Positions 1 to 64,000 of a stretch of DNA of 64,000 nt are shown in pieces. The stretch is taken from assembly GCA_022181065.1 (NCBI GenBank), contig BQMY01000116.1:1-64000 (forward strand), in the 5' to 3' direction. Made by a program: the position numbers and the translations under genes. The notes under the pieces are model-generated. The model searched no databases. It had not been told where the DNA came from and worked only from the letters and a program-made list of their open reading frames with translations. The number at the start of each line of letters is the position of its first letter. The first letter of the stretch is position 1. Origin of the DNA: Melioribacteraceae bacterium. GTDB taxonomy: Bacteria > Bacteroidota > Ignavibacteria > Ignavibacteriales > Melioribacteraceae.

Positions 1-74
1 TGAGGAAGCTTATAATTACTAATTAAAAAAAGTCAACCTATTTCAGGACGCTACAAGGTTTTTTAACAATCTCA

Positions 75-98
75 ATCCCCTTTCGAGGGGATTTTTTA
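75..98 (+). terminator. Rho-independent terminator-like hairpin
   Basis: ATCCCC, a short TTTCGA loop and GGGGAT are followed by a T-run, the form of an intrinsic terminator for a plus-strand gene that ends left of the window. The rest of positions 1-182 shows no complete gene. Confidence 0.6.
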
Positions 99-182
99 TT
101 TCGGTCAAAAATAGAGTTCCGGTACATATTTTATTCAAAAAATCGTATCTTACCCAGAGGCTGTTTAACCGGAATTCACTTA

Positions 183-3100
183 ATGAAATACTTTGTTTTA
201 ATTTTTCTTATTACTACTCTTATTCTCAAAGCACAAGTTTTTGAATCAGGCTTTGGTTCTTCTGCTATTCTATCTGTAAAGAGAGGGGGCGCGGACGCAA
301 ACAATGATGGTATTTACGATTTTTCCGATATTAATCTTTTAGGTAAAAAAGTATTTGACCAAAGTTCAGGAGAATATGACAGCTACTATCAAATCCCGAA
401 TGATGAAAACCTGTTCTTCCCGCAATCTGTTGAAACATCCGATCTTAACGGCGACGGTGTTGATGAAATCATTACTTTTTCTCTCGGGAATGATGAAAAT
501 CCCACCCTTTTTATCAATGCCTTCAAAGGGGATGACGGTGAGCCGCTATTTTCAAAATCATTTACTACTTCAAGTGTTAATTCATCCTCGCCATTTTTCA
601 ATATTACCGCTGATTTTACCGGAGATGGCAAAGGCGAACCCGGTGTATTTTTTTTCAGAAAGGATATGGCAAACGAAAATTCATCTCCATACCCTGTATT
701 CGTTTTGCTCGACCAGGCGGGTAATACAACACTCGATTATTCCCTCGAATCCTTCTCAATAAAAGAAGGATACAGAATAAGTAAACTCTATCCGGGTGAC
801 TTTAACGGCGATCAATATGATGATTTTTTCTTTTTAGTCTCAATAGAGGATGAACTTGTTGACGGTCTTTACAGTCATAAAATGATATTGTTCGATGGTG
901 CGAGTTTAAGTTTCAACGAGATCAATCCAACTTTCTTCAGAGATAAAAAGTACACAATTCCGGTCATTTCTATTGGTCAATTTTCCGGTAAATCCAGTGA
1001 CGAGATCATTTTTATCTGCTCTGAAATACCCAAAACATATCAAATAACAAAATTCAGAATGGCTGTTGTTGATATTTCTGTATCAGAAGAAAGGATATTT
1101 AACCTGTCGCAATTTTTTCCAAATGTAAACTTTGCTTTACCGCAATTTGCTGTTAATGCCGCACTGACAGAAGAGAACCATTCAGTTTTAGTCTCTTTGC
1201 GCACGGGGAATGATTTCAATGGTGACAATCTTCCCGATCAATTTACTTTTGCCGGAATCAACACAAAAACCAACACAATACTTTTCACAAAAACCAACAA
1301 CTTAACAGCAAACTCCCATATCACATCAATTATCCCTGCCGACTTCAATGGCGATAATCTTGATGAAATTCTGACGGTTAACAAGGCATATGGCGACCTC
1401 GATAACGACGGGATACCCGATGGTTCCCAGATTACTTTATATACCCGCACCGGCTCAGAGATATATACTAAAAATAGCGTAAGTATCGGCTTGAATGATG
1501 TCTCCCTCGATGATGAACTATACGATATTGTTCCTTGCAAGCTCGATTCGGATGTCTTAACAGATGTGGCAATGGTATTCCGTTATGGAGATGATACAAA
1601 CAATGACGGTATAAAGGATGGCTCCCTGCTATGCTATTTTGAACCGGTAACTTCTTCCTTAATTAAGTCTCATGTATCGATAGCTACCGATGGTTTTAGT
1701 AAAAAAATTGAAAAAATTCTGCCTGTAAATAACGACATTACAGAACAGGAACTTCTTAGAATGATCGATTTATCTTCGCAGGATCTCTCGGAAGTAAAAT
1801 CTTATTTTTTGTCGCGGAATTACGATAACGCACTGAGAGTCTTTCTGAAATATTATCTCGAAAAAAGAGATGAACCATCTGATCTGGTTAAAGTAGAGTA
1901 TTACAATAGTAATGGGAATGATGAATTTGTAAATCGACTCAAAAAATTTTCTACAGCTTCAACTCTCGAGGTTCCCGGATTCCAGTGGTTTGGAAATATT
2001 TACAATGACCCGGGCGCAGCGGCAATCCGACTCGGAAGAATTTCATCTACATTTGGTGAACGCTGCTACAGTAGCAATGGTATCGGCGAGGATTCTTTTT
2101 TCTACGGGTTGAAGTCTATACTCTCCCATTTAAGATATCTCGACAGACCTGAAAACTTGACTGATGCCAACAATCATGCTTTATTATTTGAGATAAAGGA
2201 ATATGCGCTCGCGACACCTCATATCCATGATTTCAAACAATTCAAAATTGGCGATCAATTCTCCTTCCAAAAAACACTGTTTCACCGTATTGATGGTCAA
2301 CTTGATCACATTTTCCCGGATGGTCTGCATGATGAACATTCTATAACATACTCCTTTCTAATTGGGAATACACTTAACATTTTTATGAAATTTTTAAGCA
2401 ATAATAACTTTTATTATTACGGCGAAAACTTCATACACAACCTTGTTAAAAAAAGTGAGAGAATGTTCAAATATTTTACCTATATGGTTAAACCGATCAA
2501 AGTTTCAACGGTAGATTCGGTGATGATAAAACGTCCTGATATTCCTGTTTACGGAGATTCTGAATCAAAAATTGTAAACCGATGGTACGGGAAACAATCA
2601 TCCGGTGGAAATTACTCGATACTTAATGAACCTTTTATCCAGGACCATGTTGATTTCTGGACAAATGACACTCTTGTTGATAACATGCGCTTTGTTGTTT
2701 TCAATTCAATACAGAACACAGGCGTTCCTCCACCCACTACAAGCATGGCATTTCCATATGGCGGGTTTTTCATCTCCAGAAGCAACTGGGTTGTGCTTCA
2801 TTCTGTAAATCATTTTGATCACAACGCAAGATATCTCCATTTTAAGGCGGGTGAAGTTGTACCAACTCCCGGTCCTTATGACGGATACACTACCAATTCA
2901 AGGCATGGTCATGCTGATCTGCTCAGTGTTGATTTGGCAGGTTACAATAAAAATATTGTTGTCGATCCTGGGGGGTATGTAAATCCAACAATGACAGACC
3001 TGATCAACTCGTTTGATCCCCAATATTATATAAACCTTTATAATTTTAATCCTCCGGCTAATAATTTCGACATGGTGAGAGCATATTTCAAATCGACTGC

Positions 3101-4199
3101 CGCTCACTCGACGGTCAACATAGATCATGGTCAATTAACATACAAAAGTAACTGGCGCTGGTGGGACCTCAATACCCTGAAGAGTACCCCTGTAAAATAC
3201 ACTATTAAAGATGAGCTTGATCTTGTGATGGGAGAATATTCAAAAACCAACCAGAATGGTACTGTAATCCACAACCGTACAATTGCCTATAACAAAGTTA
3301 AAAAGAGCAATACGGTTTTTGGTGATTACTGGGTTTTTATCGATCGAATTGACTTATCTGATTTTAATGGTCATCCGGGCGTTGAGCAGAATTGGCACAT
3401 CTCTCCCGAACAAGTTCAACGCTCACTCGATTCTTCAGGAAAACTTACCGGCGACACCTTTATGATCCTTCCTCTGTATGAAGGAGATAAAAAAATTGTT
3501 GAAGCAGAACTTATTCCATCCTATACAATGACTCATTATGAATTGGCAGAGAGTAATGTTCTGAAGTACAAAGCACTATCCAACGGTGACAAACTTTATT
3601 TCGCTACCTTGATAATCCCGTTTCCCGAAGGTGAACCGATTGAAAATCTTGTAACAGAACGTATTGAAATATTCGACCGTAACGGTAAATCAATTTCACC
3701 GGACAAGGTTTCTGCCTACAAGGTCTCCTTCAACACTTCCAATCAGGACAAAATAGAAGACTATTTTATTATTTCATTCGAAAATATCCTATACAACTGG
3801 ATACCTGAATTTACACAGAAGAGGCAGACTTCTAATAATAGCTGGGAGTTTTACAGATACATCAATGGAATTCATTACAGAACCGAGAGCATCCCCTCAT
3901 TTGGAAAGAACCCTGAAATTGGAAATACACTACCTCAAACATTTGAACTGGAACCTGTTTTTCCAAACCCGTTCAATCCGGAAACCAATATAAAATTCAC
4001 TCTCTCAAAATCGGATGATGTTCTGATGGAAGTGTACACAATACTGGGGGAAAGAGTCAGCACTCTGGTTGATGACCATCTTGGTCAGGGGAGTTATACA
4101 GTAAATTTCAACGGTGAGAGTCTTGGGAGTGGCATATACCTTGTAAAACTTCAGGCAGGAAAAAATATCGCCACACAAAAAATGGTTCTGATCAAATAA
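183..4199 (+). CDS. Secreted FG-GAP / heparinase II/III-like protein with type IX sorting domain
   Basis: 1338 aa. Seen: an N-terminal signal peptide (about residues 1-18). Calcium-loop-like FG-GAP/VCBS motifs of the form DxNGDxxDE lie near residues 87, 206, 343 and 387, with DxNNDG-type loops near 405 and 471. A middle and C-terminal part reads like heparinase II/III-family polysaccharide lyases, with an HGHADLLSVDL segment at about 908 followed by VVDPGGY. A C-terminal Por domain starts near 1260 with FPNPFNPE. Family knowledge: such lyases cleave uronic-acid polysaccharides, and the C-terminal domain directs export through the type IX system. Inferred role: extracellular or surface-bound polysaccharide degradation or binding. 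The substrate cannot be told. The FG-GAP plus lyase combination is unusual. Confidence 0.8.
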   Translation: MKYFVLIFLITTLILKAQVFESGFGSSAILSVKRGGADANNDGIYDFSDINLLGKKVFDQSSGEYDSYYQIPNDENLFFPQSVETSDLNGDGVDEIITFSLGNDENPTLFINAFKGDDGEPLFSKSFTTSSVNSSSPFFNITADFTGDGKGEPGVFFFRKDMANENSSPYPVFVLLDQAGNTTLDYSLESFSIKEGYRISKLYPGDFNGDQYDDFFFLVSIEDELVDGLYSHKMILFDGASLSFNEINPTFFRDKKYTIPVISIGQFSGKSSDEIIFICSEIPKTYQITKFRMAVVDISVSEERIFNLSQFFPNVNFALPQFAVNAALTEENHSVLVSLRTGNDFNGDNLPDQFTFAGINTKTNTILFTKTNNLTANSHITSIIPADFNGDNLDEILTVNKAYGDLDNDGIPDGSQITLYTRTGSEIYTKNSVSIGLNDVSLDDELYDIVPCKLDSDVLTDVAMVFRYGDDTNNDGIKDGSLLCYFEPVTSSLIKSHVSIATDGFSKKIEKILPVNNDITEQELLRMIDLSSQDLSEVKSYFLSRNYDNALRVFLKYYLEKRDEPSDLVKVEYYNSNGNDEFVNRLKKFSTASTLEVPGFQWFGNIYNDPGAAAIRLGRISSTFGERCYSSNGIGEDSFFYGLKSILSHLRYLDRPENLTDANNHALLFEIKEYALATPHIHDFKQFKIGDQFSFQKTLFHRIDGQLDHIFPDGLHDEHSITYSFLIGNTLNIFMKFLSNNNFYYYGENFIHNLVKKSERMFKYFTYMVKPIKVSTVDSVMIKRPDIPVYGDSESKIVNRWYGKQSSGGNYSILNEPFIQDHVDFWTNDTLVDNMRFVVFNSIQNTGVPPPTTSMAFPYGGFFISRSNWVVLHSVNHFDHNARYLHFKAGEVVPTPGPYDGYTTNSRHGHADLLSVDLAGYNKNIVVDPGGYVNPTMTDLINSFDPQYYINLYNFNPPANNFDMVRAYFKSTAAHSTVNIDHGQLTYKSNWRWWDLNTLKSTPVKYTIKDELDLVMGEYSKTNQNGTVIHNRTIAYNKVKKSNTVFGDYWVFIDRIDLSDFNGHPGVEQNWHISPEQVQRSLDSSGKLTGDTFMILPLYEGDKKIVEAELIPSYTMTHYELAESNVLKYKALSNGDKLYFATLIIPFPEGEPIENLVTERIEIFDRNGKSISPDKVSAYKVSFNTSNQDKIEDYFIISFENILYNWIPEFTQKRQTSNNSWEFYRYINGIHYRTESIPSFGKNPEIGNTLPQTFELEPVFPNPFNPETNIKFTLSKSDDVLMEVYTILGERVSTLVDDHLGQGSYTVNFNGESLGSGIYLVKLQAGKNIATQKMVLIK

Positions 4200-4222
4200 A
4201 ACCGTCACCATTTAATAATTCT

Positions 4223-5212
4223 CTATACTTTTTCCGCGCTTACAATTGAAGTTCCGAAAGGAGTATTCATATAAACCACGTTGGATAAACCGGCTCTGGT
4301 GTACCATTCTTTAATCTCATCCTCTGTATAGGTATCCCCGTTCCGCGTAGCGACAAGCATATTCAGGGCAAAAAATGCGCCATGTTCCGGTTTTAACCTC
4401 GATTCATCCATTACAAAATCCATGATCATAATTTTTCCGCCATCATTCAGCGATTCAGAGCATTTCTTTACCAGTTCCTCATTTTCCGGGTAGGAATGCA
4501 TATGAACAATCGCGGAAAGAAATATAAAATCATATTTACCTTCAAACTCATCCTTCATATAATCGCCGGATATATACCCAACCCTATCGGCAAAATTGCT
4601 TTTTTTCACATACTTTTTTGTGATGGGAATTACATTAGGTAAATCAAATATGGTCGCTTTCAAGTTTGGGTAAGCTTTAAGAAAACCTGTACTGAAAGCC
4701 CCGGAACCACCACCAACATCGAGCATTGTTTCAGCACTTTCTATATATATCATTTTGGAAAGTATTTCCGCCTGATGTTCACCGCGGTAGTGCATTGCGG
4801 CGATAAAAGCCTCAAGCCACTCCTCCCCCCTGTCATTTATTTCCGAACCTTTAACCGCGGTTCCCGCCTTAACTGATTCAGTAAGATTGTTCCACAAATG
4901 GTAAGTATGATCTGTATGAAAAAGATTCCCCATATAATCCGGCTTCCCCTCCACCAGGTGTCTGGATGCCAGATCGCTGTTAAAATAGATATCACGTATT
5001 TTTCGCAGCAATCCCAAAGCACACAATGCGTTGAGCAACCGGGAAAGCGCCCGTTCATCTGCCTTAATCTTCCTGGCAAGTTTTTCCGCGGTACTTCCCT
5101 TATTATCGAGATGTGTAAATACCTTTAGCTCAAACCCGGATAATATTACCCTGCTTTGCTGAAAACCCGTAACAATTTTTCTTAATTGATCTGCCGTTTC
5201 CGGTATCTGCAT
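4223..5212 (-). CDS. SAM-dependent O-methyltransferase (family 2, acetylserotonin-OMT-like)
   Basis: 329 aa. Residues 1-100 form the winged-helix dimerisation domain typical of plant/bacterial class II O-methyltransferases (ASRLLNALCALGLL-type helix). The SAM-binding glycine loop LDVGGGSGAFS is at about residues 160-170, followed by an acidic IFDLPNVI strand end. Family role: methyl transfer to a hydroxyl of a small aromatic or polyketide-like molecule; the substrate is unknown here. Its ATG directly abuts the TAG of the upstream transglycosylase gene with no gap, so the two are probably co-transcribed and translationally coupled. No biosynthetic cluster surrounds it. Confidence 0.85.
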   Translation of the reverse strand: MQIPETADQLRKIVTGFQQSRVILSGFELKVFTHLDNKGSTAEKLARKIKADERALSRLLNALCALGLLRKIRDIYFNSDLASRHLVEGKPDYMGNLFHTDHTYHLWNNLTESVKAGTAVKGSEINDRGEEWLEAFIAAMHYRGEHQAEILSKMIYIESAETMLDVGGGSGAFSTGFLKAYPNLKATIFDLPNVIPITKKYVKKSNFADRVGYISGDYMKDEFEGKYDFIFLSAIVHMHSYPENEELVKKCSESLNDGGKIMIMDFVMDESRLKPEHGAFFALNMLVATRNGDTYTEDEIKEWYTRAGLSNVVYMNTPFGTSIVSAEKV

Positions 5213-6157
5213 CTATTCCTCCACGATCTTTAGCGATCCTTCAACAGGTATTTTTATCAGATACTCTTTCTTCGAATTATTCTTCAGGTAATTATCTCTT
5301 AGCCAGGGATTGAGTATCTTCAGTATTCTGTAGCTGATATCATAATTTGCCGCGAAATCTGCCCAGTGCTGAACACTATAATTTACCGGTATTTCCACAA
5401 ATTTGTATGGTTGATAAAGCTCATTTTCCGAAATATTAAAGCCATATTTTTCAGGATTCTCCATGATAATTTTGGTTGCTATCGCACGCGGGATGTACCT
5501 TGAAGTTTCGTCATTAAGAAGTAAATTGAAATAGGATTCGGCTTTTTGTCTTTGCATCTGTTTTTTTAGTCCCCCAACACCCATATTATAGCTTGCGGCG
5601 GCAAGAAACCAGTCACCAAACTCTATGTAAGAATCTGTGAGATATTTACAAGCTGCTTCCGTGGCCTTTTCAATATGATATCGTTCATCTACCAACTTAT
5701 TTATCTCAAGACCATACTTTTTACCGGCGGCTTTCATAAACTGCCAATATCCGGTCGCGCCTGCCGGGGAAATCACATTTGTAAGATTACTCTCAATAAG
5801 CGCGATATATTTCATATCGTCAGGAACATTGTTACGCCTCAATATCTCCTCTATTACAGGGAAGTATCTGTTCGCTCTTTTAATAAAGAGTATAGTGGAC
5901 GAATGCCAGTAACTGTTAACTATTATTTCCCGGTCGATTCTTTCCCAAACATCAATATTTTCAATCGGGATTTTCTTTCCGGCGAAAAATACTTCATCAG
6001 GAAGTTCAGGTGATACTACTGTTGCATGTTCGGATGGAGGGTCTTTTTCCGGAGTTGTTTCTTTAACATACTTAAAACTGAAAATAAAAACACTTCCCGC
6101 AATTATTACAATATACAGAAAGACCAAATGGAGCTTCGATAGCTTTGACTTGCTCAT
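5213..6157 (-). CDS. Membrane-anchored lytic transglycosylase (SLT / MltD-like)
   Basis: 314 aa. An uncleaved hydrophobic anchor lies at about residues 10-28. The SLT (goose-lysozyme-like) domain spans about 105-250. The catalytic glutamate is E122 in the signature ALIESNL, followed by SPAGATGYWQFM and the AAASYNMG motif. Family role: cleavage of peptidoglycan glycan strands with formation of 1,6-anhydro-muramyl ends, in the periplasm. The C-terminal part (NYSVQHWADFAANYDISYRILKILNP) resembles a degenerate LysM-type module as in MltD. First gene of a two-gene unit with the methyltransferase. Confidence 0.88.
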   Translation of the reverse strand: MSKSKLSKLHLVFLYIVIIAGSVFIFSFKYVKETTPEKDPPSEHATVVSPELPDEVFFAGKKIPIENIDVWERIDREIIVNSYWHSSTILFIKRANRYFPVIEEILRRNNVPDDMKYIALIESNLTNVISPAGATGYWQFMKAAGKKYGLEINKLVDERYHIEKATEAACKYLTDSYIEFGDWFLAAASYNMGVGGLKKQMQRQKAESYFNLLLNDETSRYIPRAIATKIIMENPEKYGFNISENELYQPYKFVEIPVNYSVQHWADFAANYDISYRILKILNPWLRDNYLKNNSKKEYLIKIPVEGSLKIVEE

Positions 6158-6306
6158 AACATAACCATATATAATCTGAGTAAACTGATATTAAACTATT
6201 GAATTAACAATCGAATTTCAACGAGGGATTAAAAAAGAAAGGGACCGAATCGCAGGGCAACGATCAGTCCCTTCACTGATAGGGTGCTTAGGGTACTATT
6301 TGCACT

Positions 6307-6328
6307 GTAGAATTTGGGCAAATTCTAC
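6307..6328. repeat. Perfect 10-bp-arm palindrome
   Basis: GTAGAATTTG-GG-CAAATTCTAC. It has no T-run, so it is more likely an operator or RNA hairpin than a terminator. Confidence 0.55.
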
Positions 6329-6520
6329 ATTACTCTATTTTAGTTTCAGGAGTATATAATCAAATCATTTCGCTGACCTGATTTTATAATTTCTAATCTC
6401 TTTATGAACAACTTTAATTTGGGAGTTGAGGAGAATTTTAGAGGAGAAGAACACCCAATGCTTTATATACTAAAACTTTTTCTTGAGTAAATTTACTTAA
6501 CCAGAATATATCTTCCGAAA

Positions 6521-6553
6521 TTACTCGACGAATACCCCTTTTTACTCGACGAA
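6521..6553. promoter_or_regulatory. Tandem direct repeat TTACTCGACGAA x2, 21-bp pitch
   Basis: TTACTCGACGAA at 6521-6532 recurs exactly at 6542-6553, two helical turns apart and about 85 bp before the esterase start. A TTGACA hexamer follows near 6567. The spacing suits a dimeric activator that binds direct repeats (LytTR or OmpR-type). The binding protein is unknown. Confidence 0.45.
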
Positions 6554-6636
6554 GATATTTTTTTTGACAATAAGTTTATTTAACCTAATTTCATTATATT
6601 AAAACACTTATTGACCCCGATATATTATTTGGTAGT

Positions 6637-7287
6637 ATGAAAGAAAATTTTATACCAGTAAAAAAAACCGCTCGCTATTTTACCATTGGCGAGATAACAC
6701 CCGGTATTCAGAGAGTCTGGATAGTGCTTCATGGTTACGGACAACCAGCTTCCGAATTTCTCGAAAATTTTAGCGTTTTTGATGATGGAAGTACTTTGAT
6801 TATTGCTCCGGAGGGTCTTAGCAAATTTTATACTTCGGGCTTGTACGGCAATGTTGGCGCCTCCTGGATGACTAAAGATGACAGGCTCAATGAAATCCGT
6901 GATTATATCAGGTATCTGGATTCAATCTATAATATGGTGAATACAAGCATCGATCTTAAAAACATTGAGGTGAATTTACTCGGATTTTCACAAGGCACAT
7001 CTACTCTTATAAGGTGGCTTGAAAATTCTCAAATTAAAGCCAAAAATATTATCCTTTGGTCAGGCTCTTTCCCCGATGATGTTGATCCTCTCAATGTTAG
7101 AAGTTACCTTAATTCAACCAAACTGCATCTGATGCTTGGGAAGTATGACAAAATTATAGATCACAAAAAAGCGGATGAAAGAATTATTCGTCTGAAAAAG
7201 GCTGGTATAAGATTCAGTTTGAATTTGTTTGAAGGTAAGCATGAAATCCCTCAGCAAACACTGAGAGATCTCATGCGATATTTATAA
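6637..7287 (+). CDS. Alpha/beta hydrolase, phospholipase/carboxylesterase family
   Basis: 216 aa, the usual length for this family. Seen: oxyanion strand VLHGYGQ (31-37), nucleophile elbow GFSQG with Ser118, Asp171 in GKYDKII, and His202 in GKHEIP, giving a full Ser-Asp-His triad. No signal peptide, so it is cytosolic. Family role: hydrolysis of carboxyl esters, including acyl or thioester chains; the substrate is unknown. Convergent with the TolC gene, 5 bp apart. Confidence 0.88.
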   Translation: MKENFIPVKKTARYFTIGEITPGIQRVWIVLHGYGQPASEFLENFSVFDDGSTLIIAPEGLSKFYTSGLYGNVGASWMTKDDRLNEIRDYIRYLDSIYNMVNTSIDLKNIEVNLLGFSQGTSTLIRWLENSQIKAKNIILWSGSFPDDVDPLNVRSYLNSTKLHLMLGKYDKIIDHKKADERIIRLKKAGIRFSLNLFEGKHEIPQQTLRDLMRYL

Positions 7288-7292
7288 AATCA

Positions 7293-8591
7293 CTACTCAA
7301 CAGGTATTTCACCCGAAAGCTGTTTTAGTTCAAGTACCGCTATCTTCAACTGAAATCTGGCGTTGATAAGATTGTTTTCCGACCTTGCCAAATTTAACTG
7401 CGCGTCCCTGAATTCCAGAGAGTTTACCGTTCCCCTGTCGAGTCTATCCTGCTGCAATTCAAGATTTTGTCTCGCGGCTTTTATGTTAGATTCTTCAAAC
7501 CTCAATTTTTCTAATCTTTTTTGATAAGTCAGATACTTTTCATTAATCAAACCTTGCAAGTTATTCTTGGCTTTTTCGAGTTGAAGAGTACTATTTTTAA
7601 TTCCAATTATAGCATTCTGACGCGTTATCTTGTCCCTGAAGCCATTAAAAAGATTGAACGAAAGATTAAGCCCAAGAGTTGCGTCGTACGTCTTTGTGTT
7701 AATGTCGGTTGAATTATTCGCTCTTGATGTTTGAGAGTCATTATATCCATAACCTGAACTCAAAGATAAAATCGGGTAGTAGGAAGAGCCCGCCAGGTCC
7801 TTGTCAGCCTTTGATACTTCAAGGTTTTGTTTTGCGGTAAGCAACGCGCTATTTCGTTCAAATACAGCGTTCGAATATTGCTCTTTATCCAGGCTGTACT
7901 GATCCGCTTTGATATCATCAACCACATCGATCTCTTTGTTTTGATCGAGACCCAAAAGCAATATCAAATCTTTTTTGGCGATCTCAACTGCAAGTTCCTG
8001 ATTGATCAAACTGGATTTATCACTGTTGTATGCTACCTGGGCATTAAGTAAATCTGTTGAGGAAACACTCCCCAGTTCATCACGTACTTTGGTTTTATCA
8101 AACCTGATCTTCGAAATTTCCGCGGTGTTTTTGGCAATTGAAAGGAGTGTTTTCTGCGTAACCAGATTGAAATAAGCTCGCAGAATATTTACAACATTAT
8201 TTTCAATAGTTAGTCTTGCCTGGAACTCACCAAGTTGAGCTAATTCATCATACTTTCTTTTGTTGGTGAACATTCTGAAACCATCAAACAAAGTCCAGCT
8301 CAAAGAAAGTCTTCCACCGTAAGATCTTGAATCGGTATCACCAAAACTGAATGGTGAGTTAGTCTCTGTATCAGTTGAACCGAGATTGTAATTACCGGTA
8401 GCGTCGAGTTTTGGTAAAAATCCCGCAGTACCCAATCCGGTATTATTTTTTGATATCTCCTGATTATTTTTCGCAATCCGGATATCAAAATTATTTTCCA
8501 AACCAATTTTAATAGCGTCTTCTGCAGTGATCAACTGCTGAGCAGTTAACACTGTTGAAATCATAAACAATAAAGCAAATATCTTTCTCAT
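7293..8591 (-). CDS. TolC-family outer-membrane efflux protein
   Basis: 432 aa with a signal peptide (about 1-17, ending TAQQ). It has the two-fold repeated OEP architecture: long helical hairpins rich in Asn, Leu, Ala and Lys, with beta segments such as GRLSLSWTLFDGFRM and LGLNLSFNLFNGFRD marking the two barrel strands. Role: outer-membrane exit duct of a tripartite pump, docking the adaptor and RND proteins encoded immediately upstream. Last gene of the MarR-controlled efflux operon, 7 bp after the pump gene. Confidence 0.93.
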   Translation of the reverse strand: MRKIFALLFMISTVLTAQQLITAEDAIKIGLENNFDIRIAKNNQEISKNNTGLGTAGFLPKLDATGNYNLGSTDTETNSPFSFGDTDSRSYGGRLSLSWTLFDGFRMFTNKRKYDELAQLGEFQARLTIENNVVNILRAYFNLVTQKTLLSIAKNTAEISKIRFDKTKVRDELGSVSSTDLLNAQVAYNSDKSSLINQELAVEIAKKDLILLLGLDQNKEIDVVDDIKADQYSLDKEQYSNAVFERNSALLTAKQNLEVSKADKDLAGSSYYPILSLSSGYGYNDSQTSRANNSTDINTKTYDATLGLNLSFNLFNGFRDKITRQNAIIGIKNSTLQLEKAKNNLQGLINEKYLTYQKRLEKLRFEESNIKAARQNLELQQDRLDRGTVNSLEFRDAQLNLARSENNLINARFQLKIAVLELKQLSGEIPVE

Positions 8592-8598
8592 ATAATTA

Positions 8599-11500
8599 TC
8601 AGGCCTGATTGGTTTCTAGTTTAAGTTCTTTTACTGCCGGTTCAACCGACTCAAATGTCACATCATTCCTGAGAATGCGCCTGTTGACGAACACCCGTAT
8701 TCTGTTTACCACAAGATAAAGAGCGGGAAGAATAATTAGCAGGATGAATGTTCCGAATACAAGTCCGTATGCCACTGATACAGCCATCGGGATTAAAAAC
8801 TGAGCCTGTCTGCTGGTTTCCAAAATAAGGGGAGCCAACCCGAAAGATGTTGTAAGAGTAGTAAGTAATATCGGTCTCAAACGAGCCAACCCGGCCTGGA
8901 ACACAGCGTCGTTAACCTTGAAGCCATCTCGCAGGTTTCTGTTTATCTGGTCAACAAATACAATACTATCGTTTATTATAATACCTGAAAGAGCAATAAT
9001 ACCGTAAATAGAAAGGATATTAAGCTGAATTCCCTGAATTCCATGCCCCCATGCCGCACCCACAATACCTATTGGAATTAGCGAAAATATTATTATCGCC
9101 TGCATGTAAGAGCGAAAAACAAGTATCACGAGAATAAACATCATTATGAACGCCAGCGGGAAAACTTGTTGGAGTGAACGCTGAAATTTAGCCTGATCAC
9201 GTGACTGACCTTCAAATGAGGCTCTTACTCCTTCAACTTGCGAAAGAACTCTCGGTAATACTTCATCCTGTATCTCCGCGAGAATCGGTGGTAAGTCCAG
9301 TTTTTCATCAGCAAGATTTGCCTCAACTTTAATTTCTCTCTTTCTGTCGAGGTGATTTATGACAGTTATTCCACGTTCAATTTCATACTCGGCCAGCTCG
9401 CTGAAAGGATACTCGGCACCCGATGCGGTCCTGATTCTATATTGATCTATAAAACCAAGTGAAGACCTGTCTGATTCCACATATCTCACCCAGACTCTTA
9501 TCTCATCAATTCCACGCTGAATGCGCTGCACTTCCCGTCCGAAAAATCCATCGCGTAACTGTCCGGCGATATCACGAAGTGTAAGTCCCAGAGCCTCTGC
9601 CTGAGGTTTGAGTGTTACCTTCAGTTCTTTTCTTCCTTCCTGGGCGGATTCGGTAACATCTTTAAGAGTGCTGAAATCGCGCAGTTCATCAAACAACAGC
9701 TTTTTCGCGCGCTCGAGCTCGTTGAGATCACTTCCTAACAAACTAACCGAAACAGGTTTCCCGAAAAACCCTACGCGTCCGAAAGTCATATTCATCGCTT
9801 CCGGGATTTCGCCAACCTTTTCTCTCAAACGATTTGCAATAATGTAACTATCCATATCGCGCTGTTCGCCTTCAAGTAACTGGATAGTTACTTTACCGGT
9901 ATGGCTTCCCGCTTCACCAAAATCATTACTACCAATATCACGTTTTATACCTTCAAAAAGGATTCTACCATCAGCTCTTTCTGCTGACATCTCCTCGTTT
10001 ACTTCCCAGGCTTTTTTCTCAATAAAAGTCAGAATTGAGTCGGTTTCCGCTTCCTGCTTTCCCGCGACGAGAGAAATGTTGACCGGTAAAGTATCGCCGT
10101 CAATAAACGGGAAGAACGTTAATCCGATAAATCCTCCTCTCAGTAATCCGACAGTAACAAACACCATAGCTACAGGAAGAGTAATAGTGATCCACTTGTG
10201 CTTTAGTGCAAGACGAAGTGAAGGACCGTACATCTTGTGAGTAAGGAAGTTTATTATGCCTTCAATTTTTTTTCTTATTCCCGAATCCTGCGTATGTGGA
10301 TGTAACCCTTTGGAGTGAGCCAGGTGAGCCGGTAAAATAAGAAACGCTTCTATCAGCGAGAAAAGTAACGCGGCTACAACCACAAGCGCCATCTGCCAAA
10401 TAAATCGACCAAATGTTCCATCCAAAAAGAAAAATGGCATGAACGCCAGAACTGTTGTGAGAATAGAAGTAGTTACGGGCGCAACCATCTCTTTTGCGCC
10501 ATCAATCGCGCTTTTAAGTGCCGGCTTCCCTTTTTCGTAATGGGCAAAAATATTTTCGGCAACAACAATGGCGTCATCCACCAGAATACCCACAACTATT
10601 ATCATCCCGAATAATGATATAACATTTATAGTAATTCCTGAAAAAACCGCGACAACAAACATACCCGCAAATGAAAATGGAATACCAATTGAGACCCAGA
10701 AAGATAACCTCAGATTAAGGAAAAAACCCAGAGTTATAATAACCAGAAGTAACCCGAACAAACCGTTTTTTACCAGAAGATCAAGGCGTTGGGAAAGAGG
10801 TTCGGTTCTGTCATCCAGCACAAGCGCCTGAACCTGAATATTATTATCGTTAAAAGTTTCTACCAGATTTTTTGAAGCAGCGGCTACATCCAAAATGTTT
10901 TCCTGAGCGGTCTGATCAATATTTAATATCGCCGCCGGACTACCATTATAATAAACTCTGTCGGGCACATCCTCAAACTGCTCCTTCACCTCGGCGATTT
11001 CACTCAGATAAATTACAGACCCATCCCTGTTCGTCTTGACCGGAACATCACTGAGGTCTTTCGCAAAATACTCCCGACCGTACGCCCTGATCAACACCTC
11101 CTCGGATTCTGTATCGAACTTACCACCGGAGATATTCAGGTTTGCGGCCGCGACAGCATTGGCTACACTGGTAAAAGTAAGATTGTATTTTCTGAGAGTC
11201 GCCTCTGAAACCTCAACGGCAAATTCCAGCGAAGGAACACCATCTATCTGCACCTGAGAAATTTCGGGTGTAGCAAGAAGATCATCCCGGATCCTGTCAG
11301 CGTAAAACTTGAGATTATAAAGATCGGCTTCACCATACACTATTACTGATAAAGCTCTCGTTCTGAATTTCTGCTGCGAGATTATTGGTTTTTCTATCCC
11401 GACCGGGAATGACGAAATACCATCAACGGCATTTTTCACATCGGCGAGAACTTTATCCAGATCAGAATCCTTTGTTGCCTCAACTGTGATATTACCAAAA

Positions 11501-11763
11501 TTCTCACGCGAAATTGATGTGACACGCTCAATATCATCAAGGCCTTCCAGCGCTTCTTCAACTTTCAGCACAACGCCTTCTTCAACCTCTTCCGGAGACG
11601 CGCCGGGAAAAACCACCTGAATATTGAGGATATCCGGTCTGATTTCAGGGAAGAATGAGTACCTTAAACCCATAAGAGCAATAAGCCCGAAAATAAATGT
11701 ACTGAACATCAGTACGTTGGTCCAGACTTTGTACTTAACAAAATAGGAAATTATTTTCTCCAT
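8599..11763 (-). CDS. RND-family efflux transporter permease (AcrB-like)
   Basis: 1054 aa, full length for the AcrB/MexB type. Seen: the N-terminal transmembrane helix, two large periplasmic loops, and the proton-relay aspartates in TM4 (VGILVDDAIVVAENI). A second copy of the topology ends in GIIALSGIIINDSIVFVDQI and a short cytoplasmic tail. The DD in TM4 points to the drug/organic-compound branch rather than the heavy-metal branch. Role: proton-driven export of amphipathic compounds from the periplasm or inner membrane. Its ATG overlaps the adaptor's TAA by one base (TAATG), implying coupling. Confidence 0.95.
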   Translation of the reverse strand: MEKIISYFVKYKVWTNVLMFSTFIFGLIALMGLRYSFFPEIRPDILNIQVVFPGASPEEVEEGVVLKVEEALEGLDDIERVTSISRENFGNITVEATKDSDLDKVLADVKNAVDGISSFPVGIEKPIISQQKFRTRALSVIVYGEADLYNLKFYADRIRDDLLATPEISQVQIDGVPSLEFAVEVSEATLRKYNLTFTSVANAVAAANLNISGGKFDTESEEVLIRAYGREYFAKDLSDVPVKTNRDGSVIYLSEIAEVKEQFEDVPDRVYYNGSPAAILNIDQTAQENILDVAAASKNLVETFNDNNIQVQALVLDDRTEPLSQRLDLLVKNGLFGLLLVIITLGFFLNLRLSFWVSIGIPFSFAGMFVVAVFSGITINVISLFGMIIVVGILVDDAIVVAENIFAHYEKGKPALKSAIDGAKEMVAPVTTSILTTVLAFMPFFFLDGTFGRFIWQMALVVVAALLFSLIEAFLILPAHLAHSKGLHPHTQDSGIRKKIEGIINFLTHKMYGPSLRLALKHKWITITLPVAMVFVTVGLLRGGFIGLTFFPFIDGDTLPVNISLVAGKQEAETDSILTFIEKKAWEVNEEMSAERADGRILFEGIKRDIGSNDFGEAGSHTGKVTIQLLEGEQRDMDSYIIANRLREKVGEIPEAMNMTFGRVGFFGKPVSVSLLGSDLNELERAKKLLFDELRDFSTLKDVTESAQEGRKELKVTLKPQAEALGLTLRDIAGQLRDGFFGREVQRIQRGIDEIRVWVRYVESDRSSLGFIDQYRIRTASGAEYPFSELAEYEIERGITVINHLDRKREIKVEANLADEKLDLPPILAEIQDEVLPRVLSQVEGVRASFEGQSRDQAKFQRSLQQVFPLAFIMMFILVILVFRSYMQAIIIFSLIPIGIVGAAWGHGIQGIQLNILSIYGIIALSGIIINDSIVFVDQINRNLRDGFKVNDAVFQAGLARLRPILLTTLTTSFGLAPLILETSRQAQFLIPMAVSVAYGLVFGTFILLIILPALYLVVNRIRVFVNRRILRNDVTFESVEPAVKELKLETNQA

Positions 11764-12905
11764 TATTTACCCTCCGCCCCGGATGCTACAAAACGCGGAG
11801 TTGCGGGCATTCCCGGAGATACGCCCTGTAAAATTTCAGTTACAAGAGTATCACCTGCATTAAAACTATCCTTCACGATCAAATAATCAGGTTCACCCCT
11901 GACAATTTCCAATTTCTCAAGACTAAGCTGAGCGTTTCTGATAGTATAAACATACTCACCTTTATAAATAGATTTTCTTGGCACCCTTACCGAGTTTTCA
12001 ACTATTTTGCCCGGAAGAACAGCCTTGAAAAATAAGCCGTTATACGCTGCGCCAACTCTTTTAAGCGGACTCACATACACGGGTACCGTCTGTGTATTTT
12101 CATCTATGGCACTTGCGATACGAACAATTTTGCCCGAAAGTTTCTCACTTATCGCGTCAGAGCTCAAGACAACTTCACCCGACTTATCGAGCCAGTTAAG
12201 ATCAACTGCCTGAACAGGTAATTCTATCTCCATACTTGAAAGATTGATGATCTGACCCAGTCTTGTTCCGGGTCTGGCAACAGACCCTTCTCGCACATCG
12301 GCTGATATTACAGCGCCATCGAATGGAGCGTAGAAATAATGCTTGCTGTGCCTAATTTCAAGATTTTTTACACTGAAGTAAAGTTTGTAAATGCCGTATC
12401 TTGTAAGGTATAATTTAATTTTTTGATTCTCTGCTTTCGGCATTTCAGGGAGTGTTTCATCAAATGAAATTGAATTAAAATAATTCTGCCATAAATCATA
12501 ATTATCAGGGAAATCAATCTTGATTTCGGGTAAAACCTGCGCTAAAGAATTGAGAAAATCACTCTTTGCCGATTTTACATCCAATGTTGCCTGACTATCA
12601 TCAATTTTAATCAGAAGATCACCTTTGCTGAACTTCTGAGCAGGTCTGAATAGAACATCACCTTTTTTAAGTGTACCTTCAACCTCGGCGGTGAGTATAA
12701 CCGGCTGTGAAGAATTGAGTCTGCCGTAAACCGTTACATCCGCGCTGTTACTACCCGGCTGCACTATCATGGCTTCAACCGACTTTGCCTTGACAGGAGG
12801 TTTGGTTTTCGGCGGTTCCTCACCGAATCCTGAAAGAAAACTCATTAACAAGATACCTGCCCCAACTATTGCGACAGGTATAATAAACTTTACGTATTTT
12901 GACAT
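11763..12905 (-). CDS. RND efflux membrane fusion (adaptor) protein, HlyD family
   Basis: 380 aa. An N-terminal membrane anchor (about 6-27) is followed by a proline/lysine-rich linker. The split biotinyl-lipoyl domain has halves near 75-110 (FSKGDLLIKIDDSQA) and near 195-220 (FYAPFDGAVISADVREGS). The helical hairpin between them is short. A beta-barrel and a membrane-proximal domain follow. Role: periplasmic adaptor that seals pump to TolC channel. It sits between the small gene and the pump in the same operon. Confidence 0.92.
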   Translation of the reverse strand: MSKYVKFIIPVAIVGAGILLMSFLSGFGEEPPKTKPPVKAKSVEAMIVQPGSNSADVTVYGRLNSSQPVILTAEVEGTLKKGDVLFRPAQKFSKGDLLIKIDDSQATLDVKSAKSDFLNSLAQVLPEIKIDFPDNYDLWQNYFNSISFDETLPEMPKAENQKIKLYLTRYGIYKLYFSVKNLEIRHSKHYFYAPFDGAVISADVREGSVARPGTRLGQIINLSSMEIELPVQAVDLNWLDKSGEVVLSSDAISEKLSGKIVRIASAIDENTQTVPVYVSPLKRVGAAYNGLFFKAVLPGKIVENSVRVPRKSIYKGEYVYTIRNAQLSLEKLEIVRGEPDYLIVKDSFNAGDTLVTEILQGVSPGMPATPRFVASGAEGK

Positions 12906-12923
12906 AATTATTCCGCTCGAATA

Positions 12924-13238
12924 TTAGTTTAACGAAAATGTTGCTGTTATTTGATTTTGAGACCTTGTAAACATCAAAGAGTGAATATCAACTTTGAAAA
13001 ATTGTGACATAGCCATATCGGAGATTATATCCATCACAACATCTTTACTTTCACCATTCATTAACATCCACAATTTTGATCTGTCAAGCGAGAGCGAATA
13101 GAAATCAATCGTTCCATTTGTGAGCATATCTTCCAGCTCATCCCTCTGCCTGGGAATCAATTCCATAAAATCTTTGTCCCAATCACGTGGGAGTTCTATC
13201 TCAACCATAAAATCTTTTACTAATTTTTTGTCATCCAT
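12924..13238 (-). CDS. Small conserved protein, possible muconolactone-isomerase/YciI-like ferredoxin fold
   Basis: 104 aa, cytosolic, no signal peptide. The pattern FMVEIELPRDWDKDF...RDELEDMLTNGTI...LWMLMNGESKDVVMDIISDM...FFKVDIHSL has the beta-alpha-beta spacing of small dimeric alpha/beta sandwich (ferredoxin-like) proteins such as muconolactone isomerase. This is a fold guess only. It lies between marR and the efflux genes, 18 bp before the adaptor, so a role in sensing or clearing the exported compound is possible. Confidence 0.55.
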   Translation of the reverse strand: MDDKKLVKDFMVEIELPRDWDKDFMELIPRQRDELEDMLTNGTIDFYSLSLDRSKLWMLMNGESKDVVMDIISDMAMSQFFKVDIHSLMFTRSQNQITATFSLN

Positions 13239-13248
13239 AACAAACCTT

Positions 13249-13266
13249 TTGTTGCAATTACAACTA
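13249..13266. promoter_or_regulatory. Second MarR-operator-like site (imperfect)
   Basis: TTGTTGCAATTACAACTA lies in the 45-bp gap between marR and the small gene. It shares the TTGTTGCA half-site with the perfect palindrome at 13723-13740. It could let MarR control the downstream genes separately. Confidence 0.45.
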
Positions 13267-13283
13267 AAAACAATTATAACTAA

Positions 13284-13709
13284 TTATAAGTTCTCGTGAA
13301 TTTTAATCAATACTTTTTTACAAATCAATAGTTCACTTTCATCCACATCACGTGTGGCTTCACTAAAGGTTCTTTCAGCTACAACAACAGCTTTTTCTCT
13401 AAGTTCCTTAGCCATGGTGGTCAGGTAAATTCTTTTTATTCTTTTATCGTTCTGGTCAGGCACCCTTACAAGAAGATTATGCTTCTCCATTACTTCCAAT
13501 TGCCGTGTAATACTGGTTTTATCCTTGCTGCAGATATCAGCGATATCCCTCTGATTCAACCCGTCATTATCCCACAGGAAGTTCAGCAGCACATACTGTT
13601 CTTTGGTCAGATTAATTCCTTCACTCGCAAAGTTTTGATTTAACCTGTTTGAAAGCAGTCTTGCACCTTTTCCTATCAAATGCCCTAATGATTCTCTGAA
13701 ATCGTTCAT
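13284..13709 (-). CDS. MarR-family transcriptional regulator
   Basis: 141 aa, the standard MarR length. The winged helix spans about 30-100 (LTKEQYVLLNFLWDNDGLNQRDIADICSKDKTSITRQ region, wing DQNDKRIKRIYLT), flanked by the N- and C-terminal dimerisation helices. Role: ligand-responsive repressor that falls off its palindrome when it binds a phenolic or drug-like molecule. It is first in the efflux operon and divergent from a DUF2203 gene. A perfect 18-bp palindrome lies 14 bp before its start, so autoregulation is likely. Confidence 0.92.
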   Translation of the reverse strand: MNDFRESLGHLIGKGARLLSNRLNQNFASEGINLTKEQYVLLNFLWDNDGLNQRDIADICSKDKTSITRQLEVMEKHNLLVRVPDQNDKRIKRIYLTTMAKELREKAVVVAERTFSEATRDVDESELLICKKVLIKIHENL

Positions 13710-13722
13710 ATCACCATAATTA

Positions 13723-13740
13723 TTGTTGCATATGCAACAA
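13723..13740. promoter_or_regulatory. Perfect 18-bp palindrome, probable MarR operator
   Basis: TTGTTGCATATGCAACAA is its own reverse complement. It lies between the divergent marR and DUF2203 genes, close to the marR start. Size and symmetry match MarR dimer operators. Confidence 0.7.
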
Positions 13741-13878
13741 ATATAAATATGATGCTTTAGTATATCAAGTATTTTTTTAAATTATCATTTCTGATATTGT
13801 TTTAGAAAAGACAATTTATACTTGCCAATATAAATAGGATATTCTATCTTTAGTTGTAAAACAAATACACTTAATATT

Positions 13879-14262
13879 ATGAGCGAGATTGAAGTCAAAT
13901 ATTTTACTCCAAGAGAAGCGCAAAAAACACTTCCTCTTGTAAAAAAAATAGTTAAGGATATTCTCGATACAAGCTTTCAGATTCGCACTATAGCCGAATC
14001 CATAGGGGGGAATATTGAGGAAAATCCCACTATTAACCAGCTGGTGATCGAAATGAACGACTACATGAAAGAGCTCGAAGAATTAGGCTGCTTTTACCGC
14101 GACTGGAACTTTTCTATCGGACTTGTTGACTTTCCATCTGTAATTGACAATCAGGATGTTTACCTCTGCTGGCGCAGCGATGAACCGGAAATAACATACT
14201 ATCACGGTGTTAATGAAGGTTTCGCGGGTAGAAAACTCATTCCCCGCGATTACCTGGACTAA
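13879..14262 (+). CDS. DUF2203 family protein
   Basis: 127 aa. It shows the DUF2203 pattern: N-terminal FTPREAQKTLPLVKKI, a central helix hairpin with EELGCFYRDWNFSIGLVDFP, and C-terminal VYLCWRSDEPEITYYHGVNEGFAGR. Function unknown. The family is small, cytosolic and widespread. It is expressed divergently from marR and shares its intergenic region, including the palindrome, so co-regulation is possible but unproven. Confidence 0.8.
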   Translation: MSEIEVKYFTPREAQKTLPLVKKIVKDILDTSFQIRTIAESIGGNIEENPTINQLVIEMNDYMKELEELGCFYRDWNFSIGLVDFPSVIDNQDVYLCWRSDEPEITYYHGVNEGFAGRKLIPRDYLD

Positions 14263-14404
14263 AGATTATTTTTCAGTTAATCAATCACACGAATCCCCCA
14301 AAGCCAACGCAAATCCTTACAGTCACTTTACCTGATTGTGTCATTCCCTCGAAAGAGGGAATCCAGTTATTTCCCCCTGACCAACTTACTTTGTTTTACC
14401 GTAA

Positions 14405-15790
14405 CTACAATATATATTTGCTCAAGTCTCTGTTTTTAACAATTTTGTCAAGCTTATCAGAAACCATTTCACCTGAAATAACTATTTTCTTTTCAGGAAT
14501 AATATCCGGAACATCAAACAATATTTCATCGAGCAGAGTTGTAAGTATTGTGTGCAGTCTTCTCGCGCCAATGTTTTCAACCTCTTCGTTCACAGCCGCC
14601 GCGATTTTAGCTATCTCTTTGATACCATCTTCAGCGAACTCAATCTCAACGCCTTCAGTTTCAAGTAAAGCCGCATACTGTTTTAACAGAGCATTTTGTG
14701 GAATTGTGAGGATCTTTACAAAATCTTCTTCACTTAAGCTTTTCAGCTCAACCCTGATCGGGAAACGACCCTGCAATTCCGGAATCAAATCCGAAGGCTT
14801 GCTAACATGGAACGCGCCCGAGGCGATAAATAATATGTGGTCGGTTTTCACTACACCATACTTGGTATTAACAGACGAACCCTCAACAATTGGAAGCATA
14901 TCCCGCTGAACACCTTCACGGGATACGTCAGGACCACCAGATCCGGAGCCTTTACTACCGCCGGCTACTTTATCAATTTCATCTATAAAGCAAATACCAA
15001 GGTTTTCAACTCTCTGGATAGCCTCTTTCTGAACGCTATCCATGTCGATCAGTTTTTGCGCCTCTTCCTGGGCGATCTGTTTACGAGCTTCTTTTATTGT
15101 AGTTTTGCGCTTTTTCTTCTTCTTCGGAACCATAGTACTCATTATTTCCTGCAGATTGATTCCCATATCGTCCATGCCCATTGGCCCGAAAACCTGCATT
15201 CCCGCTCCTTGAACAGTTACGTCATATTCAATCAGCTTATCATCAAGCTCACCTTTTTTAAGTTTTTCGCGCATCCATTCACGAGTTTTTTCATTGCGTA
15301 GCTTCTCTGTTTCACCACCCTCTTCCTCTTCGTTAGGCTGAGCCTTTACGGGGGGAATGAGAATATCCAGTATTTTATCTTCCGCTATTCTGTCAACTTT
15401 GTTCTGAATTGTATTGGTCTGTTCGTCTCTAACCATATTAACGGATAGCTCAACCAGATCACGGATCATCGATTCAACATCACGCCCGACATACCCGACT
15501 TCAGTGAACTTGCTCGCTTCAACTTTCACAAATGGCGCGCCTGAGAGTTTAGCCAACCTTCTCGCGATTTCTGTTTTTCCAACCCCGGTCGGACCAATAA
15601 GAATAATATTATTGGGCATAATTTCATCTTTGATTGACGCGTGTGCCTGCTGCCTGCGCCATCTGTTTCTAAGGGCAATTGCAACGGCGCGTTTTGCGTC
15701 AGTCTGCCCAATAATATATTTGTCCAGTTCAGAAACTATCTGGGATGGAGTTAAATTTTTCATCAAATTATTAATATACTCTTCATTCAT
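14405..15790 (-). CDS. hslU: ATP-dependent protease ATPase subunit HslU
   Basis: 461 aa, full length. It has the ClpX-like N-terminus ([20 protein letters not shown]), Walker A GPTGVGKT at residues 66-73, a long intermediate (I) domain rich in Glu and Lys, Walker [10 protein letters not shown] near 264, and the conserved C-terminal tail LSKYIL. In the family that tail inserts into HslV to activate it. Role: hexameric AAA+ unfoldase feeding proteins to HslV. Placed 11 bp after hslV in one operon. Confidence 0.97.
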
Positions 15791-15801
15791 TTCGATACCG
15801 A

Positions 15802-16344
15802 TTATTTTTCAATTTTTTCTGTATTGATATTATCATTGGTGTAAATACATATTTCAGCCGCAGTTTTGAGGGCTTCCTTCACAACCTCTTCTGCGGAAAG
15901 ATCGCTGTATTTTACAAGCATTTTCGCAGCAGCAAGGGCATACATTCCACCCGAACCAATTGCGATTATATTATCATCCGGTTCTATAACATCGCCGTTA
16001 CCGGAAACCACAAATGTTTTATCTTCCGATACAACCGCCAGCATTGCTTCAAGTCTGCGAAGATATTTATCGGTTCTCCAGTCAGTAGCGAGTTCCACAA
16101 CAGATCTGCTTACGTTTCCCCGATACTGCTCAAGTTTCTCTTCAAAACGGGTCAGCAGTGTAAACGCGTCCGCTGCCGAACCGGCAAATCCGCAAAGTAC
16201 CTTTCCGTTGTATAATCTTCTAATTTTCATTGAACTGTGTTTCATCACAGTATTACCAAGGGTTACCTGACCGTCACCACCGATAACCGCTTCACCCTTG
16301 TGTACCACACCAAGTATTGTAGTTGATCTTACTCTTTCTTTCAA
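15802..16344 (-). CDS. hslV: ATP-dependent protease subunit HslV
   Basis: 180 aa. The mature N-terminal threonine nucleophile is expected at Thr8 in STTILGV, so a seven-residue propeptide must be removed, longer than the single Met in E. coli. Other conserved segments: [35 protein letters not shown] and the [12 protein letters not shown] loop. Role: double-hexameric proteasome-like peptidase working with HslU in cytosolic protein quality control. Confidence 0.97.
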
Positions 16345-16420
16345 TTTTTACTCCGTTTTACGGGATATAGCTCCCGAATAATTTTTTAATAAACAACAGA
16401 TTGATATAAGCCATCGTTCA

Positions 16421-18256
16421 CTATGGCAGAACTTTGATCCCCGATTTCCAGGGCTCAAACCATTCAGTGAAGGGAACCATAACCGGTACAGCAACCGATC
16501 TCCCGCCGAACCCGAAATATTTGTAAACGAACATATTAAAGTTCGCTACATCAACCTGTTTCAACAATTCTTCATTTATTTCAACATTATATCTGTCGGC
16601 GAACTGCAAAGTTTTGTTCACCATTGCCTTCAAATATTTTTCATTTTTCAACTTTTTAACCAGCTCGGCTTTTGAATCCTCAAAAGATTTTGGGGAACTT
16701 ATATTCTTCTGTTCTTCTTTTTTTTCAATCAACTTGAATATAGAAAATCCCTGGTTTACTTCCAGAGGACCGTAAATCTCTCCGATCTCCATATTTGCGG
16801 CTATTCTGCCGATCTCACCATTTGTGTTGACTGCGAACAAGCCAAATTCACCATTTTTCTTTTTTGTCCATTCACGTTTGGTATATCGAAGAGCGAGCTC
16901 TCTGAAATCTTTCCCTTCATCAATCTCACCAAATATCTTTTCAACAGTATCAAGATCATCTACCAGAATTTCTACGATATTTACCTTCACAGGAGAGATA
17001 TCATTTTCACGCTCATACATCTCCCTAAGTTCATCATCGCTGATTTCGATGGAGTCTTTGAAGTCAGTACGCAAAAGTGTGGAAAGATAATAAGCACGCC
17101 ACATTTTCAGATCATCACGCACCTCAGGATGATTTTCAAGATTTTTCCCGGAGGCTTCTCTTGCAAGCAGCTCCTGTTCGATAAACCTTTTAACACGCGA
17201 ATTAAGCTGCGAGCTTATAGTGTCAGGGTCTGTGGAAATCGCGTAAAACCCCTCGAACGCGAACGATCTGAAAAACTCCTGAAACGTAATCGGCTGACGA
17301 TTGAATATCACAAATGGCATTGTAAGGGAATCCTTAGGGAATTCGCGCTCAATCTTAAGGAGATCCTCATCATACAAATGGATTTTTTCTCCCTGAGCGA
17401 CATTATCCTTCATCTGATTTGTTTGAATGATTTTTGCGACCCTGTCTGCAAAACTCCAGAATAACTGTCCGTTAGTAGTAATTTTTCTGTCCGTGAAAAA
17501 TGCGTTGAAATAGTCATTGTAAATGCTATCCTCAATGGTATTATGAACCACCTTTTCGGCATTCTTGCGCAAAACATCCAACTGGCGAGCATTCTCAACC
17601 CTTTTTTCCTCTATGCTGACAAGCTTGAATATGTACCATCCCTCAGGTGCCTGGAACGGTTCTGTATAATGACCCGGTTTTATACGGTATAACTCATCCT
17701 CAACCTTTTTATCCATCTGTCCGAACTCTGCAATGTATGTTTCTTTCTGCAGCGCGCGTTCCTGGCGGGTTGCGAGGAGTGAGTCAAAACTCGCGCCATT
17801 ATTGAGTTTATAAAATATTGTAAATATTTCGTTCCGGTTCTCGGAATAGATGTAATTAAGATGAAGTATGAACCTAGCCCTGAAGTAAGCTTCTTTCATC
17901 AACTCGGGTTTTACTTTTACTTTTTCAAGAATTTCACTTCTGTAGAGGGCATCCCTTACATACATCTTTTCAAGATTCTTGAAGGTTTTCGTCATGATCG
18001 CGGTAGTATCAAAACCACGCGCTTCCGCCTCTTTTGCCCAAAGTTTTTCGGCAATCAAAGTCTTAAGCAGCTCTTCTTTCTGACCTTGCAATCCACCCTG
18101 GATATGTCTTCCCGTCTGAGGACTAAGTTCAAATCGTTTCTTGAATTCACCAACGGTAATCTTTACATCGCCAACTTTAACAAGGACTCTGTTATCGTCA
18201 TATTGCCCAAACAGCAACACAGCCGAAAACAAAACCCAGCCAATAAATTTTAACAT
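16421..18256 (-). CDS. Periplasmic peptidyl-prolyl isomerase, PpiC/parvulin (SurA/PrsA-like)
   Basis: 611 aa with an N-terminal signal peptide (about 1-17). A SurA_N-like helical region (residues 25-90, KVGDVKITVGEFKKRF) is followed by a degenerate parvulin-like segment at about 130-235. The best-kept parvulin domain is at about 422-525 (VNIVEILVDDLD, FRELALRYTKRE, GEIGRIAANMEIGEIYGPLE, GFSIFKLIEK). Role: folding of outer-membrane or secreted proteins. It lies 2 bp after the methyltransferase-like gene. Confidence 0.85.
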   Translation of the reverse strand: MLKFIGWVLFSAVLLFGQYDDNRVLVKVGDVKITVGEFKKRFELSPQTGRHIQGGLQGQKEELLKTLIAEKLWAKEAEARGFDTTAIMTKTFKNLEKMYVRDALYRSEILEKVKVKPELMKEAYFRARFILHLNYIYSENRNEIFTIFYKLNNGASFDSLLATRQERALQKETYIAEFGQMDKKVEDELYRIKPGHYTEPFQAPEGWYIFKLVSIEEKRVENARQLDVLRKNAEKVVHNTIEDSIYNDYFNAFFTDRKITTNGQLFWSFADRVAKIIQTNQMKDNVAQGEKIHLYDEDLLKIEREFPKDSLTMPFVIFNRQPITFQEFFRSFAFEGFYAISTDPDTISSQLNSRVKRFIEQELLAREASGKNLENHPEVRDDLKMWRAYYLSTLLRTDFKDSIEISDDELREMYERENDISPVKVNIVEILVDDLDTVEKIFGEIDEGKDFRELALRYTKREWTKKKNGEFGLFAVNTNGEIGRIAANMEIGEIYGPLEVNQGFSIFKLIEKKEEQKNISSPKSFEDSKAELVKKLKNEKYLKAMVNKTLQFADRYNVEINEELLKQVDVANFNMFVYKYFGFGGRSVAVPVMVPFTEWFEPWKSGIKVLP

Positions 18257-18258
18257 AT

Positions 18259-18882
18259 CTACATTTTTAATTTAATTGGAAATATTCTCGGAACCTGCTT
18301 TCTGTATTCTTCGTATTGTACACCGAATCTTTCAACAAGTTTCCTCTCTTCATATATCGAACCTATATAAAAATAAAGCGCGACACAAATAAAAAAGGTA
18401 AGGTAAAAGAGGTTCATTACAGGTCGTAATCCCACAAAAAGGATTGAAAAAAGATATAGCGGATGCCTGACCATTTTAAACGGACCTCTGATCACAAGGC
18501 GGGAGCGTTCATCCAGTTCGGACGTATCATAGGTGCCACGGAAATATCTTTTTATCTGTGATGTACCCAGGAATTCACCTCCATCAATGAAGGTGGCTGA
18601 CCATAGAAATCCGATCACAGACAATATTTGCAGTCCGTAAACAATCAGATCATAGGGATAAACCAGATCGTAAATTTTCAAGGAAGGTTTTGGCGAGATA
18701 TAATAGATCACAACAAGGATCAGCATCGAACTTACATTATAAAACAGCCTGTAAAAGGCAATTTTGGTTCCGATACTTTTAACCAGATATTTTTTAAATC
18801 GGTCAGAAGCCAAAAGAGAATGACTATATCCAAACGCCGCAAAAAGGAGGACAATGATAATAATATCGAAAAAGTACGTCAT
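18259..18882 (-). CDS. Isoprenylcysteine methyltransferase/NnrU-like integral membrane protein
   Basis: 207 aa with about five membrane helices. The C-terminal segment GPFKMVRHPLYLFSIL ... EERKLVERFGVQYEEYRKQVPRIFP is the ICMT/phospholipid-methyltransferase signature: an RHPxY SAM-contact motif and a conserved Glu/Arg cytosolic end. Family members methylate lipids or prenylated groups; NnrU relatives accompany nitrogen-oxide metabolism. The substrate is unknown. ATGA overlap with the rpoN stop implies translational coupling. Confidence 0.75.
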   Translation of the reverse strand: MTYFFDIIIIVLLFAAFGYSHSLLASDRFKKYLVKSIGTKIAFYRLFYNVSSMLILVVIYYISPKPSLKIYDLVYPYDLIVYGLQILSVIGFLWSATFIDGGEFLGTSQIKRYFRGTYDTSELDERSRLVIRGPFKMVRHPLYLFSILFVGLRPVMNLFYLTFFICVALYFYIGSIYEERKLVERFGVQYEEYRKQVPRIFPIKLKM

Positions 18883-20333
18883 AATTCCTTACGAAGTCTG
18901 GCAACAGGTATTCCGAGTTGCTCCCTGTATTTTGCAACTGTACGGCGCGCTATCTGGATACCTTTTCCTTTAAGTATTTTCGCGATTTTATCATCACTGT
19001 AAGGCGCGCTTTTTTTCTCGTTATCACAAATCTCTTTTATCAGTTCTTTGATATGTTTGTTGGAAACCTCGGTGCCATCGTCAGTTGACAATCCTTCACT
19101 GAAGAAAAATTTAAGTTCATGAATACCCGCCGGTGACTCTACATATTTACCGTTCACCACCCTGCTGATCGTAGAAATATCCATCATAACTTCGTCAGCG
19201 ATATCTTTATAGATCATAGGTTTCAGGGCTTTGGGGCCAAACTCGAAAAATTCAAACTGTTTCTCAACTATCGCGCGCATAATTTTGAGGAGTGTCTGCC
19301 TTCTCTGCTGAATTGAAGCGATAAACCACTTGGCGGATTCAAACTTTTCACGCAAGAATTTATGTGTCTCTTTTTCACGGGTCGAGATTTTACGTTTCCG
19401 CTTGTTCGAATTTATCATTTCAAGATAAGTTTTGCTTATCGTAACCGAAGGGGCGCTTTTATCATTAAGTGAAACTATATAAGTGTCATCAACTTTTTCA
19501 ATAAGAAAATCGGGAGTGATCTGATTTGCCTGTTCATTATCAATATTTCCTTCGCCCGGTTTCGGATTAAGCTTATGAATAAGGTCGAGTATTGCTTTGA
19601 GAGTGTCGCGAGTTAATTCCATGTTCTTCTGGATTGCGTCAAAACGTTTGTTCGCGAAATCATCAAAATAATCATTTAGCAGTTTTTCAGCCAGATAGGT
19701 GTAATATGGATCGAAAGAACCATATTTCAACTGCAGCAACAAGCACTCTCTCAGATCAGCGGCAGCGATGCCCGGTGGGTCGAATTGTTTAATTAAATCT
19801 AAAACTTTCCCCGCCTCTTCCATCGTAATTTCAATGTGATCGAACATTTTCATTTCAGCAACGAGTTTTTCAAGATTAGCCTTGAAGTAGCCGTCACGGT
19901 CGAGGTTGTAAATAATGTTTTCACCAAGAGTAAACTGTGCTTCATCAAGATCAACCATATGGAGTTGGTCAATCAGATTTTCACGTAAAGTTGAACGAGC
20001 CGGAGCTAGTGGCTGCAATTTGTCCTCATCCTGCTGTGAGGAACCATAAACGCTGTCATCAATATCAGAATCGTTCATGAAATCTTCTATTTCAAACTCA
20101 TCGTCACTCGACAACTCCTTGTCATCAGCATCGTCGGAGTCACTATTCTCAGCCTGATCTTCCATCAGTTCCATCTCGTCAAATTCACCTTCTTCGAGAA
20201 TAGGGTTGAGTTCAAGCTCGGTTTTAATTCTCTGTTCAAGATTCAGAGCGTTTAGCTGCAGCAGTTTCTGATACTGAATCTGTTGCGGAGACAATTTTTG
20301 TTGCTGTGATAACCTTTGTTGTAATGAAAGCAT
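18879..20333 (-). CDS. rpoN: RNA polymerase sigma-54 factor
   Basis: 484 aa. It has the N-terminal activator-interacting glutamine/leucine-rich region (LSLQQRLSQQQKLSPQQIQYQ), a very acidic region II at about 50-105, a core-binding domain, and the near-invariant RpoN box ARRTVAKYRE at residues 462-471. Role: directs polymerase to -24/-12 promoters, needing an AAA+ enhancer-binding protein. None is encoded in the window, so its regulon lies elsewhere. Confidence 0.97.
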   Translation of the reverse strand: MLSLQQRLSQQQKLSPQQIQYQKLLQLNALNLEQRIKTELELNPILEEGEFDEMELMEDQAENSDSDDADDKELSSDDEFEIEDFMNDSDIDDSVYGSSQQDEDKLQPLAPARSTLRENLIDQLHMVDLDEAQFTLGENIIYNLDRDGYFKANLEKLVAEMKMFDHIEITMEEAGKVLDLIKQFDPPGIAAADLRECLLLQLKYGSFDPYYTYLAEKLLNDYFDDFANKRFDAIQKNMELTRDTLKAILDLIHKLNPKPGEGNIDNEQANQITPDFLIEKVDDTYIVSLNDKSAPSVTISKTYLEMINSNKRKRKISTREKETHKFLREKFESAKWFIASIQQRRQTLLKIMRAIVEKQFEFFEFGPKALKPMIYKDIADEVMMDISTISRVVNGKYVESPAGIHELKFFFSEGLSTDDGTEVSNKHIKELIKEICDNEKKSAPYSDDKIAKILKGKGIQIARRTVAKYREQLGIPVARLRKEL

Positions 20334-20335
20334 AT

Positions 20336-20902
20336 CTATCTCCCGGCTAATTCAACCAATTTATTGTACCAGCCTTCACCGAATTTTCTAATTAACGCGT
20401 CTTTACAAAATTCCAGAGTAGAAATTCCCGTTACCAAACCGTTTGAAAGAGCGGGCTTACACTCCTGATACTCTTCAAACCTGAGTATTGGTCCGCCAAA
20501 ATCCGCAATACGAATAGGGAAAAGATGGCACGAAATCGGTTTTCGGAATTCTGTTTCACCTTCAAAATACATTTTTTCAATTATACACTTTGCTACACCA
20601 TGCTCATATACGGCGAACACGCAATCTTTATTGTTGATACTGCTGATCATCAGATCGCCATCTTTGTCTTCCCAAAAGCCCGAATCATTTATGATTCTTT
20701 TGTTCGATTCAGGCAGGCGTTCCATTATCTTGTCAAGCATATCCTCTATAATTTTAATCTCTTCTTCATCTGTAGGGGCGCCATATTCACTTTCCATTGT
20801 GCAGCAGGCACCTTTACATTTATTGAGATCGCAAGTAAATTTAATATCAGAGATATCTTTATTTATCAGCACTTCATCTATGTCGTAAAAAGAGTCTTTC
20901 AT
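20336..20902 (-). CDS. DUF3109 (YkgJ-like) cysteine-cluster protein
   Basis: 188 aa. Cysteines cluster as in the DUF3109/YkgJ group: FTCDLNKCKGACC near the start, later KDCVFAVYEHGVAKC, SCHLFPIRI and ECKPAL. Family knowledge: the cysteines probably bind zinc or an iron-sulfur cluster; the function is unknown. It precedes rpoN by 2 bp and is probably the first gene of the rpoN-hslU run. Confidence 0.82.
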   Translation of the reverse strand: MKDSFYDIDEVLINKDISDIKFTCDLNKCKGACCTMESEYGAPTDEEEIKIIEDMLDKIMERLPESNKRIINDSGFWEDKDGDLMISSINNKDCVFAVYEHGVAKCIIEKMYFEGETEFRKPISCHLFPIRIADFGGPILRFEEYQECKPALSNGLVTGISTLEFCKDALIRKFGEGWYNKLVELAGR

Positions 20903-21030
20903 ACCTTGGAATAATTTTTGCTATAAATGTAACTATTTTACCCGACTTATAAAATAGAATTCACATTTCCTGAATTCCTAACTATTATTTTAATAAATTT
21001 TGGCTGTAAGTCAACAATATTAGTAATGAC

Positions 21031-21801
21031 ATGATGAATCTGAACAATAAAAATATACTCATCACCGGCGCCTCGCGTGGAATTGGTTTCGGAGTAGTGG
21101 AAAAACTTCTGAAAGAACACAATTGTAACATCGCTACAGTCTCAAGAAAAATCGATTCACTCGATGAACTTTTCTCCAATGCGAGAAAAGGCGATAGAAA
21201 ATTTAAAGCATATTCGTGTGATGTAACCGAAAAGCAATCGGTCGCGGAGACATATAAAAATATTACTTCTGACTTTGGTGAGATTGATATTGCTATACTT
21301 AACGCAGGGGTTGGTTATCTGGTTACACCGGAAACGTTTAATTCTGAGTTTGCGGAGAAGACTTTCGCGGTCAACTTTTTGGGTGTGATCTACTTTATTG
21401 AGCAGCTTCTGCCATCTATGATCGAAAGGAAATCGGGAATTATTGCCGGTGTGTCAAGCCTCGCTGATGCCAGAGGATTTTCAGGCAGCGGTTTTTATTG
21501 TGCTTCGAAAGCGGCACTATCAACCTATCTTGAAGGTTTACGAATTGAATTGTTTAGTTACGGTATTAAAGTTATTACTATTAAACCGGGTTTTGTAAAG
21601 ACCGATATGACCGACCAAAATAACTTTGACATGCCCTTCCTGATGGATATCCATAAATCGGCAGACTATATTATTAACGGAATAAAAAAGGAGAAGCGGG
21701 AAATAGCATACCCGTTCGCCACTGCGTTCGGTTCAAAGCTTATTCGCAAACTACCTGATACATTTTATGAATTCCTGGCGAAACGATTTAAACTCGGTTA
21801 G
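21031..21801 (+). CDS. SDR-family oxidoreductase
   Basis: 256 aa. Classical short-chain dehydrogenase: nucleotide loop ITGASRGIG (11-19), an NAG motif (ILNAGVGY), a catalytic Ser in AGVSSLA, and Tyr/Lys in YCASKAA near 155-159, then KPGFVKTDM. Role: NAD(P)H-dependent reduction or oxidation of a small molecule; the substrate is not predictable. Its last bases overlap the 3' end of the convergent downstream gene by 4 bp. A start one codon later (second Met) is possible. Confidence 0.9.
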   Translation: MMNLNNKNILITGASRGIGFGVVEKLLKEHNCNIATVSRKIDSLDELFSNARKGDRKFKAYSCDVTEKQSVAETYKNITSDFGEIDIAILNAGVGYLVTPETFNSEFAEKTFAVNFLGVIYFIEQLLPSMIERKSGIIAGVSSLADARGFSGSGFYCASKAALSTYLEGLRIELFSYGIKVITIKPGFVKTDMTDQNNFDMPFLMDIHKSADYIINGIKKEKREIAYPFATAFGSKLIRKLPDTFYEFLAKRFKLG

Positions 21802-22175
21802 TCGGTTAACTCAAACTCCATAGTACGTTCATAATATTTTGGCTGAATTATGCCACGCGCGTATAACGAATTCTCACCTTCATCATAGCGCAGCAGGTAA
21901 GCGTTATTTATTCTGGGGTGCATACTTAATATATCAGATGGTCTGAATCCCTTAACCTTAAATATTTTCTCACCGATTTTTAATTCTCCCTTGCCTTCAG
22001 ATACAAAAGCTGTGTACCAGCTCTCCTCTGACAGATTCCATGATCGGGCAAACAATCTCTCTCCAACGTTAACAATCCATATCTCGGTAAACCGGGTTCT
22101 CTCTTTACCCGCTTTCACTTCAATAAGTGACGTGTTCTGCATCGCTTCGATAATTGGTTTGTTCCTGAATTCCAT
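21798..22175 (-). CDS. DUF2255-like small protein
   Basis: 125 aa, cytosolic. The pattern KAGKERTRFTEIWIVNVGERLFARSWNLSEESWYTAFVSEGKGELKIG resembles DUF2255 and the related deazaflavin/FMN-binding split-barrel proteins (arginine-rich strand, then W/Y-rich strand). No cofactor site can be confirmed by eye. Convergent with the SDR gene. Confidence 0.6.
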   Translation of the reverse strand: MEFRNKPIIEAMQNTSLIEVKAGKERTRFTEIWIVNVGERLFARSWNLSEESWYTAFVSEGKGELKIGEKIFKVKGFRPSDILSMHPRINNAYLLRYDEGENSLYARGIIQPKYYERTMEFELTD

Positions 22176-22347
22176 TTTAAGCCCGTAATTTGATTAAAAA
22201 TCGATTTTTATGTTTTAGCAACACCAAACAGCATTTTTTTTACTGTCTCTGCTCCCCGCATCCCGCCTTCGTCTCCCGAAATACCGGACTTCAGGAATTA
22301 TCGACCTGTTTTGCTGCAGCTCCAAAAAAATTACATACTTTTTAAGG

Positions 22348-22399
22348 TCCTCCTTTTGAAGGAGGTGGATTCCGACAATAGTCGGAAGACGGAGGATGA
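22348..22399 (+). repeat. Dispersed palindromic element, family R1
   Basis: Architecture: TCCTCC, loop, GGAGG, TGGA, hairpin TTCCGAC/GTCGGAA, then ACGGAGGATGA. The 5' pyrimidine strand can pair with either downstream GGAGG. Other copies at 24919, 48271, 48612, 48829, 49129, 49439, 49704 and 56626. Confidence 0.75.
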
Positions 22400-22423
22400 T
22401 TTTATAATTTATATGACTGTTAG

Positions 22424-22471
22424 TCATCCCCCATTCCGATTGCCATCGGAATTCCCCCCTTCTAAGGGGGA
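22424..22471 (-). repeat. Inverted, diverged R1 element
   Basis: Read on the minus strand it has CCCCC, GGGGG, hairpin ATTCCGAT/ATCGGAAT, then GGGGGATGA. The same order as R1, with matching changes in all three pairing strands. Confidence 0.65.
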
Positions 22472-22567
22472 CATGATAATTAACCAAGGGACAGCCCAAC
22501 GCACAAGGCATCCCTTCAATACACTCTCATTTTCTGGATTCAACTCTAAAAATTCCGGTATTATGAT

Positions 22568-24169
22568 CTACCACTTTTCATCATATTTATTCCAGAGAAA
22601 ATCTCCCAAATCCCACGCTTTATCAATTATCTCACTCGCGTGTTTATTTGAATAATCTGTTAGTTTTTTAAGAGCAGCCGACCTGTCATTATCAAGCATT
22701 TCGACAACTTCTTTTTCGATATCCGACTGATTTGCGAAAAGGTTTTGCTGATATTCATCCCAAACAGACATCACATCATGCCGCATATCTCCCCATCGCT
22801 GCGAAGTTAGCGTACTTAATCTGTTGAATGCCCACCATGCGGCATCACGCGAAAATCCGGTCTCCCGTCCGCATACTTTGTAAGTGTCCGGTACATCTGT
22901 GATTCCGGAGTACAACGGTGTATAAACGGAAGTCGCCACATTATCCCACGCAAACCAGACAACACCGCCAACTTCCGGAGGTAGCCAATTCCTCAACTGA
23001 ATTATCGTTGCGTATGTAGTGTACCATCTCGCGATAGTTCTTTCACCGAGCTTGTTCCAGCCACCATTAATTTTGAACAATGGCATCTGATCGTAGGGCA
23101 TGAACGGATTCGCGTGAGGGGATATCTCAAACTCTCCTTTCGGGTTTTGCCAGGTAATATATTTTACAGGATTAAATGGAGTTCCTTCATAATAATCCCT
23201 GAAAATTTCAATCATTTTATCCAAAGTTATTTTTTCATCAGGCTTGATCGAGAAAGGATATGTTTCAGCGTTCGGGTCAAGATTCAATGAAGGAGCAGCC
23301 AACTGAAAAGCCCTCCATTCTCTGCGGCGTGAGCTCAAACTTCTTCTCCCGTCGGGGTCATAGGCATAACAAAACCGGAACGGTTCTTTATCTGGGTTCC
23401 ACCAACCACTGTCAATCGCGACCTGAAAAACATTATCCGAAGCCATAAAATAATCCGGGTTATCGAGGTCTATCTCCATGATCCTGCTTGCATTGGCGTT
23501 AACACCAATATGCCCATCAGGTATTCTCTGAGCTGCCCAGATGGAACCTTTCTTTCCCTGCCCGGGTCCAACTATCTCAAAATGCCAAACCTCTTCCGGA
23601 TCAGCGAAAGTGTAGCACTCGCCGCCATCAATCCAGCCGTAAGTTTCAGTAACTTCAGCGGCTATTTTTATCGCCTCCCTCGCTGTAGCGGCGCGTTCCA
23701 TAATAATTTCAGAAAACTCCTCGTATTGAATAAGTCCGTTATCCGACCTCAATGTTTCTCTACCTCCAAAGGTAGATTCACCCATCGCGAACTGCTGATC
23801 ATTTATACATCTTATTATCGAGTTGATATACCCGTAGGTTTTTTCAACCTGAGGGATTTCACCTGCGGGAACGAATTTGTATCTCGGCATGACGGAATTT
23901 TCATCCGGAACCTTTTTATGAACAACTCTTTTTGAGTCGGATGGATAAGTTTTCGCGGGGATTATAGTTACATCTGTACGGTCCTTGTGACCATCCATGG
24001 TGTGGGAGGTCATAACTGAGCCGTCAAAAGAAGCGTCTTTCCCGACAGTAACTGTGGTGCAGCCATCTTTGTGTTCCATGGCTTCTTCGATGGTTTCATT
24101 CTGCGCAAAAACTGAAATAGCACTTACAAGTAATAACACAGGAAAAAATTTCAGGAGGGTTTTCAACAT
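22568..24169 (-). CDS. Secreted C69-family dipeptidase (PepD-like)
   Basis: 533 aa. Signal peptide about 1-22 (ending VFAQ). The N-terminal nucleophile after propeptide removal would be Cys37 in DGCTTVTVGKDASFDG, the family signature, followed by HTMDGH and GESTFGGRETL. Role: Ntn-hydrolase dipeptidase. Export suggests it acts on peptides in the periplasm or outside, fitting the other secreted peptidases in the window. Length is normal for the family. Confidence 0.88.
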   Translation of the reverse strand: MLKTLLKFFPVLLLVSAISVFAQNETIEEAMEHKDGCTTVTVGKDASFDGSVMTSHTMDGHKDRTDVTIIPAKTYPSDSKRVVHKKVPDENSVMPRYKFVPAGEIPQVEKTYGYINSIIRCINDQQFAMGESTFGGRETLRSDNGLIQYEEFSEIIMERAATAREAIKIAAEVTETYGWIDGGECYTFADPEEVWHFEIVGPGQGKKGSIWAAQRIPDGHIGVNANASRIMEIDLDNPDYFMASDNVFQVAIDSGWWNPDKEPFRFCYAYDPDGRRSLSSRRREWRAFQLAAPSLNLDPNAETYPFSIKPDEKITLDKMIEIFRDYYEGTPFNPVKYITWQNPKGEFEISPHANPFMPYDQMPLFKINGGWNKLGERTIARWYTTYATIIQLRNWLPPEVGGVVWFAWDNVATSVYTPLYSGITDVPDTYKVCGRETGFSRDAAWWAFNRLSTLTSQRWGDMRHDVMSVWDEYQQNLFANQSDIEKEVVEMLDNDRSAALKKLTDYSNKHASEIIDKAWDLGDFLWNKYDEKW

Positions 24170-24264
24170 ATATATCCATTATTTTTAGTTTCGTAATTTG
24201 CGACAAGATATAAAAAAGCAATTAATTAAGAAACAATTATCGTACAATATAACCGATTTTAGTT

Positions 24265-24840
24265 ATGCTTTTACTTGGTATTGATTTAGGCGGCAGAACC
24301 ACAAATAAAACAGCGGTTTCACTGCTCGACTCTGAAAACCGAAGTGTGGAAGTTTATTCATCCGAAGATGTTGGAAGGGTTACAGCCAAAAATGACGCGA
24401 ATTTTATAAATTTTGTTAACAATCTAAATGCTGATATAATCGGGATTGACGCCCCTCTATCTCTTCCCGATTTCACAAAACCGGACTATCTGTATCGTAA
24501 AGCCGACAAAGTCGCCGGTGCCTTATCCCCAATGACAATTGGTGAGATTACAGCAAGGGCGATATTCCTTAGTCACAATCTTAACGCACCGACATTTGAA
24601 GTTTACCCAAAAAGTCTTCTGAAATTGCACAATTTACCTTCCACCGGATACAAAAACGATCCATCAAAACTTATCACAATTGTAGAAGCAATAAAACAGA
24701 TATACTCCATTCAAATTAATGATTTTCCACTTACTGGTGATAACGTTGATTCGATATTATGTTCTGTGGTTTTGCTGCATTACATAGAAGGAAACTATGA
24801 AATGTATGGTGAAGAAAACGGGTTTATCCTGCCCGGGTGA
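24265..24840 (+). CDS. DUF429 protein (RNase H-like fold)
   Basis: 191 aa. N-terminal acidic strand LGIDLGGRTTNKTAVSL and a second aspartate strand IIGIDAPLSLP, then EVYPKSLLKL and GDNVDSILCSVVLL. This is the DUF429 pattern, predicted to share the RNase H/actin-like fold with conserved acidic residues. Biochemical role unknown. It stands alone, divergent from the C69 peptidase gene. Confidence 0.75.
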   Translation: MLLLGIDLGGRTTNKTAVSLLDSENRSVEVYSSEDVGRVTAKNDANFINFVNNLNADIIGIDAPLSLPDFTKPDYLYRKADKVAGALSPMTIGEITARAIFLSHNLNAPTFEVYPKSLLKLHNLPSTGYKNDPSKLITIVEAIKQIYSIQINDFPLTGDNVDSILCSVVLLHYIEGNYEMYGEENGFILPG

Positions 24841-24918
24841 AAGACTTTTAACTATTCATAAAGAGCGATATAGTCGGTACTCAGTATTTTGCACTTTTGC
24901 ATGAATTCTACTCAAAAG

Positions 24919-24990
24919 TCATCCTCCCGAATGCTTTCGGGACAGGTTCCCGGAGGTGGATTCCGACACAAGTCGGAAGACGGAGGATGA
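24919..24990 (+). repeat. R1 element with an internal extra hairpin
   Basis: TCATCCTCC at the left end pairs perfectly with GGAGGATGA at the right end. Between them lie a CCCGAA/TTCGGG hairpin, a second GGAGG and TTCCGAC/GTCGGAA. It lies between the convergent DUF429 and TlpA-like genes. Confidence 0.7.
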
Positions 24991-25043
24991 TTTATTTTGA
25001 CTAGACTCTCATCCCCCGTGTATTTCATTACAATTTTCGGTTA

Positions 25044-25646
25044 CTATCTCTGCTCACTTTCCAGCAATTTATTTATTACTGTCTCATAAACAGAATGTGG
25101 CACTAACTGGTCATAACGTGAAACAATATTCCCCTTCTGATCAATAATGAAAGAAGTTGGAATAGATATTATGTTTCCATAATCCTGCACAATCTTGTTT
25201 GTACCCTGAACAATCGGATAGTTAATGTTATATTCTTTCATGAAGGGAACAATATCATCAACGGTACTACCATCTCTTGTGATACCATCAAGTGAAATAC
25301 CAATTACTTCAACACCTTTTTCGGCATAATCTTCCTTCAATTTCACCAGATCAGGAACACCTTTCCGACATGGTCCACACCATGTTGCCCAAAAATCGAT
25401 GATCACAACCTTACCGGAAAAGTCAGAAAGTGAAACTGTTTCTCCCTCCATATTAAGCAAAGTGAAATTCGGCGCTTTTGTTTCCACTTTCGGGGCATCG
25501 GCTCTATAATCCGGCGGATAGGGCCCTTCAGCTTCTTCACCACTGATATTATTCACAATAAAAAATATGACTACAGCAACGAAAAAGAGTGTTGTATACA
25601 ATCTGCTCCGCTGTTTTTTATCTAGTTCGGAAAATTTGAACGCCAT
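25044..25646 (-). CDS. TlpA-like membrane-anchored thioredoxin
   Basis: 200 aa. One N-terminal membrane anchor (about 17-33), then a thioredoxin fold with the AhpC/TSA-TlpA start NFTLLNMEGETVSLSDF, active site WATWCGPC (Cys90, Cys93) and cis-Pro in ISIPTSFII. Role: periplasm-facing thiol reductant, for example for cytochrome c or metal-centre assembly. It lies in a minus-strand redox cluster with a DUF1858 protein, a CxxC-poor membrane protein and a PDO. Confidence 0.9.
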   Translation of the reverse strand: MAFKFSELDKKQRSRLYTTLFFVAVVIFFIVNNISGEEAEGPYPPDYRADAPKVETKAPNFTLLNMEGETVSLSDFSGKVVIIDFWATWCGPCRKGVPDLVKLKEDYAEKGVEVIGISLDGITRDGSTVDDIVPFMKEYNINYPIVQGTNKIVQDYGNIISIPTSFIIDQKGNIVSRYDQLVPHSVYETVINKLLESEQR

Positions 25647-25691
25647 AAACTCCTCAATCTGAAAAAATAAAGTTGAAAGATAAAAAATATA

Positions 25692-25904
25692 TCAGGCGTT
25701 TGCCATCACATTTAGTTCATCAACAAATCGGGTAACATCATCATCACCGTAGCCTTTTTCTTTGGCGGCAGATTCTAAACTTCCCCAAATCGGTTCTCCG
25801 CAGCGCAAACATCTGATTCCATTATCTTTCAGGTATACAACCGATTCAGGTAAAATGTTCACAAGGTCTTCAATTTCGATATCTTTAGTTATTTTCTTTT
25901 CCAT
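25692..25904 (-). CDS. DUF1858 redox-disulfide domain protein
   Basis: 70 aa from the ATG at 25904; a GTG nine bases upstream is an alternative. It matches the small DUF1858 domain (associated with hybrid-cluster proteins): helix IEDLVNILPESVVYLKDNGI, then CLRCGEPIWGSLESAAKEKGY with a CxxC pair. Probably a cytosolic disulfide or metal-binding module. Overlaps the 3' end of the next upstream gene by about 20 bp. Confidence 0.75.
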   Translation of the reverse strand: MEKKITKDIEIEDLVNILPESVVYLKDNGIRCLRCGEPIWGSLESAAKEKGYGDDDVTRFVDELNVMANA

Positions 25905-26112
25905 TCGCTTCACTCACGGGTTTCTTTCTGGTTGGCACAGCAAGGATCAATCCCATAAAAGCTCCGTAAAGAGTAGAAATATACGGATTGCTTGTAATAG
26001 GACAACTACCTCCCGCGTTGCAACCAATAAAATAATAGTAAGCATAACCGAGAAGGGCACCTGCACCGGTCGTCAGAATACCCTTAACAATAGTTTTTTT
26101 ATCTAAAATCAT
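25885..26112 (-). CDS. Small DUF6132-like membrane protein
   Basis: 75 aa with two predicted membrane helices (about 10-30 and 45-63). Between them is FIGCNAGGSCPITSNP, a Cys-rich loop typical of the DUF6132 group found beside thiol-redox genes. Role unknown; maybe a membrane partner of the thioredoxin-like proteins here. Its 3' end overlaps the DUF1858 start. Confidence 0.65.
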   Translation of the reverse strand: MILDKKTIVKGILTTGAGALLGYAYYYFIGCNAGGSCPITSNPYISTLYGAFMGLILAVPTRKKPVSEANGKENN

Positions 26113-26125
26113 AAAGCCTTTCTTT

Positions 26126-26764
26126 CTATAGCTGATTTATTTTTTCAAGTACCATCGCTTCAGGTGCGGCACCTTCAATAAATTCCGTTTCGTTAATTAC
26201 TGTTCTTGGAACTCCTTTTACATTATAACGCTGCGAAAGTTGCGGAAATTCCGTTGCCTCAACCATTTCTGCTTTTACGTTTTTATTCAAGTAAGCCATA
26301 CGGAACGCGGTAACTACCGCCTGCGGACAATATGGACAGGTTGGGGTCACAAACACCTGCATATGAGTTGGTTTATCAATACGTTTGATTGATTCCACAA
26401 CATCGGGTGCCAAACCGGTATCGCCTGTACCAAAAATATTTATTGATTCGAGAAGAGAAGAAAACTCATATCCGCTAGGAATTCCATAAAACTTGACACC
26501 GTAATCATTCATATCTTCATCAAGAATTACGGTAGCCGGAATTTTATCCACGTTATACTTCTCAACCAAGTCTTTATCTTTTACAAAATCTTTGATCTCA
26601 AGATTTATCTTGTCCGAAATCTCTGATAACTCCGTTAATATTGCTCTGGTTTCTTTACAATACTGACATTCAAATTCCTGTGTGAAAAATAGCACGTTCA
26701 CTTTTTTTGTAAGTACGGCTAATATCTTTTGTAGTTCGCCTTTTAATTTTTCATCGATATACAT
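26126..26764 (-). CDS. Protein disulfide oxidoreductase (PDO), two thioredoxin folds
   Basis: 212 aa. Two glutaredoxin/thioredoxin units in tandem: unit 1 with CQYC (Cys33, Cys36) and cis-Pro in DKIPATVI, unit 2 with CPYC (Cys142, Cys145) and cis-Pro in KGVPRTVI. This is the PDO architecture known from thermophilic archaea and bacteria, where it supports intracellular disulfides or acts as thioredoxin. No signal peptide. First gene of the redox cluster. Confidence 0.9.
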   Translation of the reverse strand: MYIDEKLKGELQKILAVLTKKVNVLFFTQEFECQYCKETRAILTELSEISDKINLEIKDFVKDKDLVEKYNVDKIPATVILDEDMNDYGVKFYGIPSGYEFSSLLESINIFGTGDTGLAPDVVESIKRIDKPTHMQVFVTPTCPYCPQAVVTAFRMAYLNKNVKAEMVEATEFPQLSQRYNVKGVPRTVINETEFIEGAAPEAMVLEKINQL

Positions 26765-26899
26765 GTAAAACTCCTTATGTTTTTAGAAGTTTAGATGTGA
26801 AATAAATAAAAAAGATTCAGGATAGCTTATTGCTCTTGTGAATACTATTTAATAGATTTATTTTACCAAAAAAGATGTAATTAGAAAATGGAGTTTTAG

Positions 26900-27691
26900 A
26901 TGGCTGAATATCAGAAACATCTTTACATGATAGTTTTTCCAATAAATGCGTTAGTTGCTTCACAGCTTGAACCGGATAAATTCGGTGAACACTACACTAT
27001 GAGGAGCGCGAAGCACGCCGCCGGTAAAGTTATATTTGCTGAAATAGATATAAATTATCGCGACCCTTATTTTGATATCGACTTATTCCTTGAACAAACT
27101 GTACCTCACTCAGATGGTCAACCCAAGAAAACCAAGTTTATCAGTTCTTACAACGTACTTGAACATGTTAGTCTTGACGCGATCCAGAAGTTGTTCCTTG
27201 TAACAGCCAATGGGAAAGTTCTCCCACTTAAACCATCCGAATATACTGCGCAGAATGAGCCCGGTTTGATAAGACTCTTTCAGGAAATCCAGCCTTTGGA
27301 AAATCTTGTCGGTTCAACAAAAGATCAACGTGAATTCGGTAAGTTTATCACAACGGGACACAAATCAAAGGGTGCTCCAAAGATCATGTTTACACAAATC
27401 GATTTTAACATTGAAAGATTTTTGGAAGTTAACCGCAACAAGGATATTTACCAGATTGATCTCCCCGGTGTTAACGCATATCACTTCTATGATTGTATTA
27501 CAGAATTACAGCGTAAACCTGATAAACTGATCAAAACAATCAGTCTTGGAAGTCTGCTGAGAGAAATCTCGTACAAATTTATCCGTCACGGATTCTGGTT
27601 TGCCGCCGGTGATGAATTGAAATTCTTCCCGATGCCGACAAACAACGAACTTGAAAACGAATATTTCTACTGGTGGAAATACGTGAGATAA
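26900..27691 (+). CDS. Conserved protein of unknown function
   Basis: 263 aa, cytosolic, no membrane segment. A GGAG ribosome site precedes the start. I do not recognise a family. Visible features: AEYQKHLYMIVFPINALVASQLEPDKFGEHYT at the start, a mixed alpha/beta composition, and an aromatic end (EYFYWWKYVR). Single gene flanked by a divergent redox operon and its own strong terminator, so it is independently expressed and probably real. Confidence 0.7.
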   Translation: MAEYQKHLYMIVFPINALVASQLEPDKFGEHYTMRSAKHAAGKVIFAEIDINYRDPYFDIDLFLEQTVPHSDGQPKKTKFISSYNVLEHVSLDAIQKLFLVTANGKVLPLKPSEYTAQNEPGLIRLFQEIQPLENLVGSTKDQREFGKFITTGHKSKGAPKIMFTQIDFNIERFLEVNRNKDIYQIDLPGVNAYHFYDCITELQRKPDKLIKTISLGSLLREISYKFIRHGFWFAAGDELKFFPMPTNNELENEYFYWWKYVR

Positions 27692-27712
27692 AATTTCTCA
27701 CCACAAATTTTC

Positions 27713-27742
27713 AAAACCCCGGCATATCACCGGGGTTTTTTG
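27713..27742 (+). terminator. Intrinsic terminator
   Basis: AAAACCCCGG, loop CATATCA, CCGGGGTTTTTT, 22 bp after the stop of the unknown gene. Confidence 0.9.
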
Positions 27743-28023
27743 TTATATGGATTTATCATCTGAACTCCCGACCCTTCGACAACGCTGAGGGATCTTTTAC
27801 CAGCTAAAGTGTGTCTGTGGGGTTAAAGAATATTCTTCCCTTCCCGCTATATGGCAAAAGGACTTATATCTTTGTCATACCCGTGCATCCGCCGTTGGCG
27901 GAGGGTATCCAGCTGTTTTGAAAATTTTCGCGAATTATATTAACAGAACTCCCCTTCGATCTACATGTGATTGGTAAGTAACGTCCTGAAGTGACATAGT
28001 TAATTTAAGTATTCTCTCTAAAA

Positions 28024-28062
28024 GTCCTCCCATTTATTAAAGGGGAGGATTTAGGAGGGGTT
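28024..28062 (+). repeat. Dispersed element, family R2
   Basis: TCCTCCC, ATTTATTAAA, GGGGAGGA, TTT, AGGAGGGG, TT. The left strand can pair with either right strand. Related copies at 40393, 48900 and 49211 have TCCTTCCC/GGGAAGGA/AGGATGGG. Confidence 0.65.
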
Positions 28063-28314
28063 GTTTGTGAAACCCTGACATCGAGCGCGATCCGCTACAT
28101 CTAATAAAATGTTCAGGAAGTTTTATCCATTGACTTAAGACTTTCGACCATACGAGGTGTCTGAGTGAAATCGCCTGCCCCGGAAGGCGGGGGTGCGACT
28201 CAACAACTCCTAATAACTACATGCCAGTCAACAATCCTGAAAGCTCTCCGGAAAAAAACACTTTCTTCTTCTACCAATCTGTTCTATAAACATAGTACTC
28301 AGCACCTAAAAAAA

Positions 28315-28343
28315 ATCCCCCGACAGATCAACCACCGGGGGAT
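28315..28343 (-). terminator. Terminator at the distal end of the cassette array
   Basis: ATCCCCCG and CGGGGGAT, perfect 8-bp arms. Read on the minus strand it is followed by a run of eight T (28308-28315), so it would stop leftward transcription leaving the cassettes. Confidence 0.75.
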
Positions 28344-28464
28344 AAATAATTTTCACATCGTCTTTAAGTCTTTTGACTAAAGACTGTCGACTTATGACTT
28401 ACAACTATTTAATAAATAATCAAATAAAAATTTATACCAATATTGTTTATAGCTGCAAATAAAC

Positions 28465-28595
28465 TTATAACCCATCATGCATAAGGCGCCTGACCCAACG
28501 TATTGTAAATAAAAGAGTTATACACACCGGGACTTAAAATGTGGATAACCTCGACTCACCCAAAGGGTTAGGTCGGGTTGATGCGGTTGTTAGGC
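28465..28595 (-). repeat. attC-like recombination site 1 (distal)
   Basis: 131 bp. On the minus strand it opens with the R'' box GCCTAAC and closes with R' GTTATAA. Between them are an imperfect inverted repeat (ACCCGACCTAACCC against GGGTCAGG) and an inner stem (GGTTATCCACA against TGTATAACTC). The sister sites share the pattern. The Fic stop codon lies inside R''. Confidence 0.82.
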
Positions 28596-29663
28596 GTTTT
28601 CTTTTGATAATAATTTGAACAATGGCTCATTTATATAGTAATTCCCCGGGCCCAACTTTTCCTTCTTTAATAATCCATCTTCCGCCAGTTTATTTAAGTA
28701 GTTTGCAGCCGTTAAACGTGTAACACCTAAATCATTTACTAAAAACTCTATTTTTGTATACGGGTGTTTAAAAAGGTTATTCAACAAATCCTGACTGTAA
28801 AATTTATAATTCTTTCGGATTTTGTGTTTATAATCCATCATAAGACTCTTTATTCCAAGAATTAGCTCGATTGTTTCTCTCGAAATCTCCTCTATTCCGT
28901 GAATAATGAAGAGCAACCACTCCTCCCATGATGAATCTTCCCTTACCTTCTGAAGGAGACTGTAATACTCACTTTTATGTTTTATTATATATCTGCTTAG
29001 ATACAATATTGGGACTGTTTGTAATTCTTTTATTATGAGATATAATATATTGATTATTCTTCCCGTTCTACCATTACCATCATAAAATGGATGTATACTC
29101 TCAAATTGATAATGCATGATTCCCAATTTCACCAGTGGATCATATGGACTAAGACTATCATCATTTATAAAATTCTCAAGATTGGATAAATAGTTCACGA
29201 TATCAGTGTGGTTTTGTGGTGGAACGTAAACAGTTTCACCTGTCGTAAGATTTTTTATTGAAGTTCCTGGTAACTTCCTGATTCCTGCTTTATTCTTTTC
29301 TAATTCACCTTGAATTTCTATGATAGTTTTCGTGGTTAATAATTGGTTCTCTTTTACGAGCTCATAACCTCGTCGCAATGCAACAACATAATTTTGGACT
29401 TCCTTTGCCGAAATAGAATTAAAAGAATCTAAATTTAACTCTGATTTGTAGATGTCATCATGGGTGGTTATTATGTTTTCGACTGCTGAACTATCTTTGG
29501 CCTCCCGAATACTTAATGTATTTATTAATATGTTTTGATTTGGCATTGTGGAGGCAATACCCTTTAATTCGGCAAGAGCTGAATGAGCACTCGGTAAACT
29601 TTTGAGAATATTTATTGTTTCTACATTTTTATCTGGGGGTAATTTTGGTAATTGCCAACTCAT
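28590..29663 (-). CDS. Fic-domain protein with C-terminal winged helix (integron cassette)
   Basis: 357 aa from the ATG at 29663, chosen for its AGAGGTG ribosome site; an in-frame start 48 bp upstream is weaker. Seen: an inhibitory helix motif SSAVEN (S/TxxxE(G/N) type), the Fic core HPFYDGNGRTGR (His191 in this numbering) and a C-terminal winged helix (YTKIEFLVNDLGVTRLTAANYLNKLAEDGLL). Family role: AMP transfer onto protein hydroxyls, held in check by the inhibitory helix. The winged helix suggests DNA binding and self-regulation. The stop TAA falls inside the attC R'' box. Confidence 0.92.
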   Translation of the reverse strand: MSWQLPKLPPDKNVETINILKSLPSAHSALAELKGIASTMPNQNILINTLSIREAKDSSAVENIITTHDDIYKSELNLDSFNSISAKEVQNYVVALRRGYELVKENQLLTTKTIIEIQGELEKNKAGIRKLPGTSIKNLTTGETVYVPPQNHTDIVNYLSNLENFINDDSLSPYDPLVKLGIMHYQFESIHPFYDGNGRTGRIINILYLIIKELQTVPILYLSRYIIKHKSEYYSLLQKVREDSSWEEWLLFIIHGIEEISRETIELILGIKSLMMDYKHKIRKNYKFYSQDLLNNLFKHPYTKIEFLVNDLGVTRLTAANYLNKLAEDGLLKKEKLGPGNYYINEPLFKLLSKENA

Positions 29664-29674
29664 AACACCTCTTA

Positions 29675-29722
29675 TGTATAGGAAATTAAATATTCTATAC
29701 AAAGATAACACCTTGTGTATAG
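29675..29722. promoter_or_regulatory. Triple TGTATAG half-sites before the Fic gene
   Basis: TGTATAG at 29675-29681, its inverse CTATACA at 29695-29701, and TGTATAG again at 29716-29722. They lie just upstream of the chosen Fic start. The roughly 20-bp centre spacing fits an operator, perhaps for the Fic protein's own winged helix. Confidence 0.5.
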
Positions 29723-29766
29723 TTTTTCCACTTTTCTTTACATAGGGGATTCTTACAAATTTCTGC

Positions 29767-29888
29767 GCCTAACCCATCATGCATAAAACGCCTGACCCAA
29801 CATATTGTAAATAATAGAGTTATACACAGCGCTACTCAAATTGTGGATAATCCTGGCACACCCGAAGGGTTAGGTCGGATTGTTATGT
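29767..29888 (-). repeat. attC-like recombination site 2
   Basis: 122 bp. Minus strand: R'' ACATAAC, then CAATCCGACCTAACCC, an inner stem GGATTATCCACA..TGTGTATAACTC, GGGTCAGGCG, and R' GTTAGGC, a perfect match to the attC core consensus GTTRRRY. Closely similar to site 1. Confidence 0.82.
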
Positions 29889-29901
29889 TGCTTACTTTAC
29901 A

Positions 29902-29928
29902 TTGACTTTATCATTATTTTGATATAAT
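29902..29928 (+). promoter_or_regulatory. Probable promoter of the toxin-antitoxin pair
   Basis: TTGACT, a 15-bp spacer and TATAAT, 33 bp before the antitoxin start and just outside attC site 2. A private promoter would explain expression against the cassette orientation. Confidence 0.5.
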
Positions 29929-29961
29929 TTAAATAATTAAGTAATAATTTGAGAATCCTAT

Positions 29962-30234
29962 ATGCCTATTATAAAACCTATTTCGGATTTAAGAAACAAA
30001 TCAAAAGAGATTTCTGATCTTGCCCGTAACTCAAATGAACCAATTTTCATTACAAAGAACGGTGAAGGGGATTTAGTTGTCATGTCTATGGCGCATTATT
30101 CTCATTTAGAACTGAAAATTGATTTATTAAGCAAACTTGCCATAGCTCAGAAACAAAGAAATGAAGGAGACAAAGGCAAATCACTAAAAGATGTAATGAC
30201 AAATATTAGAGCGACGATTAATGCCAGCAGATAA
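29962..30234 (+). CDS. Phd/YefM-type antitoxin (integron cassette)
   Basis: 90 aa. N-terminal Phd/YefM fold: IKPISDLRNKSKEISDLARNSNEPIFITKNGEGDLVVMSMAHY, then a charged flexible tail that in the family wraps around the toxin. Role: DNA-binding antitoxin that neutralises the toxin encoded next and represses the operon. Overlaps the toxin gene by 14 bp. Oriented against the attC direction, as stand-alone toxin-antitoxin cassettes can be. Confidence 0.88.
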   Translation: MPIIKPISDLRNKSKEISDLARNSNEPIFITKNGEGDLVVMSMAHYSHLELKIDLLSKLAIAQKQRNEGDKGKSLKDVMTNIRATINASR

Positions 30235-30529
30235 ATTCCAGATTAGACTCCTAAGTATCGCTGAAGAAGATTTCACAGAAATCATTTCATTTATCGCATT
30301 GGAAAATCCCGATGCTGCTATGCAAACTGCTAATATTATTGAACATAATTTAGAGCTACTTTCAGAAAATCCTTTTTTGGGTAGAACCCCGCGTGATATT
30401 GACATTCGAAACTTGGGGTACCGATATATAATTGTCCAAAATTACCTGATCTTCTATACGATAGAAGAAAAGACAATCTTCATTCATCGAATTTTACATC
30501 ATGCGAGGAACTATAAAAAGTTGCTTTGA
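30221..30529 (+). CDS. RelE/ParE-superfamily toxin (integron cassette)
   Basis: 102 aa. Pattern of the RelE/ParE plasmid-stabilisation fold: FQIRLLSIAEEDFTEIISFIALENPDAA, ENPFLGRTPRDID, YRYIIVQNYLIFYTIEE, FIHRILHHARNYKKLL. Family role: ribosome-dependent mRNA cleavage (RelE) or gyrase poisoning (ParE); the sequence does not decide between them. Its stop is 7 bp from attC site 3, so the pair fills its cassette tightly. Confidence 0.88.
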   Translation: MPADKFQIRLLSIAEEDFTEIISFIALENPDAAMQTANIIEHNLELLSENPFLGRTPRDIDIRNLGYRYIIVQNYLIFYTIEEKTIFIHRILHHARNYKKLL

Positions 30530-30536
30530 TTCTGCA

Positions 30537-30667
30537 ATATAACCTATCATACATAACCGCGACTTGCCCAACTGAAGTTGGTTAGAACGACTGCCCCGCG
30601 AAGACTAAAATGTTGATAACTTCGGCGCACTTGGCAAGGCAAGTTCCGGTTGACGTGGTTGTTATAA
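30537..30667 (-). repeat. attC-like recombination site 3
   Basis: 131 bp. Minus strand: R'' TTATAAC, AACCACGTCAACCGGAACTTGCC, an inner stem, GGGCAAGTCGCGGTTATGTATGAT in two parts, then R' GTTATAT. Same length as sites 1 and 4, with a more diverged centre. Confidence 0.78.
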
Positions 30668-30886
30668 GTTTTGTTTTATTTATTTCTTAATCGACAGATA
30701 GCCGTTTTTTCATGACAGTTAATTCTTGTGGCGTAGCAGATTACGAGCTACTTTCCTCTTAAACAGAGATAAAGTAAATGAATGTGATAAACCTGTAATT
30801 GCCCCGAAAACCTGCAATGATATATCCAGATTGTTAGTATTTTGTAGTTTATATTATTCAATTATAAATTTGAATTGAAATTCACT

Positions 30887-31342
30887 TTAACATAAGTGTT
30901 TCTTCAATCCTTCATGAGAGGCTTTGAAGCCAATCTTTGTATAAAACTCGATGGAATCGGGTCTTCTTTTATCAGTGGTTAGCTGCAGTAAATGAGCGTT
31001 CCTTTCTTTTGCTCTGTTTACTGCCCAGTCAAGCATCATTCTTCCAATGCCTCGCCCCCTTTTGTCCTTTCTTATTCTGACAGCTTCTATTTGTGCCCGC
31101 AAACCGCCACAATACGTTAGATATCGAATAAATGATAACTGCATGGTTCCGATAATTTCTGCATTGTCATTTTCAACAACTATAATTTCCTGGTTTGTAT
31201 CATTCTCTATTTGTTTATATGCAGTCAGGTATTCCTTGGGTAGTGGGTCCTGAAAGACTTCTCTCGTTTTGCCAAGTTCATCCTCAACTAACATTTCTAC
31301 AATGCTTATGAGGTCTTTAGTGGTTGCCTTCCTGATTTTCAT
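30887..31342 (-). CDS. GNAT-family N-acetyltransferase
   Basis: 151 aa from the ATG at 31342; an in-frame TTG 24 bp upstream is the alternative. GNAT motif A with acetyl-CoA pyrophosphate loop RKDKRGRGIGRMML, motif B RPDSIEFYTKIGFK. Role: acetyl transfer from acetyl-CoA to an amine; the substrate is unknown. Almost directly follows the beta-propeller lipoprotein gene. In integrons acetyltransferases are frequent cargo. 219 bp without a gene separate its stop from attC site 3. Confidence 0.88.
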   Translation of the reverse strand: MKIRKATTKDLISIVEMLVEDELGKTREVFQDPLPKEYLTAYKQIENDTNQEIIVVENDNAEIIGTMQLSFIRYLTYCGGLRAQIEAVRIRKDKRGRGIGRMMLDWAVNRAKERNAHLLQLTTDKRRPDSIEFYTKIGFKASHEGLKKHLC

Positions 31343-31343
31343 T

Positions 31344-32213
31344 TCAATTGTTTTTAAGGTTCTCAATTATTTGGGAATCCACCCAGAATATATCTACATT
31401 TTCATAGCTATCTGATCCAATATTCCTCGAGAAAAAAAGATATTTGCCATCCGGTGAAACAAAAGCGGAAGCCTCCCAGGCGCTCGTATTTATTTTGTCC
31501 CCCAAATTGATAGCTTCTCCCCAGGAACCATTTTCTTGCCTGAAACTTATATAAATGTCCGAACTTCCATATCCTTTTTCTTTTACAGCATCCCAAAGTA
31601 AATAAGATTCATCAGGAGCAATAAAAGGATGGTTCAGATTTTTAATTCCGGAATTGATAGTTTGATCCAACTCACGTGGAGATTCGTACTCACCATTTAC
31701 CAAACGTGAAGACTTTAAGGGGAAGTCCGGCTTTTCTTTGTAGTAGGAGTCAAAATAATACGTACCATTAGCCGAAGACGAAAGGCGCATAATGGGCAAA
31801 TCATTAAATGGTGCTTCAAGCTCTTTTAATTCTGACCATCCTGTTTCGGTACGCTCCATATATCGCCTGCCAAGGTGCATTATTTTACCATCGTGAGAGA
31901 TAACAGGCTGCCCAACCCATTTCGAAACAACAGACTCTTCCCAATTATTATTCTTATTTTTTAATACTACAAACGTGGCTTTTTCATACTTTCCACCCAC
32001 ACGTATAAAATAAAACTCCTTTAAATCCGGTGTGAAGGCACCACTATATTCATAATATTCCGTACAAACAATACCGGGAGCAAAAGGCTCGGGGATTAAA
32101 CCCGGCGTACTTTTCCCGGGGTAAAGATTTTCATTGTTACTGCACGCACTAAATAAAAATGCGAAAGCCAGAAGTACAATAACGCGCTGGTATTTCATTG
32201 TTCTATTTTTCAT
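31344..32213 (-). CDS. WD40-like (PD40) beta-propeller lipoprotein
   Basis: About 289 aa. The start at 32213 (MKNRTMKYQR) or the Met five codons later gives a normal signal; a longer reading begins 66 bp upstream. Lipobox FLFSAC. Repeats of the PD40 type: SGAFTPDLKEFYFIR, GQPVISHDGKIMHLGRR, NHPFIAPDESYLLWDA, ASAFVSPDGKYLFFSR. The last is a textbook propeller blade. Role unknown; such lipoproteins often bind or sense envelope ligands. Confidence 0.8.
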   Translation of the reverse strand: MKNRTMKYQRVIVLLAFAFLFSACSNNENLYPGKSTPGLIPEPFAPGIVCTEYYEYSGAFTPDLKEFYFIRVGGKYEKATFVVLKNKNNNWEESVVSKWVGQPVISHDGKIMHLGRRYMERTETGWSELKELEAPFNDLPIMRLSSSANGTYYFDSYYKEKPDFPLKSSRLVNGEYESPRELDQTINSGIKNLNHPFIAPDESYLLWDAVKEKGYGSSDIYISFRQENGSWGEAINLGDKINTSAWEASAFVSPDGKYLFFSRNIGSDSYENVDIFWVDSQIIENLKNN

Positions 32214-32290
32214 ATTAATATATTCCTGTTCCAAATACTTATTACAACTATTTTTATAGTAAAAAAAGAAAACAGACATTGTATTTATAA

Positions 32291-32692
32291 CTATGCCTGA
32301 ACCGGTTTTGCCACATTGAATTTCCAGTATGCAGCGACAATAAGTATGTATTCAACTCCGATAAGCCAGAAACCCGGGTCTCCAAAAAATGTGAGATGAT
32401 TTCCACCATTCGGGATAATGAATACGGGAACGGTGATGATTGCATCGAGTACAATCGCACTCAAAAATAGCACACTTCCCAAAACTAATCCGTGAGTAGT
32501 GTTCCCTCTGCGATAGTAAAGGTAAGCTCCTGTGTAAGCAGCAGGAATTAATGCTGCCATAAGTACAAGATTTGCCTGAAGATCAGGATCGTCTATGATA
32601 GGTACAAAGTATGACCCGACAAATGCAATGATTCCGAGAACATAAATGACCAGACAACTAATTATTACATGTTTTATATTTATATTTTTCAT
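32291..32692 (-). CDS. Small four-helix membrane protein
   Basis: 133 aa with four predicted membrane helices (about 8-28, 42-60, 68-90, 108-125). No family is certain; it resembles small DUF5367-type Bacteroidota membrane proteins. The TTHGLVLGSVLFL and DAIITVPVFIIPNGG segments are distinctive. Within the large cassette block between attC sites 3 and 4, same strand as its neighbours. Confidence 0.6.
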   Translation of the reverse strand: MKNINIKHVIISCLVIYVLGIIAFVGSYFVPIIDDPDLQANLVLMAALIPAAYTGAYLYYRRGNTTHGLVLGSVLFLSAIVLDAIITVPVFIIPNGGNHLTFFGDPGFWLIGVEYILIVAAYWKFNVAKPVQA

Positions 32693-32750
32693 TCTACTTA
32701 TATTCCATATTTATTGATTGAAAACGAATCATATTGCTATAAATGCAAAT

Positions 32751-32776
32751 AGTATCGGGCTATTAAGCCCGCTACT
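32751..32776. repeat. Hairpin between cassette-block genes
   Basis: AGTA..CGGGCT-ATTA-AGCCCG..TACT. There is no clear T-run, and it is unlike the attC sites. It may end transcription of the NmrA-like gene or be an mRNA processing hairpin. Confidence 0.45.
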
Positions 32777-32797
32777 ACTTATTATTAGCAATCAAGT

Positions 32798-33637
32798 TTA
32801 ATTATTATCTACTTCCTGATTCCAGACACCGGTTTTTATAGTTTTCGCGACATAATCCCTGAAATTCGTTGCTTCTCTTCCAAGCACCTTTTGCACATCA
32901 TCCGACACCACCTGGTTATCAGGATTTCCTAAAACTTCTTCAAACAGATAGCTAAACAACCAGATATATGAATCAGGTAATCCGGCGGCTTTCATTCCAT
33001 CTTTGAATTCTTCTATGGGAATAGGCTGATAACAAATTTCCTTTCCTATTCCAGAAGCCATTATTTCCACCGCTTCCTTGAAAGTCATTTTCCTTGGACC
33101 GGTTACTGTTACGGTTTCTCCATTATAAGCATCATCCAAAAGAACTTTTGCTGCTACCCCGGCGATATCATCAGCATCCACAAACGGAATTTCTGCCTCC
33201 GGCATTGGCAGGGCAACTACACCATTTAGTATAAACTCCAGGAATGCACCCTCACTAAAATTTTGGTTGAACCAGGAAGCTCTCACAATTGCATAGTTCA
33301 ATCCTGAATCCGCAACAATCTGCTCGCAGGCTTCTGCTTCTTTTTCACCTTTTCCCGAGAGTAAAACCACTTTTTCCAATCCGGCTTTTAAAGCTTTATC
33401 AGTTAGTGTTTTTATCGCAGTTCTTGCTCCCGGTACTGCCAAATCTGGATAATAGACTATATATGCACGGTCCATGTCCTTTAATGCGGCATCATAGGTA
33501 TCCGGATTTTCCCAGTCAAATGCCGGATTAGTTTTTCTACCTGCAATTCTCACATCGTGACCTGATTGTGACAAGTTCTTTGCTACACGGCTACCGGTCT
33601 TACCAGTGCCACCAATTATTAAAATTTTTTGTTCCAT
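32798..33637 (-). CDS. NmrA-like NAD(P)-binding protein
   Basis: 279 aa from the Met at 33637 (GGAG ribosome site); the upstream Met is poorly placed. Rossmann loop ILIIGGTGKTGSRVAKNL, then VVLLSGKGE, RASWFNQNF, PFVDADDIAGVAAKVL and TGPRKMTFKEAVEIMA. This is the atypical SDR/NmrA group of NAD(P)H-dependent reductases or redox sensors. It lacks the SDR YxxxK at the classical place. Probably co-transcribed with neighbours and perhaps controlled by the AraC-type regulator 2 kb upstream. Confidence 0.85.
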   Translation of the reverse strand: MEQKILIIGGTGKTGSRVAKNLSQSGHDVRIAGRKTNPAFDWENPDTYDAALKDMDRAYIVYYPDLAVPGARTAIKTLTDKALKAGLEKVVLLSGKGEKEAEACEQIVADSGLNYAIVRASWFNQNFSEGAFLEFILNGVVALPMPEAEIPFVDADDIAGVAAKVLLDDAYNGETVTVTGPRKMTFKEAVEIMASGIGKEICYQPIPIEEFKDGMKAAGLPDSYIWLFSYLFEEVLGNPDNQVVSDDVQKVLGREATNFRDYVAKTIKTGVWNQEVDNN

Positions 33638-33687
33638 ATTTATATTGTGCTCCATATTTTTTAAGATTAAAATGTTTCAGAATTTCA

Positions 33688-34734
33688 TTAGTTACAATTC
33701 GTACTCAATTCCTGATATTCAGAAAGTGAGACGGTTGGAATCTCCTGGTCAATATTGATTTGAATGCATGTTAAACCTGGATTGCGATCCACCCTGAGGT
33801 CCACGAGATTGGGGTTGCTGCTTACACTCAACTCCGACAAAATATTTCCGGATATGTAAAGGTGGCTCAAATTATTGTTTTGCCCGAGGTCGATGGTTTC
33901 TATTTGATTGTCGGAAAGCATCAGCGTTTCAAGTATTGAATACTTAGCCAGGTTGATGGAAGAGAGCTTATTGCCTGTTAATATTATACCTTTTAGCTTA
34001 CCTGCGTTTTCGACCTCAAAGAATTCCAAAAGATTGTTACCGGCAAGCACTATTTCAATGCTCTCACTTTTGAACGAGAGTGAATCCAGCAGATTCCAGG
34101 ACAGATCGAGTTTTTTCAAATTATTTAGCTTTGACAGCCCATAAATGGAATACAGCTCATTTGCCTGAAGTAGTACCGTATCCAAAAGAGTGTTATGGCT
34201 AAGATCAATATCTTCTATCAGATGCCCTGAAGCAGACAAGTAAGTAAGGTTGGTAAACCCCTCAATACCTGTCAATTCCTCAATGTACATATTGGAAGCA
34301 GATAAGGTTAGATCTAAATGAGTAACTCCCAGAGCATCTGTTTGGGAAATTTTTTGATTGATTACTCCATCTGAATCTATGTTTTGCTCAACTAGTATAG
34401 ACTCAAACTGATTGTCAGGAATGTTTACGAAATCATTGACGGGAGCTGTGAGTTCACTCTCTTTATCACAGGAAACAGTTAAGAAAAGAAGTGAAATCAA
34501 ACTTAAAAGGGAAATCACGCTTCCTGAAAATTTGGTGCCTCCTGTAAAATCCGATTTAAATTTACTTTTAACTTTCCATTGCTCATCCGTTTTTCTTGTT
34601 TTTACGATTCGAGAATATAGCCCATTTTGTTTCAGACTATCTTCTACCGGGCTGTTATTAGTATTTCCGGCACTTCCGGTTCCCATAATATTGGCTTTCA
34701 TTTTGTTGTAAATTTTGCTTAAATAATTTTTCAT
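33688..34734 (-). CDS. Leucine-rich-repeat lipoprotein with a long leader
   Basis: 348 aa. Leucine-rich repeats run from about residue 130 to 330 (LKKLDLSWNLLDSL, LKGIILTGNKLSSI, LETLMLSDNQIETI, LSHLYISGNILSEL). A hydrophobic segment with lipobox LTVSC lies at about 71-89, so about 70 basic, polar residues precede the signal-like helix. No nearer in-frame start codon is seen. Role unknown; LRR lipoproteins usually bind surface ligands. Confidence 0.72.
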   Translation of the reverse strand: MKNYLSKIYNKMKANIMGTGSAGNTNNSPVEDSLKQNGLYSRIVKTRKTDEQWKVKSKFKSDFTGGTKFSGSVISLLSLISLLFLTVSCDKESELTAPVNDFVNIPDNQFESILVEQNIDSDGVINQKISQTDALGVTHLDLTLSASNMYIEELTGIEGFTNLTYLSASGHLIEDIDLSHNTLLDTVLLQANELYSIYGLSKLNNLKKLDLSWNLLDSLSFKSESIEIVLAGNNLLEFFEVENAGKLKGIILTGNKLSSINLAKYSILETLMLSDNQIETIDLGQNNNLSHLYISGNILSELSVSSNPNLVDLRVDRNPGLTCIQINIDQEIPTVSLSEYQELSTNCN

Positions 34735-34814
34735 AAAGCAAAATTACGCGGGAAGCTAGAGTAATACTTGACTCTTAAAGCCAAACTTATGACACTTTGC
34801 GCCAGAGGGATGTT

Positions 34815-35804
34815 TTATTGGATTTTACGAAATTCTGCGGGAGACTGATTCGTCCAGTTTTTGAAGGCGCGACTAAATGCGCTTTGTTCTGAAAAACCGG
34901 TTTCAAAAGCAATTTCAGCAATACTTCTTGCCGAGTTTTTAAGGAGGTCTTTTGAAACTTCTTCCTGAGCCCTCTTAATCAGGTCTCTAAAAGTAAGGCC
35001 ATTTTCAGATAAGCGGCGGGTAAGTGTACGCCTGCTCATACCCATTATTTGCCCTATTTGCTCAACACCGGGGATTCCACTTGGAAGAGCATCACGAATG
35101 AGGTTCTCAACATCATTAACTATTTTATTCCCGCTTAACTCAACGCCTCGTGTTTCTTCTTCAACTCTTTCAACCAGAAATCGATTAATGCTTTCATCAG
35201 CTTTTGCGGTTCTCCTTTCCAGGTCTTCCTTTTTGTACGCAATGTAGTTATGCGGTTGATTAAATTGGATGGAACAGTTGAAAGCCCTTATATAATCGTC
35301 AAGTTTTTCCGGGGGTGCATGTTTAAATGAAACTTCAACCGGGGAAATATCGGATTCTGTTATCGCTCTGAGCACAACAACCACAGCTGAAAATGTAGCC
35401 TCATTGGATAATTCGATCCCCCGGCGATACGCCTCGCGATTTAAGAAAATTCGAGATATTTCTATATCCCTATCAACCTTGAAAAAATAGGTGTTTGACA
35501 ACAACTTGAAATATCGTTCACTTCGTTCAAAAATTTCACCGGCCCAGGAGCAAGTCTTCCATGATAATCCTAAAACACCATAATCTTCCATTTTCATTTG
35601 TTGACCGATTCTCACCGAAAATCCGGGTCCTAATTCTTTATCTAATATCTCATGAAGTTCAAAAAAATGATCTGCCGGAACCACCTGAATACTGGCGATT
35701 GAATCAATAGGTGTTGGCAGATCGAAAAATTTATCTCGAGTCATGCCTTCAGCTAAAGCATGATTTATCATTTTACGATATAGACTTATTGAGATATAAT
35801 TCAT
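34815..35804 (-). CDS. AraC-family regulator with arabinose-binding-type N-domain
   Basis: 329 aa. N-terminal ligand-binding region (residues 20-200) of the Arabinose_bd/OruR type (GPGFSVRIGQQMKMEDYGVLG), then two helix-turn-helices: IGQIMGMSRRTLTRRLSENGLTF and SIAEIAFETGFSEQSAFSRAFKNWTNQSPAEFRK. Role: ligand-responsive activator. As first gene of the large cassette block it probably regulates it. A 93-bp element shared with the next cassette lies upstream. Confidence 0.9.
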   Translation of the reverse strand: MNYISISLYRKMINHALAEGMTRDKFFDLPTPIDSIASIQVVPADHFFELHEILDKELGPGFSVRIGQQMKMEDYGVLGLSWKTCSWAGEIFERSERYFKLLSNTYFFKVDRDIEISRIFLNREAYRRGIELSNEATFSAVVVVLRAITESDISPVEVSFKHAPPEKLDDYIRAFNCSIQFNQPHNYIAYKKEDLERRTAKADESINRFLVERVEEETRGVELSGNKIVNDVENLIRDALPSGIPGVEQIGQIMGMSRRTLTRRLSENGLTFRDLIKRAQEEVSKDLLKNSARSIAEIAFETGFSEQSAFSRAFKNWTNQSPAEFRKIQ

Positions 35805-35830
35805 TTTTATTATGCTCTACTTAAAATTTA

Positions 35831-35923
35831 TTGACTAACGTCTTTCTCAATGGACTCCAACATCCCGCTACCTCTATTGTGTATAGCAGGAATTAAACAA
35901 CAATAATATACTACGTAAACTAC
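35831..35923. repeat. Leader element shared by two cassette genes, copy A
   Basis: Opens TTGACTAAC, contains CAACATCCCGCTA, CTCTATT, CAGGAAT and ends ACGTAAACTAC. It lies just upstream of the AraC-type gene. Copy B at 36967-37047 has the same blocks in the same order. Confidence 0.6.
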
Positions 35924-35968
35924 CCCGATACCAGAAGTAATTGATTTGAGTTTCACTTGTTTATAAAC

Positions 35969-36099
35969 TTATAACCAATCATACATAAGCCGATTAACCC
36001 CAAATGCCTGTAGAGCAAAAGTTATCCAAAGCGAAACCAAAAATGTGAATAACTTCGGCGCACTTGCAGGGCAAATTCCGATTGATGTGATTGTTATAA
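35969..36099 (-). repeat. attC-like recombination site 4 (proximal)
   Basis: 131 bp. Minus strand: R'' TTATAAC, AATCACATCAATCGG, an inner stem AAGTTATTCACA..TGGATAACTTT, AATCGGCTTATGTATGATTG, and R' GTTATAA. R'' and R' are perfectly complementary. Confidence 0.84.
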
Positions 36100-36294
36100 G
36101 TTATTTTTTGTAATTCCTGAATTATTTGATAGCAGTTTTCAATTCATAACGTGTTTGTGTAATATTTCGTTGCGTGTTTCATCAACTAAATTAGCAAATG
36201 CAAGCCGAATAGAAAATCTCCGAGGATTATCGCAAGCATACGCGAACGCGCAATGAGTTACACACACAGCTGCAGATGTATTTTGATATTTTCT

Positions 36295-36930
36295 TTATAA
36301 ATTCACATTTATAGTATAAAGCGCAATTAAATAGATAGTAAAAGATATTAATGCTACTAAAAACGGTTTGTATTGCCTTTCATTTTTTTTATCCCACAAT
36401 ATCAATCCAGAAAGAATGCCGATGACAAATAAATATGGAATATGTAAAAAACCTAAATGTTCTAACTCTAATAAAAAAAAGATGATTCTGCCTAAAGTTG
36501 GTCCAATGAAAATTAATGCAATTGCTATCATATACCTCATATGAATGGCAACATTATTCTTATATTTTATGGCAAGCGCATAAAACAATATTAAGAGAAC
36601 AATATCAAACGAAGCATTTAATGGAAAAAGGTTCTTTCCGTATTCTTTGATCATTTGTGGAATAAAAGAAAGGATTAAAGCAAAAAAAACCAGGTAAGAA
36701 ATTTTCCCCAGGAAACGATGTAGTTTGAAGTTCTTAAATCTAATCAATAAAGGTTGTGTAATTATTACAGTAATCCAAATTGATGCTACAAATGCGTGAA
36801 TATGTGTGTACGCATCAACTGTTCCTGTAAATTCAGGTGACAGTACAAAATAGGTTTTATAAAACCCTAAAAATGTTAGTGGGATAAAAAGTAAAAAAAC
36901 AAATCCAATATTTCTATATTCTTTCTCCAT
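36295..36930 (-). CDS. Multi-pass membrane protein (first cassette)
   Basis: 211 aa with about six membrane helices. Histidines on membrane faces (YTHIHAFVASIW, FKLHRFLGKISY, IHMRYM) resemble small heme-b or DUF2306-like membrane proteins, but no firm family is claimed. It occupies the cassette next to attI, the position expected to be newest and best expressed in an integron. Confidence 0.6.
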   Translation of the reverse strand: MEKEYRNIGFVFLLFIPLTFLGFYKTYFVLSPEFTGTVDAYTHIHAFVASIWITVIITQPLLIRFKNFKLHRFLGKISYLVFFALILSFIPQMIKEYGKNLFPLNASFDIVLLILFYALAIKYKNNVAIHMRYMIAIALIFIGPTLGRIIFFLLELEHLGFLHIPYLFVIGILSGLILWDKKNERQYKPFLVALISFTIYLIALYTINVNL

Positions 36931-36966
36931 AAAACTAATTTTTCCTTCAAAAGTGATTTTCCTTAA

Positions 36967-37047
36967 TTGACCAACAACATCCCGCTAACTCTATTAAATA
37001 TAACAGGAATATAAGATATAAAAACATATATATTTCACGTAAACTAC
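36967..37047. repeat. Leader element shared by two cassette genes, copy B
   Basis: TTGACCAAC, AACATCCCGCTA, CTCTATT, CAGGAAT, ACGTAAACTAC in the order of copy A. It lies upstream of the membrane-protein cassette gene. Confidence 0.6.
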
Positions 37048-37118
37048 AGCTTTATAAATTATCAAACTACAATTTCTTCCAAAACTGTTCACGGATCAAA
37101 ATAGTACTTGGGAAAATA

Positions 37119-37250
37119 CAATATACTGAATTATTCTTATATGCAGTTTCATACCCAATAGTGATATACTGAATTTTTTAGAGCTAAGTTATTGTTTTTC
37201 TCCACACTTAACTTTCAGTATATTCCAATATACAAGAATAATTCTTATAT
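37119..37250. promoter_or_regulatory. Repeat cluster upstream of intI
   Basis: CAATATAC..TTATTCTTATAT at 37119-37142 recurs at 37226-37250. ATATACTGAA at 37121 and 37164 has an inverted copy TTCAGTATAT at 37214. These could be integrase-binding repeats of attI or operators of an intI regulator. Confidence 0.5.
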
Positions 37251-37261
37251 TCACTTTTTAA

Positions 37262-37285
37262 AATTATTTATAACTTCCAATCATC
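37262..37285 (-). repeat. attI-like core site
   Basis: On the minus strand GATGATTGGAAGTTATAA ends in the same GTTATAA core as attC sites 1 and 4. It shares the flank ATGATTGG with site 4. The core is at 37268-37274, 22 bp before the intI start. Confidence 0.62.
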
Positions 37286-37295
37286 CGGAAACCTT

Positions 37296-38252
37296 ATGTC
37301 ACACCTGTTAAATACAATGCGCGAAGTAATCCGTGTAAAGAACTACAGTATTCGTACCGAAATAGCATATATAAATTGGGTAAAACGATTCATCGCATTT
37401 CACGAAAACCGACATCCTAAAGAGCTCAATTCAGAACATATAAAAAATTACCTGACTCATCTGGTGGTAAAGCAGAACGTTTCACCTTCAACTCAAAATC
37501 AGGCGCTCAACGCAATAATTTTTCTATATAACAACGTACTCAACATAGAACTTGACGACTTCAATAACTTTCAGCGAGCAAAAAAACCGAAACGGTTACC
37601 CCATGTTTTCACACACGAACAAGCCATAGACGTTATAAACCAGCTTGATGGAAATTTTAAGCTCATGGCTTCTCTTCTTTATGGTTCCGGACTCCGATTA
37701 TTGGAAGTTCTTCGTCTACGTGTGAAAGATGTCGACCCAGGAAGAAAACAACTCCTCATCCGTGAAGCAAAGGGGAAAAAAGACCGATATTCCATACTCC
37801 CGAAAACACTCATAGAACCATTGAAAATCCAATTGAAAAAAGTGGAGATGCTGCATTTTCAGGATTTATCCAACGGATTCGGCGAAGTCTATCTTCCCGG
37901 TGCAATTGCGGAAAAATACCCGAATGCATCAAAAACACTAGACTGGCAATATGTTTTTCCTTCCCCGAGGATTTCAAAAGACCCGCGCTCAGGCAAAAAT
38001 CTGCGCCATCATATTCATGAAAGTAATCTGCAGAGAGAAATCAAAAACGCAATACGTAAAACAGATATCAGATTTCCGGCAAGCGCGCATACTTTCAGAC
38101 ACACATTCGCGACACAACTTTTAATTAACGGATATGATATTCGCACAGTACAGGAATTATTAGGGCATAACGATGTTTCGACAACTATGATCTACACTCA
38201 CGTCATTAATAAAACCGCTGATAATATTAAATCGCCGCTGGATAATTCATAA
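37296..38252 (+). CDS. intI: Integron integrase IntI (tyrosine recombinase)
   Basis: 318 aa. N-terminal SAM-like core-binding domain, then a catalytic domain with Arg134 (GSGLRLLE), His265/Arg268 (HTFRHTFA), His291 ([15 protein letters not shown]) and Tyr300. Diagnostic for IntI versus XerC/D is the extra helix segment at about 200-240 ([36 protein letters not shown]). Role: attI x attC and attC x attC recombination, capturing cassettes as folded single strands. It points away from the array, the standard integron layout. Confidence 0.95.
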
Positions 38253-38519
38253 ACTGAACAGAACTTCGCCACATAAGTCACACTGTTCTTATACCCGCGA
38301 GGAATAAATTCCCAAACTAAATACCTCCGCTCCTCAATTATCTTTTATATAGGAGTTGCCACTCTTCATATCAACAGAATTCTTTACTTTCGCTTGTTTT
38401 CCGAAACAAACCGTAATAAAACAACTAATATTTCCTGCTCTTCGAACTACATTTCGGCTCTATGCTTTTCATTTCGTTGCCTAATATGTAAATTAGAGCA
38501 AAACAAAAATGGAGAATCT

Positions 38520-40358
38520 ATGTCAGAAAAATTGATCGAATGTGTACCTAATTTTTCAGAAGCACACGACCTCTCAATAATTAAGCAGATTACAGACGAA
38601 ATTGAAAAAGTTGAAAATACCAAACTGCTCGATGTCGATCCCGGTCCGGATATGAATCGTACTGTCGTAACTTTCGTATCTGACCCGGAAGGAGTTAAGG
38701 AAGCCGCCTTCAGAGCTATTAAAAAAGCGTCCGAACTCATCGATATGTCTAAGCACAAAGGTTCTCACCCCCGAATGGGTGCAACAGATGTTTGTCCTTT
38801 TGTTCCTGTTAGCGGAGTTACGGAAGAAGAATGTATCAGAATATCAGAAGAAGTGGCCGAGCGCGTAGGAAACCAACTTGGTATCCCCATTTTCCTGTAT
38901 GAAAAAAGCGCGAAAAAACCGGATCGTAAAAATCTTGCCATTATCCGGCAGGGTGAATATGAAGGATTAAAAGAAAAGTTTACTGATCCTAACTGGAAAC
39001 CCGATTATGGTCCAGCGGTTTTCAATCCACAAGCAGGAGCTACGGCAATTGGTGTGCGTGAATTTCTTATAGCTTATAATATATCCCTGAATACCCGTGA
39101 AAAGAAATATGCATCCGATATCGCGTTTGAACTTCGTGAAAAAGGACGCTCAGCACGTCGCCCCGCCGGCGATCCTTTCTACTTCAAGGGCGGTTCAACA
39201 ATGCGCTATAGTAAAGGAAATTATCCATGCGGAAATTGTGATTTCGACGGGAAATCAATCGAAGAAACTATTGAACATTGCAAAACCGAACATGGATATG
39301 ACCTGAAACATCTTATGGAATTAAACTCGATCAATCCAGCAAAACCGGAAGGGAAACCGGTTAAAAAGCCGGGAATGTTCAAAGACTGTAAGGCAATCGG
39401 CTGGATGGTATCCGAGTATGATCGAGCCCAAATATCAATCAATCTTACAAACTACAATGTCACCTCAATGCACCATGTTCTCGATGCTACACGCGAAATG
39501 GCTGCTAAAAAAGGATTGGTGGTAACCGGAAGTGAAATTGTCGGACTTGTTCCCTTCCCCGCGCTGCTCGAAACAGGAAAACACTATCTCAAAAAACAGG
39601 GTCGCTCCACCGGTATCCCTGCGAATGATATCCTGACAACTGCAATTCAGTCACTCGGGTTGGAAGATGTTTCCGAATTCGACATCTCTGAACGAGTTCT
39701 TGGTCTTCCAAAAGATGCTGAAAACGCGTTAGTCGGATTTACAGTACGTGAATTTACTAATGAAGTTTCCAGAGAGTCCCCTGCGCCTGGAGGCGGTTCA
39801 ATTGCCGCATTGGCCGGAGCGCTAGGAGCTTCACTCTCATCCATGGTCGCAAATCTGACAGCTAACAAAGCTGGTACCGAAGAGATTGATGAAATCCTCA
39901 ACAAAGCCGCTGATGACTGCCAGGAAATCAAAGATAAACTAATTAAAGCAGTTGATGATGATACAAATGCATTTAACGCGTATATGGACGCAAGACGCCT
40001 CCCCCAAAAAACAGAAGAAGAAAAGTCGGCTCGTGAATCTGCGATGCTTGACGGATTAAAGCAAGCCGTGATGGTTCCGCTTGAAACAGCAAAGCTAAGC
40101 TATCGCGCTATTGAAATAGCTCAAATTGTGGTTCAGTTCGGAAATATTAATTCCATAACGGACGTTGGTGTAGGTGCTCAAATCGCCTTTGTCGGTGTTC
40201 AGGGCGGAATTTATAATGTCCTCATAAATTTAAAAGATATCAACGACGCAAACTTCAACGAACGGATGCGTAAGGAATGCAACGAAATCAAATCAAAAGC
40301 TATTGAAAAACTGAGTATCGTCGCATCAAAAGTTGATAAAGTTCTCGAAATGAAATAG
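38520..40358 (+). CDS. ftcD: Formiminotransferase-cyclodeaminase
   Basis: 612 aa from the ATG at 38520 (GGAG site); an upstream in-frame ATG adds 42 atypical residues. N-terminal formiminotransferase (LIECVPNFSEAHD, HKGSHPRMGATDVCPFVP), C-terminal cyclodeaminase from about 415 (ESPAPGGGSIAALAGALG). Role: moves the formimino group of formiminoglutamate to tetrahydrofolate and then deaminates it, the end of histidine breakdown. A CxxC-x12-H-x4-H segment (Cys237, Cys240, His253, His258) looks like a zinc finger inserted in the first domain. No hut genes are nearby. Confidence 0.93.
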   Translation: MSEKLIECVPNFSEAHDLSIIKQITDEIEKVENTKLLDVDPGPDMNRTVVTFVSDPEGVKEAAFRAIKKASELIDMSKHKGSHPRMGATDVCPFVPVSGVTEEECIRISEEVAERVGNQLGIPIFLYEKSAKKPDRKNLAIIRQGEYEGLKEKFTDPNWKPDYGPAVFNPQAGATAIGVREFLIAYNISLNTREKKYASDIAFELREKGRSARRPAGDPFYFKGGSTMRYSKGNYPCGNCDFDGKSIEETIEHCKTEHGYDLKHLMELNSINPAKPEGKPVKKPGMFKDCKAIGWMVSEYDRAQISINLTNYNVTSMHHVLDATREMAAKKGLVVTGSEIVGLVPFPALLETGKHYLKKQGRSTGIPANDILTTAIQSLGLEDVSEFDISERVLGLPKDAENALVGFTVREFTNEVSRESPAPGGGSIAALAGALGASLSSMVANLTANKAGTEEIDEILNKAADDCQEIKDKLIKAVDDDTNAFNAYMDARRLPQKTEEEKSARESAMLDGLKQAVMVPLETAKLSYRAIEIAQIVVQFGNINSITDVGVGAQIAFVGVQGGIYNVLINLKDINDANFNERMRKECNEIKSKAIEKLSIVASKVDKVLEMK

Positions 40359-40392
40359 CAGAACTCTCGTTTTGAGCGATTCGCCCTTTAAA

Positions 40393-40431
40393 GTCCTTCC
40401 CTTTGTTAGAGGGAAGGATTTTGGATGGGTT
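40393..40431 (+). repeat. R2 element copy
   Basis: TCCTTCCC, TTTGTTAGA, GGGAAGGA, TTTT, GGATGGGTT between the convergent ftcD and TonB-receptor genes. Confidence 0.6.
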
Positions 40432-40436
40432 CAAAA

Positions 40437-42842
40437 TCAAAACCTTGCTCTCATTGCCAGAATAAAATTCCTCCCCGGCGCGACAAGACCTGAAGAATAA
40501 GTTCTGTACCTTACGTTGGTAAGGTTTTCCACACCCGAAGAAATTGACAATATATCCGAGAGTTGATAATCAGCCTTGAGATTTAACGTAATCCACGCTG
40601 GAGAATACGGATTTCCGTTTTCATCTGCCGCGTAAATGTAATCCTTCGATTTTTCCCCGTCAGGCAAATCTTCAAAACTCACCTCACCGTTATACAATGC
40701 GTACAAATCAATATTCAATTTCTGTAATTTGTAAGTGAGATGTGTCGCTCCGAACCATGGAGCCGCGTGGCGTAGTGGAGAAGTAGAACCATCATCCAGT
40801 TCCTCTTCCCCCTTCTGATAATTGAATTTGGTTGACAAACCAAATCCTTCGGGAAAATCTATACTCAAACCTGCCTGGATTCCCCAAACGGTCGCCTTCG
40901 AGGCATTTTGTATAGCCTGTACCTGGCTTAGTTCACCGTCATACATTATAGAGTCTAGCCCGTTTAGAGTAAAATCTCTTCTCACTAACGCATCTTCCAG
41001 AATAGTATAGTACCCGGTCAGGTCAAACTTCACGGCGTCATTAAATACTTTGGCTATTCCTAGTTCAGTATTATAGGCATACTCTGCCTTCAAATCAGGA
41101 TTAGGAACTACAACCGCACCCGGTTCGCTGTCAAACACTTTTCCAACATCATCTACATTCGGTGATCTGAATCCGGTCGCAAATTGCAGACTAACCGTCC
41201 ACGTTTTTTCAGGATTATAGACGGCGCCCGCGCTTGCTGTTACCGCACCGCTATTCAATTCAGCCTCGGTAAATGGAAACGGGTAGAAAGTATTGTCAAA
41301 CTCGGCATTGAGAATAAAATGATTATATCTCACCCCTGCCGAAAGTGACAAATCTTCTCTTGCGCGAAATATATAATCCGAATAAAACGCGATTGATGTC
41401 CAATCAGCTTTAGGGTATCGTGATGGTCCTTTTTTAGTAATACCGGAAACAATATTTTTATCCTCACCGGTTGAAACAACATCGTTGTAAACATATTCCA
41501 GACCATAATTGAGTGTATGTATATTACCCAATCCCTTCGTGAAGTCAAGATTTACACTATAAGCGTCAACATTCTCAACTCTTTTGAACAACTCTGTACC
41601 CTGAAAATCGCGGTCGTATCGGCTCTCTTCAAAAACCTGATAGGCTAGTCTCAAAGTCAGGTCATCGTACAACACAGAAGGATTATGATGTGTGATCGCA
41701 AGATTGTGCATCATCCATTTTTGAGGTCCATAATACCATTCTGCGCTCCGCGGACTCCCATTTCTGTATCGAATCAGACGGTCATACCTGCTATATTTTG
41801 ATGTTTCCGAATAGAACAATCCGTAAACAAGTTCCCAATCTTTATTTGGGATATACAAAGCCTTCTGCAATAAGTTAAATTGATTATAACCTGTCGAAAC
41901 CTGTAATTGAGGCTCTTCATTGCTGAAAACAAGATCAGTTCCGGACAAAGGTTGAACATATTCGGGTCTGAGATATTCATCCGGACCGTTGGAGCCCATC
42001 ATCAAATTGTCATAATCATTGTATGTAATACTCGTCAGGAGAGCAAACTTCTTCCATCCGATATTGATATTGAAATTCCCTGTCATTTCATTATTTGCTG
42101 TTGAATGCCGCAACGAAGCACTCCCTTTGAGGAAAGCGGAATTTCCCAACGAAAGCTGCGGTCTCAGAGTGTAGAAATTCATAACGCCGCCAATCGCGTC
42201 ACTCCCATACAATATCGAACCGGGACCGAATAACACCTCTGTTCGTTCAATAGAATATGGATCGATCGAGATAACATTTTGTACATTCCCGCTTCGGAAA
42301 ATCGCGTTATTCATTCTTACGCCGTCAACAGCTAGCAGGAGTCTGTTCGTTGCAAATCCGCGGATCATCGGACTCCCGCCCCCCATCTGCGATTTCTGCA
42401 TAAATACTTCACCGGAAATTGTTAACATATCCGCGGCGGTCTGAGGATTCTGCAAAAACACTTCCTTCGGGGCAATTGTCGTAACCTTTACCGGTACATC
42501 ATTCTCCGGCTGACTCCATCTCGTAGCTGAAATCACTACTTGTTCAAGAGCTACATTTGTTGGATTCATCTTCAGAACAAAACCCATATCTTCCAACTCA
42601 TTATAGCTGATATGCAGTGTTTCATATCCAAGCATCTGAATAAGAATATCATCTACTCCCTTAAACGAGCCGATATTAGCCTTCCCGGCGGCATTTGTGA
42701 GAGAAGATAATTTTGGAGACTTTGAATAAATTGTTACGAGTTCAATCGGTGTACCCGATTGAGCATCTTTTATTAATAGTATCTGTCCACTTGCCTGTGA
42801 CACAAAAAACAGCATTGCAAGCAGAAATAACATAGTTCTCAT
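40437..42842 (-). CDS. TonB-dependent receptor, heme/hemoglobin type
   Basis: 801 aa. Signal peptide about 1-19 (ending ASGQ), a carboxypeptidase-like regulatory domain (about 20-110), then a plug (DMLTISGEVFMQKSQMGGG, MIRGFATNRLLLAVDGVRMNNA, ERTEVLFGPGSILYGSDAIGG) and a 22-strand barrel ending in an aromatic residue (AMRARF). The plug resembles the hemoglobin/transferrin/lactoferrin receptor subfamily. Role: TonB-driven uptake of heme or another iron compound; the ligand is inferred. Followed upstream by a small secreted protein gene. Confidence 0.9.
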   Translation of the reverse strand: MRTMLFLLAMLFFVSQASGQILLIKDAQSGTPIELVTIYSKSPKLSSLTNAAGKANIGSFKGVDDILIQMLGYETLHISYNELEDMGFVLKMNPTNVALEQVVISATRWSQPENDVPVKVTTIAPKEVFLQNPQTAADMLTISGEVFMQKSQMGGGSPMIRGFATNRLLLAVDGVRMNNAIFRSGNVQNVISIDPYSIERTEVLFGPGSILYGSDAIGGVMNFYTLRPQLSLGNSAFLKGSASLRHSTANNEMTGNFNINIGWKKFALLTSITYNDYDNLMMGSNGPDEYLRPEYVQPLSGTDLVFSNEEPQLQVSTGYNQFNLLQKALYIPNKDWELVYGLFYSETSKYSRYDRLIRYRNGSPRSAEWYYGPQKWMMHNLAITHHNPSVLYDDLTLRLAYQVFEESRYDRDFQGTELFKRVENVDAYSVNLDFTKGLGNIHTLNYGLEYVYNDVVSTGEDKNIVSGITKKGPSRYPKADWTSIAFYSDYIFRAREDLSLSAGVRYNHFILNAEFDNTFYPFPFTEAELNSGAVTASAGAVYNPEKTWTVSLQFATGFRSPNVDDVGKVFDSEPGAVVVPNPDLKAEYAYNTELGIAKVFNDAVKFDLTGYYTILEDALVRRDFTLNGLDSIMYDGELSQVQAIQNASKATVWGIQAGLSIDFPEGFGLSTKFNYQKGEEELDDGSTSPLRHAAPWFGATHLTYKLQKLNIDLYALYNGEVSFEDLPDGEKSKDYIYAADENGNPYSPAWITLNLKADYQLSDILSISSGVENLTNVRYRTYSSGLVAPGRNFILAMRARF

Positions 42843-42878
42843 GATATTCCTTTTTCTACATCAATTAAATTTGGTTAA

Positions 42879-43406
42879 TTAAACAAGAAAAAGGGCTTTT
42901 GGCGGGGGTATTGATGGCTTTTTGAAATGACTTATCCATGTAAATTCAGGTAAACAATAGGGCTGATCTTTATATTCTGGTCTGTATTCATTTAATTCAC
43001 CGGGAGGATATAATCCCGTTAGCATTAAGTTCAGAATTCTTGAAAAATCCTTGTCGGTTGGATCATTCTCTTTACCGAGCAAAATTCTGATTTTCTGCAC
43101 TATCAGAGTTTCATCGGTATCAGCCCAACAATAATAATGCACCGAGTCCGCGCTTTCATAACTTCGCACTATGTCGTACATTATTCCGGAGAACTCAAAT
43201 TCCTTACTGTGTTTCCACTTTAAAACAGTTTTCGTTTCTTCTTTTGAAAACTCCAGAAATGTTAGTTCTTCATCCGGGAGCCCACGCAATATTGTCCATT
43301 TCGCCACCTTTTTCGCGGTTTTCTGCTGATAATTTAGCATACCGAATGAAATCCAGAATGGCGCTATAAAACTGAACACCAACAATATTGATAATATTTT
43401 GCGCAA
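42879..43406 (-). CDS. Small secreted or membrane-anchored protein of unknown function
   Basis: 175 aa. N-terminal hydrophobic segment (3-22), then an alpha/beta region (TFLEFSKEETKTVLKWKHSKEFEF, YESADSVHYYCWADTDETL) and a Pro-rich end (SIPPPKALFLV). No family recognised. It is 36 bp before the TonB receptor on the same strand, so they are probably co-transcribed; a partner role in uptake is only context inference. Confidence 0.6.
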   Translation of the reverse strand: MRKILSILLVFSFIAPFWISFGMLNYQQKTAKKVAKWTILRGLPDEELTFLEFSKEETKTVLKWKHSKEFEFSGIMYDIVRSYESADSVHYYCWADTDETLIVQKIRILLGKENDPTDKDFSRILNLMLTGLYPPGELNEYRPEYKDQPYCLPEFTWISHFKKPSIPPPKALFLV

Positions 43407-43542
43407 GTACTTCCAAAAATTTGCTAAAACACGAAATTACTAAAATCGGGAATTATATAAAAGATTTATGGTGTGATAAAATTCACCTCAATCTTGCATC
43501 CTATCATATTACTTTTCACACTTATTAATTGGTAAGAATAAA

Positions 43543-43573
43543 AAAGCCGGAACTAAATAATAATCCCGGCTTT
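43543..43573 (-). terminator. Terminator of the coiled-coil gene
   Basis: On the minus strand AAAGCCGGG, a 13-base loop, CCGGCTTTTTT. It lies 22 bp past the stop. Confidence 0.85.
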
Positions 43574-43595
43574 GATAAAAGTTTTTCATACCGGT

Positions 43596-45446
43596 CTAGT
43601 TCCAGTCATCACCTTCTTTGTCGGAATCTTCACTTTTACTTTCGTCCTCTTCAACTTCTTTCTCTTTCTCGAACTTGTAGAGTTCATTTTCGTATTCCGA
43701 TATTTTCGCCTGAAGATTTTTCTCCATCGCGATAAGCTGACTTATTTTAGCAGTATATTCTTCTTTTTCTATCTCAATATTTGCCGTTTCAACTTTAAGT
43801 TCCTGAAGATTCTGCTTATACTCTTCGATATCGGTTCTCAGTTGTTCAGAACGCTCTTCATAAGCTTTAATTTCAGAAATGATCTGCTTCTCTTTTTCCT
43901 CCAATTCATTATAATGCCCTGCGGTGGATTCGAGAAGCTGCTTGATCTGCCCCTGCAAGTCATCTTTTTTATTCTGGAGGAAATCAGTTTCGTTTTTCAA
44001 TTCTTTAAGAAATAATCGGAAACTATTTTCTTTGTCTTTCAGTTCATCAATACTCTTGCCCAGTTCTTTTCTTTCACTATTCAGAGTTTCGATATTTATT
44101 TCAGTCGCTTTTTTCTCTTTCTGTAGTACCTTGATCATACCGGAATATTCGGCATACTGTGAAATTTTTTCGCTCACCTGTTTTTCTTTGTCACGAAGTT
44201 GTTTACCAATCTCCAGCGTTTCCTGTTTTAGCGCGTTGAGATACGATTTTGCGCCCGAAGCATCATCCATGAATTCTGAAAGCGTATCGGAAAGCTTGTT
44301 TTCCAGTTCAAGATAATTCTCCTCCATCTGAAATTTGGCTTTTTCCAGTTCATCTGCCTGACCTCTTATCTTCTTCAGCTCGTCATTCAGCTTCTCTTCA
44401 TCCTCACGTTTTTCGAGGATTTCATTATTAAGTTCTGACTTAACCGATTCAAGACGTTTTATCTCCGAAATCACCTCTTCCTCTTTAGCTTTCAGAGCGG
44501 AAATCCCTTTTTCCAGGTCTTCCTTCTTAACATTATCGATAGCAATATTCTGCTCAAGTGTGGAAAGATCACGTTGTTTCGCCTGTATTTCCTGAACCAA
44601 GCTCTCTTTCTTTGAAGTGTAATCCTGAAACAGGTTATCTTTTTCACTAAGCTGATTTGTAAGGGCTGCAAGCGATTGGTCAAGGCTCGATTTTATCTCT
44701 TCATTGAAAGAAATTTTTTCATTCAATTCGGTAAGACGATTATTTTTTATATGTATCTCACCTTTGTATTCATCAACCTTTTCTTCTAATTTTTCCTTTT
44801 CTTCCCTCAGCTCAACAATACGCTTTTCTGTTTCAACAATTTCAACTTCAAAACTTGTTTTTTTCTCTTCAAGTTCGCCGGACTGACTTTTAAGGTCATC
44901 AATTCTTTCCCGATTGAGCTCAACCTCTTCTGATATTTTCGTTTCGGATTCTTTTAGCGCCGTTGCTTTCTGCTCAAGATCAACTATCTGCATATCAAGT
45001 GTTTCATACTTCGCGGTCAGGTCAGCAATCTTCTCGTCAAGATCACCGATTGTTTTTTTCTTGCGCTCAATTTCATCATCGAGGTTCGAATTAAATGCCT
45101 CATTATCATTCTTTAACTCTTCACTTTGCGAGATTCTTATCTGTAGTTCACCAAGTTTAGTCTCTTCTGCTTCCTGCTTACCGGCGAGATCATCAACGCT
45201 ATTTTCCAGTTCCGCCAATGCGCTTTTTTTCTCTTCGGTCTGGTTTTCAAGATTACGTATATCATTAACCAGTTCATTTTTTTCACGCGCGATATCGGAA
45301 AGTTCCTCACGTGCTTCGGCGAGTTGCTTCTCAACCTTTTCAAGGTCACCCGTTTTTTCCTGTAGCTGATGTATTTGATTTCTTAATTCATCATTCTCTT
45401 CAACAAGTTTATCAATATCCTTACCGGGTCTTTTTAAGAAATTCAT
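43596..45446 (-). CDS. Long coiled-coil protein
   Basis: 616 aa, almost wholly heptad-repeat coiled coil rich in Glu, Lys, Leu and Gln, with no signal peptide, no membrane segment and no recognisable globular domain. N-terminus MNFLKRPGKDIDKLVEEN, acidic C-terminus (ESKSEDSDKEGDDWN). SMC-like in composition but without the ATPase head domains. It may be a cytoskeletal, scaffold or nucleoid protein. Monocistronic, with its own terminator. Coding sense is clear from the uninterrupted frame and strong heptads. Confidence 0.75.
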   Translation of the reverse strand: MNFLKRPGKDIDKLVEENDELRNQIHQLQEKTGDLEKVEKQLAEAREELSDIAREKNELVNDIRNLENQTEEKKSALAELENSVDDLAGKQEAEETKLGELQIRISQSEELKNDNEAFNSNLDDEIERKKKTIGDLDEKIADLTAKYETLDMQIVDLEQKATALKESETKISEEVELNRERIDDLKSQSGELEEKKTSFEVEIVETEKRIVELREEKEKLEEKVDEYKGEIHIKNNRLTELNEKISFNEEIKSSLDQSLAALTNQLSEKDNLFQDYTSKKESLVQEIQAKQRDLSTLEQNIAIDNVKKEDLEKGISALKAKEEEVISEIKRLESVKSELNNEILEKREDEEKLNDELKKIRGQADELEKAKFQMEENYLELENKLSDTLSEFMDDASGAKSYLNALKQETLEIGKQLRDKEKQVSEKISQYAEYSGMIKVLQKEKKATEINIETLNSERKELGKSIDELKDKENSFRLFLKELKNETDFLQNKKDDLQGQIKQLLESTAGHYNELEEKEKQIISEIKAYEERSEQLRTDIEEYKQNLQELKVETANIEIEKEEYTAKISQLIAMEKNLQAKISEYENELYKFEKEKEVEEDESKSEDSDKEGDDWN

Positions 45447-45765
45447 CTGAATTACTCCTCAAACGGGTAGTTAATTAGTTGTTTGTAATATTCAACAAGT
45501 GTTTAAGCTAATTGATTCTTTTAAATGTAAGTTAAATTTTATAAAAGGACAAATCTATAATTGTTTATTTAATCACACTTTAGAGGTATTTCTCGCATTG
45601 AAGATTTATATAAAGCCATGATGAATAATTTCCGATATTTCATAAAGAATTTTATCATTTTATTCCGCGTGAGAGTTTTATACTAAAACATTCTATTGCC
45701 CTTTTAATGAGACATTGATATATTGATTATTAAATAGATATAAGAATGCTATAATCGGAGAAATA
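45447..45765. other. 319-bp divergent promoter region
   Basis: A+T-rich spacer between the coiled-coil and M28 genes. No gene, repeat or hairpin of note. A TATAAT at 45751 lies too near the M28 start to be a clear -10 box. Confidence 0.5.
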
Positions 45766-48120
45766 ATGAAAAAACTTATAATATTTATCGCTTATTTTTC
45801 TATCGTTTTCACTCTGTCGGCACAAGGCTCCCGCGATCTTGTGGGTAATATAATTAATGAAGTAAATCAGGATACTCTCCTTAAATATGTTGAAGAACTA
45901 TCAGGCGAAGTATCTGTTATAGTCGGAGGTACACAGCAGACTATCGTCTCCCGCCATAAAAATGCTGCCGGCAATATTATCGCGGCTAATTATCTGAAAG
46001 AAAAACTTACCTCTTACGGATACAATACCTACTTTCAGGATTTCAGTTCAACCGGTCGGAATGTTTACGCTGTAAAAACCGGAACTGAGTTTCCCGACCA
46101 GCAATATATGATCTGCGCTCATTACGACGCCATGCCTTCCTCAGGTCCTGCTCCCGGCGCAGATGATAATGGAAGCGGAACAGCTGCTGTTATTGAAGCA
46201 GCCAGAATCCTTAAGGATATGGGTCTTCCTTATACTGTTATCTTCGCGCTTTGGGATGAGGAAGAACAGGGACTTGTTGGAAGCAACTATTACGCTGATA
46301 ACGCGGCTTCCGCGGGCGATAATATTAGAGGTGTCGTAAACCTCGACATGATAGCATGGGAAGAAAATGGTGATAATACTGTACGCATTCACACAAAGGA
46401 TATAGCCCAATCATATAAACTATCTGATAAAATGGTTGAAGCGATCAGCAAATACGATCTTAATCTTACATATTCCATTAAAGACCCCGGTATTACCGCG
46501 AGTGATCACGCATCATTCTGGTCAAATGGTTATAGCGCAATACTCCTTATTGAAGATGACGTAAACGACTTTAACAATTATTACCACACATCAAACGATT
46601 TGATTCAATATTTTGATAATGAATATTTCGTTAATTGTTCCAAACTTGCTATCGCGACTTTATCAACATTCGCGTTGAATCTCGACATTCAGATTATTCA
46701 CGAACCTATGACTTCAATAGAACATTCCAACGATATAATTGTTGAAGCTGATATTGTAAGCGGATTGGAAATCGCGTCAGGCGCGGACGCTCCAAGTCTT
46801 TATTATCGTGCTGATCATGGAGCCGGTTTTAATGATTATACATCCGTTACAGGTCAAAATACTACCGGTAACACATACGAATTCACAATTCCCGGTCAAA
46901 TGCTCGGCACTTTGGTTGAGTACTACATTGCCGCGCAAGATGTTAACGGCGATTTTGTAACCACACTTCCCGAGGGAGGATCAGGTACAAATCCTCCGGG
47001 ATCAATTCCTCCTCCATCAGCATTCCAGTTTTTTGTTGCTCCTTACGATATCGTATTTGAAGATAACTGCGGAAGCATGGGGCATTGGGCTCACACAGGC
47101 TCATGGAATATTACCGATCAATATTGCGTCTCCCAACCTTATTCTCTGACTGATTCTCCTGATGATAATTATCCAGGTTCATACGACGCTTATATGACAA
47201 TGAATGAATCTGTTAGTTTGGCAGATGCTATTGGTGTTGAACTCTCATTCAAACTAAAATATGATATTGAAGATAACTGGGATTATGCCCAGATTGAAAT
47301 CTCAACTAATAATGGAACAACCTGGACACCACTCGAAGGATTATTCACTAATCCGGGAACAGGCTCATTCCAGCCGAATGGTGAACCCCTTTATGACGGC
47401 GTTTCTGATTGGGTAACTGAAAAAATAAGCCTTAACTCCTACATCGGTGATGATATTAAAATTCGCTTCCAGATGAAATCCGACGGATACATCGAAGAAG
47501 ATGGTATCTACATAGACGACTTTATGATAATCAACTACACAATCGTTCCGGTCGAACTTGTCTCGTTCAAAGCGGAAGCTACCGAAGCAGGCGTTATGCT
47601 CAACTGGAAAACCCTCTCCGAGCTTAATAATAAAGGATTCAAAGTATTACGTTCGGAGAATTTTGAAGACTACGTAGCGCTTGATTTTGTCGATGGTAAC
47701 GGTACAACAACTCAGAGTAGCTCCTACACATATTTTGATCAGCTTTCAGGATCAGGCGAATATCAATATAAATTGATTCAGACTGATTTTGATGGTGCTG
47801 AGAAAATATACGGTCCTGTTGAAGTTAACTTTGAAGGTGTAAACAATTACGCGCTTAACCAGAACTATCCAAACCCGTTCAACCCGGGTACGATGATCAA
47901 TTATTCAATTCCGGTAAGCGGAAAAGTTAACATAACTGTGTATGACATCCTTGGAAATAAAGTGGCGACCCTCGTAAACTCACTTTTGGAACAGGGAAGT
48001 TATGAAGTATCATTCAACGCCGGTAACTTATCATCAGGAATGTACATATATACCATAAATGTTCAAGGAGCTGACGGAAGTCATTTCATGGACACACAAA
48101 AAATGATGCTAATGAAGTAA
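45766..48120 (+). CDS. Secreted M28-family zinc aminopeptidase with type IX sorting domain
   Basis: 784 aa. Signal peptide 1-20. M28 domain about 40-310 with zinc ligands His119 and Asp133 (CAHYDAMP, GADDNGSGT), the catalytic WDEEEQG (164-169), NLDM and YYHTSND. An Ig-like domain follows at about 325-400, a jelly-roll/MAM-like domain (430-590) and the Por domain from about 705 (NYPNPFNPGTMINYS). Role: extracellular release of N-terminal amino acids, exported by the type IX system and probably surface-anchored. Confidence 0.92.
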   Translation: MKKLIIFIAYFSIVFTLSAQGSRDLVGNIINEVNQDTLLKYVEELSGEVSVIVGGTQQTIVSRHKNAAGNIIAANYLKEKLTSYGYNTYFQDFSSTGRNVYAVKTGTEFPDQQYMICAHYDAMPSSGPAPGADDNGSGTAAVIEAARILKDMGLPYTVIFALWDEEEQGLVGSNYYADNAASAGDNIRGVVNLDMIAWEENGDNTVRIHTKDIAQSYKLSDKMVEAISKYDLNLTYSIKDPGITASDHASFWSNGYSAILLIEDDVNDFNNYYHTSNDLIQYFDNEYFVNCSKLAIATLSTFALNLDIQIIHEPMTSIEHSNDIIVEADIVSGLEIASGADAPSLYYRADHGAGFNDYTSVTGQNTTGNTYEFTIPGQMLGTLVEYYIAAQDVNGDFVTTLPEGGSGTNPPGSIPPPSAFQFFVAPYDIVFEDNCGSMGHWAHTGSWNITDQYCVSQPYSLTDSPDDNYPGSYDAYMTMNESVSLADAIGVELSFKLKYDIEDNWDYAQIEISTNNGTTWTPLEGLFTNPGTGSFQPNGEPLYDGVSDWVTEKISLNSYIGDDIKIRFQMKSDGYIEEDGIYIDDFMIINYTIVPVELVSFKAEATEAGVMLNWKTLSELNNKGFKVLRSENFEDYVALDFVDGNGTTTQSSSYTYFDQLSGSGEYQYKLIQTDFDGAEKIYGPVEVNFEGVNNYALNQNYPNPFNPGTMINYSIPVSGKVNITVYDILGNKVATLVNSLLEQGSYEVSFNAGNLSSGMYIYTINVQGADGSHFMDTQKMMLMK

Positions 48121-48141
48121 TATAGTGCTGAGTACTTAACC

Positions 48142-48192
48142 GTAAAGACGCCATATGGTTGCTGAGCTTGTCGAAGTAAATGGCGTCTTTAC
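48142..48192. repeat. Long hairpin after the M28 gene
   Basis: GTAAAGACGCCAT and ATGGCGTCTTTAC, perfect 13-bp arms around a loop holding GAGCTTGTCGAAG, a sequence found in another dispersed family. It may also terminate the M28 transcript. Confidence 0.65.
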
Positions 48193-49860
48193 CCAGAAAA
48201 AACACAATTATTTTCGTAGGGGAGGGTCACCGACCCTCCTTTTGCTTGTCACAATCTGTGGATTGTCACGTCCTCCTTTGAAGAAAGTGGATTTCGACGC
48301 CAGTCGAAAGACGGAGGATGACTTTTAAGACCAGCGGATTTGCCAAGGTTAAAAAGTCCTTCCCTTTACTAAAGTTTACAAACCTCAGGTTTGGGAAGTC
48401 CGCCTCAGGCGGATAGGATGGGTTCGTTTAATGTCATGCTGTTTCCGGGGTTTCTCCGCCTTGGGGGACAACGACATTGCTGTTTTTGCAAGGGGCTACT
48501 TCGAGGACCTCAGCAGCCCTTTCCCGACTGCTTCAACAAACAAACATATTTTTTTCGTAGAGGAGGGTCACCGACCCTCCTTTTGCTTGTCACAATCTGT
48601 GGATTGACACGGCCTCCTTCGAAGAAAGTGGATTTCGACGCCAGTCGAAAGACGGAGGATGACTTTTCCGGATATAGCAAAATTCAATCAATCCCTTATT
48701 ACCCCTTCTCCCGAGGCATGGGCTTTTTTATGACGGCTACTTCGAGAACCTCAGCAGCCTTTTCTCGATAATCGCAAATAAAAAAACAAAACCGGTCAAC
48801 AGTTGATAATTTTTAATGTCCTCCTTTGAAGGAGGTGGATTTCGACGCCAGTCGAAAGACGGAGGATGATTTTTAAGTCCAGCAGATTTGCCAAGGTTAA
48901 AAAGTCCTTCCCTTTGATAAAGGGAAGGATTTAGGATGGGTTCGTTTAATGTCATGCTGTTTCCGGGGTTTCTCCGCCTTGGGGGACAACGACATTGCTG
49001 TTTTTGCAAGGGGCTACTTCGAGGACCTCAGCAGCCTTTTCACGACTGCTTCAACAAACAAACATATTTTTTCGTAGGGGAGGGTCACCGACCCTCCTTT
49101 TGCTTGTCACAATCTGTGGATTGACACGTCCTCCTTTGAAGGAGGTGGATTTCGACGCCAGTCGAAAGACGGAGGATGACTTTTAAGTCCAGCAGATTTG
49201 CCAAGGTTAAAAAGTCCTTCCCTTTGATAAAGGGAAGGATTTAGGATGGGTTCGTTTAATGTCATGCTGTTTCCGGGGTTTCTCCGCCTTGGGGGACAAC
49301 GACATTGCTGTTTTTGCAAGGGGCTACTTCGAGGACCTCAGCAGCCTTTTCACGACTGCTTCAACAAACAAACATATTTTTTCGTAGAGGAGGGTCACCG
49401 ACCCTCCTTTTGCTTGTCACAATCTGTGGATTGTCACGTCCTCCTTTGAAGGAGGTGGATTTCGACGCCAGTCGAAAGACGGAGGATGACTTTTTCGGAT
49501 ATAGCAAAATTCAATCATCTCCTTACTAACCTTTGTGCCGGGGCAGAGGTCAAGGGACGGGCAATGTGGGATAGGTTTATTATGACGGCTACTTCGAGGA
49601 CCTCAGCAGCCCTTTCCCGACTGCTTCAACAAACAAACATATTTTTTCGTAGAGGAGGGTCACCGACCCTCCTTTTGCTAGTCACAATCTGTGGATTGTC
49701 ACGTCCTCCTTTGAAGGAGGTGGATTTCGACGACAGTCGAAAGACGGAGGATGACTTTTCCGGATATAGCAAAATTCAATCATCTCCTTACTAACCTTTG
49801 TGCCGGGGCATGGGCTTTTTTATGACGGCTACTTCGAGGACCTCAGCAGCCTTTTCACGA
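48193..49860. repeat. 1.7-kb mosaic tandem array of palindromic elements
   Basis: Gene-free. Recurring parts: GGAGGGTCACCGACCCTCC (48221, 48562, 49079, 49389, 49654), each followed by CACAATCTGTGGATTG, then R1 (48271, 48612, 49129, 49439, 49704; another R1 at 48829), R2 (48900, 49211, a disrupted copy near 48355), a 95-bp block starting GGTTCGTTTAATGTCATGC (48420, 48939, 49250) and CTACTTCGAGGACCTCAGCAG. The unit period is about 310 bp at 49079-49389. Short reading frames across it are judged spurious. Confidence 0.85.
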
Positions 49861-49881
49861 TAATCGTAAATAAAAAAAAAC

Positions 49882-49928
49882 GTAGAGGCGTACCATGTTT
49901 ACCCCGTAAGACGGGGGTGCGCCTCTAC
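49882..49928. repeat. GTAGAGGCG hairpin
   Basis: GTAGAGGCG and CGCCTCTAC enclose an inner CCCGT/ACGGG stem. A separate palindrome type closing the array, before the convergent serine hydrolase gene. Confidence 0.65.
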
Positions 49929-49981
49929 AAAAGAAACATACAAATTTTCTAAAAGATGATATCTAAATACTTTCCAGCCCG

Positions 49982-51193
49982 TTAATCCATCTCATCAATT
50001 AATCTGTACAACACATCATTGATAACATTTAGATTATTTTCGCCCTCGGCTGAAAACTGCACCTCGGAATTACTCATAAACACAAATCCATTATTTGTTT
50101 TCGGGTTAAAATGAATTTTCGCTACCGTACCCAGATCAGTCCCGGCATGAGAAATTTCATCCCCCTCAAGAAACCAGAAAACACCATGTTTCACCCCTGA
50201 ACCTGTATCGGTGTATAACTTGTTGAATAATAGTTCATATCCTGTATCCGAAAGCAAAGCCTGCTGACTCGTGCCGGCATAACCCTTGATCATTTCTGTC
50301 AGGAATTTGGTTAGATCATTTGTGGTAGTTATAAGTGAACCACTCGCGTACAACGCACATTGATAAAACGGATAAGCACTATCATGATCGAAATACAATT
50401 TGGCATAATTTCCTGTGTTAAAGTTTTCACCATACTCAAAGGAGGTACTGGTCATATCAAGCGGCAGAAATATATTGTCCTTCACAAACTCGCTGTATGG
50501 CATCCCGCTTTTTATCTCTATAAGTAACGCCGCGAGTGAAGCGCCAATGTTGCTGTAACTGTATCCCATGCCCGGCGCATAGTTACTATAATTTGCGGCA
50601 GAATAATAATCACCATTAGAAGCAAGATATTCATACAATATTACACCCGCTGAAGGGAGTTCTTCCCTGCTGACATTCAGCGCATTCAACATCATCAATG
50701 CCGGTTCGCTTTCCATATTTTGGTTCGGCAATATTCTGTAGGTGGCGAAGAAAAAGTTTATATCGTCCACAATACCGGATGTGTGTGTGACAAGATGTTT
50801 AACCCTGATTTCACTTTCGGAGTAGTAGGGATTTACAACTTCAAATGGAAGGATTTCATTAATATTTGTCTCGAGAGTAAAATAATTAAGGTCTATTGCC
50901 TTTGCGATCGCTACACCCAAAACCGCTTTACTCACCGAGGCGACTGATTGTCGGGTATCCCCATCATATTTAAGTCCTGTTTCTACATTGGCATAACCGT
51001 GAAAGCCGGATAACGTTACATTCCCGTCCTTGACAATTGCGTATGTAAACCCCGGTAGAGTGGACCCGCTGTGTTTTTCAGCAAGTTCATCTGATAAACT
51101 TTTAACCTCGGGCGAGGTGCTCTCTTCACTGCACGCGGTGAAGAGAAGAAGTGATAAAAGCAACGTTATTATAAATTTGGTTTGGCGTTTCAT
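49982..51193 (-). CDS. Serine hydrolase lipoprotein (class C beta-lactamase-like)
   Basis: 403 aa. Lipobox LLFTAC with Cys21. Active-site SVSK (Ser86, Lys89), YSYSNIGAS as the YxN motif and SHAGTD in place of the KTG box. Family role: penicillin-binding, D-alanyl-D-alanine peptidase or esterase activity, anchored in an envelope membrane. The real substrate is not predictable, and beta-lactam resistance should not be assumed. Confidence 0.88.
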   Translation of the reverse strand: MKRQTKFIITLLLSLLLFTACSEESTSPEVKSLSDELAEKHSGSTLPGFTYAIVKDGNVTLSGFHGYANVETGLKYDGDTRQSVASVSKAVLGVAIAKAIDLNYFTLETNINEILPFEVVNPYYSESEIRVKHLVTHTSGIVDDINFFFATYRILPNQNMESEPALMMLNALNVSREELPSAGVILYEYLASNGDYYSAANYSNYAPGMGYSYSNIGASLAALLIEIKSGMPYSEFVKDNIFLPLDMTSTSFEYGENFNTGNYAKLYFDHDSAYPFYQCALYASGSLITTTNDLTKFLTEMIKGYAGTSQQALLSDTGYELLFNKLYTDTGSGVKHGVFWFLEGDEISHAGTDLGTVAKIHFNPKTNNGFVFMSNSEVQFSAEGENNLNVINDVLYRLIDEMD

Positions 51194-51399
51194 AATATCT
51201 CCTGTTTTTGATAATTAAATTTTATGCTTCAAAATTATCACACAGGAGACACGTTATCGTCTTATATTATAATTGCGGACTCAAAAATGAAATTCGGTAC
51301 TTATAAGAATAGGACACACTTGCCTTATTAATTAAAGTTTTGTAATTTTAATTTGGGCAAATTATAAACCAACAAAAATCATCATTTTCAGGAATTGTT

Positions 51400-52302
51400 G
51401 TGAGAAAAATAACAAAGAAGAAGTTCGACGAATATTCCAGATTGAAAACTCCACCGCGAAAATTAGGACTGCCAGAATGGACCTACCTCTTGTTCGGTGG
51501 ATTTTGGAAAAAAATTTTCTATGTAATTATTATTTTCAGTTTGATTATGTCGCACTATTTCGAAGTTTTACCAGGAATATATTCGCTGATAATATTTCAG
51601 GGTGAACTTGAAACTGTAAAAGGCGAAGTTCTTGGTTTTTCAGAAACAAATTTTAGTGAAAATGATGAACCGGTTTATAAAATTGAGTTTGAGTTTAATC
51701 ATCCCGAACTAGGCATTATAACAGGGAACTGCTATAAAACCGGAACTCCATACCTGACTGGCGCAAATGTGAAAGTTGAGTATCTATCAGATAACCCATT
51801 TGTTTCAAGAATTAAGGGGACAAGATACCATTTTTCTTTGTTTGGTATTCTTATCGTATTTGTTTTTCTATTTATGGCTGCTGCAACTCTATGGATGATG
51901 ATCATTAATGATTTTCGTGTAGCTCTACTAATGCGATACGGCATCGTTGGCAAAGCACAACTGAAGGAACGGCGGTTTATCAAGGAAGATAAAAACGAAA
52001 ATAGGATTTACCAATACACGTTTACATATCTAACAGAGAATGGAGAAAACAGGGAGTATGTAACTAAATCTATACGGATGGAAGAACTTGAAGATGAGAA
52101 GTTCGAAATTATACTTTACCACCCCACTAAGAAAAAGTTGGTATGGTTTATTGATCAAGCCATTAATAAGATAATTATCAATGAGAAAGGTGAATTTGTT
52201 TTAAGCAACAATAGTAAGTTGGCGTTACTTGAGCTATTATTCCCTGCAATAATAGTGGGAATAATAATATTTGAAGTTTTGGTTTTTCTCTATAACATAT
52301 AA
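51400..52302 (+). CDS. DUF3592-like membrane protein
   Basis: 300 aa, GTG start preceded by AGGAAT. Three membrane helices (about 40-62, 150-175, 275-297). Two similar soluble segments lie between them, each with a pattern like VKGEVLGFSE..VYKIEFEF..LTGANVKVEYLSDNP, typical of DUF3592 beta-rich domains. Function unknown. Single gene. Confidence 0.65.
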   Translation: MRKITKKKFDEYSRLKTPPRKLGLPEWTYLLFGGFWKKIFYVIIIFSLIMSHYFEVLPGIYSLIIFQGELETVKGEVLGFSETNFSENDEPVYKIEFEFNHPELGIITGNCYKTGTPYLTGANVKVEYLSDNPFVSRIKGTRYHFSLFGILIVFVFLFMAAATLWMMIINDFRVALLMRYGIVGKAQLKERRFIKEDKNENRIYQYTFTYLTENGENREYVTKSIRMEELEDEKFEIILYHPTKKKLVWFIDQAINKIIINEKGEFVLSNNSKLALLELLFPAIIVGIIIFEVLVFLYNI

Positions 52303-52341
52303 GTCTTGAAATACAGCGGAAAACTTGGAAATTCCTTTCAC

Positions 52342-53676
52342 TTAAAAATCCGCCTCCAGCAGCTCAGCTTTTCCGGATGTCTGATCATTATGCTGAGTTG
52401 GGTGATCAAACGGTATTTCCAAAGTTACTGTAGTTCCGGAACCCTTCTTCGATTGAATATCAATTTTTATTTTATTCAAATCACAGCAGGTTTTCACCAG
52501 CGATAACCCGAGTCCGTTTCCGTCGTATGCTCTTGTGTAGCCTTGCTCCTCCTGTGAAAACGGCTCAAAAAGACGCGGTAAATACTTCTCCGATATTCCT
52601 ATCCCGGTATCAATAATTTTCACTACTGAAACGGTTCCCCCATTTTTCGCCACTATTTTCACAACTCCTTTTTCAGTATATTTCAGCGCGTTATCAATCA
52701 GTTGTTCAAATATTATCCTTGTAGAATATTCATCAACTTTTAGTTTGATTGAATCTTTACAATCACACTTTAGCTTGATATTTTTGCTTGTCGCGACCGA
52801 TTGATAATCCTTGATAACCGGATTTATAATTTCACTCAGCAGATCGAGTTTTACAAACTTCACATCATACGTCTTTGTCCGCATTTGTGAAATATTGAGT
52901 ATAAGCTCAACCGTTCTGATTATTCTCTTGCACGAATTTGTAATGGAATTAAATATAACGGAGTTCTCATTTGACTGATTTTCAGGAATAGTCTCTCGTA
53001 ATAAACCGGAGAAGCTCAAAATTGAATTTAACGGAGTTCTTATTTCATGCGACATCTGCGTGAGAAATTCTGTTTTGAGTTTGTCACTATATTCGGCTCG
53101 CTTCTTAGCCCGTGCTAATTCGAAGTTTTTTCCAAGAAGTACTTTCCGCATGTTTTTTGAAATAAGCACTAATGATGTTAAAGCAATAGTAGCAATCATC
53201 TCGAAATGAATTACCGAAAAAATTGCGGTGTAAATCTCGAATGAGGAAGAAAACTCAATAATTCCAAAAAACGCGCTCGAAATCACAAGTAGCGGCAACA
53301 AAACCGCGTAATAGATTATCGTAACCGTCAACGACCAAAGTATTACAAGACCTATTGGCTCAGTTAATTTTTTGATAAATAAATGATAAATATAAAAACC
53401 TGTAATCACCGCGCCCACATGCATGATTATATTTACATAATAATTTCCCCCCTCGGGGATAGATAAAGACGTGATTAAAGATATTCCAATCAGATATATC
53501 CAGTGAGGGAGATAAAATATACTCGTAAAAACGGCAATTTCCCTCAAATCTGTTGTTGCGGAATTCATTCCCGGTACGGTTATTTTTATCTCGCCCAATA
53601 TCAGGGAAAGCAACCCGAATCCCGTCATCAGAAGAATATTTTTTAATACAGGATATTGTTTTATATATTTTAACAT
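52342..53676 (-). CDS. Membrane sensor histidine kinase (orphan)
   Basis: 444 aa. About six N-terminal membrane helices (residues 12-190) forming a MASE-like sensor, a HisKA domain with phospho-His in MSHEIRTPLNSILSFSG (about residue 209), and a HATPase domain with N box DNALKY, G1 DTGIGIS, F box LFEPFSQ and G2 GNGLGLSL. Role: phosphorelay input from a membrane signal. No response regulator is adjacent. Convergent with the DUF3592-like gene. Confidence 0.92.
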   Translation of the reverse strand: MLKYIKQYPVLKNILLMTGFGLLSLILGEIKITVPGMNSATTDLREIAVFTSIFYLPHWIYLIGISLITSLSIPEGGNYYVNIIMHVGAVITGFYIYHLFIKKLTEPIGLVILWSLTVTIIYYAVLLPLLVISSAFFGIIEFSSSFEIYTAIFSVIHFEMIATIALTSLVLISKNMRKVLLGKNFELARAKKRAEYSDKLKTEFLTQMSHEIRTPLNSILSFSGLLRETIPENQSNENSVIFNSITNSCKRIIRTVELILNISQMRTKTYDVKFVKLDLLSEIINPVIKDYQSVATSKNIKLKCDCKDSIKLKVDEYSTRIIFEQLIDNALKYTEKGVVKIVAKNGGTVSVVKIIDTGIGISEKYLPRLFEPFSQEEQGYTRAYDGNGLGLSLVKTCCDLNKIKIDIQSKKGSGTTVTLEIPFDHPTQHNDQTSGKAELLEADF

Positions 53677-53863
53677 CAGTTAACTTTTCCGGAAAATGAA
53701 GTAATTAATAGCAGGCTATCAGGATGATGAGCAGAAGTAATGCCCGAATAAGTTTAAAGCATAAGACCAGTTAACGCATTATAAGTTATAGTCGAAAAAT
53801 ATTCAGGAAATTTTATACTCTTTTTTATTTTTCGCTCTTACAAATTTATTATAAGAAATAATT

Positions 53864-55327
53864 ATGACAAAAAATCCAAAAGTAGTTTTGAGCGAGTTTT
53901 TCGGATTTTCCGATTTCAGACCCGCACAGGAAGAAATTATAAATCGCCTCGTAAATGACAGGAAACACTCACTCGTGATTATGCCTACCGGAGGAGGTAA
54001 AAGTCTTTGCTATCAGGTTCCGGCACTCTGTTTCGAAGGAGGGACAATTGTTGTAAGTCCGCTGATAGCTCTGATGCAGGATCAGGTTGATGCACTTCGG
54101 AAAAAAAATATCCCGGCGGGATTTATAAATTCTACAGTCTCAAAGTCTGATCGGGAAAAACGACTCTCCCGGTTTGTCGCCGGTAAACTGAAATTACTCT
54201 ACGTTACTCCCGAGCGATTCAGGAAAAAGGAATTTATCGAGGAAATCAAAAAAGCGAAAATCGACCTCTTTGCCGTTGATGAAGCGCATTGCATCTCGGA
54301 ATGGGGACACGATTTCCGACCTGATTATTCGCGCATTTCCGAATTTCGCGAACTACTGGGAAATCCTCTCACCATTGCCCTTACAGCCACCGCAACCCGC
54401 GTGGTGCAAAAGGATATTATTGAAAAACTGGGGCTAAATCCCGATGAAATCAAAACTTTTCACCAGGGTATCAAACGCCCGAACCTCAAACTTGAAGCAA
54501 TCGACTGCTACGACGAAAAAGATAAATTTACCGCAATTGAACATGTGTTCAACCAATTTTCCGGCTCCGGTATCGTCTATTTTGCCCTCATTCAAACCTT
54601 GGAAAAATACGCGGAATATTTTGAACGCAAAGGTATTTCTGTAACAAAATACCACGGCAAACTTGGCGATAAAGATCGAAAACGTATCCAGCGCGAATTT
54701 ATGTCCGGTGAACAGGATATAATTTTTGCCACAAATGCCTTCGGTATGGGCGTTGATAAAGCTGATATCCGGTTCGTTATTCACGCCGAAATACCATCCT
54801 CGATCGAATCATACTATCAGGAAATTGGAAGAGCCGGCAGAGACGGGAAAGATTCACTTTGCCTTTTGCTATACAATCAGAACGATATCTACACCCAAAT
54901 GGAATTTATAAAATGGTCCAACCCTGATGCCGAATACTATTACCGCCTGTTGGAAAAGCTGCGAAACGATCTTGACCAGGTCAACTCTATGGGTATCGAT
55001 TACCTTCGCGAGGAATTGAGCTTCAAAAATAAAAGTGACTTCCGCCTGGAAACCTCACTTGCGATGCTCGACAGATATGGCGTTACTTCAGGAAGTATAG
55101 AGCATAAAAACCTCTTACTTGAAACCGAACTCCCTAACGAACTTGAAGACGAATCCCTTATAGCCGAAAAACTGAAAAGCGATAACAAGCAGCTCTATTC
55201 TGTTGTGCAATATTTCAATAATGAAAAATGCCGGCGGATATTTATAGAAAATTATTTTGGCTTTTATGACGAAATAGAGTGTGGTAACTGCGATAATTGC
55301 GAGCTTAATGAATCCGAATCGTTGTAA
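53864..55327 (+). CDS. recQ: ATP-dependent DNA helicase RecQ (short form)
   Basis: 487 aa. Superfamily 2 helicase: Walker A MPTGGGKS (40-47), DEAH box in FAVDEAHCISEWGHDFRPDY, motif III LTATAT, motif VI QEIGRAGRDG. The RecQ zinc site is at the end (CRRIF, CGNCDNC). The winged-helix remainder and HRDC domain are missing, so it is shorter than E. coli RecQ (about 610 aa) and ends right after the zinc-binding cysteines. Role: 3'-5' unwinding in recombination and fork repair. Confidence 0.92.
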   Translation: MTKNPKVVLSEFFGFSDFRPAQEEIINRLVNDRKHSLVIMPTGGGKSLCYQVPALCFEGGTIVVSPLIALMQDQVDALRKKNIPAGFINSTVSKSDREKRLSRFVAGKLKLLYVTPERFRKKEFIEEIKKAKIDLFAVDEAHCISEWGHDFRPDYSRISEFRELLGNPLTIALTATATRVVQKDIIEKLGLNPDEIKTFHQGIKRPNLKLEAIDCYDEKDKFTAIEHVFNQFSGSGIVYFALIQTLEKYAEYFERKGISVTKYHGKLGDKDRKRIQREFMSGEQDIIFATNAFGMGVDKADIRFVIHAEIPSSIESYYQEIGRAGRDGKDSLCLLLYNQNDIYTQMEFIKWSNPDAEYYYRLLEKLRNDLDQVNSMGIDYLREELSFKNKSDFRLETSLAMLDRYGVTSGSIEHKNLLLETELPNELEDESLIAEKLKSDNKQLYSVVQYFNNEKCRRIFIENYFGFYDEIECGNCDNCELNESESL

Positions 55328-55359
55328 AAGAATCTAATTTTCTAAAAATATGAGTAGAA

Positions 55360-55692
55360 ATGAAAACCCTTAAAACATTAGATGAATTAAACAGTTTTAT
55401 TTCGGCAAATAGTGGAGCAACAATTTATTACAGCCACGAAGACTGCAATGTATGTAAAGTTTTAAAGCCAAAACTGGTTGAATTTCTTGAAGAGAATTTT
55501 CCCGAAATCAAGCCGGCTTACGTCGATGTGAGATTGTCGAATGACATATCCGCGCAAAATTCGATATTTGCCGTACCAACAGTAATATTCTATCTCGAAG
55601 GAAAAGAATTCATCCGAAAGAGCAGGAATCTCTCTTTTGGTGAATTGTATGATGAAATTTCACGTCCTTACGAGATGGTTTTCGGAAATTAG
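55360..55692 (+). CDS. Thioredoxin-family protein
   Basis: 110 aa. Active site CNVC (Cys29, Cys32) in YYSHEDCNVCKVLKPKL, cis-Pro in FAVPTVIFYLEG. Cytosolic. Role: thiol-disulfide exchange or small-molecule reduction. The non-standard CNVC spacing residues make it a thioredoxin-like rather than classical thioredoxin. Follows recQ by 32 bp and may share its transcript; the MBL gene follows closely. Confidence 0.85.
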   Translation: MKTLKTLDELNSFISANSGATIYYSHEDCNVCKVLKPKLVEFLEENFPEIKPAYVDVRLSNDISAQNSIFAVPTVIFYLEGKEFIRKSRNLSFGELYDEISRPYEMVFGN

Positions 55693-55727
55693 TGGACTTT
55701 TTTAATAGGTTGGGTTATCTTATTAAC

Positions 55728-56567
55728 ATGAAAACAGGAAAATACACAATCGACTTCGTACAGACCGGATATTTCGGTCTTGACGGTGGTGCAATGTTTG
55801 GCGTTGTACCTAAAGTTCTGTGGGAAAAAAGTATCCCGTCAGACAATCTCAACAGAATTACTCTTGGTACCAGAATGCCTGTCATCAGAAGTGGTTCGCG
55901 AATAATTATCATTGATACCGGGATCGGTGAGTACTGGGATGAAAAATTTAATGACCGGTTTTCGGTTGACCATACCGAATTCACCCCATACGGTGGACTT
56001 AAACAGCTTGGCATAACTCCCGCGGATGTTACAGATGTTGTGCTTACACACCTCCACTTTGATCACACAGGCGGCTCAGTTATATCTGAAGGGGGGAAGT
56101 GGATACCCGCATTCCCGAATGCCAAATACCATATGCATCAAAAGCAATTCGACTGGGCGAAAGAACCATCACCAAAAGATAAAGGGAGTTTCGCCTCAGA
56201 AAGATTTGTCCCCCTCGCCGAGGAAGGCGTTGCTTCTTTCTTTGAAGGCTCGATAAATCTTGATGATGAAATTCAGCTCATCGAAACCAACGGGCATACA
56301 TTTGGTCACCTGCTTGTTAAACTGACCGACTCATCATCATCTTATCTTTTCTGCTCTGATCTAATCCCTACCTCAGCGCATGTTCCGCTACCTTTTATCA
56401 TGGGATTCGATTTGCAGCCGTTGCTCACACTCGATGAAAAATCCAAATTTCTCAACGATGCGGTAGAAGAAAATACCACACTCCTCTTCCAGCACGACAC
56501 AGAATACACCGGTGCTACAGTTAAAAAAGTTGACAATGGATTTGCGGTAAACGAACTTATAAAATGA
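55728..56567 (+). CDS. Metallo-beta-lactamase-fold hydrolase
   Basis: 279 aa from the ATG at 55728, chosen because the reading from the overlapping GTG at 55692 adds 12 residues absent from the usual family start. Zinc motif THLHFDHTGG with His108, His110, Asp112, His113, later GHTFGHLLV and SDLIPTSAHVP. Role: hydrolysis of a small ester, lactone or phosphodiester; the substrate is unknown. Third gene of recQ-thioredoxin-MBL. Confidence 0.88.
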   Translation: MKTGKYTIDFVQTGYFGLDGGAMFGVVPKVLWEKSIPSDNLNRITLGTRMPVIRSGSRIIIIDTGIGEYWDEKFNDRFSVDHTEFTPYGGLKQLGITPADVTDVVLTHLHFDHTGGSVISEGGKWIPAFPNAKYHMHQKQFDWAKEPSPKDKGSFASERFVPLAEEGVASFFEGSINLDDEIQLIETNGHTFGHLLVKLTDSSSSYLFCSDLIPTSAHVPLPFIMGFDLQPLLTLDEKSKFLNDAVEENTTLLFQHDTEYTGATVKKVDNGFAVNELIK

Positions 56568-56570
56568 AAA

Positions 56571-56593
56571 AAGCTCCCGTATACAGGGAGCTT
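56571..56593. terminator. Hairpin after the MBL gene
   Basis: AAGCTCCC-GTATACA-GGGAGCTT, 3 bp past the stop. No long T-run on the plus strand, so termination is tentative. Confidence 0.5.
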
Positions 56594-57058
56594 AAGTCTG
56601 TCGACAAAGTCGCTTCTTTTTAAAGTCCTCCTTAGAAGGAGGTGGCTTCCGACGAATGTCGGAAGACGGAGGATGATTTATTCCATTTTTTGTGACTTAC
56701 GGTCATCCCCATGACAAAATCCGCCGTTGGCGGAGTGACTTCCCCCTTTAAACCAGTGCACCGTAGGTGTTAGGAGTCCTGAAAATAAACAAACAGGTTT
56801 TTCAACAATCTCAAGTTCCCTTAAACCGGGAGCTTTTTTACATCGGAAGGGATGCCCTGTAACCATCCCCTCTTAATAATTTAGATATCAGTAAAGAGGG
56901 CATTAGGTTGGTGAGCCCAGTCTGCCTGCCCCGCTCGCGGGGAACCATATATCGTCTTTACCACTTTGCACTAACCACTCAGTACTCAGTACTCAGCACT
57001 AAATTATTTCATAAACCTCATTTGTATAATCCTGAAATTGGTTAACTAAAATAAAAAA
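56594..57058. other. Non-coding stretch rich in repeat fragments
   Basis: No gene. Holds an R1 copy at 56626-56676, a CCGCCGTTGGCGG fragment near 56721, a partial copy of the 5' region motif TTTTTCAACAATCTCAA near 56797, and TACTCAGTACTCAGTACTCAGC near 56977 in pieces. Confidence 0.55.
56626..56676 (+). repeat. R1 element copy
   Basis: TCCTCC, TTAGAA, GGAGG, TGG, hairpin CTTCCGAC/GTCGGAAG, ACGGAGGATGA. Its hairpin has C-G where the 48-49 kb copies have T-A. Confidence 0.7.
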
Positions 57059-57083
57059 AGCCCCCGAAAATTTTCCGGGGGCT
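57059..57083 (-). terminator. Terminator of the receiver/SBP/CheW gene
   Basis: Minus strand AGCCCCCGG, AAAATTTT core, CGGGGGCT followed by a T-run. Confidence 0.85.
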
Positions 57084-57125
57084 CGTATCAACCACTACTA
57101 TAACCATAACCAATTAAGGAGAAAA

Positions 57126-59105
57126 CTAAACTTCCTGCATTTCCGCTACCATTTTCCCGGGGGCTTCCACATGATTAAACTTTAATACTTTTTCTACATC
57201 AACTATCATCTTTAAACTTTCATTAATTTTTGCGATTGCCATGATGTAATTTGCTTCATCCGCACTAACAAACGCGGGTGGATTACTGATCTGGTCAGCA
57301 GTTATATTCGCGACTTCGTTCACACCATCCACTGCTATACCCATCTGAAATACCCGTTTCCCGTCATCATGTTCCAGAACTATAATGAAGTTTTTCTCGT
57401 TATACTCTGTTCTTGTCATATTGAACATTGCGCGAGAATCCATCACCGGGATAACGGAGCCCCGTAGATTAATCACGCCAAGAACATACTCCGGACTTCC
57501 CGGATATGGTCTCACTTTTATCATTCTGATGATCTCACGGATTTTCATAATATCAAAGCAATATTGCTGCTCTTCCAGATTGAATATCAGATACTTGCCC
57601 TCCTTGTTCAATAATTCTTTTGCTCTCGAATCCTGTTTGGTATTGGCAGCCCTGTTCATCAGTTTGCTATATTGCTCTGTTGTATCCTTGAGGACAGATA
57701 CTTTTCCTGATTCAGAATCATTTCCGCAGGCAACATCAGCAAACGAAAGATCAACAAATTTATCAAGGTTTATTAAACTTCCAACACCCATTTCATCGTG
57801 CATATATCTCTGAATCTTGTCGAGTGCCTTTACGTCGGGGTAGAGATCATTTGTTTTTATTCCGTTCGGCTCGGTTAGAACGTTTCTTAATAGTGGTACC
57901 TTTAACCCCAATTTCCCATCAGGATCAAGGAACTTCACACCAATTTCAGCTGCGGTTCCCGGATTAGTTTCGATAAATTTACCCGCTTGTACCAGCATCT
58001 TTGTAAATTCCTGCATCGCGTCCTTGTACTTCTCAACAAGCACATCCTGAACCGTAACAACACAGCATGGATGATTTTCCCACAACTCGGATGACAAAAA
58101 CTGAAGATCTGCATTTCCGGCGGCTATAGATTTCGTTCCTAAAGGTTCAGCGACAAAATAACCCGCAGCCTCTTCCGCGCTTGCGAGAAATTCAGGCATT
58201 TTAACCGGTGGAACAACTTCAAAAGCTACATCAACATCATCCTGGCCCGTAACACCCGGTTTCAAACCGATACCATTAAAAAACATATGACCGAGCATAT
58301 TATGGATAGATAAAGTATGAGGTATATAAAACGATTTCTGCCTGAAAAATCCCGCTTTGGAAGATTCAAAATCTCCACCTTTTCTGTTTCGCACCATAAT
58401 ACTTCCATCCTTGTGCGCGAACAATACCAGTTTAAGTGGTGCTCCGTTACTATATAAATCCATCGCGATTGGCGCAAGGACGCAGGCGCCATCAACCTGA
58501 CCCTCATCAAGAGCATCCGCAACCGGGTTCCAACTTGACATCGAAACTGTTTCCAACTCAAAATGTTTCGGCTGCAATTTCCCCGAACGTATGAGGTCTT
58601 TTAATACACCTAGCACAAGGTGATCTGTAATCTGTATGTGTGCGATTTTTAACTTAATCTTTCCATCAGGAGTTAACTCCGGCTCTCTTCTTACAATATC
58701 TTTTTTGTCAACTTTTTCAAGTTCACCAATCGCCTGCAATATTTTAGTTTTTAACTCTGCCGCGTTAAATGGTTTGGATATAAAAGCACTTACACCGGCT
58801 TCTTCCGCCATAGTAACTTCTTTTCGCTCACCCCTTCCGGTTGCCATTACAAACGGTATCTCTTTATACTCCTCTTCCGCCCTTATCCACTTCAGAAGTT
58901 CATATCCATCCATCACAGGCATATTCCAGTCGGAAATGATCACGTGCGGTCGTTCGCCTGTTTTTATTTTGTTTATTGCATCTTCACCATGTTCAGCTTC
59001 AATAATATCTGTTATTCCTAACTCTTTGAGGGTTTTAACCTCCATTTTTCTCATTACGCCGGCATCTTCAACAAGTAGTACCGTAAGTTGATGTAATAGC
59101 TCCAC
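57126..59105 (-). CDS. Receiver / substrate-binding / CheW fusion protein
   Basis: 659 aa, GTG start. Residues 6-127: response-regulator receiver with phospho-acceptor Asp59 (ISDWNMPVMDG), acidic pair Glu13/Asp14, Thr89 and Lys111. Residues 150-465: NrtA/CmpA (NMT1)-type solute-binding fold (KLKIAHIQITDHLVLGVL, DEGQVDGACVLAPIAMDL). Residues 503-650: CheW (KYLIFNLEEQQYCFDIMKIREIIR, GVINLRGSVIPVMD). No signal peptide, so the binding domain is cytosolic. Role inferred: couples a small-molecule or phosphorylation signal to a chemotaxis-type kinase. No che genes are adjacent. Confidence 0.88.
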   Translation of the reverse strand: MELLHQLTVLLVEDAGVMRKMEVKTLKELGITDIIEAEHGEDAINKIKTGERPHVIISDWNMPVMDGYELLKWIRAEEEYKEIPFVMATGRGERKEVTMAEEAGVSAFISKPFNAAELKTKILQAIGELEKVDKKDIVRREPELTPDGKIKLKIAHIQITDHLVLGVLKDLIRSGKLQPKHFELETVSMSSWNPVADALDEGQVDGACVLAPIAMDLYSNGAPLKLVLFAHKDGSIMVRNRKGGDFESSKAGFFRQKSFYIPHTLSIHNMLGHMFFNGIGLKPGVTGQDDVDVAFEVVPPVKMPEFLASAEEAAGYFVAEPLGTKSIAAGNADLQFLSSELWENHPCCVVTVQDVLVEKYKDAMQEFTKMLVQAGKFIETNPGTAAEIGVKFLDPDGKLGLKVPLLRNVLTEPNGIKTNDLYPDVKALDKIQRYMHDEMGVGSLINLDKFVDLSFADVACGNDSESGKVSVLKDTTEQYSKLMNRAANTKQDSRAKELLNKEGKYLIFNLEEQQYCFDIMKIREIIRMIKVRPYPGSPEYVLGVINLRGSVIPVMDSRAMFNMTRTEYNEKNFIIVLEHDDGKRVFQMGIAVDGVNEVANITADQISNPPAFVSADEANYIMAIAKINESLKMIVDVEKVLKFNHVEAPGKMVAEMQEV

Positions 59106-59331
59106 GTATCATTCCCGAAATTTTATTTTAGAATATGCAGTCTCTTACATTATCGGTTTTTTTTAATAATTTATAAGTGTTTTTTTATATTAAATTTTAA
59201 GTAGCAATTACTTTTTTTAAGTGCAAAGCATTCTTTTTAGGAGAATATTTATCTCTACAATAACATTTCATTTATGAAAACGTCAAAAATTACAGAATTA
59301 TAAATTTTCTACCATTTTTCGGGAGACTTAT

Positions 59332-61470
59332 ATGATAAAAAAAACTATTATTTTCCTTACACTATTGACCATGCTAAGTGGTTTCATTTTCGCCCAACAA
59401 AGTATATATACACCGTATAAACAGTCAAATGTTGAATTTTCACCGGTAGATTTTGGAAAGATGTGGACGTTCGATAATTTCCCGTATGATTACATCAAAT
59501 CAACATACGATCTTGAACTCACAAAGGATTGGCTCGAAGATACAAGACTCTCAGCCTTGCAATTCGCGAATGGTTGCTCCGGTGCTTTTGTCTCGGCTGA
59601 CGGACTAATAATGACGAATCACCACTGTGCGCGTGATGCCATGGTTTCCACTGAAACTGAGGGTGAAGACCTCCTGAAAACCGGCTTCTACGCTGAAACT
59701 ATGGACATCGAACGTAAAGTACCCGGATTGTTCGTTGATCAGCTTGTACTTATGAAAGACCTTACAAATGAGATACTTGCTACAGCTGAAGAATCTGATA
59801 ATAATAGTGAGAAAATAAGACTCGTTCAGGAAAAAATTAAAAGTCTGGAAGAATCATACAGTACCGAAACCGGACTTGTTTGCCAGGTTGTTACACTCTA
59901 TAATGGCACAAAATATACACTTCACGGCTATCGACGCTACAATGATATCCGACTTGTAATGGCTCCGGAATTTCAGATCGCATCCACCGGTTGGGATTGG
60001 GATAACTTTACATATCCACGCTACGAACTCGATTTTATGTTTTTCAGGGCGTACGAAAATGACAAACCTGTAACCGTAAAAAACTATTTCGAATGGAGTA
60101 AAAATGGTGCTTCGGAAGATGAACCGATATTCGTGGTTGGTCGCCCGGGCAATACAGATCGTCAGCTATCGGTTAGTCATCTGGAATATTTACGAGATAC
60201 ACAGTTTAAAGCACTACTCTTACTCTTCAACGGTGTGTACAACGCCAATCGCGAACTATACGATAAATACCCCGATCGCGAAAGTGAACTCCTTAACCGT
60301 GTGATGTCAATGGGTAACGCACGTAAAGTTTACGCCGGAAGAATTCAGGGATTGAGCGATGAATATCTCCTCTCCCTCAAGAAAAACTTTGAAACGGATC
60401 TCCAATCGAAAATAGATGCTTCACCCGAATTAAAAGCCAAATATGGGAATCTGTTCAATTCTATCAATAACGTTGTTGAAGAGCTAAGAAGCTGCTTCCC
60501 GGGCGACTGGGCATACAGAACATTTCGTTTCTCAAAAGCTGCCTGGTTTGATTATGCCGAACAAATCATCAAAATAGCAGAACAGAAAAAACTCTCCGAA
60601 GACGAAAGAGAAGAAGGATACAGCGATGATGATATTGAAGAAAATATCGAAACTCTTGCTAATTTCGCCTTCGATTCCGAACTCAATCATCTTCTTCTGC
60701 AGGGACACGCTGAGTATCTTTATTATATGTCAGGCAAAGAGAGTGACCTTTACAGCAAAATGTATGGTGGCTTATCCGGATTTGATGCCGCTGAATACGC
60801 GCTGGGTCATTCATATTTCTCGACCCCGGAAAATCTTAAAATTTTCCTCAACGAAGACCCCGATTTTATATTGAATTCCGACGATCCGTTTATTCATTTT
60901 GTACAATTCACACGCAGCGAACTCCCGGCAATAATGTCGAAAAAACAGGAAGCGATGAATACACTCACAGTCCTGAATCAACAGTTGGGTATGGCAATTA
61001 CTGAAGTTTACGGAACAACACTTCCACCCGATGCGACCAGCACTCTGCGTATAACCGATGGTGTAATTGAGGGTTATGAGTATAATGGTACTATCGCCCC
61101 GGGTATCACTACATTTTACGGTTTATACGACCGTTTCAACTCATTCGATGGTGCTACTTATCCCTGGGGTTTGCCAGAAAAATGGAAAGTTGTTCCCGAA
61201 GGAATGGACCTTTCAACACCATTAAACATTGCCTCAACCAACGATATCGTTGGTGGTAACTCCGGTTCTTCTGTTATCAATCAGAAAGGCGAGGTTGTCG
61301 GACTCGTATTCGATGGCAATATGGAAAGTCTTTGGGGAAGTTATGTTTTCATGCCATCCAAAAACCGCTCTATTGCGGTCGATTCGCGTGGTATAATGGC
61401 ATCGCTTGAGTATGTTTACAAAACTGAGCGCTTGATAAACGAACTTAAAAATGGAAAACTTATTGATTAA
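59332..61470 (+). CDS. Secreted S46-family dipeptidyl-peptidase (DPP7/DPP11-like)
   Basis: 712 aa, the normal S46 length. Signal peptide 1-21. N-terminal chymotrypsin half with catalytic His in LIMTNHHCARDA, helical domain in the middle, and the C-terminal serine in VGGNSGSSVIN (Ser644). Role: releases dipeptides from the N-terminus of oligopeptides in the periplasm, feeding amino-acid growth. The S1-pocket residue that sets DPP7 or DPP11 specificity was not determined. Confidence 0.94.
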   Translation: MIKKTIIFLTLLTMLSGFIFAQQSIYTPYKQSNVEFSPVDFGKMWTFDNFPYDYIKSTYDLELTKDWLEDTRLSALQFANGCSGAFVSADGLIMTNHHCARDAMVSTETEGEDLLKTGFYAETMDIERKVPGLFVDQLVLMKDLTNEILATAEESDNNSEKIRLVQEKIKSLEESYSTETGLVCQVVTLYNGTKYTLHGYRRYNDIRLVMAPEFQIASTGWDWDNFTYPRYELDFMFFRAYENDKPVTVKNYFEWSKNGASEDEPIFVVGRPGNTDRQLSVSHLEYLRDTQFKALLLLFNGVYNANRELYDKYPDRESELLNRVMSMGNARKVYAGRIQGLSDEYLLSLKKNFETDLQSKIDASPELKAKYGNLFNSINNVVEELRSCFPGDWAYRTFRFSKAAWFDYAEQIIKIAEQKKLSEDEREEGYSDDDIEENIETLANFAFDSELNHLLLQGHAEYLYYMSGKESDLYSKMYGGLSGFDAAEYALGHSYFSTPENLKIFLNEDPDFILNSDDPFIHFVQFTRSELPAIMSKKQEAMNTLTVLNQQLGMAITEVYGTTLPPDATSTLRITDGVIEGYEYNGTIAPGITTFYGLYDRFNSFDGATYPWGLPEKWKVVPEGMDLSTPLNIASTNDIVGGNSGSSVINQKGEVVGLVFDGNMESLWGSYVFMPSKNRSIAVDSRGIMASLEYVYKTERLINELKNGKLID

Positions 61471-61502
61471 AACTATAGCAAATCTTTCAATCTAAATTAA
61501 AT

Positions 61503-61527
61503 AACCCACGGTTTCAACCGTGGGTTT
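61503..61527. terminator. Bidirectional terminator
   Basis: AACCCACGG-TTTCAA-CCGTGGGTT between the convergent S46 and TM1266-like genes. Confidence 0.8.
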
Positions 61528-61546
61528 GAATAATCATCCAATATTA

Positions 61547-61801
61547 CTACACTTCAAGCTCAACCAACTTTGAGCTGACACCCGGAAGGACTGAAACTTT
61601 CCTTGCTAATTCCTCTTTCTGATCTTTCTCACCATGCAATTCAAGTATCAACAAACCTTCATCAGAACAGTTATCCAAAACGCCATCATGGATTCCCAAA
61701 CGAGTTTTAATAATACAACCCCATGCGGTTAATACTTGCTGAACTTTCACTGCGGCTTCCTTTCTTCCACCAATTAAGATAAGAAGGACTGATTTTTTCA
61801 T
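61547..61801 (-). CDS. TM1266-like ACT-fold regulator
   Basis: 84 aa. Matches the small ACT-like family described as putative iron-only hydrogenase system regulators: KSVLLILIGGRKEAAVKVQQVLTAWG, IKTRLGIHDG, LLILELHGE, LPGVSSKLVELEV. Family knowledge is limited to gene neighbourhood with hydrogenase maturation genes. None is visible in the window, so the role is open. Confidence 0.72.
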   Translation of the reverse strand: MKKSVLLILIGGRKEAAVKVQQVLTAWGCIIKTRLGIHDGVLDNCSDEGLLILELHGEKDQKEELARKVSVLPGVSSKLVELEV

Positions 61802-61980
61802 ATTATCTCCTGAACAATTATTGTGATATTATTGTAACGTTGTTATAAAATATTAGTCTTAATCTTTACAATTGTAAAATTATTAAGAATAAATTTAAAA
61901 TTGTGTGTATTATGATAAGAAAAGAATTTTTTTTTGCAAAAAATTGTTATTTACCAAAACATAATTCCGGAGCTTACTTT

Positions 61981-63699
61981 ATGAATAGATTTTTCAGGTC
62001 ACTCTTTTTCATTCTCACCGTTACGTTTACCCTTCAGGCTCAAACCGATACAGCTAAAAGAATAGATGAACTACTAACGAAATATCTTGAATATGAAAAA
62101 TTCAACGGCGCGTTACTGGTAGCCGATTCATCCGGAATTATTTTTCAGGATGGTTATGGTAAAGCAGATTTTGAATGGGGTATCAATTTCACCCCGGAGA
62201 CAAAATTTCGTATCGGTTCTGTAACAAAACAATTCACATCTATGGTTATTATGCAGCTCGCTCAGGAAGGAAAGCTAAATGTTCAGGATAAATTGATACA
62301 ACACCTGCCATGGTACCGAGAAGATACAGGTGGCAAGATCACGATACAACATTTGCTGGTTCATACTTCCGGAATCCCCAGTTATACAAGCGCAGCCGAC
62401 TTTTTTGTTGACGAAGGTATGGATAACCTTACACCCAAAGAACTGGTGACAAAATTATGCATGGGGGATCTTGAGTTTGAACCGGGCGAGAAATGGGCAT
62501 ATAATAATTCCGGATATGTAATTCTTGGTGCTATTATTGAAGAAATTGAAGGTAAATCATACGGCGAAGTTTTGCTGGAACGGATATTCGAACCACTAAA
62601 TATGAATAATAGTGGATATGACTCTTTCATCCAAATTATACCTGAGCGTGCTTCAGGTTATTCGCAGAACTTCAACGGTTTCACTAATGCACAATATATA
62701 AATATGTCAACACCTTATGCCGCCGGCGCACTCTATTCAACGGTTGAAGATTTATACAAATGGGATCGGGCATTGTACACTACAGCTCTTCTATCAAAAG
62801 AGAATATGGCAAAATACTTCACTCCGGTAAGTTCCTCGTATGCTTACGGCTGGTTTATTGAGGAGTTCAACCTTGAAGATGGCTCCGAAAATCTTAAACT
62901 CCTCGAACACGGAGGTGGAATAAATGGCTTCTCAAGTCTTATCACTCGCGATACCCTTAACCAGAATCTTGTCGTTCTGCTCAGCAATGTTGACGGTACA
63001 TCACTCCGCGGTATTTCCAGAAATATCCTGAAAATATTGTACGGTAAATCAATCGAATACCCGAAGCAATCAATTGCCAAATTCCTTTACGAATATGAGC
63101 AGAAAAATCCGCAGGAAAATCTTGAATCGATATTCAACACCCTCCTTGAAGAGGAAGAGTCTGCTTTCGAAGTATCAGAAAGAGAACTGAATTCGCTGGG
63201 ATACGCTTTCAAGAACGAAGGCAAACTGAAAAAAGCTTTCACCATTTTTAATATCAATGTTTTAAAGTACCCTCAATCATCGAACGTATATGATAGTAGA
63301 GGCGAGATTTATCTTGCACTCGGTGACACCACAAATTCAATATCCGACTATAAAAAATCTTTCGAACTTAACCCCGGAAATACAAATGCCAAAGAGATAT
63401 TAGCACAACTCGGAATTGAATTAGAAGAAAACGTAACGATCAGCGCAAAAGATATCGAACTCTATCCGGGTGTCTATGAAGTATCTCCACAATTTAAGTT
63501 AACAGTGCGAACTGATGGCAACCGTATTTTTGTTCAGGCAACAGCCCAACCTGAATTTGAACTATTTCCGATTAACAAAAAGAAATTTTATCTTAAGGTA
63601 GTGAATGCTCAAGTTGAGTTCAATATTAATGGTGGCGAAACTGAATCACTTACACTCTATCAAAATGGAGCCGTTGTTCCGGCAAGAAAAGTTGAATAA
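61981..63699 (+). CDS. Secreted serine hydrolase with TPR-like tail
   Basis: 572 aa from the ATG at 61981, which gives a clean signal peptide (ending LQAQ); an upstream start would add 26 unlikely residues. Beta-lactamase-type domain: SVTK (Ser80, Lys83), WAYNNSGYV and EHGGGINGFSS as third box. A TPR-like region at about 400-470 (ALGDTTNSISDYKKSFELNPGN) and a C-terminal beta domain follow. Role: peptidase or esterase of the penicillin-binding fold, substrate unknown. Confidence 0.88.
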   Translation: MNRFFRSLFFILTVTFTLQAQTDTAKRIDELLTKYLEYEKFNGALLVADSSGIIFQDGYGKADFEWGINFTPETKFRIGSVTKQFTSMVIMQLAQEGKLNVQDKLIQHLPWYREDTGGKITIQHLLVHTSGIPSYTSAADFFVDEGMDNLTPKELVTKLCMGDLEFEPGEKWAYNNSGYVILGAIIEEIEGKSYGEVLLERIFEPLNMNNSGYDSFIQIIPERASGYSQNFNGFTNAQYINMSTPYAAGALYSTVEDLYKWDRALYTTALLSKENMAKYFTPVSSSYAYGWFIEEFNLEDGSENLKLLEHGGGINGFSSLITRDTLNQNLVVLLSNVDGTSLRGISRNILKILYGKSIEYPKQSIAKFLYEYEQKNPQENLESIFNTLLEEEESAFEVSERELNSLGYAFKNEGKLKKAFTIFNINVLKYPQSSNVYDSRGEIYLALGDTTNSISDYKKSFELNPGNTNAKEILAQLGIELEENVTISAKDIELYPGVYEVSPQFKLTVRTDGNRIFVQATAQPEFELFPINKKKFYLKVVNAQVEFNINGGETESLTLYQNGAVVPARKVE

Positions 63700-63755
63700 C
63701 GGAACTTAAGAGATGTTGGGTCGTCTAAAACGTTTTATAATTTATCGGGGTTGTT

Positions 63756-64000
63756 ATGAATAAAAGATACGCCGCAATTGCGGGTTTTGCACTATTTTCT
63801 TTATCAATTTTCCTGCTTGTTGCATGCAGTAGCAAGCCGGTTGAAAAAATCGATTTTGCTTCTTCTATTGATTCTACGGCAAATATTGAAGACGATTTTT
63901 ACCTCTGGGCTACAGGCAAATGGGCAAATGAAACTGAAATTCCGGCCGAACGAAGCCGCTATGGCGCTTTTGAAATTCTCATTGATCAAAATTATGATCT
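63756..64000 (+). CDS. M13 (neprilysin-like) metallopeptidase, 5' part only
   Basis: The first 81 codons are inside the window; the rest is cut off. Lipoprotein signal with lipobox LLVAC, then DDFYLWATGKWANETEIPAERSRYGAFE, the hallmark N-terminal M13 segment. Family role: periplasmic zinc endopeptidase on short peptides. The HExxH zinc motif would lie beyond the end. Confidence 0.82.
   Translation, partial: MNKRYAAIAGFALFSLSIFLLVACSSKPVEKIDFASSIDSTANIEDDFYLWATGKWANETEIPAERSRYGAFEILIDQNYD

Follow-up and report, generated by a model that had tools for sequence, protein, structure and literature searches.

A tandem array of composite intergenic repeats bearing GTAG-tagged REP hairpins in a Melioribacteraceae genome, probably grown by local expansion

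Organization of the repeat array

We analysed a 64,000-nucleotide stretch of DNA from a Melioribacteraceae bacterium, referred to here as the window. Within it, a gene-free tract built of repeats lies between two convergent genes: gene 45766-48120 (+), which encodes a secreted M28-type peptidase with a T9SS tail, and gene 49982-51193 (-), which encodes a beta-lactamase-family protein. A preliminary description of the locus had reported such a tract, and its account of this is borne out by Tandem Repeats Finder, which detected two overlapping repeat stretches scoring 1333, for the 310-bp part, and 943; scores of this size exclude chance as an explanation for the array. Two mechanically called open reading frames inside the array, 48391-48771 and 49486-49794, had no Pfam match, and a protein-coding reading was rejected on that basis. 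CRISPR and integron attC arrays were dropped as identities by inspection alone. The array was unmatched in Rfam at E up to 1 and had no match among plasmid records. A terminator scan returned 2 sites against a mean of 2.7 in shuffled sequences, which is no enrichment, and REP hairpins were not scored as terminators.

Positions 48198-49880 of the window resolve into six tandem units, U1 to U6, all on one strand and measuring 340, 280, 238, 310, 265 and 250 bp, respectively (Table 1). In a typical unit, a GTAG-tagged hairpin is followed by a linker, the repeat R1, a middle segment of type A or type B and then an imperfect palindrome. From U1 to U6, the middle types are A, B, A, A, B, B. Altogether there are five copies of the hairpin, six each of R1 and the palindrome, and three of a block designated GGTTCGTTTAATGTC. 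The unit lengths are uneven because two types of middle exist and because U3 lacks both hairpin and linker. The period near 310 bp that was first ascribed to the array therefore describes the spacing of a single adjacent pair, U3 and U4; elsewhere it gives way to units ranging from 238 to 340 bp.

Two double-foot hairpins bracket the array. The two ends of the interval originally marked out, 48193-49928, correspond to these flanking hairpins. The loop of the left hairpin contains another palindrome, GGTTGCTGAGCTTGTCGAAGTAA, forming a palindrome within a palindrome. Folding was compared with that of shuffled sequences: the tagged hairpin (U1 copy), R1 and R2, a further repeat of the preliminary description, gave z-scores of -3.19, -3.3 and -4.2, whereas the CTACTTCGAGG palindrome folded no better than its shuffles (z -0.16). 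The CTACTTCGAGG palindrome listed earlier is thus a weak one.

Table 1. Coordinates of the array units and their component repeats in the window
Feature	Coordinates	Strand	Remarks
Left bracketing hairpin GTAAAGACGCCAT...ATGGCGTCTTTAC, double-foot REP-like	48142-48192	.	fold z -5.41; pattern match
Right bracketing hairpin GTAGAGGCG...CGCCTCTAC, double-foot REP-like	49882-49928	.	fold z -5.72
Unit U1	48198-48537	+	type A middle, long variant
Unit U2	48538-48817	+	type B middle, array-end tail
Unit U3	48818-49055	+	type A middle, without hairpin and linker
Unit U4	49056-49365	+	type A middle
Unit U5	49366-49630	+	type B middle, longer variant
Unit U6	49631-49880	+	type B middle, array-end tail
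GTAG-tagged REP hairpin, U1	48216-48239	+	exact pattern; fold z -3.19
GTAG-tagged REP hairpin, U2	48557-48580	+	pattern match
GTAG-tagged REP hairpin, U4	49074-49097	+	pattern match
GTAG-tagged REP hairpin, U5	49384-49407	+	pattern match
GTAG-tagged REP hairpin, U6	49649-49672	+	pattern match
R1, two hairpins, U1 copy	48270-48321	+	array copy fold z -3.33
R1, other array copies	48611-48662, 48818-48869, 49128-49179, 49438-49489, 49703-49754	+	
Type A middle, U1	48322-48493	+	putative IS1182-type MITE fragment
Type A middle, other copies	48870-49011, 49180-49321	+	
Type B middle, U2	48663-48734	+	
Type B middle, other copies	49490-49586, 49755-49826	+	
Imperfect palindrome GGCTACTTCGAGGACCTCAGCAGCC, U1	48494-48518	+	
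Imperfect palindrome, other copies	48735-48759, 49012-49036, 49322-49346, 49587-49611, 49827-49851	+	

A GTAG-tagged REP hairpin and a candidate RAYT partner

The GGAGGGTC hairpin is a GTAG-tagged REP, with the GTAG tag standing 5′ of a short stem-loop in all five array copies. The search for REP-associated transposases that the preliminary description proposed proved productive, as described below. The pattern GTAGRGGADGGTCACYGACCHTCC matched the 4.9-Mb genome 42 times with up to 3 mismatches and the reversed-pattern control not once; since two of the places match on both strands, these amount to about 40 distinct places, five of them in the array. This is fewer than the copy number above 100 that is given as usual for REPs in PMC2817692. 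All five array REPs have the GGAGGGTC stem, as do the copies that flank the candidate transposase gene described below; a different stem, GGATGGTC, is commoner in the genome.

Two Y1_Tnp genes were found in the genome. One of them, a RAYT gene at G000:C99:42489-42974, sits on a different contig from the array and is flanked by inverted copies of the hairpin, at 42446-42469 (+) and 43013-43036 (-). Its product scores 27.9 bits against the Pfam family Y1_Tnp, above the cut-off of 23, and 69.8 bits against NF047646, the NCBIfam model of the REP-associated tyrosine transposase, below the cut-off of 80; no solved structure matched it at E up to 0.1. The second Y1_Tnp gene (L063, G000:C82:17614-17955) is flanked on either side by another repeated palindrome, CCCCACGACTGAAGTCATGGGTTAGCC.

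We found relatives of the C99 RAYT in 84 of the 164 genomes examined from the order, its own included (E up to 1e-10). We examined 30 of these loci, chosen from the best matches with at most one per genome. A GTRG-tagged hairpin with a score of at least 9 lay within 350 bp of the gene in 24 loci, on both sides in 15; the remaining 6 had none within that distance. Over all 30 loci, 62 GTRG hairpins fell in the 20.5 kb of near flank, and none in the 44.8 kb more than 700 bp away or in shuffled sequences. The hairpin pattern of the array's own genome was matched in only three of the other 163 genomes (1, 1 and 2 matches, up to 2 mismatches), and on this measure it is nearly private to this genome.

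The surroundings of the REP copies connect the hairpin with the double-foot hairpins that bracket the array. The foot of a double-foot hairpin, CG(C/T)(C/G)T(C/T)TAC, stands 19-25 nt upstream of 14 of the 25 non-array REP copies that we examined, a sample that includes the left RAYT-flanking copy and leaves about 10 further places outside it; the other 11 copies have no such hairpin upstream. In the array, the foot occurs 23 nt upstream of the U1 REP and is absent from the other REPs. The left edge of the array thus looks like the standard genomic setting of this REP.

R1 and the type A middle match parts of a dispersed MITE

The 310-bp unit has at least 73 matches in the genome, array copies included, with 40 of 204 first-look candidates scored. 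The type A middle is 87-88% identical over about 125-130 bp to dispersed copies of a MITE, and 88% identical to C74:12139-12295. In many dispersed copies the middle is paired with R1 in a constant layout, with R1 in the opposite orientation to that in the array. Both GGGGCTGACYAAAAAG-type ends, with up to 4 mismatches, are present in 11 of 18 aligned MITE copies, these 11 spanning 303-435 bp. An IS1182-family element with both MITE-type ends lies at C95:4234-5778 (L158); its ORF scores 293.8 bits against a cut-off of 270, and by eye its sub-terminal sequence resembles the left end of the MITE. R1 and the type A middle are therefore best read, at the level of sequence, as pieces of a 303-435 bp MITE with IS1182-type ends. 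The 95-bp GGTTCGTTTAATGTC block, initially listed as a palindrome family in its own right, is part of the same dispersed MITE. A search of the array for the MITE end pattern found no match, and only internal parts of the MITE are present there. The 8-bp flanks of the MITE copies showed no consistent target-site duplication. The long ORF of the IS1182 copy lacks the first 127 profile positions, so this copy may be inactive.

As the preliminary description had it, R1 recurs elsewhere in the window, at 22335-22403, 24952-24996 and 56608-56684, and so does an R2-like core, which we assume to be the R2 of that description, at 28020-28066 and 40390-40432. Matches to the MITE were found in 31 of 164 genomes, its own included, with 4 candidates scored per genome; in the other genomes it was seen only as pieces, mostly the 43-bp R2 core. 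This core (AGTCCTTCCCTTT..AAAGGGAAGGATTTAGGATGGGTT) also recurs across families of the order independently of the MITE (L054 in G046, L056 in G048, and others).

The loop of the first R1 hairpin has two discrete lengths. Among 57 R1 matches retained after identical contexts were removed, it measures 14-18 nt in 47 and 36-39 nt in 7, the longer form containing a palindromic insert of ~20 nt of one of two kinds; 3 loops could not be measured, and one of these, at window 24927-24948, carries an insert. The loci recorded for this variation are L052, L071, L078, L080, L083, L084 and L186, together with window 24927-24948. Hairpins appear to have been inserted into the hairpin loops of R1.

Tandem expansion of a composite unit

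Several parts of the unit are confined to the array. A query of hairpin plus linker gave five matches in the array and 14 weaker ones elsewhere in the genome, most of which extend over the hairpin but leave out the linker; the linker was not found elsewhere in the genome, the type B middle had no genome match outside the array, and the palindrome had two weak ones. Among 163 further genomes of the order, all from other genera, the array was not found, and the hairpin-linker-R1 segment had no counterpart, the best result being a 26-bp hairpin match in one genome (up to 5 candidates scored per genome). A search for the whole array in 57 relatives recovered fragments only, in 8 of the 57. The gene downstream of the array had one match outside its own genome, at 33% identity, among 78 relatives. 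A parent composite without duplication was not found.

The junctions between parts bear directly on how the array arose. The point where hairpin, linker and R1 meet is identical in each of the five units with a hairpin, and units of the same middle type have the same R1-middle-palindrome junctions. Because the units have these junctions in common, the unit was assembled before it multiplied; independent insertions would not yield them. The preliminary description had left a choice between an expanding unit and a hub at which elements accumulate. A hub that draws independent insertions of several element families would account for several repeat families lying side by side, some of them with relatives elsewhere; however, it does not predict identical junctions in every unit that bears the module pair, or a linker and a type B middle found nowhere else in the genome. 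We consider it extremely improbable: it is contradicted for the repeated modules, although the unit may first have been put together in this way. The notion of an expanding unit stands. We conclude that the array probably arose when a composite intergenic repeat expanded locally in tandem. From its sequence, the composite appears to have been built a single time and then duplicated in tandem, after which the units exchanged sequence.

Comparison of the units suggests an order of events. U3 and U4 agree at 52/52 positions of R1, 141/142 of the middle and 44/44 of the palindrome and tail. U1 and U2 share one R1 variant that sets them apart from U3 to U6, and U2 and U6 have the array-end tail in common. 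Together, these similarities fit a duplicated A-B block with later additions of single units. U1 and U5 are nevertheless identical over the palindrome and tail (44/44) despite their different middles, a pattern that no simple tree accommodates and that implies exchange between units. We infer that, downstream of gene 45766-48120, a REP first came to lie beside a double-foot hairpin, a setting seen at other genomic sites, and that it was then joined by R1, the MITE-derived type A fragment and the palindrome to form the composite, which was duplicated. In the likeliest order, an A-B pair with the end tail would have been duplicated as a block, after which the first hairpin and linker of one copy would have been lost and single units added within that copy, taking A to AA and B to BB. 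The orientation of R1, which differs between the array and the dispersed MITE copies, requires one extra rearrangement.

The copying itself was most likely due to unequal recombination or replication slippage between direct repeats, the most economical mechanism. A RAYT could instead have driven growth, by cutting same-strand REPs to release a single-stranded circle of one unit that reinserts at a REP, with the MITE fragment and the other DNA as passengers. The array does offer five GTAG REPs on the same strand, one per unit except U3; the genome holds a RAYT flanked by the GGAGGGTC hairpin, and it is this stem, and not the commoner GGATGGTC, that all five array REPs carry. Circular intermediates are also mentioned in PMC3733652 as one way in which complex REP arrays might arise. 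On the other hand, U3 has no REP and yet forms a 99% identical pair with U4, homologous exchange predicts the same units, and no excised circle or empty site was seen. We therefore regard RAYT-driven growth as unlikely.

Assemblers collapse repeats more often than they invent them, which argues against the array or its copy number having been made by the assembler. The assembly does comprise 164 contigs, with 99% identity between U3 and U4 over 310 bp; but fixed variants, two types of middle and different tails make most copies distinguishable, and we judge an artefact very unlikely. In an assembly of this kind, the copy number of the near-identical 310-bp units may still be wrong. By analogy with other REP clusters between convergent genes, any effect of the array would likely come from hairpins placed in transcript 3′ ends.

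Comparison with known systems

As a local repeat expansion the array is of an ordinary sort: nothing in it points to a new system, and only the composition of its unit is unusual. It offers a clear case of a REP cluster that would have grown by duplication of a composite and not by repeated insertion, and both likely suppliers of the unit's parts can be named within one genome. It also links the hairpin with a RAYT in a lineage on whose REPs we found little written: among the papers listed, literature searches on REPs and RAYTs in Ignavibacteria gave only unrelated work, those on REPtron, Bacteroid and GTAG terms gave two known surveys, and those on MITE-REP mosaics and nested palindromes gave nothing directly relevant beyond PMC2817692. 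If strains could be compared, the array could help to show whether tandem growth is driven by REP transposases.

The closest parallel is provided by the GTAG REPs, which Di Nocera, De Gregorio and Rocco (2013, PMC3733652) list in Proteobacteria, Cyanobacteria, Chloroflexi and PVC. Tandem repetition of REPs together with DNA beside them has already been described in published REP surveys. The array resembles these clusters in its GTAG tag, short stem-loop, convergent intergenic site and REP-flanked RAYT. It differs in the flanking DNA that it carries, which is a chimera with a putative IS1182-type MITE fragment. That fragment in turn recalls the IS1182-family MITE, whose ends match those of the copy at C95:4234-5778, but it is end-less, and R1 is inverted.

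Double-foot REPs and subclass 2.4 of TnpA-REP are described in PMC6006769. The C99 RAYT shares with this subclass the NHFH and WQ motifs and the presence of long canonical REP and double-foot hairpins beside the gene; it differs in having YIEQNP, not YIxNNP, and would be a candidate member of the subclass. Association of RAYTs with inverted flanking REPs is reported in PMC2817692 and is seen again at the C99 gene. In the same source, the enterobacterial BIMEs are, like the array, mosaic intergenic clusters of REPs and other motifs; the REPs of BIMEs alternate in orientation, whereas all five REPs of the array lie on the + strand.

Follow-up and report, generated by a model that had tools for sequence, protein, structure and literature searches.

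A recurrent fusion of a CheY-like receiver, a substrate-binding domain and CheW, apparently a chemosensory adaptor

What would a chemotaxis coupling protein do with a transporter-type binding domain of its own? The question is raised by a minus-strand open reading frame at 57126-59105 of a 64,000-nucleotide stretch of Melioribacteraceae DNA (contig BQMY01000116.1; hereafter the window). It begins with GTG and encodes 659 amino acids. The first-pass annotation had read it as a receiver, a solute-binding domain and CheW, in that order, and had proposed that it senses an intracellular metabolite for a chemotaxis array. A Pfam domain search bears out this order. The Response_reg, NMT1_2 and CheW matches all lie well above the curated cut-offs, the CheW match reaching 119.1 bits against 23.5 for PF01584, and the central domain does match a solute-binding profile (NMT1_2, residues 151-388, 1e-24). 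The features of the locus are as follows.

57126..59105, minus strand: whole gene, encoding receiver, NMT1_2-type substrate-binding domain and CheW (open reading frame, Pfam, orthologues aligning from the same start region)
58740..59081, minus strand: CheY-like receiver, residues 9-122 (Pfam Response_reg, 7.6e-23; Foldseek and VIA-align matches to CheY)
58929..58931, minus strand: Asp59 in ISDWNMP, the predicted phospho-acceptor (invariant or nearly so in 30 members)
57726..58664, minus strand: cytosolic substrate-binding domain, residues 148-460 (Pfam NMT1_2, profile match to 3un6, fold comparison)
58062..58073, minus strand: HPCC motif, residues 345-348 (invariant in 30 fusions)
57597..57725, minus strand: variable linker between binding domain and CheW, residues 461-503 (low conservation, low pLDDT)
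57180..57596, minus strand: CheW domain, residues 504-642, with the invariant arginine R548 of NLRG (Pfam CheW, 1.5e-34)
57058..57084, minus strand: intrinsic-terminator-like hairpin 3' of the stop codon (12-pair stem and T tract)

The N-terminus is occupied by the CheY-like receiver, which leaves no room for an export signal, in agreement with the first-pass annotation. Family alignments show that receiver residues E13, D14, T89 and K111 are kept beside D59. Because the upstream gene is divergent and the hairpin with its T tract follows the stop codon, the fusion gene is apparently monocistronic. No RNA elements were found at 56-61 kb of the window.

Elsewhere in the window, an integron integrase is encoded at 37296-38252 on the plus strand (TIGR02249, 431.7 bits against a cut-off of 265). 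To its left, attC-like repeats of about 110 bp (28468-28580, 29770-29882, 30598-30677 and 35972-36109) lie between minus-strand genes for Fic, GNAT, NAD(P)-binding and AraC-type proteins. Integrase and repeats together apparently form a chromosomal integron with a gene cassette array. The gene-poor interval 48154-49860 holds five copies of a 224-nt repeat and a 45-nt repeat family, and the ORFs called within it look spurious. At 43596-45446, on the minus strand, a 616-aa protein is almost all coiled coil and gave SMC/Rad50-like coiled-coil matches only.

To judge whether the fusion is real, we considered its distribution. Full-length homologues occur sporadically in the same class, in 13 of 391 genomes including the window's own; five of these carriers were first found in a phylum-level sample. 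In a second phylum (Desulfobacterota-like, the one that includes the 'Deltaproteobacteria' MAG G692) 16 of the 297 genomes searched carry the fusion, one copy being truncated by a contig end; in the phylum to which a Thermodesulfovibrio MAG belongs, 1 of 198 does. The labels Ignavibacteria-type and Desulfobacterota-like, as used here, come from named relatives of the searched groups. In the phylum of G697 the profile search returned no member at 1e-40 among 398 genomes, and in that of G690 none at 1e-15 among 39, absences that hold at these thresholds only. Family proteins are about 640-730 aa long and share 51-58% identity with the window protein within the class and 43-53% in the other phyla. 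A scan with the window's own domains found the same receiver, binding domain and CheW order in the complete members, and Pfam confirmed it in four.

Such full-length homologues of the same order, in the class and in other phyla, exclude both a chance juxtaposition and an error in the local assembly. The first-pass annotation had allowed for an artefact of sequencing or assembly that fused three genes; with independent orthologues in about 30 genomes from at least three phyla, their frame open throughout, we give that explanation practically no credence. In a tree, the 30 fusion binding domains separate from seven stand-alone relatives with branch support of 100/98, consistent with a single origin of the fusion. 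Genome G772 (L188/L189) has, beside the fusion and the genes for CheX and a 4Fe-4S protein, a stand-alone, signal-less binding domain that the tree places as the neighbour of all fusion binding domains and that could be either an ancestral form or a partner working in the cytosol. Our search of open-access papers found no description of a Response_reg-NMT1_2-CheW architecture. The architecture is real and recurrent, apparently undescribed, and probably that of a chemosensory adaptor.

The window's genome encodes 10 MCP proteins and five CheW-domain proteins, namely three stand-alone CheWs, CheA and the fusion. One contig carries flagellin, fli genes, cheR, two cheY, cheA and cheB (Pfam identified cheA; the other genes were recognised from their sequences). 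Most fusion loci, the window's included, are orphans lacking a chemotaxis neighbour, and across about 29 loci we found neither a conserved operon partner nor a recurrent metabolic neighbour. Among the loci with chemotaxis-related genes close by, a receiver gene lies 32 bp upstream of the fusion (L190), CheX 51 bp downstream (L189), a divergent CheW gene on the opposite strand (L141), and an MCP either 149 bp upstream (L197) or 1.9 kb away (L138).

The most informative locus belongs to a genome with two copies of the fusion (G930). The second copy sits inside a complete che operon in the order cheW-MCP-MCP-MCP-fusion-MCP-cheR-cheB-cheA; further receiver and CheX-like genes follow CheA (L196, L210, L211). 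In its CheW domain this copy shares 78% identity with the operon's own CheW and only 44% with the other fusion copy, while between the two copies the binding domains show 64% and the receivers 57% identity. The simplest reading is apparently that this fusion exchanged its CheW module for that of the local array, which would be expected if the job of the CheW domain is array docking. Genomic context and the domain swap together make docking into MCP-CheA arrays a well-supported prediction, and operon membership and the swap lend weight to the link to a chemotaxis array first proposed for this gene.

Is the central domain still a working part of the protein? It is the most conserved of all the domains, at 0.77 among 13 members and 0.70 among 30, followed by the receiver (0.76 and 0.64) and the CheW domain (0.61 and 0.58). 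The linkers average about 0.3-0.4 (0.30-0.43 for the one before CheW, against 0.58-0.77 in the domains). These figures together speak for a functional binding domain. A profile built from the 13 orthologues best matched Staphylococcus aureus 3UN6 (6.9e-20), whose structure title records bound zinc; the regulatory domains of NrtC and CmpC, together with NrtA, followed at about 1e-6 to 1e-5. The AlphaFold model of the fusion is of moderate quality (pLDDT 73.5, pTM 0.58). Aligned with VIA-align, it gives Z scores of 28-31 to CmpA, 3UN6, NrtA and the NrtC and CmpC regulatory domains and about 24 to the sulfonate-binding SsuA/TauA. These values corroborate the NrtA/CmpA-like fold noticed at first pass, a type II periplasmic-binding-protein fold with an rmsd of about 3 Å over about 315 residues.

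Fused and exported forms have the motifs TDHL, a Trp, H..GS, SxH, AEP and HxCC in common, and H345, C347 and C348 are kept in 7 stand-alone relatives, CODH-linked proteins among them. Since the same SBP-type motifs are kept in exported transporter relatives, the conservation suggests that the predicted ligand site is retained in the fusion. The fusion is the sole NMT1_2 protein of the window's genome, so no transporter is implied, and no transporter genes were found beside it at the locus.

The identity of the ligand is where we depart from what the first-pass annotation suggests in calling the binding domain nitrate/bicarbonate-type. Cys348 aligns with the Lys of the xPxKV motif in NrtC and CmpC. 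By chain numbering this position would be that of Lys269 in NrtA and Glu271 in CmpA. CmpA Glu271 contacts bicarbonate (PMC13249358). Cys348 apparently occupies the position of the NrtA Lys/CmpA Glu anion contact; it is invariant in the 30 fusions, and the Lys of NrtA, NrtC and CmpC or Glu of CmpA is not kept. This Cys, and the fact that the closest sequence relatives belong to the 3UN6/CODH-linked subfamily, make nitrate or bicarbonate a less likely ligand. We favour one that would use the invariant His/Glu/Cys set, whether a transition metal or a different solute.

The nearest stand-alone relatives that we examined come from the second phylum and from a presumably Chlorobi-like family in the same GTDB phylum as the window; they are encoded in CooS-binding protein-permease-ATPase operons and have export signals, as read from sequence. 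From this context the CooS genes are probably of clade B. Clade B Ni-CODHs are associated with NitT/TauT transporters whose binding module is 3UN6-like and for which Ni import has been hypothesised (PMC6344411), and clade B CODH operons are found for the most part together with ABC-transporter genes (PMC13056359). A ligand tied to CO dehydrogenase was considered and rejected. Among Desulfobacterota-like genomes, CooS is encoded by 14 of the 15 carriers tested and by 8 of the 13 non-carriers sampled; G1186 has it too. None of the 13 Ignavibacteria-type carriers does, so the ligand is not necessarily connected with this enzyme. We likewise rejected a link to nitrite ammonification: the nitrite reductase NrfA is found in 7 of 13 carriers and, within the same family, in 11 of the 18 non-carriers sampled, and carriage of the fusion therefore does not track this trait. 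In two genomes (L203, L204) the fusion directly adjoins genes for 2-oxoacid:ferredoxin oxidoreductase subunits, a possible hint at the ligand.

Taken together, we think it probable that the protein is a soluble CheV-like adaptor with its own cytosolic ligand-binding domain and a receiver that CheA can phosphorylate. In this mechanism, the CheW domain would dock the fusion into the MCP-CheA array. The cytosolic NrtA/3UN6-type domain, judging by fold and conservation, would close on a small internal solute, and the receiver, its active site being intact, would take phosphate from CheA at D59. Ligand binding and phosphorylation would jointly alter the coupling that the CheW domain provides between receptors and CheA. 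An internal solute could in this way bias swimming with no dedicated chemoreceptor, and phosphorylation of the receiver could give feedback or adaptation.

Three other readings of the intact protein have to be weighed against this one. It might be a nitrate/nitrite or bicarbonate sensor for chemotaxis that retains NrtA/CmpA chemistry. CmpA, NrtA and the nitrate-sensing regulatory domain of CmpC are among its closest folds, and the Trp, Ser-x-His and Ala/Gly-Glu-Pro motifs are common to the fusion and that group; however, all members have Cys at the apparent Lys (NrtC, CmpC) or Glu271 (CmpA) position, carriers show no enrichment of NrfA, and we regard this sensor as unlikely. We hold it equally improbable that the central domain binds no solute and is a dimerisation or protein-docking module in a plain CheV-type adaptor. 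Transporter-derived domains can serve as protein-interaction modules, a general precedent that speaks for such reuse, as does the missing transporter partner in the genome, but the invariant residues cluster in the SBP motifs ITDHL, SxW, H..GS, SxH, AEP and HPCC.

It is less plausible still that the protein serves mainly as a phosphate sink, or as an output response regulator whose targets lie outside chemotaxis (in transport or metabolism, for instance), CheW doing no more than tethering it. A canonical CheY-like receiver and the two loci beside the oxidoreductase genes would fit that role. It sits poorly with membership of a che operon, with a CheW domain replaced by the array's own CheW, and with some 29 loci that have no metabolic neighbour in common.

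The CheV-like adaptor with a ligand domain is thus the reading that we prefer. More tentatively, and with less than even confidence, the family could represent a widespread, undescribed receptor-free input, in which a soluble adaptor detects a solute inside the cell (a transition metal, perhaps) and combines this signal with CheA phosphorylation directly where CheW sits in the array. Inputs to chemotaxis are generally held to enter via chemoreceptors, CheW and CheV being couplers. If the proposal is true, a coupler with its own ligand domain would let cells adjust their steering to how much nutrient or metal they hold inside, no receptor being involved. The family is sizeable and crosses phyla, and one genome has the fusion in a complete che operon, so tests of binding, phosphorylation and motility are feasible.

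Among known systems, the fusion would work most like CheV, in that a CheW docking domain and a CheY-like receiver are joined in one soluble protein for which CheA phosphorylation and modulated coupling are expected. Yet the CheV domain order is reversed here, with the receiver (9-122) first and CheW (504-642) last, and the fusion carries an inserted substrate-binding domain of about 310 residues; CheV is not known to have a ligand-binding domain. NasS, of NasST, offers a parallel for the central domain: it is a signal-less, NrtA-like intracellular nitrate sensor, although its target is an ANTAR antiterminator and not chemotaxis. The C-terminal regulatory domains of NrtC and CmpC likewise keep an NrtA-like fold in the cytosol as a sensor, and nitrate sensing by that of CmpC is a precedent for such a role (PMC13249358). 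Theirs are fused to an ABC ATPase and gate transport, whereas the domain described here is joined to chemotaxis modules and has Cys-Cys in place of their Lys-containing motif. From NrtA and CmpA themselves the fusion differs in apparently not keeping their anion-contact residue and in having no export signal or ABC permease and ATPase partners.

The nearest sequence subfamily is that of the CODH-linked proteins and 3UN6, which have the H..GS, SxH, AEP and CC motifs in common with the fusion; the ITDH motif occurs in the fusion and the CODH-linked binding proteins but not in 3UN6. The CODH-linked proteins are exported transporter components, whereas the fusion is cytosolic and has no CooS or ABC neighbours. 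Finally, the fusion would resemble methyl-accepting chemoreceptors in feeding ligand information to CheA. Unlike them, it has neither an MCP signalling domain nor a transmembrane sensor, and the protein that bears CheW would itself be the point of input.
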